DNA from: Promethearchaeota archaeon
GTDB lineage: Archaea; Asgardarchaeota; Lokiarchaeia; Sigynarchaeales; SOKP01
DNA: 20,848 bases
Direction of reading: 5' to 3'
NCBI GenBank assembly: GCA_019894735.1
Contig: JAGXOB010000030.1
Span: 3,170-24,017, forward strand
Shown: positions 1 to 20,848 of the stretch, one piece after another
How positions within the stretch are numbered: position 1 is the first letter of the stretch
Layout of the letters: every line of letters begins with the position of its first letter
Made by a program: the position numbers and the translations under genes
The notes under the pieces: model-generated
What the model saw: only the letters and a program-made list of their open reading frames with translations
What the model was told of the DNA's origin: nothing
Databases searched by the model: none

Positions 1-2
1 TA

Positions 3-311
3 CGCAAACACATATCAGATAAAAACAAAATTGAAAAGATTTCTTTGAGGTCCGCTGCTGAAATGGAAAGTGCTATGAAATGGACTATGGATAACGCAGC
101 TAACTTGTTATGTCCAACATTGATTTTACAAGCGGGAAAAGATAATATAGTAGATAAGGATGCATCTAAAGAGTTCTTTGAAAACATTAAAACTAAAGAT
201 AAAACATATAAGGAATACGACGGGCTTCTGCACGAATTATGGAATGAAAAAAGTAGGATACAAGTTTTTCAAGATATGTTCGTTTGGATGGAAAAACATC
301 AAAAAAATTAA
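3..311 (+). CDS. Alpha/beta hydrolase (lysophospholipase/monoacylglycerol lipase-like), C-terminal fragment
   Basis: The reading frame is open to the window edge, so only the last ~102 residues are visible and the true start lies outside. The fragment resembles the C-terminal part of serine hydrolases of the monoacylglycerol lipase/lysophospholipase group. A beta strand (PTLILQAG) leads to an Asp in GKDNIVD (codon 141-143), which fits the catalytic acid. A His in LLHELWNE (codon 231-233) fits the catalytic base, and HEL-x-NE is the usual context in this group. The nucleophile Ser elbow would lie upstream and cannot be checked. A TTG at 45 could be called a start, but the fold needs the upstream sequence. 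The gene converges on the crotonase gene 31 bp downstream. The substrate is unknown; esterase or lipase activity on small acyl esters is inferred from the family. Confidence 0.75.
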   Translation, partial: RKHISDKNKIEKISLRSAAEMESAMKWTMDNAANLLCPTLILQAGKDNIVDKDASKEFFENIKTKDKTYKEYDGLLHELWNEKSRIQVFQDMFVWMEKHQKN

Positions 312-342
312 AATTTACAGAATGTAAAAAAGTAATATCCAG

Positions 343-1128
343 TCATGGATATTTTTTATGCAAGTCTTTAATAAAATCGTCTAATTCTTTCATAGATTTC
401 TTCGCATGAGCTACTTTTCCACATTCATCTTCTAAGTCAAAGCAGGATTTAATGTAAGCTTTATTCATAATTGTTAACATAGATTTAATGAAGAATAAGA
501 ATTCTGTTTGGTGTTTAGTTAAAACTTTCAGGAACTTTTTAGTTTCCAAATCGATGGAATCAAGGGGAAAAATGCGCGTTGGAAAATTAATATTTTTAAG
601 CTCTTCTAAACCCGCTTTATCGGCAGTGAATAACATATTTTTAGCGTAAGTTAGCCCGAAACTTAATAATGGCAAGAGTGTTGCTCCCGTTTGGGGAAAT
701 GCTGAAATTGCTATCTCTGGAAGTCTTAAATATAATTCTTCCTTTGGTCTGTCTGCAAAAATTCTTAGATCAGACGCTAATATCATCAAAACTCCAAAGC
801 CAACGGCTATTCCTTTAATTTGTGTGATAATTGGTTTCTTTATTAGAAGCATGGTTTCATTTACTTTTCTACCCCATTCTGTAGTTTCAGAAATCTTTTC
901 AGGAGCACCTTGGATTTCCTTTAAGTCATACCCCGCAGAAAAAAAACGTTCCCCAACGCTCTTGATTAAAATACATTTAACCAATTCATCCTCATCGGCC
1001 TCTATTAGCTTACTATGCATCGTTTGGAGCATATTGATATTGAAAGCATGTGCTTTATCTGGTCTATTAATAGTAATTGTAGCTAAAGGTCCATTAACTT
1101 CGTACAAGATTAATTCTTGATCACTCAT
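343..1128 (-). CDS. Crotonase-fold enoyl-CoA hydratase/isomerase family protein, isomerase-like active site
   Basis: This 261-residue protein has the usual crotonase length and layout. An N-terminal spiral core includes NRPDKAHAFN (21-30), followed by an oxyanion-hole segment SAGYDLKE (64-71), then KGIAVGFGVLMILASD-L-RIFAD (about 105-126) and LPEIAI (136-141). In rat mitochondrial enoyl-CoA hydratase two Glu residues (144 and 164) catalyse hydration. Here the position matching Glu144 is Leu114, while the one matching Glu164 is kept as Glu138. The same combination (Leu at the first, Glu at the second position) is known in mitochondrial delta3-delta2-enoyl-CoA isomerase. The sequence therefore suggests double-bond isomerisation or another single-Glu reaction on an acyl-CoA rather than hydration; this is inference. 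The start is an ATG at 1126-1128. The C-terminal ~60 residues are helical and charged, as expected for the trimerisation region. It is divergent from mutS across a ~200 bp AT-rich spacer. Confidence 0.85.
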   Translation of the reverse strand: MSDQELILYEVNGPLATITINRPDKAHAFNINMLQTMHSKLIEADEDELVKCILIKSVGERFFSAGYDLKEIQGAPEKISETTEWGRKVNETMLLIKKPIITQIKGIAVGFGVLMILASDLRIFADRPKEELYLRLPEIAISAFPQTGATLLPLLSFGLTYAKNMLFTADKAGLEELKNINFPTRIFPLDSIDLETKKFLKVLTKHQTEFLFFIKSMLTIMNKAYIKSCFDLEDECGKVAHAKKSMKELDDFIKDLHKKYP

Positions 1129-1329
1129 AGTATCTCAAACTCATTATAATAAATTTATATTTTATCATGTTTTTAAAGAAATAAAAATTTTTAGAGATTT
1201 GCGTGAGAATTATTAAAATTGGATTTAAAAAAAGAACATATTATTAATTTTCTAATAAATACTATAAATTTCTTTTAAAAACTTATAGTCTTGTAATATT
1301 TAATTCTAAAAATTGATTCCCTTCTTATA

Positions 1330-4269
1330 ATGTCTAATAATGATTCAACGGATGATAGGAAATTCAAAGATTTAACTCCTATGATGAAACATTGGTACAG
1401 TGTAAAAGAAACTCATAAAAATAAATATCCAAACCACATAATTGCGTATAGAATGGGGGATTTTTATGAGTTTTTCTATGAGGATGCTGTAAAAGTTTCT
1501 AAACTATTAGGAATTACACTAACGAAACGAAAAGTAGGAAAAGATGCATACCCACTTGCGGGAATTCCTCACCATGCAGGGAATTATCTAAAAAATTTGG
1601 TTAATTTAGGACAAACTGTAGTCGTTGTTGACCAATTAGAGGATCCTTCTACCGTAAAGGGTAGAATAGTTAAACGGGGAGTAGTAAGAATAATTTCACC
1701 AGGAACCATTACAGAATTAGATATGTTGAAATCTAACGAGAATAATTATATATGTTCAATTGTTAGGGAAAGAGAGGGATATGGCATCGCTTTCGCGGAT
1801 CTCTCAACGGGTGAATTTGTTGCAACTGAATTTTTAAAGAGCGCCCAAGATTCATTAGAAAAAATACTAAGTGTCTTTTCACAATATGATCCTGTTGAAG
1901 TAATCGTACCGACTGAATTAAAGAAAGATGATCATCTCTTTATGTTATTAACTGATTTGAACGACGCTCTAATTAAAACTTATGAAGATTTAGTTTTTGA
2001 TTACGATGAATCGTATAATTTAATTAAAAGGCACTTCAAAATTTCTAATTTAAATAGCTTCGATTTAGAAAGTAGTAAAATGGCAGTTCAGGCTTCAGGA
2101 GGGTTATTAGCATTTTTAAAAGAAACCCAGAGAGATGTAATTCCTAACATCTTCAAGATAACATATATTAGAGAAGAGAAAGTTTTACATATAGATTATA
2201 TTACGCAGAGAAATTTGGAATTAGTTAACTCTCTTTGGGAAAAAGGGAGGGATACAACATTGTATTCAATTTTTAATCAGACTCACACACCAATGGGGGC
2301 TCGATTATTAAAAAAAGTCATTCTCCAACCATTAACAGATCTAGATGAAATAAACCAAAGGATTAATATAGTTCATAAGTTTAAAGAGGATGTTTTCCTA
2401 AGATCAGAATTAAGAGAAGAATTAAAAGTTATAGGTGACCTTGAAAGATTTGTTAACCGAATAAATTATTCTAGGAATTCTAACGCTCGAGATTTAATTA
2501 ACATAAAACGAGCTTTAGAAAGAATACCTAAAATCAAAAAGTTGTTTGAAGAAACAAATATTCCAGAAATCTCAGATTTCAATAAAAAAATAGAAGATTT
2601 TAGAGATATTCAAAGTATAATTGAGGTTTCTATCAACGAAAATCCTCCAACCACAATTAAAGATGGTAATATAATTAAATCGGGTTTTAATGAGACGATC
2701 GATGATTTAAGGGACATCCTTCAGAATGGAAAAAGTTATGTTCTTAATTATGAGAGAGAACAGAAGAAGAGATGGAAAGTAAATTCTGGCTTTAAAGTGG
2801 GACATAATAACATACTTGGTTATTACATTGAAATTACTCTAAGATCATTAAGAGAGATTTCTAAAGTGCCAGAAGAATATATAGAACGCCAAACATTGAA
2901 AAATGCAAAAAGATATACCACCAGCGAACTAAAGAAACTTGAAGAAAAAATAGTGCATGCTGAGGAACAAATAAATGAATTGGAATACGAAGTTTTTAGT
3001 ACAATTCGGGATAAGGTCGTAGGTAAAACTATTAATATTTTAGAAACTGCCAAAAATATTGCTTATATTGATGTTTTAGCCTGTTTTGGAGAAATAGCAG
3101 AGAAATACAATTATTGTCGCCCTAAGATGAATAGTGGTGATACAATTATAATCAAGGAAGGACGACATCCCGTTGTAGAGCAGATCAATATTTCTGAAAG
3201 GTTTATCCCTAACGATTGTTATTTGGGTACGGAAAAAGAGCAAGTTTTAATAATAACAGGTCCGAATATGGCTGGTAAAAGCACATACCTACGGCAAGTT
3301 GCATTAATATGCATTATAGCTCAAATGGGTTGTTTCGTACCAGCTAAATCAGCAAATCTCGGTATAATTGACCATATTTTCACACGCATTGGCGCATCTG
3401 ACGATTTGGCAAGAAAATTAAGCACGTTTATGATTGAAATGACCGAAACCGCAAAAATATTGAATTTTGTTACAGAAAAAAGCCTTGTAATCATAGATGA
3501 ACTTGGAAGAGGAACAAGTACCAGTGATGGTCAAAGTATTGCTTTGGCGACTCTTGAAAAATTACACGAGTTAAAAGCGAAAACGCTATTTAGTACTCAT
3601 TATCACCAACTAACTGAAATAAATTTACCAAGAATCAAAAATTATCATCTTGACATCATTGAAAATGACGATGGTACCATTAATTTCATACGCAAACTAC
3701 AACCTGGAAGCACTGACAAGTCTTATGGAATTCATGTGGCACGATTAGCAGGGATTCCAGATGATGTTATCATAAGAGCATTTGAGATTCTCGAACAGAT
3801 TGAGGAAAAAGATCCTTTTAAGGCTACAGTAAAAGAAAATGGTAATGGCGTGAATGGGGGGAAATACCATGATAAATTTACCCAAGAAAAACTGAAAGCA
3901 CTTGAGCGTGTAAATTCAAATTTAGAATTGAAAAAAAAAGAGCTGACCAAATATGAAGATGAACTTGACAATATAAAAAAAGAAATATCTATAAGATCAT
4001 TTGAAGTTGAGAAAAATAAAGAACCCTTGACAACTTTCAGTACCCAATCAGAAGCAAATAATAAATCAAAATTAAACAGTAGAAAGGAAAAAAAATACGT
4101 TCAAACTTCTTTTTTTAAACCCACAATCATAAAAGAAACGATAAACGAGGAATACTTCAAAGAGTTAATTGAAATAATTGATGAGATTGAGATTAACTCA
4201 TTAACCCCAATTGAAGCAATGAAAAGGCTTATATTAATAAAAGAGAAATTATCAAGCATTAAAAAGTAA
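1330..4269 (+). CDS. mutS: DNA mismatch repair ATPase MutS (MutS1 type)
   Basis: MutS recognises mismatches and small loops in DNA as a clamp-like dimer and recruits MutL through ATP-driven switching. Domain I carries the mismatch-wedging Phe-x-Glu as F45-Y46-E47 in MGDFYEFF, which marks a true repair MutS1 rather than MutS2 or the meiotic type. The ATPase has Walker A GPNMAGKST (644-652), a signature segment (STFMIEMTE) and Walker B LVIIDE (719-724) followed by LGRGTSTSDG. The C-terminus has the helical tetramerisation segment containing SLTPIEAM. At 979 residues it is longer than most bacterial MutS (about 850-880), mainly because a charged, probably coiled-coil linker (roughly 835-920) sits before the C-terminal segment. 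QTSFF at 925-929 looks like a sliding-clamp binding peptide. The start is ATG with no evident SD. The 3' end overlaps the convergent membrane gene by 11 bp. Confidence 0.97.
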   Translation: MSNNDSTDDRKFKDLTPMMKHWYSVKETHKNKYPNHIIAYRMGDFYEFFYEDAVKVSKLLGITLTKRKVGKDAYPLAGIPHHAGNYLKNLVNLGQTVVVVDQLEDPSTVKGRIVKRGVVRIISPGTITELDMLKSNENNYICSIVREREGYGIAFADLSTGEFVATEFLKSAQDSLEKILSVFSQYDPVEVIVPTELKKDDHLFMLLTDLNDALIKTYEDLVFDYDESYNLIKRHFKISNLNSFDLESSKMAVQASGGLLAFLKETQRDVIPNIFKITYIREEKVLHIDYITQRNLELVNSLWEKGRDTTLYSIFNQTHTPMGARLLKKVILQPLTDLDEINQRINIVHKFKEDVFLRSELREELKVIGDLERFVNRINYSRNSNARDLINIKRALERIPKIKKLFEETNIPEISDFNKKIEDFRDIQSIIEVSINENPPTTIKDGNIIKSGFNETIDDLRDILQNGKSYVLNYEREQKKRWKVNSGFKVGHNNILGYYIEITLRSLREISKVPEEYIERQTLKNAKRYTTSELKKLEEKIVHAEEQINELEYEVFSTIRDKVVGKTINILETAKNIAYIDVLACFGEIAEKYNYCRPKMNSGDTIIIKEGRHPVVEQINISERFIPNDCYLGTEKEQVLIITGPNMAGKSTYLRQVALICIIAQMGCFVPAKSANLGIIDHIFTRIGASDDLARKLSTFMIEMTETAKILNFVTEKSLVIIDELGRGTSTSDGQSIALATLEKLHELKAKTLFSTHYHQLTEINLPRIKNYHLDIIENDDGTINFIRKLQPGSTDKSYGIHVARLAGIPDDVIIRAFEILEQIEEKDPFKATVKENGNGVNGGKYHDKFTQEKLKALERVNSNLELKKKELTKYEDELDNIKKEISIRSFEVEKNKEPLTTFSTQSEANNKSKLNSRKEKKYVQTSFFKPTIIKETINEEYFKELIEIIDEIEINSLTPIEAMKRLILIKEKLSSIKK

Positions 4270-5179
4270 AGATAAGGGGCATTATCCATACTGTAAAGCT
4301 TATATAAATATAGAAAAATATTAGGATTAACACAATAATAGTTCTGATTTTTTCTCCCTTCCCATATTGAATAAGACGCTCAAATATCAATATAAACATA
4401 AATCCTAAAAACATTAAGTGTGAAGGTTGCACTGCTTTCCATATTATTGGATCGAGAAAAGTCAGACCTTGAATACCGGGAGTGCTATTTGACCAATTAT
4501 TAAGCATTTGAAAAAGATAATCTGGAAAAATAATATATGGCAAACATAAAATAAAGAAAGGGATAATATAATAAATTAAATCTTTGAATTTGATTTTTTT
4601 AACAAGTAGTAAAACGATGATAAATAGAACTGAATTTATTTTTATAGTTGAAAGGGCAAAGAATATCCCAGATACCCACATTTTATCTTTTTCCATAGAT
4701 GTGTAAGACATTAGTAAGAAGAATATGATTAAGAAGTTACAGTTATTATACCACCCATCTATGAAAAAACCAACGGCTATAGTAAAGTAAAACCACAGCA
4801 AATTTGTTCTATTTTTAATTATTTTAAATGCTTTAAGAACAATATAACTAGAGATTACTAGCCGTAATATATCCCATGCATACACACCGATCTCAAAAGG
4901 AATCAATCCCATTGGATAAAAGATGAAATACCAAAAATAAAGGTAATATGGGGGCCAATCGGGTACACCCTCTGGTAAGGTAATCTGATCGTAAAAATTA
5001 AGCAAACCGTTCTTTAATCCTAATAAAAGTATTCTAAAATCGATATCTCTAGATCCATCTAAAAATAAAGGCAAGTCAATTAAATTTACAACGATTCTGG
5101 CAAGGATAAGAAATATCGTAATGGAAATCAGTAGATAAACCATGTTTGTATGGATAGTATAGTGTATTTCTTCGTCCAT
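4259..5179 (-). CDS. Polytopic membrane protein, GT87/DUF2029-like glycosyltransferase
   Basis: The 306-residue product is almost entirely hydrophobic, with roughly eight to nine predicted membrane helices starting at about residue 13. The first extracytoplasmic loop contains paired acidic residues (DGSRDIDF), and a later loop has GVPDWPPYYLY. This resembles GT-C glycosyltransferases, which use an acidic motif in the first outer loop and a polyprenyl-phosphate sugar donor. A following segment, GWYNNCNFLIIF, and then IKIN match the general Gly...Asn-rich and Lys-containing pattern of the GT87 family. It probably transfers a sugar to a lipid or glycan in the cell membrane, but neither donor nor acceptor can be read from the sequence. 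The start is ATG at 5177-5179. It lies between mutS and mutL on the opposite strand, with an 11 bp tail-to-tail overlap with mutS. No functional link with repair is expected. Confidence 0.6.
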   Translation of the reverse strand: MDEEIHYTIHTNMVYLLISITIFLILARIVVNLIDLPLFLDGSRDIDFRILLLGLKNGLLNFYDQITLPEGVPDWPPYYLYFWYFIFYPMGLIPFEIGVYAWDILRLVISSYIVLKAFKIIKNRTNLLWFYFTIAVGFFIDGWYNNCNFLIIFFLLMSYTSMEKDKMWVSGIFFALSTIKINSVLFIIVLLLVKKIKFKDLIYYIIPFFILCLPYIIFPDYLFQMLNNWSNSTPGIQGLTFLDPIIWKAVQPSHLMFLGFMFILIFERLIQYGKGEKIRTIIVLILIFFYIYISFTVWIMPLIFTF

Positions 5180-5380
5180 AATAATACTAAAATTTAATTT
5201 AATTGAGATGGTTAGTTTTAAGTATTAATCGAAATTTAAAAGAATTTTGTTGTTGCCCTTCATTATTTCAATACGCTGTATTTATTTAAATCTTAATAGA
5301 GTTTTATTTTATATCTGATGGTTATTTGATCCATATAAGCTTTTTAAAATTATATTAATTAACAATGGATTAGGAAGAAG

Positions 5381-7291
5381 TTGAAAAGAATCAAAATAAA
5401 GAAAATAGTTGACGCGGAAAAAATCGCTGCTGGTGAGGTAGTCGAAAGACCGGCAAACATTGTAAAGGAATTAGTTGAAAATAGTATAGATGCTGGAGCG
5501 AAAGAAATTCGCATAATAATCAAAAAAGCCGGAAAAAGTTTAATCCAGATTATAGATGATGGCATTGGTATCCCTCCTGATGAGATTGGTATAGCGTTTG
5601 AACGACATACAAGTAACAAAATTGTTAATATAGAGGATTTAGAGCATTTATCTACTTTAGGGTTTAGGGGGGAAGCTTTAGCTAGTATTGCAGCAGTCAG
5701 CCAAGTTGAGATAATTTCAAGAATTAAAGAAAGAGAAAGAGGAGTGAACTTAATTCTAAAAGATGGCAAAATTTTAGAGAGAAAAGAGGTTTTTTGTCCA
5801 GTTGGAACGGATATTAAAGTTAGAAGCTTATTCTACAATATCCCGGCTAGATTAAAGTTTTTAAAAAAAGACCCTACCGAGCTTGGTCATATTACTGACA
5901 TTATCCAACGCTACGCTTTGGCATATCCTCAGCTTCATTTCATTTATTCCCATAATGATTTAAGTATTCTTAATTGTCCCGCTTTTAACGATTTGAAAAC
6001 TTCAGTTTTTCATATTTATGGGAAAAAAATAGCGAACTTGATGGAGCCTATTAATTATAAGGAAGATAACTTTAACCTCTATGGATTAATGGGGCATAGT
6101 GAGATTTCTAAAAACATTAGAACACATTCAAGCTTCTTATTAAATCGGCGGTATGTTATAAGCGACCTCATATTTAGGGCAATTCAAGAAGCATATAAAG
6201 GAACTTTAATGATTGGAAAATTTCCGTTCTTCATTATAAATCTAGAAATTAACCCTGCTGTGATTGATTTTAATGTACATCCAAAAAAGTTGGAGGTACG
6301 GTTTGAAAACGAGGATTACATATTCAATAAGGTCTATAATATCGTTCGCAAATTCGTTGAAGAAAAGTTCATAGAAAAAGAAAATACCTACACTTATTTA
6401 GAGATTGGTGAGTATAAAGTACCCAAACAGGAAAATGACAAAGAAAAATTGTACCAAGAAACTGAAAGTTCAATTGATGCAATTAAAAGCTATGATAATG
6501 ATTCCTATGAAAAATTTAAAAGCAATGAAAATACCTCTGTTCGTCAAACTTCAAAATTAGACAAAGAAGTGTTAGAAAAAACTGTTCAGTTAAATTTAAC
6601 TAACAGTGATGTTGTTACTGAGTCAAGCGATTTATCTTCAGCAGATTCAGTTTTAAGAGGAAATTATATCGATTTGAAAAATTTTCCTAAATTACGATTA
6701 ATCTCTCGAACGGGTCAGTTAAGTAACAACACATATATTCTTTTAGAAGGAATTAATCAAAATGGCGAGGGGGGGTTTTACATATTAGATCAGCATGCAG
6801 CATCAGAACGCGTTAATAAAGAATTCTTCTACGATTTTTACAAGAATTCTGTAAAGACCATACAAAAGTTAATTACTCCTCTTAAAATTGAGGTGAGCTC
6901 AAGCGAGAAATTCTTCTTAGAAAGTAATATAAAAGAAATAATAAAATTAGGTTTTGATTTTGAACATTTCGGGGGGAATACATTTGTTTTAAGAGCAGTT
7001 CCTATAATCATGGGAAGAAGTCCAAAATTGCATATTATTAAAGAAATCATCAGCGACATAACAGTTATTGGAAAGGATAAGAGCTTTTCAGATAAATTAG
7101 AGGAAATCATAAATTATTTAGCGTGTCACAAAAGTATTCGAGGAGGAGATGATATGTCGTTACAATCCATTAGAAAATTAATTATTGACTTAGCAAACTG
7201 TAAGGATTCTTTTCATTGTGCACATGGAAGACCAACACTCAAGTTTTTCTCATTTAAAGAGCTGGATAAGCTTTTTAAAAGAACAGTTTGA
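5381..7291 (+). CDS. mutL: DNA mismatch repair protein MutL, endonuclease type
   Basis: MutL couples mismatch recognition by MutS to strand incision. The N-terminal GHKL ATPase is complete: KELVENSIDAGA with probable catalytic Glu30 and Mg-binding Asn34, DDGIGI (59-64) and GFRGEAL (94-100). A variable acidic linker (~345-430) joins it to a C-terminal nuclease domain. That domain has DQHAASERVNKE (470-481), fitting the DQHA(x)2E(x)4E nicking motif, plus ACHKSIR (from 581) and CAHGRP (613-618), the other metal-site motifs. This MutL should therefore nick DNA itself, as expected for an organism without MutH. QKLITP (495-500) matches the clamp-binding pattern Q-x2-(L/I)-x-P known in bacterial endonuclease MutLs. 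The start is TTG, placed by the conserved N-terminus, with purine-rich AGGAAG 3 nt upstream; an ATG-GAT-TAG minimal frame lies just before it (5365-5373). Confidence 0.96.
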   Translation: MKRIKIKKIVDAEKIAAGEVVERPANIVKELVENSIDAGAKEIRIIIKKAGKSLIQIIDDGIGIPPDEIGIAFERHTSNKIVNIEDLEHLSTLGFRGEALASIAAVSQVEIISRIKERERGVNLILKDGKILERKEVFCPVGTDIKVRSLFYNIPARLKFLKKDPTELGHITDIIQRYALAYPQLHFIYSHNDLSILNCPAFNDLKTSVFHIYGKKIANLMEPINYKEDNFNLYGLMGHSEISKNIRTHSSFLLNRRYVISDLIFRAIQEAYKGTLMIGKFPFFIINLEINPAVIDFNVHPKKLEVRFENEDYIFNKVYNIVRKFVEEKFIEKENTYTYLEIGEYKVPKQENDKEKLYQETESSIDAIKSYDNDSYEKFKSNENTSVRQTSKLDKEVLEKTVQLNLTNSDVVTESSDLSSADSVLRGNYIDLKNFPKLRLISRTGQLSNNTYILLEGINQNGEGGFYILDQHAASERVNKEFFYDFYKNSVKTIQKLITPLKIEVSSSEKFFLESNIKEIIKLGFDFEHFGGNTFVLRAVPIIMGRSPKLHIIKEIISDITVIGKDKSFSDKLEEIINYLACHKSIRGGDDMSLQSIRKLIIDLANCKDSFHCAHGRPTLKFFSFKELDKLFKRTV

Positions 7292-7342
7292 GGGTGTAAA
7301 AAAAATAAAAATTAGACTTTTTAAGAATATTTTGTTAAAATA

Positions 7343-7609
7343 TCACGCTTTACTGAACGCTATTCCTTCAATTCCTTGGATACCTTCGACCTTTCCAAGT
7401 AATTCTTCAACCCTATCGGTACCTCCCCATTCCTCAGGGTACCTAATTCGCAATCTTGCTTTTTTCAAACCAAATGCAACAGGTTTTATTTCGTAACTCT
7501 CAATAACAGCATTATCAGGAAGTACATTTTTTAATTTTGAAACGAAATCTTCAAAATCTAAATCAATTTCTTCTGGTACTACATCTATCAGTGCTACAAA
7601 TTCTCCCAT
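7343..7609 (-). CDS. ef1b: Archaeal translation elongation factor 1-beta (aEF-1beta)
   Basis: This factor is the guanine-nucleotide exchange factor that recharges aEF-1alpha with GTP during elongation. At 88 residues it has the size of the single-domain archaeal protein. It shows the ferredoxin-like alternation of strands and helices: VALIDVVPEE, a helix through FVSKLKNVLP, a strand ESYEIKPVAFGLKKARLRI, and the closing GKVEGIQGIEGIAF. The AFGLKKARLRI strand and the Val/Glu-Gly-rich end are characteristic of the family. The start is ATG at 7607-7609. It is the second gene of a probable two-gene minus-strand operon, 26 bp after a small zinc-ribbon gene, an association seen in many archaea. It converges with mutL across 51 bp that contain T-rich tracts suitable for termination on both strands. 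Confidence 0.95.
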   Translation of the reverse strand: MGEFVALIDVVPEEIDLDFEDFVSKLKNVLPDNAVIESYEIKPVAFGLKKARLRIRYPEEWGGTDRVEELLGKVEGIQGIEGIAFSKA

Positions 7610-7635
7610 TTTATGTACACACTTTATTTTTTTAT

Positions 7636-7812
7636 TTAAGGGCCTTCAAATTCACAACGAAGACATTTATATGTGTTTCCCATAGTTCTGCAACGCTCAC
7701 ATCTCCAAATAGTAACATCTCCACACTGAGGACAAGGAAAATGTACTGCAGCTTCATAAGGGGCTATAGGCCGTCCACAAGAGAAACACAAGTTTTTTTT
7801 ATAACTTGACAT
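7636..7812 (-). CDS. Small zinc-ribbon protein (COG2888-like, translation-associated)
   Basis: A 58-residue reading frame begins at ATG 7810-7812 (product MSSYKKNLCFSCGRP...). It holds four CxxC knuckles: CFSC, CPQC, CERC and CLRC, the last followed by EFEGP at the C-terminus. Size, knuckle order and position directly upstream of aEF-1beta match the archaeal zinc-ribbon family predicted to bind RNA and act in translation; Haloferax HVO_2753 is a studied member. Two zinc ions are expected. The gap to the aEF-1beta start is 26 bp, so the two are probably co-transcribed. An AT-rich TATA-like element (about 7842-7849, read on the minus strand) lies ~30 bp upstream of the start. The exact RNA or ribosomal target is unknown. 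Confidence 0.9.
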   Translation of the reverse strand: MSSYKKNLCFSCGRPIAPYEAAVHFPCPQCGDVTIWRCERCRTMGNTYKCLRCEFEGP

Positions 7813-7958
7813 CGTTATTATTATAAGTCTTGGTTAACTGTAATGGATTATAAAATATCTTATAACTTTAATTATTTTCGATTTTAAAAACTAATTTTTA
7901 TCCAAATTTCCACAGAAATATTCGTAATCAATATTTATATTAATTCACATAATAATAA

Positions 7959-7966
7959 TTATAAAG
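7959..7966 (+). promoter_or_regulatory. TATA-box candidate for the 8008-8544 gene
   Basis: TTATAAAG lies 42 bp before the ATG at 8008, within a very AT-rich stretch. If transcription begins about 25 bp downstream, as is usual in archaea, the leader would be ~20 nt. There is no SD near the ATG, which fits a short-leader transcript. Assigned by sequence match and spacing only. Confidence 0.35.
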
Positions 7967-8007
7967 CTTATTTTATTTTACAAAAGTTATTCTTTTTGAA
8001 AAGTACG

Positions 8008-8544
8008 ATGCCAGAGAATAAAGTGAAGAAATATTTTAGCCTAATAGAGGCATGGGCTTGGTGCGAAATTTGTACCGAAATGGTTAATATCAGGGTAGAT
8101 AAGGAAGAAATCAAAGCTGGATTGAAAATGGGAATTTACACAAAAGAACATAAACATATAAATCCTAATCCTGATCTTGAAGAAGTAGATGATGTTTCCG
8201 CTCAAGAGCATACAGTTTATATATATATTGACGAAAATTATGATATTACAGGTGTACGATCGTTTTTTGGAGATTCACCAAGTATGAGTGATGTCGGAGG
8301 AACTGATATCGAACCAGGTGGAGAAGTTAAGATTCCTATTGTAGTAAAGGAAGTACAACCTATGAGTGTTCAACTAGGGATGATTTCGATGGAGGAGTTT
8401 AAACTTTTGAAGGTGTGTGATGGAATGAATTCAGTAGAACAATGTGCTGAGATAACTCAGAACCCTATCGATGAAATCGAAAAAATGTTGGATAAATTAA
8501 GGAAGAAAGGATTAGTAAAAGTTATTAAAAGAACATCTGAGTGA
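8008..8544 (+). CDS. Unknown protein: N-terminal Cys/His region with C-terminal winged-helix-like domain
   Basis: The 178-residue protein (start ATG at 8008; an in-frame TTG at 7996 is less likely) is not one I recognise by name. The N-terminus has W-C19-E-I-C22 followed by H48, H50 and H68, a plausible metal site, although only two Cys are present. Residues ~66-90 form a beta-rich stretch (HTVYIYID, ITGVRSFFG). A flexible Gly/Ser/Asp linker follows. The C-terminal ~50 residues (about 127-174) read as a winged-helix or PqqD-like unit: EEFKLLKVCDG, SVEQCAEIT, then IEKMLDKLRKKGLVKVI. Such units often mediate DNA or protein binding. No signal peptide or membrane segment is seen. The gene stands alone, with its own TATA-like element, and is followed 40 bp later by a membrane-protein pseudogene. 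An archaeal lineage-specific regulator or adaptor is a guess. Confidence 0.8.
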   Translation: MPENKVKKYFSLIEAWAWCEICTEMVNIRVDKEEIKAGLKMGIYTKEHKHINPNPDLEEVDDVSAQEHTVYIYIDENYDITGVRSFFGDSPSMSDVGGTDIEPGGEVKIPIVVKEVQPMSVQLGMISMEEFKLLKVCDGMNSVEQCAEITQNPIDEIEKMLDKLRKKGLVKVIKRTSE

Positions 8545-8584
8545 TGAGAAACAGTTATCTAACCCCTTCTTTAGTTCAACTATC

Positions 8585-9192
8585 ATGAAAAAAGAGTTAA
8601 AATTTTTCAAAAAACTATTTTCTTTAATTCCTGGAAGTATTTTTGGATTACTTTCTTTCGGGATAAGTTAATTTACTCATTTGCTCGGAGTATTATTATA
8701 TCCTAATTATGATATGACAACGATTACAATAAGTTTTTTAGGAGACGGATATGGGGGGTTAATCTACCGTGTTGGGTTAATTTTAACGGGGATTTTTGGT
8801 ATTCCTTTCTGCGTTTATATTACAAAATCCTTTGATAATGAAAATACGATTGAACCTATCAGAAAATTGGCATTATTAGGTTCAATAATTTATTGTATTT
8901 CTTTAATATTTGTTGGCTTTTTTGGGGAAGTAATGTTGTAGTTTCTATTATCCATGGTTTAAGCGCATTTTTATGCTGGGTTGATGGTTTGATGTTCATA
9001 AGTCTTTTTAGTATTCTGATGTTAAAAGATAAGAGATTTCCAAAATTAATTGCATTTTTTGGGTTTATAATTGCAGGAACTTTCTTAATACACTTGACAA
9101 TTCTCAGCTCAATAACACAATGGATTATGACTTTGTCAATAATGTTGTGGGTGTGGATTATTTCCTCTTATATGCTATACAAACAATTTTAG
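8585..9192 (+). pseudogene. DUF998-like multi-pass membrane protein, broken by a stop codon and a frameshift
   Basis: An ATG at 8585 opens a frame that reads as a membrane protein (LIPGSIFGLLSFGIS), hits an in-frame TAA at 8669-8671, then continues in the same frame (FTHLLGVLLYPNYD...) to a stop at 8939-8941. The remaining ~85 residues lie in the next frame (from about 8924 to the TAG at 9190). The switch falls at a T6-G4 run (8918-8927); one extra T would join the two frames as GFFWGSNVVVS. Repaired, the product would be ~202 residues with about six membrane helices. Its ISFLGDGYGG...GLILTGIFGI stretch resembles the DUF998 family, whose members are of similar length. Two separate lesions favour a real decayed gene, though the homopolymer one could be an assembly error. 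The gene follows the 8008-8544 gene closely. Confidence 0.7.
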
Positions 9193-9225
9193 CAAAGAGA
9201 ATAAAATTAAAAATAAAAGGATAGG

Positions 9226-9765
9226 TTAGAGTAATCCTGTAAATTTCATCATTTTCCGAGTTATAGACTCGAAAATCTCTTCTACTTTATCACCGGTTTT
9301 AGAAGAGCATTCAAAATATCCTTGTAAATTATATTTTTCAGATAGTTCATTAGCGTCCTCGGTTTCAACAGATCGCTTTTCTTGGAGATCTAATTTCCCT
9401 CCAACCATAATAATCGGTATTTCTAGTTCTTTATCTCTAACATTTTTCTCAAAGATAGAAAGCCAATCATCTACATTTTTTACGCTGGTATATCGAGTTA
9501 TATCAAACATAAATATCCCCCCATCAGCACCTTTAGCAAAACTAGGTAATAGTACTTTAAAGCGTTGTTCTCCCCCAAAATCCCAAATTCGGATAACTAT
9601 TTTTTTTCCATCTATTTCTAAGTCTTTCACATAAAAATCAGCACCAACAGTCATTTTTATGTCTTCGTCAAATATTTTTGTGAGATATCTATTGACAAGG
9701 GTAGTTTTTCCTACGCCACCATCTCCAAAAATGCATAATTTAAACGCACCTTCACGATCTGTCAT
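9226..9765 (-). CDS. Ras-like small GTPase with atypical G3 and G4 motifs
   Basis: The 179-residue protein is a single small GTPase domain of the Ras/Rab/Arf superfamily, a group expanded in Asgard archaea. The P-loop is GDGGVGKT (14-21). T39 in the segment before GADFYVKD fits switch I. G3 reads WDFGGEQRF (61-69), G4 is GGKLD (122-126) and G5 is CSSK (153-156). Compared with Ras, the Gln61 position is Glu66 (with Gln67 next to it), and Asn116 of NKxD is Gly123. Intrinsic hydrolysis and base recognition may therefore differ from textbook GTPases. There is no C-terminal Cys or CaaX box, so no prenyl anchor; it is expected to be cytosolic or held by partners. The start is ATG at 9763-9765. It is divergent from the acyl-CoA ligase gene across ~190 bp. 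No GAP, GEF or roadblock gene is adjacent. Confidence 0.93.
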   Translation of the reverse strand: MTDREGAFKLCIFGDGGVGKTTLVNRYLTKIFDEDIKMTVGADFYVKDLEIDGKKIVIRIWDFGGEQRFKVLLPSFAKGADGGIFMFDITRYTSVKNVDDWLSIFEKNVRDKELEIPIIMVGGKLDLQEKRSVETEDANELSEKYNLQGYFECSSKTGDKVEEIFESITRKMMKFTGLL

Positions 9766-9849
9766 TTTTAAAACCTTGGTTAAATAATAGTATATTTAAT
9801 GTCTTATTGTAAAGTTAATATTTTTATTATATTTAATTGTAATTTTATC

Positions 9850-9863
9850 TTCTTTATAAAGAA
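9850..9863. promoter_or_regulatory. 14-bp perfect palindrome in the GTPase/acyl-CoA ligase divergent spacer
   Basis: TTCTTTATAAAGAA is a perfect palindrome about 95 bp from both flanking start codons. It contains a TATA-like core that could serve either strand, or it could be a dimeric repressor site. The rest of the ~190 bp spacer (9766-9957) is AT-rich, with no other feature I can support. Confidence 0.3.
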
Positions 9864-9957
9864 ATCATCTAATATGTAGAACAATTATCCCTTCAATTTC
9901 ATAAAGTATCATTGCAGAAGAAAAATAATAAATAATATTTAAGATAAAAGTAAAATT

Positions 9958-11598
9958 ATGTCTGATCAAAAAATTTACCACAAATATTGGCCAAATGGAG
10001 TTCCAAAGGAAATAGAAATTCCTAATAAAAATTTAATAGATTTTCTCGAAGATTCTGCGAAATTGTATCCTAATAATGTTATAACTTATTTTATGGGGTT
10101 CGAACTCACCTATTCTATGTTACTTGATATTGTTTATCGAGTAGCAACAAAATTAACCGAACTTGGTATAAAAAAAGGTGATTGTGTAGCAATCCAATTT
10201 ACCAATAATCCAGCTTTTATTGCTTACTATTACGGTATTTTAAAAATTGGTGGAATAGTTACTCCAATCTCGCCATTATTTAAACAACTTGAGATTAAAC
10301 GACAACTAAACGACAGTGACGCGATAGTTTATATCGGTTGGGAAGGTTTTTCAGGATTAGTAGATCCTATTATCGGCGAAACTGGTGTAAAGCACAAGTT
10401 TTATAGCAATCTTTCGCCCTATTTATCGCCTGATCCTATGGCACCTCCTGAATTTTCCATGGGAGGTGAACCTATGATTGAAGATTTAATACGGGAAACT
10501 AAACCAAATCCACCAGAAGTTGAAATAGCTCTGGATGACTTAGCTCAATTACAATATACAGGGGGAACAACGGGGTTTCCTAAGGGGGCAATGTTAACTC
10601 ACGGAAGTATTGCAGCCAATATTTTCCAAGCTGAATCGTGGTTTGTTGAAAAGGAATTAGGTAAGGAAGTATTACTGGCAGCTTTACCATTTTATCATAT
10701 ATATATGGGGTTCATGATGAACATGTGTGTCCATAATGGGTGGAAATTAGCATGTGTCTTCAATCCGCGGGAAGCTCACGAAGTCATAGAAGTAATCGAA
10801 GCGACTAAAGTTACAGTTTTTCCTGGAGTAGCTGCTATCTATAATAACCTAAATAATTATGAAGGAATCCAAAATCGCGATATGTCAAGTATTAAATATT
10901 GCCTAAGTTCAGCGGGACCCCTCCCAGACGATGTGAGGAAAAAATTCGAAGATTTAACAGGGTCCAAACTCCGAGAAGCATATGGATTGACCGAAATGTC
11001 CCCTGCCGTCACAGCAAATCCTTTTGAAGGTAAATTCAAAGTAGGAACGATTGGAATGCCATTTCCTAACACAGATGTAAAAATTTGCGATTCAACGGGT
11101 AAAACGCTTGGAATTGGAGAAGTGGGAGAACTAGTAACAAGAGGTCCACAGATGATGAAGGGATATTATAAGAGGGAAGAGGAAACTAATAACACAATCA
11201 AGGATGGTTGGTTATGGACTGGCGATCTAGCTATAATGGACGAAGATGGTTATTTTGTTATTAAGGCCCGGTTAAAGAATCTAATCAAATATAAGGGACA
11301 TTCTGTTTATCCATCAGAAGTAGAAGATCTATTGTATTATCATGAAGCTATTGAGGAATGTGGCGTTATCGGAATAATAGATGATGAAGGAAAGGAAAAT
11401 ATTAAAGCTTACATTGTAATAAAGAAGGATTATAAAGAAAAAGGAATTAGTGAACAAGATATTATCGATTGGGCAAAAGAAAACATGGCTTTTGATAAAT
11501 ATCCTCGTTTTGTTGAGTTTATTGATGAAATTCCAAAAACAGTCGTCGGAAAAGTGTTACATCGAGAATTAAAAGATTTAGAAGCGTTAAAAAAGTGA
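9958..11598 (+). CDS. AMP-forming acyl-CoA synthetase (long-chain fatty acid-CoA ligase-like)
   Basis: The enzyme activates a carboxylic acid with ATP to an acyl-adenylate and then forms the CoA thioester. The 546 residues cover the full ANL-superfamily fold. The phosphate-binding loop is YTGGTTGFPKG (200-210). Further motifs are SSAGPLP, YGLTEMSP (adenine/acyl pocket), WTGDLA, then the hinge and C-terminal domain beginning KARLKNLIKYKGHSVYP. The catalytic Lys is K532 in PKTVVGKVLHREL. The overall pattern, including the LKNLIKYKG hinge, is closest to medium/long-chain fatty acyl-CoA ligases of the FadD type, but chain length cannot be fixed from sequence. No signal peptide or membrane helix is seen. 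The start is ATG at 9958. It stands alone, with 159 bp of AT-rich spacer before msrA. With the crotonase at 343-1128 it fits acyl-CoA metabolism, but the two are not an operon. Confidence 0.93.
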   Translation: MSDQKIYHKYWPNGVPKEIEIPNKNLIDFLEDSAKLYPNNVITYFMGFELTYSMLLDIVYRVATKLTELGIKKGDCVAIQFTNNPAFIAYYYGILKIGGIVTPISPLFKQLEIKRQLNDSDAIVYIGWEGFSGLVDPIIGETGVKHKFYSNLSPYLSPDPMAPPEFSMGGEPMIEDLIRETKPNPPEVEIALDDLAQLQYTGGTTGFPKGAMLTHGSIAANIFQAESWFVEKELGKEVLLAALPFYHIYMGFMMNMCVHNGWKLACVFNPREAHEVIEVIEATKVTVFPGVAAIYNNLNNYEGIQNRDMSSIKYCLSSAGPLPDDVRKKFEDLTGSKLREAYGLTEMSPAVTANPFEGKFKVGTIGMPFPNTDVKICDSTGKTLGIGEVGELVTRGPQMMKGYYKREEETNNTIKDGWLWTGDLAIMDEDGYFVIKARLKNLIKYKGHSVYPSEVEDLLYYHEAIEECGVIGIIDDEGKENIKAYIVIKKDYKEKGISEQDIIDWAKENMAFDKYPRFVEFIDEIPKTVVGKVLHRELKDLEALKK

Positions 11599-11760
11599 TT
11601 GCGTAGAAACAAACTTAATAATTTTTATTTAAATATTATTTATCTTTATTTATCAGATAAAACTCACTATTTCTGTTAAAAATATTTGCGTATAACCAAT
11701 TTCTTTTATAAACAATTACCTATATTTTTTTTAATTAAAAATTTTTTCATTGTATTAATG

Positions 11761-12231
11761 ATGGAAGAAGCTATTTTTGGAGCCGGTTGTTTTTGGGGAG
11801 TTGAATCTAGATTTGAAAATGTTAAAGGTGTAATTGAAACTGAAGTTGGATATACTGGAGGGACTACAAAAAATCCAACCTATAAAGACATCTGTACTAA
11901 TAAAACAGGACATGCCGAGGTAGTTAAAGTTACCTTTGACGCTTCGATTGTATCTTACGATGAGTTATTGGAAATCTTTTGGGATATTCACAATCCTACT
12001 ACGCTTAATCGTCAAGGCTGGGACATTGGAACTCAATATAGATCTGCTGTGTTTTATAGTAATGAAGAACAAAGATTGTCTGCATTAAAATTAAAGGAAA
12101 GGTTAGATAAATCAGGAAAATATGAGAAACCAATTGTGACTGAAATTATTCCTGCTGAGAAGTATTATAAAGCGGAAGAATATCATCAAAAGTACAACGA
12201 AAAAAACAAAAGGTCAGTATTTTCTATCTAA
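11761..12231 (+). CDS. msrA: Peptide-methionine (S)-S-oxide reductase MsrA
   Basis: MsrA reduces methionine-S-sulfoxide in proteins or as the free amino acid. The protein begins almost directly with the active-site motif GAGCFWGVE, with catalytic Cys10. It continues through YTGG, TGHAEVVKV, the FWDIHNPT segment, GTQYRSAVF and the C-terminal EEYHQKY, all typical of the family. At 156 residues it is a minimal MsrA domain with no fused MsrB. The usual resolving Cys near the C-terminus is absent; the only other Cys (in DICTNKTGHAE) is the conserved internal one. Recycling may thus rely on thioredoxin or another thiol directly. The start is one of two adjacent ATGs (11758 or 11761). A longer frame back to a TTG at 11686 would add a non-conserved hydrophobic extension and is disfavoured. 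The gene converges on the small basic-protein gene 10 bp downstream. Confidence 0.95.
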   Translation: MEEAIFGAGCFWGVESRFENVKGVIETEVGYTGGTTKNPTYKDICTNKTGHAEVVKVTFDASIVSYDELLEIFWDIHNPTTLNRQGWDIGTQYRSAVFYSNEEQRLSALKLKERLDKSGKYEKPIVTEIIPAEKYYKAEEYHQKYNEKNKRSVFSI

Positions 12232-12241
12232 ATTCAATTAT

Positions 12242-12523
12242 TTAGTTTAGAGTTTGCAGCTTTAAAATAAGTTTTTCTTTATGTCTTTCCCATCCCTTAT
12301 CAACCGTTTTTCTTATAACCTTTTTAGCGATTTTTTTTACTGCATATCTATTCACTCGAAGTCCAAGTTTGCCATATACTTTTTCAGTAATCAGAGTTTT
12401 TAAGAGTTCCTCTAATGAACCACCTTTCGAAGCTTTATCAATAAATAACGCAAAAACTTTTTCAACAGCATTATCAATTTTTTGTCTTAATTCTGAAGAG
12501 ATCTCTTCTTCTATATTTAACAC
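12242..12523 (-). CDS. Small basic helical protein of unknown function
   Basis: I do not recognise this 93-residue protein. It is predicted mostly helical. An acidic N-terminus (IEEEISSELRQKIDNAVEKVF) is followed by a Lys/Arg-rich second half (YAVKKIAKKVIRKTVDKGWERHKEKL). There are no Cys, no membrane segment and no signal peptide. The only usable start is GTG at 12521-12523, since an in-frame stop lies two codons upstream; GAGGTG overlaps the start itself, so the translation signal is unusual. It converges on msrA with 10 bp between stop codons and is divergent from the GMP synthase subunit gene. The basic face could bind nucleic acid or a partner protein, but nothing in the sequence proves it. 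Confidence 0.6.
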   Translation of the reverse strand: MLNIEEEISSELRQKIDNAVEKVFALFIDKASKGGSLEELLKTLITEKVYGKLGLRVNRYAVKKIAKKVIRKTVDKGWERHKEKLILKLQTLN

Positions 12524-12656
12524 CTCTTATTATCCACTTTCAGAGTCTAAAAAATCGTAAAAGTAAATAAAATATCTTAAAACTTGTATAAAAAATTAAA
12601 CGAATCATAACCAATTAATAAATACACTTTTTTTATGGATAATCTTAAATTATTTT

Positions 12657-13844
12657 ATGTTAAATCATAGATTAATAGATCCACCCCGTGAGCCCGAAAA
12701 GTTTGTCAAAAAAGCAGTTCAATTTTTACAAAAACATGCGATAAATAAAAAAGTGTTCTGTGCCCTTTCAGGCGGGATCGATAGCTCTGCAACTTATCTT
12801 CTGCTTAAAGAAGCTGAAATCGAAACAATTCCAGTTTTCATAGATCACGGACTTATGCGAATAATCAGAGGTAAAGAAGAAAGAGAACATATTAAAAAAC
12901 TATTTCCTGACGTTTTAGTTGTAGATATAAGAGAAACTTTTCTACCTCAGATATTTGGAGAAGAAGATGCTGAAGGTAAAAGAAAATTATTCAAAAAAGC
13001 ATACTCCGATACCATAAGTAGAGTAATTAAAGAAGAGAATTGCCAATTATTAGCTGATGGCACCATTTTACCAGATATAGAAGAGAGTTTTGGTGTGAAA
13101 ATCTCTGATCTGAAAGAAACTATGTCATTGGAAGAAGAATTATTACTAAAAGCTAAAAATCCCCAAGGATTTGTTAAAAGCCAGCATAATTTAGAGATTG
13201 AATACGATGTAGAAGCTACAATCCAACCAGTTGCTAGCCTTACCAAACCAGAAGTTAGAAAAACTCTTGAATATTTTAATATGCCTAAAGAATTAGTATT
13301 TAGGAAAGCTTTTCCAGGACCTGCGCTCTCAGCGAGGATTATTGGTCCGGTAACCATAGAAAATCTAAAATTTGAGAAAAGAGTTCACGATGTCGTAGAA
13401 TCCGCTATTAACGATTATTATACAGAAAAGTATGGGAAACCAATGATTATTAACGAAAAAGGAGAGCAAGAACCGTTTCAAGCGTTTGCTGCAACAACTA
13501 CGGATGTTTTATTGCGAAAAGTAACGGGAATTATTGATGGACACAGGACTTACGAAGTACCGTTATCGATTAAGGGTGAATGGGATTTTGAAAAATTAGT
13601 CCATTTTTCTTCTCACGTGAAGGGATATGCAAGAATTCTTTACGAACTTCACGAAAGCAACGAAGGTATTTATGACGTAATAATTCGTTCGATAAATAGC
13701 ATAGATGCAAGAACGGCAAGCGTTACAAATTTACCAATAGACTTAATTGAAGAATTAAAGTATAAATTATTGGAATTCCCAGACACAAAAGATATATATT
13801 TTGATATTACCGGAAAACCTCCGGGGACTATTGAATATGTCTAA
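12657..13844 (+). CDS. GMP synthase ATP-pyrophosphatase subunit (GuaAB-like), divergent
   Basis: The family adenylates XMP and aminates it to GMP, using ammonia from a separate glutaminase subunit in archaea. The PP-loop SGGIDSS is at 38-44, with DHGLMR (63-68) and ADGTILPD (133-140) behind it. FPGPALSARIIG (219-230) fits the XMP/dimer region, and the C-terminus KPPGTIEYV closes the dimerisation domain as in other GuaA proteins. It departs from the norm in several ways. It has 395 residues against about 310 for archaeal subunits, with extra segments at ~145-172 and ~303-345. KSQHN (174-178) replaces the usual KSHHN, and FPGPALSAR replaces FPGPGLAVR. It may be a GMP synthase of a distinct lineage or a related PP-ATPase with another substrate. 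No glutaminase subunit gene is nearby. The start is ATG at 12657, overlapped by an 11-codon frame from ATG 12635. Confidence 0.8.
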   Translation: MLNHRLIDPPREPEKFVKKAVQFLQKHAINKKVFCALSGGIDSSATYLLLKEAEIETIPVFIDHGLMRIIRGKEEREHIKKLFPDVLVVDIRETFLPQIFGEEDAEGKRKLFKKAYSDTISRVIKEENCQLLADGTILPDIEESFGVKISDLKETMSLEEELLLKAKNPQGFVKSQHNLEIEYDVEATIQPVASLTKPEVRKTLEYFNMPKELVFRKAFPGPALSARIIGPVTIENLKFEKRVHDVVESAINDYYTEKYGKPMIINEKGEQEPFQAFAATTTDVLLRKVTGIIDGHRTYEVPLSIKGEWDFEKLVHFSSHVKGYARILYELHESNEGIYDVIIRSINSIDARTASVTNLPIDLIEELKYKLLEFPDTKDIYFDITGKPPGTIEYV

Positions 13845-13982
13845 GAATGATTAAACCCTTAAAATCAATCTGCTGTAAAATAAAGTTTGAATCTTGAAGA
13901 AAATACAGAGGAATAAGATAGATTAGGTTATTCTATCGAAAGATAAAAGGAAATTTTAAGTTTCCCATAATGCGTCTTTGTT

Positions 13983-14366
13983 TTGTTCGATCTCATCAAT
14001 GGTGGTAGGTTTCAAGGGATCGAAAAGGAAAATTCTTTGTCCCATAATGAGGTTCATAAAAAAGTATTGGAGATGACAAGAACTTCTGTAGATACTGTAA
14101 AAAAATTGAATAAAATGGTCAATAAATTACTTTCTTCAGAAGAAGAAGAGATTCACAGTTTAGGTGAAGAGGTAAACACTCTAGAGCATAAATGCGATGA
14201 ATTACATTTTGCTATAAATAGAATATTAGTTCACAGCAATCCTGACATCAATCCCTTTAGTGCTATTGAAATTCATAATTGCATAATAGAAATTGAAAAC
14301 ATTAGTGATAACGTTGAGGAGGTAGCAGATTATATTATAATGTTGACAGTATCAAAGAGAACTTGA
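13983..14366 (+). CDS. Short PhoU/DUF47-like helical protein
   Basis: The 127-residue product is all-helical and acidic. The stretch LEHKCDELHFAINRIL followed by SAIEIHNCIIEIENISDNVEEVADYII matches the DUF47/PhoU-related pattern, in which Glu/Asp-rich helices repeat an E-x3-D-x6-L register. These proteins are thought to regulate phosphate transport or bind metal ions. It is much shorter than the usual ~205-215 residues and stops just after the central helix, so the second half is missing. The only start in this frame is TTG at 13983, since a stop lies at 13968-13970 and there is no SD. A start error, a real half-length protein, or a 3'-truncated gene are all possible. No phosphate transporter gene is adjacent. 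Confidence 0.6.
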   Translation: MFDLINGGRFQGIEKENSLSHNEVHKKVLEMTRTSVDTVKKLNKMVNKLLSSEEEEIHSLGEEVNTLEHKCDELHFAINRILVHSNPDINPFSAIEIHNCIIEIENISDNVEEVADYIIMLTVSKRT

Positions 14367-14396
14367 GTAATAATAAAAAATTTAAAGCAGGCTCTA

Positions 14397-14639
14397 CTAA
14401 TGTAAAATTTTTAAAGAAGATTTTAATTTATAGAGCTTTTGTTGATAATCTGGACAAATTTTAAATTCAGGAAAATTACACAAGTTTTCAATCTTAGGAA
14501 GGATACATTTATGCGAAAAAGGGCACGATAGAATGTTCCTTTCAAGGTCAAAATTTAATTCGCTAATTATTATAACAATCACTTTTTGTTTATTTTTGAA
14601 GGAAAGTAATACTTCTATTTGTCCATTATATCCTTTCAA
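14397..14639 (-). CDS. Small four-cysteine protein of unknown function
   Basis: This is an 80-residue reading frame whose second half holds four Cys: C39, C45, C54 and C62, within LSCPFSHKC, ENLCNF and KICPDY. The spacing (6, 9 and 8 residues), with Pro next to the outer two, suggests a small zinc or iron-sulfur site. The N-terminal half is a hydrophobic beta-rich stretch (QKVIVIIISEL). The start is uncertain: TTG at 14637-14639 is the first usable codon and there is no clear SD. I cannot name the family. It lies tail-to-tail with the PhoU-like gene (30 bp apart) and downstream of the Lrp gene on the same strand, with 92 bp between them. Confidence 0.5.
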   Translation of the reverse strand: MKGYNGQIEVLLSFKNKQKVIVIIISELNFDLERNILSCPFSHKCILPKIENLCNFPEFKICPDYQQKLYKLKSSLKILH

Positions 14640-14731
14640 AGAAATTAAAAAAATCTGACTGAGTGAGTTTATTAATTTTTAAGAAAAGAGGTTTCAAAGC
14701 TACAAAACAGTGGTGAAAAACAGATTAATTT

Positions 14732-15151
14732 CTATTTAATAATATCGGTTATAAAACACGTTTCAATTATCTTAATTCCCGTTATTTGTGATATTTTCTC
14801 CTCTATTAACGGATTAAAATTTTCTATTGAATCAATATCAACTTTCAAAAGTAAACCACAATCACCTGATAACCTCCATAAACTTGAAATTTCCTCAATA
14901 TTAGTTAATTCCTTCAAAATTCTTTTGATATCCTTGAAATCAGGTTCAATTTTAATGGTTGCGTTAATTTTTTGCTTTGTATCAATTTCATAATCCACAG
15001 TAAATTTCTTAATTATGCCATCTTCAACGAGTTTTTTCACCCGTCTTCTTACTGTTGCTTCTGTTTTCCGCACACTTTTGGAAATATCATTATAAGACAA
15101 TCTACCGTCTTCTTTAAGTAGGTCCAAAATTTTAAGGTCAATTATATCCAT
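14732..15151 (-). CDS. Lrp/AsnC-family transcriptional regulator
   Basis: The 139-residue protein has the two domains of the family. The N-terminal winged helix-turn-helix starts MDIIDLKILDLLKEDGRLSY, with recognition segment KTEATVRRRVKKLVEDGII. A C-terminal RAM/effector domain follows, with beta strands NATIKIEP, LLLKVDI and KIIETCFI. Such proteins act as dimers or octamers, bind short AT-rich dyads and often sense amino acids or other small molecules. The ATG at 15149-15151 is preferred over a TTG four codons upstream because family members begin at this Met-Asp. It is divergent from the dihydrolipoamide dehydrogenase gene across ~366 bp that contain direct and inverted repeats. Control of that gene, or of its own, is a reasonable inference. 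Confidence 0.9.
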   Translation of the reverse strand: MDIIDLKILDLLKEDGRLSYNDISKSVRKTEATVRRRVKKLVEDGIIKKFTVDYEIDTKQKINATIKIEPDFKDIKRILKELTNIEEISSLWRLSGDCGLLLKVDIDSIENFNPLIEEKISQITGIKIIETCFITDIIK

Positions 15152-15352
15152 TTTGATCAAATCGACAAAATTCGAGATATTAAATTCAAAAATTTAATTG
15201 TTTTTAGTTTTAGAATCTTATATTTTTCTAGTTATAGAATATGATTTTTCATTTATTAATTCATTGCTACTGATGAGGATATGTAAAATTATCTATTTCA
15301 TCTATCTTCCTAAAGATATAATTTAGAGTTATTATTGGATATATGATAAATT

Positions 15353-15391
15353 AATGATCGATATTAGAATTTAAATGATCTAATATTAGAA
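15353..15391. repeat. Two-copy imperfect direct repeat in the lrp/lpd spacer, candidate operator
   Basis: AATGATC-G-ATATTAGAA (15353-15369) is repeated as AATGATC-TA-ATATTAGAA (15374-15391). The offset is 21-22 bp, about two helical turns, which would place both copies on the same face of the DNA. Lrp-type regulators commonly use such phased AT-rich sites. The repeats lie ~200 bp from the regulator start and ~130 bp from the dehydrogenase start. Assigned from sequence only. Confidence 0.5.
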
Positions 15392-15433
15392 AAAGAAAGA
15401 TTAATATCAATATTTCATATTTCTAAACATAGA

Positions 15434-15473
15434 AGAATTTAGAATTAAAATTATTTTTAAATATTTAAATTCT
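15434..15473. promoter_or_regulatory. 8-bp inverted repeat over the probable lpd promoter
   Basis: AGAATTTA (15434-15441) is matched by TAAATTCT (15466-15473) as a perfect inverted repeat with a 24 bp spacer. The spacer and right arm include TTTTTAAATATTTAAAT, a plausible TATA region for the gene starting at 15518. A bound regulator here could block TBP. The rest of the 15161-15517 spacer is AT-rich, with no reading frame I would call. Confidence 0.35.
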
Positions 15474-15517
15474 GGATTTAATCTGAAAAATATAGTATAA
15501 TTATTATTGATGATAAA

Positions 15518-16999
15518 ATGAGTGAAAAGCAATATGATTTAGCGATTATTGGTGGAGGACCAGGGGGTTATCATGCGGCTATTAGGGCGGCTCAATACGG
15601 AGCAAAAGTCGCTTTAATTGAAAAAGACAAATTGGGGGGTACTTGTCTTAACTGGGGTTGTATCCCTACAAAAGCTTTATACGCGTCTGCTCATTTAATT
15701 GAAAAAATTAAAGAAGCTCATGAATTCGGAATAGAAATATCTGAGTATAATTTAGATTTTGCTAAAGCTGTCGAAAGAAAAAATAAAATAGTAGAAGAAT
15801 TAGTTGGTGGAATTGAGCAATTAGAGAAGGCTTGGAAAAATGATGTGTATAAAGGTCATGGCAAAATTATAGGGGGTGATATTAATAGTGGATTTGAGGT
15901 CTCGGTTGAAGGCGAAAATAATGCAGTAATTAAAGCAAAAAGAGTAATTATCGCAACAGGCTCCTCACCTGCTCTAATTCCCGCCTTTAATATTGATCAT
16001 GAAAGGATTTTAACAAGTGATGATATCTTACATCCTGATTTTAAAACTGTACCTAAGAGACTTTTAATCATTGGTGCAGGTGTTATTGGCTGTGAATTTG
16101 CTAATATTTTTACGAGATTTGGTAGTAAAGTAATTATACTTGAATATCTTCCCTCCGCAATTGCTACAGAAGAACCTATGATTGTAAAGGTTTTACTAAA
16201 AAAGTTTGAAGAATTGGGAATTGAACTCTATACTTCGCAAAATGTATTATCTGTAGAAAATACGGGTTCTGGAGTAAAGGCGACAACCTGTAGTGCATCC
16301 ATTCTACGAGATCACACAGATTCTGCCGAAAAATCTATCTATGAAGCTGATTTATGTCTTGTATCCATTGGACGAGCAAAAATATCAAAAGATCTTGGAT
16401 TAAAAACACTTGGTATAGAAACTGACCGTGACGCTATAAAAGTCAATAAAAATACATTAGAAACTTCTGTGAAAGGAATTTATGCAATTGGAGATGTCAC
16501 AGGAGGACTTATGCTTGCTCATGTAGCCAGTTATGAAGGTGATATCGCAGTTGCAAATGCTTTAGCCAGTATTGGAGATTTTCCTGTTAATGATATGAAA
16601 CCTGATTACACTGTAATTCCAGCAACAATTTTCACAACCCCAAATATAGGGTCTGTAGGCTATAGAAGAAAAGCTGCTAAAGATATGGGAATTGATGTCT
16701 TGATGGGTCAATTTCCTTATCAATCACTTGGTAAAGCTAAATGTATGGGTGAAGAAGAAGGTTTTATTATGGTGCTTGCCGATAAAAACACATATAAAAT
16801 CATTGGTGCTTCTTGTATTGGAGCTGAAGCACCCGAATTAATATCTGAAATTGCTCTAGCAATGCAACATGGATTAACAATCCATGATGTCGCAGAGACA
16901 GTCCATAGCCATCCTACAATATCTGAAATGGTGTTGGAAGGTTCTGAGTCTGTCGTAGGTAAAGCAATCCATAAAAAAGGACGTCCTATTCACGACTAA
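15518..16999 (+). CDS. lpdA: Dihydrolipoamide dehydrogenase (E3 / L-protein)
   Basis: This flavoenzyme reoxidises dihydrolipoamide on a carrier protein with NAD+. It serves 2-oxoacid dehydrogenases or the glycine cleavage system. The 493-residue chain has the FAD dinucleotide fold AIIGGGPGGYHAA at the N-terminus and the redox disulfide C43-LNWG-C48 in GGTCLNWGCIPTK. A second dinucleotide fold, IIGAGVIGCEFANIF, is followed by AIGDVTGGLMLAH. The C-terminal interface carries the catalytic dyad H465 and E470 in HSHPTISE. All active-site residues are present, which argues for lipoamide dehydrogenase rather than a bare NADH oxidase or mercuric reductase. The start is ATG at 15518 with no strong SD. 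No E1, E2 or glycine cleavage gene is in the window, so its partner is unknown. It is divergent from an Lrp regulator and is followed by a T-rich terminator. Confidence 0.93.
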   Translation: MSEKQYDLAIIGGGPGGYHAAIRAAQYGAKVALIEKDKLGGTCLNWGCIPTKALYASAHLIEKIKEAHEFGIEISEYNLDFAKAVERKNKIVEELVGGIEQLEKAWKNDVYKGHGKIIGGDINSGFEVSVEGENNAVIKAKRVIIATGSSPALIPAFNIDHERILTSDDILHPDFKTVPKRLLIIGAGVIGCEFANIFTRFGSKVIILEYLPSAIATEEPMIVKVLLKKFEELGIELYTSQNVLSVENTGSGVKATTCSASILRDHTDSAEKSIYEADLCLVSIGRAKISKDLGLKTLGIETDRDAIKVNKNTLETSVKGIYAIGDVTGGLMLAHVASYEGDIAVANALASIGDFPVNDMKPDYTVIPATIFTTPNIGSVGYRRKAAKDMGIDVLMGQFPYQSLGKAKCMGEEEGFIMVLADKNTYKIIGASCIGAEAPELISEIALAMQHGLTIHDVAETVHSHPTISEMVLEGSESVVGKAIHKKGRPIHD

Positions 17000-17012
17000 A
17001 CTAAAATTAGTA

Positions 17013-17030
17013 TTTCTTTTTCCTTTTTTT
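17013..17030 (+). terminator. T-rich terminator downstream of lpdA
   Basis: A run of 15 T in 18 bases starts 13 bp after the lpdA stop codon and is followed directly by a nine-A run (17031-17039). Archaeal RNA polymerase terminates at such T tracts without needing a hairpin. The adjacent T7/A9 pair could also form a weak stem. Confidence 0.6.
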
Positions 17031-17039
17031 AAAAAAAAA

Positions 17040-17363
17040 TTCCTTTGTTTCTATTCTTTTAAAATAAAACATTTCATAAGTAGAAGCTTCCTATTCATCA
17101 TTAACTCTGTTTTTAATTCTGATTTTGATCAAAAGCTAATATTATTTGAATGATTTCGACACTTTTAGTCGTTTTTCGTTATTAAAATCTAGTGTAATTT
17201 AACATAATATTCCATGGTTTTTCAATAAGTGACTACTATCAAAAATTATATATGATTATTATCGTCGTTAGGCGACTAATCCCATCCATCTTATGTCCAT
17301 TATGATGCATAGAAATAAGTGGGAACCGTCATGTTTATATGTGAAAATTTACATAATATTATT
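17040..17363 (+). other. Gene-free leader with dyad sequences upstream of the 17381 gene
   Basis: No reading frame is convincing here. Several dyads are present. TTAGTCG (17165-17171) pairs with CGACTAA (17273-17279). GTCG-TTAGG-CGAC (17264-17276) is a small hairpin. CCA-T-CTTAT (17286-17294) pairs with ATAAG-TGG (17315-17322) around a 20 nt loop, one base bulged. TTTATAT at about 17334-17340 is a candidate TATA box; initiation ~25 bp downstream would put the SD at the very start of the mRNA. In that case the dyads are DNA-level sites, not part of the leader RNA. Confidence 0.35.
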
Positions 17364-17373
17364 GAGGTGAGTA
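17363..17373 (+). promoter_or_regulatory. Strong ribosome binding site of the 17381 gene, target of the downstream hairpin loop
   Basis: TGAGGTGAGTA contains GAGGTGA, complementary to the archaeal 16S rRNA 3' end, with ~10 nt to the ATG at 17381. It is among the clearest SD motifs in the window; most genes here have weak or no SD. The same 11 bases are the exact reverse complement of 17729-17739 in the loop of the hairpin after the gene. Confidence 0.75.
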
Positions 17374-17380
17374 AGTTAAA

Positions 17381-17647
17381 ATGAATAGTTTTAGATCGAA
17401 AGAAAAAGCTGAAAAGAATTTTGAAACCATAAAGGACGCCGTAAAAGGTTTATATGAGGTTTTAGATCTTTCCCTAAGTGAAGATGATTTTTATTATGAA
17501 GTTGGTAAAGATAATATTACAGCAATTTATAAAAATCTCATTGAATTATTGTTAAACGAGTATGGGCTTCGACAACTCTTAAAGAAGATCCAAAACTCAG
17601 AAGTAGATTTAAATGTCGTGCTAAACGAATATTTGGCTAATATGTAA
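17381..17647 (+). CDS. Small helical protein of unknown function with strong SD
   Basis: The 88-residue protein is predicted to be all-helical, slightly acidic and soluble, with no Cys, signal peptide or membrane segment. Helices are visible as EKAEKNFETIKDAVKGLYEVL, NITAIYKNLIELLLNEYGLRQLLKKI and VDLNVVLNEYLAN, which could form a three-helix bundle. I cannot assign a family. The start is ATG at 17381, fixed by a strong GAGGTGA SD ten bases upstream. A T-rich tract (17649-17675) follows the stop, and then the 17704-17780 hairpin, whose loop can pair with the SD. This implies tight translational control, which makes the gene a candidate regulator, anti-toxin-like partner or stress protein. Those roles are speculation. 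Confidence 0.75.
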   Translation: MNSFRSKEKAEKNFETIKDAVKGLYEVLDLSLSEDDFYYEVGKDNITAIYKNLIELLLNEYGLRQLLKKIQNSEVDLNVVLNEYLANM

Positions 17648-17648
17648 G

Positions 17649-17675
17649 TTATTTTTCTTTTTTGGTTATTTTTTC
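17649..17675 (+). terminator. T-rich tract after the 17381 gene
   Basis: Three T runs (TTATTTTT, CTTTTTT, TTATTTTTT) fall within 27 bp directly after the stop codon and are typical of archaeal termination. If termination is complete here, the hairpin at 17704-17780 would not be on the same mRNA and would need its own promoter. If it is leaky, the hairpin lies in the 3' UTR. Confidence 0.45.
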
Positions 17676-17703
17676 AAATTACACATTTATTTTATTCCAA
17701 TAC

Positions 17704-17780
17704 CAGTTCCCTGACTTCGCCCGTTGAATACTCACCTCACTCACTGTCCAACCCTCGTTCAAGGAGATATCAGGGAACTG
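17704..17780 (+). ncRNA. Candidate structured RNA: 11-bp stem with an anti-SD apical loop
   Basis: CAGTTCCCTGA (17704-17714) and TCAGGGAACTG (17770-17780) are perfect inverted repeats. Inside them TTGAA (17724-17728) pairs with TTCAA (17758-17762), leaving a 29 nt apical loop (17729-17757). By eye the element is about half G+C, well above its flanks. The loop opens with TACTCACCTCA, an exact complement of the SD region 17363-17373, followed by CTCACTG. T-rich sequence (CCCTTTTACTTTTTCT) follows the right arm on the plus strand and would end a transcript. It lies between the 3' ends of two convergent genes. It could be a cis 3'-UTR element, a trans sRNA, a two-way terminator, or a small mobile palindrome. 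Strand is inferred from the T tract and the SD match. Confidence 0.5.
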
Positions 17781-17843
17781 ACCCTTTTACTTTTTCTCGG
17801 AATATTTAGACTTCACTGAAAAATAAAATTAATTGAAAAATTT

Positions 17844-18101
17844 TTACTCAGAACCTAAATGCTTGTCTAAATTAATGACTAATGGAACCTCTTTCTCATT
17901 CTTTCTAATAACGACTCTTAAAACTCCACCTTCAATTGTAGCGGACACAGGTTCAATCTTAGACACTTTTTCCTTTGTCTTTGATTCTAAACAAGTGTGT
18001 GCCTCGTTAAAAACATAACATTTAGTACAACAGAATCCTATGGGCAGGTATCCTACTATGGAACATTGGTCATATGCTTCACAATTACAATTATTACACA
18101 T
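17844..18101 (-). CDS. Small cysteine-rich protein, probable metal binder
   Basis: The 85-residue protein (ATG at 18099-18101; a GTG four codons upstream is possible) has eight Cys in its first 37 residues: C2, C5, C7, C13, C24, C25, C28 and C37. They lie in CNNCNCEAYDQC, FCCTKC and HTC, with H35 nearby. This is enough for two zinc or iron-sulfur sites. After a short Lys/Glu linker, the C-terminal half is a beta-rich domain without Cys (ATIEGGVLRVVIRKNEKEVPLVINL). I cannot name the family, but the separation into a metal knuckle and a small beta domain is clear. It converges on the 17381 gene, with the hairpin between them. Its upstream region has a 12-bp T/A-rich unit, TTATTTATTTTT, twice in tandem (18114-18137). 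Confidence 0.7.
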   Translation of the reverse strand: MCNNCNCEAYDQCSIVGYLPIGFCCTKCYVFNEAHTCLESKTKEKVSKIEPVSATIEGGVLRVVIRKNEKEVPLVINLDKHLGSE

Positions 18102-18161
18102 TTTTTTTATCACTTATTTATTTTTTATTTATTTTTTGTGAAATTTTTTTTTATTTTATAA

Positions 18162-18434
18162 ATGGTTATTTCCATAATATTATTATATGATGTTTTCATA
18201 TTTAAGGATGATCATTCTTCGACATTTTCTGTTTTGAAAAGGATATATTCGCAAAATTTCGATCATGTGATGCTGTTTTCAACACATCGATCTTTAGAAT
18301 TGATCATTCATAGTTCAAAAGAGCAATTTTATCGAAACCCGATGGTTAAAATCGCTGTAATCGATCATTACTATTTTTATGATCGATCGTCAAAACTATA
18401 TCTGAAAGATTACAACATTTTAGACAGATTTTGA
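18162..18434 (+). CDS. Doubtful 90-residue reading frame in a GATC-dense tract
   Basis: An ATG at 18162 opens 90 codons (MVISIILLYDVFIF...) to a TGA at 18432-18434. There is no SD, and the start sits in a T-rich promoter-like stretch. The product has hydrophobic beta-like strands (ISIILLYDVFIF, MVKIAVIDHYYFY) and repeated Asp-His or Asp-Arg pairs that come directly from GATC-containing codons. It is readable as a protein, but no family is recognisable. It may be a real small gene, the remnant of one, or a chance frame in a regulatory tract. Confidence 0.3.
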   Translation: MVISIILLYDVFIFKDDHSSTFSVLKRIYSQNFDHVMLFSTHRSLELIIHSSKEQFYRNPMVKIAVIDHYYFYDRSSKLYLKDYNILDRF

Positions 18435-18539
18435 TCACCCTTGATCATCAAACCTATTTTTAATTAAGTTTTCTAAAATAATAGATGTTAGAAATTATTA
18501 AGAATAAAAGAAATAAACAAGGAGGGTAATTGGGTGATC
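18210..18539. repeat. Cluster of GATC sites (TGATCA and CGATC)
   Basis: Ten GATC sites occur in 330 bp, starting at 18210, 18261, 18289, 18302, 18363, 18381, 18385, 18433, 18443 and 18536. At the local base composition roughly one would be expected. Five are in the palindrome TGATCA, and two overlap as TGATCGATCG. This is a dispersed short-motif cluster, upstream of the hdrC gene and partly inside a doubtful reading frame. It could be a set of regulator sites, a methylation-sensitive region, or coincidence from repeated Asp codons. Confidence 0.5.
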
Positions 18540-18575
18540 AAAATAGAACTAATATGTGCGGTTTTGATAATATAA
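18519..18575 (+). CDS. Isolated strong SD with a possible 13-residue mini-ORF ahead of hdrC
   Basis: AAGGAGGG (18519-18526) is one of the strongest SD matches in the window yet precedes no annotated gene. Seven bases later GTG (18534) opens MIKIELICAVLII, ending at TAA 18573-18575. A second frame from TTG 18530 gives about 18 residues (MGDQNRTNMCGFDNIKQL). The gene hdrC starts ~100 bp downstream. This could be a leader peptide, a tiny membrane peptide, or the remains of a lost gene start. Confidence 0.3.
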   Translation, partial: KEGNWVIKIELICAVLII

Positions 18576-18676
18576 AACAATTATAAACGATTTGGTTATT
18601 GAAATTTACTAAAAAATTTATTAAATCTCTTTTATTTTTCTAATTATCTAGTAGATGGATAATAAAACTTTTAGAC

Positions 18677-19174
18677 ATGTCTGTAATAAATTTTGAGTTT
18701 CGAAATGAAGTATTAAAACATAATGCTTCTTTAAACTACTGCTATCAGTGTAGTACATGTAGTGGTTGTTGCCCGGTTGCTCTGATAACTCAAGGTGGTT
18801 ATAATCCTAGAAAAATTATAGAAGAAGCGATTTTAGGGTTACAGGATAAATTAATAGAAAAGCAAGATCCTAATCCTTGGCTTTGTTCAACCTGTCAGAC
18901 ATGCGTTGAGCTATGTCCTCAAAAGGTTGAGATTACTGAAATTTTTACATTAATAAAAAATAAATGTTTTAATACTGGCAAAGTTCCTGAAGCTTTTATT
19001 TCACAGGGGAGAGCTGTTTTAGAAAATGGAGTTGCACTTCCATATTCAAAAGCGATTATTACCAGACGGGAGAAATTGGGACTTCCTTCCATAAAAACAG
19101 CACCAGTTGATGAAATAAAGAAAATCTTAAAAGAAACTAAATTTGAAAATAACATTCCAAAGGAGGGAGCATAA
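18677..19174 (+). CDS. hdrC: Heterodisulfide reductase subunit C-like iron-sulfur protein
   Basis: HdrC carries electrons through two cubane [4Fe-4S] clusters to HdrB. The 165-residue chain has C22-x2-C25-x2-C28-x3-C32-P and C70-x2-C73-x2-C76-x3-C80-P, both complete, separated by a helical spacer (about 45-65). This arrangement and the LYQCSTCSGCCP-type context match archaeal HdrC. There is no membrane segment, so it is the soluble type, not the HdrE-linked one. The C-terminal half is helical, with a Lys-rich tail that probably contacts HdrB. The start is ATG at 18677 with no good SD, suggesting a short or leaderless mRNA. hdrB begins 3 bp after the stop codon, so translation of the two is likely coupled. 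The physiological disulfide is unknown, since many Hdr-like complexes do not act on CoM-S-S-CoB. Confidence 0.93.
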   Translation: MSVINFEFRNEVLKHNASLNYCYQCSTCSGCCPVALITQGGYNPRKIIEEAILGLQDKLIEKQDPNPWLCSTCQTCVELCPQKVEITEIFTLIKNKCFNTGKVPEAFISQGRAVLENGVALPYSKAIITRREKLGLPSIKTAPVDEIKKILKETKFENNIPKEGA

Positions 19175-19177
19175 ATT

Positions 19178-20041
19178 ATGTCTTATGATTTATTTTTAGG
19201 GTGTGTAATTCCGGCAAGGCTTCCATTCTTAGAAGCATCTTCAAGAAAAATATTTGAAAAACTTGGTATTAAATTGAATGATGTTGATGGGTTCAGTTGT
19301 TGTCCTGATCCTACGGGCATAGAACTTATAGATCATAAAACCTGGTTAGCTTTAGGAGCAAGAAATTTAAGTTTATCAAATAATAATAGAGGAATTATCT
19401 CTTTTTGTTCGGGTTGTGTTGAAACTCTTAAAGGAGTTAATTACTATATAAACAAGGATTCTGAAATAAAGAATGAAGTAAATAAAATCTTAAAGATTGT
19501 TGGCAAAAAATATGAAGGTAAAACTGAAGTAAAGCATTTCGCTCAGGTTCTTTATGAAAATCTTGATAAAGTAAGAGAGAATGTGAAACATCCTTTAACT
19601 GGTTTAAAAGTTGCCGTTCATTATGGATGTCATTATTTAAGACCTTCTGAGATTATTAATTGGGATGATCCTTTTGAACCAACCACTATAGATGAAATTG
19701 TTAAAGCTATAGGTGCTGATTCTATAGATTATGAATTAAAGATGGAATGCTGTGGAAATCCTCTTGATAAATCGGATAAAGAAATTTCTCTCCAAATGAT
19801 AGATAACAAATTCAAGTCAATTCAAAAAGCTGGTGCGAATTGTATTAGTCTAGTATGTCCAGCTTGCTTTCAACAATTTGATTTCAACCAACGAGAACTG
19901 AGTAAAGAAAAAGAAAATGGTTTTAATTTCCCCGTTTTCTATCTCTCAGAGTTAGTAGCCCTCGCATTTGGGTTCAAACCTGAAGAATTAGGAATGAGCT
20001 TTCATCGAGTTCGATCTAAAGAATTATTAGAAGGATTTTAG
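19178..20041 (+). CDS. hdrB: Heterodisulfide reductase subunit B-like protein (two CCG motifs)
   Basis: HdrB holds the catalytic noncubane [4Fe-4S] clusters that cleave a disulfide substrate. The 287-residue protein has both CCG-type motifs intact: C9, C41-C42, C77 and C80 in the N-terminal half; C151, C191-C192, C227 and C230 in the C-terminal half. Local contexts (FLGCVIPAR, SCCPDP, HYGCHYLRPSEI, ECCGNP, CPACFQQFD, FPVFYLSELVALAFG) follow methanogen HdrB closely along the whole length. It should therefore be a true catalytic subunit rather than a degenerate CCG protein. A strong SD, AGGAGG (19161-19166), sits inside the end of hdrC. HdrA is not in the window; an frhB-like gene follows after 58 bp. 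It probably takes part in flavin-based electron transfer or disulfide reduction in the cytosol. Confidence 0.95.
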   Translation: MSYDLFLGCVIPARLPFLEASSRKIFEKLGIKLNDVDGFSCCPDPTGIELIDHKTWLALGARNLSLSNNNRGIISFCSGCVETLKGVNYYINKDSEIKNEVNKILKIVGKKYEGKTEVKHFAQVLYENLDKVRENVKHPLTGLKVAVHYGCHYLRPSEIINWDDPFEPTTIDEIVKAIGADSIDYELKMECCGNPLDKSDKEISLQMIDNKFKSIQKAGANCISLVCPACFQQFDFNQRELSKEKENGFNFPVFYLSELVALAFGFKPEELGMSFHRVRSKELLEGF

Positions 20042-20099
20042 AAATTAAGAAAAGTTATATAATAAATTTATAAACTTAAAAATAAGAATTGGTAGAAAA

Positions 20100-20848
20100 A
20101 TGGGATTAGTAGATATAAAAACATTCAGAAATTTGGAAGATGATGTAATCTCAGTTAATAGATGTTGTGCTTGTGGCGCTTGTATAGCATATTGTGAAAA
20201 CCAAGTATTTAATGTTATTGAGATGGAAAATTACATTCCTAAGTTTAAAACTGATAAAAGTGTTGAAAATTGTAAAGAATGTGGGTATTGTTATTATATT
20301 TGTCCGCAAACAGAACCATTATTAGATAAATTAAAAGAAACACACTTAGTTAAAGATGAACTTGGTAATATAATTGATATATTTGCCGCCAGGACAACAA
20401 ATATAAAAATTAAAGAAGTTGGACAAGATGGAGGCATTGTATCAACTCTTTTAACATATTTATTTGATACTAATAATATTGATGCCGCAATTGTATCAGA
20501 ATATGATGATAATTTTAAACCAATACCCAAAATAATATACAGTAAAGAAGATTTAGTAAAATCAGCAGGGACTCGATATTCGATCTCATCTAATATTTTA
20601 CCATTAAAGGATTTAACTCAAATCGCAGAAGACATCATTTTTCAAAAGAAACGCATTTATGATACCGATCAATTACGAATTGCTTTTATTGGGACACCGT
20701 GCCAATGTAGAGCTATTAGTAAAATGAAGCTTTTGAATATTAAACCTGCACATGTTATAAGTATAGTAGTTGGTCTTTTTTGTTTTGAAAATTTTGATTA
20801 TGATAAATTGATGGATACATTAAGGTCAAAAACGCAAAGAAATCCTTC
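20100..20848 (+). CDS. FrhB-like F420-reducing hydrogenase/dehydrogenase beta subunit, 3' truncated by the window
   Basis: The frame opens at ATG 20100 and runs off the window end, showing 249 residues. Two ferredoxin-type motifs come first: C22-x2-C25-x2-C28-x3-C32 and C58-x2-C61-x2-C64-x3-C68-P. The FrhB/FdhB domain follows, with GQDGGIVSTLLTYLF (flavin-binding Gly stretch), a Ser/Gly-Thr-Arg-Tyr segment (SAGTRYSISSNI), GTPCQCRAISKM, and then a strand ending VGLFCFENF. Members use FAD to pass electrons between coenzyme F420 and iron-sulfur clusters, and serve hydrogenases, formate dehydrogenase, sulfite reductase and Hdr complexes. Placement after hdrCB suggests an HdrCB-FrhB electron-transfer unit, possibly F420H2-linked. 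F420 use is inference; some homologues use other flavins or carriers. Spacing to hdrB is 58 bp and the SD is weak. Confidence 0.9.
   Translation, partial: MGLVDIKTFRNLEDDVISVNRCCACGACIAYCENQVFNVIEMENYIPKFKTDKSVENCKECGYCYYICPQTEPLLDKLKETHLVKDELGNIIDIFAARTTNIKIKEVGQDGGIVSTLLTYLFDTNNIDAAIVSEYDDNFKPIPKIIYSKEDLVKSAGTRYSISSNILPLKDLTQIAEDIIFQKKRIYDTDQLRIAFIGTPCQCRAISKMKLLNIKPAHVISIVVGLFCFENFDYDKLMDTLRSKTQRNP

Follow-up and report, generated by a model that had tools for sequence, protein, structure and literature searches.

A hairpin loop complementary to the Shine-Dalgarno leader of the small gene that it follows, at an insertion hotspot of Lokiarchaeia

In a group of Lokiarchaeia, a small gene encoding a protein of 88 amino acids (aa) is followed by a hairpin whose loop is complementary to the Shine-Dalgarno (SD) sequence in the leader of the same gene. 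We analyzed this arrangement in a stretch of 20,848 nt from a Promethearchaeota archaeon, hereafter the window, and in related genomes. Our preferred interpretation, to which we assign a probability of roughly 0.6, is that the loop pairs with the leader and thereby conceals the SD, so that less 88-aa protein is translated, either in cis, between the 5' and 3' UTRs, or in trans. The SD is strong and lies at the 5' end of a short leader, and the loop carries the complement of the SD and of bases flanking it. In an RNA made through the hairpin, loop and leader could form a helix of 11-14 bp, which would hide the SD and reduce translation, whether both lie on one mRNA or the loop comes from another hairpin copy acting in trans. 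If this is true, SD masking by a 3' element occurs in Asgard archaea, the closest prokaryotic relatives of eukaryotes, and the hairpin adds an RNA element with no match in Rfam and marks a Lokiarchaeial insertion hotspot where immune-type genes gather. Table 1 lists the features discussed.

Table 1. Features of the 88-aa gene, its hairpin and their surroundings (window positions)
Feature	Position	Strand	Remarks
lpdA-like gene (dihydrolipoamide-dehydrogenase-like)	15518..16999	+	Pfam Pyr_redox_2 E 1.5e-62, Pyr_redox_dim
TATA-like box of 88-aa gene	17334..17343	+	TTTATATGTG in window; TTTATATATG in most relatives
Invariant leader TTGAGGTGAGTAAG with SD	17362..17375	+	17363-17373 complementary to hairpin loop
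88-aa small protein gene	17381..17647	+	85 homologues found; function not assigned by domain search
T-rich tract, stop codon to hairpin	17651..17673	+	possible transcription terminator (from sequence)
Hairpin	17704..17780	+	outer stem 17704-17714/17770-17780; inner near 17720-17728/17758-17765
Loop segment TACTCACCTCA	17729..17739	+	complement of leader SD
T-rich stretch just past hairpin	17781..17796	+	cargo starts about here in other genomes
89-aa gene	17844..18113	-	right border of insertion hotspot

The preliminary description of the window reported an exact reverse complementarity of 11 nt between loop and leader, and this is correct in sequence and in position, TACTCACCTCA in the loop matching TGAGGTGAGTA in the leader. 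It also called such a match unlikely by chance, which holds in part. The match is exact and, with up to one mismatch allowed, the 11-mer has just two sites in the window, against a mean of 0.28 in 100 shuffled sequences, four of which reached two; however, the usual SD/anti-SD core (GAGGTGA/TCACCTC) accounts for 7 of the 11 nt, so that an 11-nt match in a single window is less remote than its length suggests. The resemblance of the loop to the 16S anti-SD, likewise pointed out at that stage, is real and consists of these same 7 nt; the 3' end of the 16S gene reads GGATCACCTCCT in two relatives (L086 and L087). The G of GTGAGTA in the leader pairs with the loop and costs one pair with the 16S tail. 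The case for the putative leader-loop pairing is therefore one that rests on relatives, not on the match in a single window.

The window and nine genomes provided ten loci, aligned over 677 columns. All ten keep the leader TTGAGGTGAGTAAG and a hairpin starting 51-77 nt past the stop codon of the 88-aa gene, a spacing maintained although both flanks vary by kilobases. SD and loop are thus kept wherever gene and hairpin are present, and the situation that the preliminary description held to be damaging, relatives with gene and hairpin in which complementarity is lost, was not seen in the ten loci. The gene-proximal loop holds the exact TACTCACCTCA in nine of them; the tenth, L048, is imperfect, two changed positions giving one G.U pair and one end mismatch, and its far copy of the hairpin is exact. 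No invariant run of the alignment is longer than the 14 nt of the leader. With 8 nt, the loop core ACTCACCT, itself complementary to the invariant leader, is tied second with a run in the coding sequence, and a 7-nt run in the stem comes next. Average identity in the same alignment is 65% at third codon positions and 60% at four-fold sites. The probability that an 8-mer fits the leader at random is about 6e-5 by composition, and 98 of 200,000 8-mers drawn from the same loci did fit, estimates that disregard the favouring of SD-like sequence in leaders.

On both sides the conserved blocks exceed the pairing, by the first T and AAG in the leader and by GAA in the loop, which indicates that other constraints act on leader and loop. 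We may hypothesize that the motif common to leader and loop functions at the DNA level: TTGAGGTGAGTA, located at the transcription start, would be an operator, the inverted copy in the hairpin a second site, and a regulator, perhaps the 88-aa protein itself, would repress by looping or co-binding. Invariance in excess of RNA complementarity fits such a scheme, as do the fixed distance between the motif and the TATA-like box and the fact that both sites are the same 11-mer when considered as double-stranded DNA. Yet an operator needs no hairpin, while 98.2% of outer-stem pair cells are preserved in the ten gene-proximal copies, whose folds beat nearly all shuffles; the variants found in L048 and L051:13342 include G.U-type changes, which speaks weakly in the same direction. 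We regard a DNA operator as unlikely.

Homologues of the 88-aa protein occur in 51 of the 83 genomes of the class (E 1e-10). Those bearing names are mostly Loki- or Promethearchaeota MAGs, with few other labels, and most of the 85 homologues are known from protein sequence alone; the 18 loci that we compared as DNA are all labelled Lokiarchaeota or Lokiarchaeia. Nine of these 18 (L001-L009, 74-92% identity) have both the leader TTGAGGTGAGTAAG and the hairpin. In the other nine (L010-L018, 51-67% identity), inspection by eye of 80-100 nt upstream and 330 nt downstream revealed neither. A model of the hairpin gave strong matches solely in the nine genomes, of 83 in the class, under stricter filters that may lose weak matches; marginal matches in G012 and G015 (E 0.005 and 0.077) were left out of the hairpin counts. 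In a set of 21 hairpin-less loci (L065-L085, duplicates with L010-L018 being counted once), GTGATTA is present in nine leaders and GTGAGTA in none, and the longest exact complement of the leader within 400 nt past the stop codon measures 6-10 nt, mostly A/T. A single gain in one clade is the probable origin of both leader and hairpin.

Database searches with the 88-aa protein returned no confident Pfam domain (best HisK_N, E 0.008, below the cut-off), no match in NCBIfam and no useful match among PDB sequences (best E 0.15). Viral contigs contained no match to two exact patterns or to the 88-aa protein family, and blastn produced no match in plasmids and phages.

The hairpin is predicted to fold into an outer stem of 11 bp and a short inner stem that closes a loop of about 29 nt. 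Its energy is -26.2 kcal/mol (z -4.2), which none of 200 shuffles equalled, and z is -4.34 when flanks are included. Over the loci z ranges from -3.7 to -5.6, and each gene-proximal copy does better than nearly all its own shuffles. Within this fold the 11 nt of the loop are mostly unpaired, with a mean probability of 0.83 in the window and of 0.51-0.95 over the ten loci, four of which (L049, L050, L051 and L054) have a partly occluded loop (0.51-0.70). In nested folds of whole transcripts the leader is mostly paired elsewhere (unpaired 0.01-0.49), and the 461-nt region spanning 17340-17800 shows no more structure than expected by chance (z -1.43). Over the ten loci the stem retains pairing in 95.7% of 188 cells, a value that shuffles also reach. 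Wobble pairs were considered as a guide to the strand of the hairpin; one count of the outer stem gave 7 G.U and 3 unpaired cells on the + strand and another gave 5 and 2, numbers too small to decide. Searched at the gathering score, Rfam has 0 matches in the window.

No compensatory covariation was found over the ten loci, neither in the stem nor between leader and loop, both of which are nearly invariant. The proposal from which we started, a 5'-3' UTR switch or a trans-acting RNA, emerges with a conserved complementarity in 10/10 loci but with no compensatory change to go with it. We retain the 5'-3' UTR switch as the best reading and consider the trans-acting RNA as well. Absence of covariation would also be expected if leader and loop were kept for unrelated reasons, the former as a strong SD and the latter as part of a terminator or protein-binding hairpin, their likeness stemming from the limited variety of SD/anti-SD sequences. 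The share of the SD core in the match (7/11 nt) and the T-rich stretch directly after the hairpin agree with this idea. Against it, GTA also belongs to the match, the 11-mer is almost private to the locus, and a terminator requires no conserved loop; we find such a coincidence improbable.

How private the 11-mer is can be seen from its distribution. The nine genomes (about 36 Mb) contain 32 sites of TGAGGTGAGTA: nine in leaders, that of the 88-aa gene in each of the 9/9 genomes, 19 in hairpins and four inside ORFs. One further site was found in G010, a genome without the hairpin. The five other sites of the 11-mer (13 genomes) all fall within ORFs of at least 60 aa, and none lies 20 nt or less upstream of an ORF start (ORFs of at least 50 aa). 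A general titration of SD sequences by the loop, which had also been suggested, is not favoured, as the conserved match passes beyond the SD core into GTA and 0/5 of the other sites are just upstream of an ORF. Within its own locus, the 88-aa leader is the best partner of the loop in 10/10 cases, 144 other ATG-ORF leaders being weaker, with a small margin in the window (-18.6 kcal/mol, against -18.3 for the best other leader). Duplex energy alone is not decisive, since between 0 and 102 of 1000 shuffled loops pair as well with the leader, the highest number being that of L048.

The TATA-like box, from which we infer the promoter of the 88-aa gene, begins 28 nt before the leader motif in nine of ten loci and 27 or 26 nt before it in L051, a fixed spacing that suggests a leader motif near the 5' end of the predicted mRNA. 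Such a position opens the possibility that pairing is real and protects or activates, by shielding the 5' end from nucleases, for which the hbs mRNA of B. subtilis offers a precedent in the account of a review (PMC7821165). The pairing, however, covers the whole SD, so that translation of a paired mRNA would need release, and we hold protection to be very improbable. The T-rich tract that precedes the hairpin is also present in relatives (by eye), most weakly in L054, and it counts against co-transcription, for the mRNA may end before the hairpin. No conserved TATA-like block that could serve a separate hairpin RNA was seen by eye between stop codon and hairpin in the alignment of ten loci. 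Our preferred reading, SD masking by the loop, supposes that leader and loop would be present together on RNA and would pair in the cell, with repression instead of protection as the outcome.

Gene and hairpin belong to a conserved frame composed of a gene that we take to be lpdA, the 88-aa gene, the hairpin, the 89-aa gene on the other strand, and then genes that are presumably hdrC- and hdrB-like. The gene-hairpin unit marks a Lokiarchaeial insertion hotspot, with lpdA as left border and the 89-aa gene as right border. Between the hairpin and the 89-aa gene there are 57 nt in the window (17787-17843) and 52 nt in L047, which are unoccupied versions of the hotspot, and 1690-10496 nt in six other loci; in L054 and L055 the 89-aa gene is absent from the same stretch. 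On the other side, lpdA and the 88-aa gene are 274-387 nt apart in five loci and 1434-7825 nt apart in five. Insertions are located upstream of the promoter or just past the hairpin, and in 0/10 loci between gene and hairpin, which we read as selection keeping the two together, the hairpin belonging to the gene. The mutual orientation of gene and hairpin is identical in 10/10 loci, and DNA inversion between the inverted motifs was rejected on this ground. Elsewhere in the window, at 9226-9765, lies a gene for a Ras-family small GTPase (Pfam Ras E 1.5e-44).

The hairpin is a repeat, a property absent from the preliminary description because a single window cannot show repeats flanking cargo. 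Each of the nine genomes has 1-5 copies. From 50 matches at E <=1 we kept 25 copies, 10 gene-proximal and 15 others; 18 matches were opposite-strand shadows and seven were weak or outside the pattern (including L048:3896, E 0.0037), and a half-hairpin near 10089 in L046 lies outside the copy count. Duplicate hairpins are found at the far sides of cargo. In filled loci, direct repeats end about 20 nt or less past the hairpin; they contain the hairpin, to which several add a portion of the 3' end of the gene; an example is L046, where 8971-9196 corresponds to 11602-11827 (226 bp, 97%). In L055, four copies on one strand, spaced by 1.3-2.6 kb and separated by genes, form an array of cassettes.

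The 25 copies around cargo, together with direct repeats of the L046 type, could mean that the hairpin is mainly a recombination (attachment) site for cargo, in which case recombination would account for the conserved loop, and the leader match would be coincidental or a relic. Two far copies, L050:10750 and L053:10061, have lost the 5' arm and keep the loop and 3' side, which this reading accommodates; the far copy L049:13162 is more decayed. Nevertheless, gene-proximal copies are intact where far copies decay (at most one 5'-arm mismatch in 10/10 versus 10/15), lpdA 3' ends are duplicated in like manner around inserts that do not involve this hairpin, and an invariant, matching leader is left unexplained. 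Tyrosine recombinases (PF00589, a profile not specific for IntI) are present in eight of the nine genomes, yet island contigs have 0 matches. We consider a role mainly in attachment quite unlikely; cargo insertion by homologous recombination is possible. CALINs, for their part, have by nature no neighbouring integrase.

Two other origins of the hairpin were tried and rejected. The attC sites of integrons carry an R-box consensus pair (RYYYAAC ... GTTRRRY), which is absent from 25/25 hairpin copies on both strands. For a CRISPR-repeat origin of the stem, CAGTTCCCTGA has 29 sites in the nine genomes, 24 of them in hairpin copies or a remnant and five scattered.

Of the 15 non-proximal copies, which lie beside cargo, 11 retain the exact 11-mer in the loop, and some of the 15 have no 5' arm. 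Hairpin copies might then work as RNA sensors of occupancy or activity, transcription of the island, including its defence genes, tuning the 88-aa protein in trans; we put this forward as a speculative and rather unlikely extension of SD masking.

Variable cargo is present in L046, L048-L053 and L055, and part of it is of defence type. It includes a short-Argonaute-like protein (PADLOC pAgo E 5.6e-63), a SIR2-like/TPR protein, an ankyrin-TIR protein, a GNAT protein, and a DprA-family protein beside a protein matching PADLOC ShosT (E 4.2e-7) and PsyrT (E 3.7e-7). LRR proteins were recognized by Pfam in L049 and L051, and those of L052 and L055 by their resemblance to the former. Further cargo is of no defence type (DUF401, an OsmC domain, a beta-helix-like protein), and many cargo ORFs have no family match. 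The pAgo-like gene (471 aa) at L051:9438-12854 has same-strand neighbours of 435 and 233 aa with no Pfam match, possibly forming a pAgo operon. At L055:3275-5408, the DprA-family gene (Pfam E 4e-54) adjoins a protein with weak PRTase, ShosT and PsyrT matches, a possible ShosTA-like pair. ORFs of 1335 and 848 aa with weak or no family matches follow lpdA in L049:3080-7087 and L050:5720-8266. The 3' end of lpdA is duplicated around inserts in L049 (2881-3095 and 7605-7820), L050 (5611-5684 and 8481-8554) and L055 (14192-16761); a second neighbouring gene end thus acts as insertion point, in this case with no copy of this hairpin.

SD masking by a 3' element is already known in bacteria. In the icaR mRNA of S. 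aureus, initiation is blocked when a 3' UTR motif pairs with the SD, which also attracts RNase III; the pairing was demonstrated by experiment, and both cis and trans action are considered (PMC3868564). As in icaR, the SD of a gene has its complement in a motif past the gene's own stop codon; unlike the bacterial 7-nt UCCCCUG as presented in that article, the element described here is archaeal, spans at least 11 nt, sits in a hairpin loop, is multicopy in an insertion hotspot and is known from sequence alone (PMC3868564). For hbs, the review cited above describes a 14-nt 5'-3' UTR pairing that protects the mRNA from RNase Y (PMC7821165): the pairing of two UTRs and its length are similar, whereas hbs is bacterial and its pairing is reported as protective. 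Masking of a ribosome-binding site by an archaeal RNA through base pairing is exemplified by sRNA162 of Methanosarcina mazei, which, in the sections consulted, is a separate sRNA acting through a single-stranded linker, with no hairpin behind the target gene (PMC3510493). Integron cassette arrays, or CALINs, are reported to be enriched in Asgard archaea (PMC9668308). Like our hairpins, their repeats are more alike within than between genomes and separate gene cassettes; unlike what that report describes in the parts consulted, the R-box is absent here, the array is tied to one host gene, and island contigs have no tyrosine recombinase match (PMC9668308). A limited full-text search of the open-licence literature produced no case of archaeal 5'-3' UTR pairing, and a hotspot with immune-type genes of this kind is not described in the portions consulted of the Asgard defence and Argonaute literature. 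Within the literature searched, then, what is new is the occurrence in archaea, the presentation in a hairpin loop and the association with an insertion hotspot.
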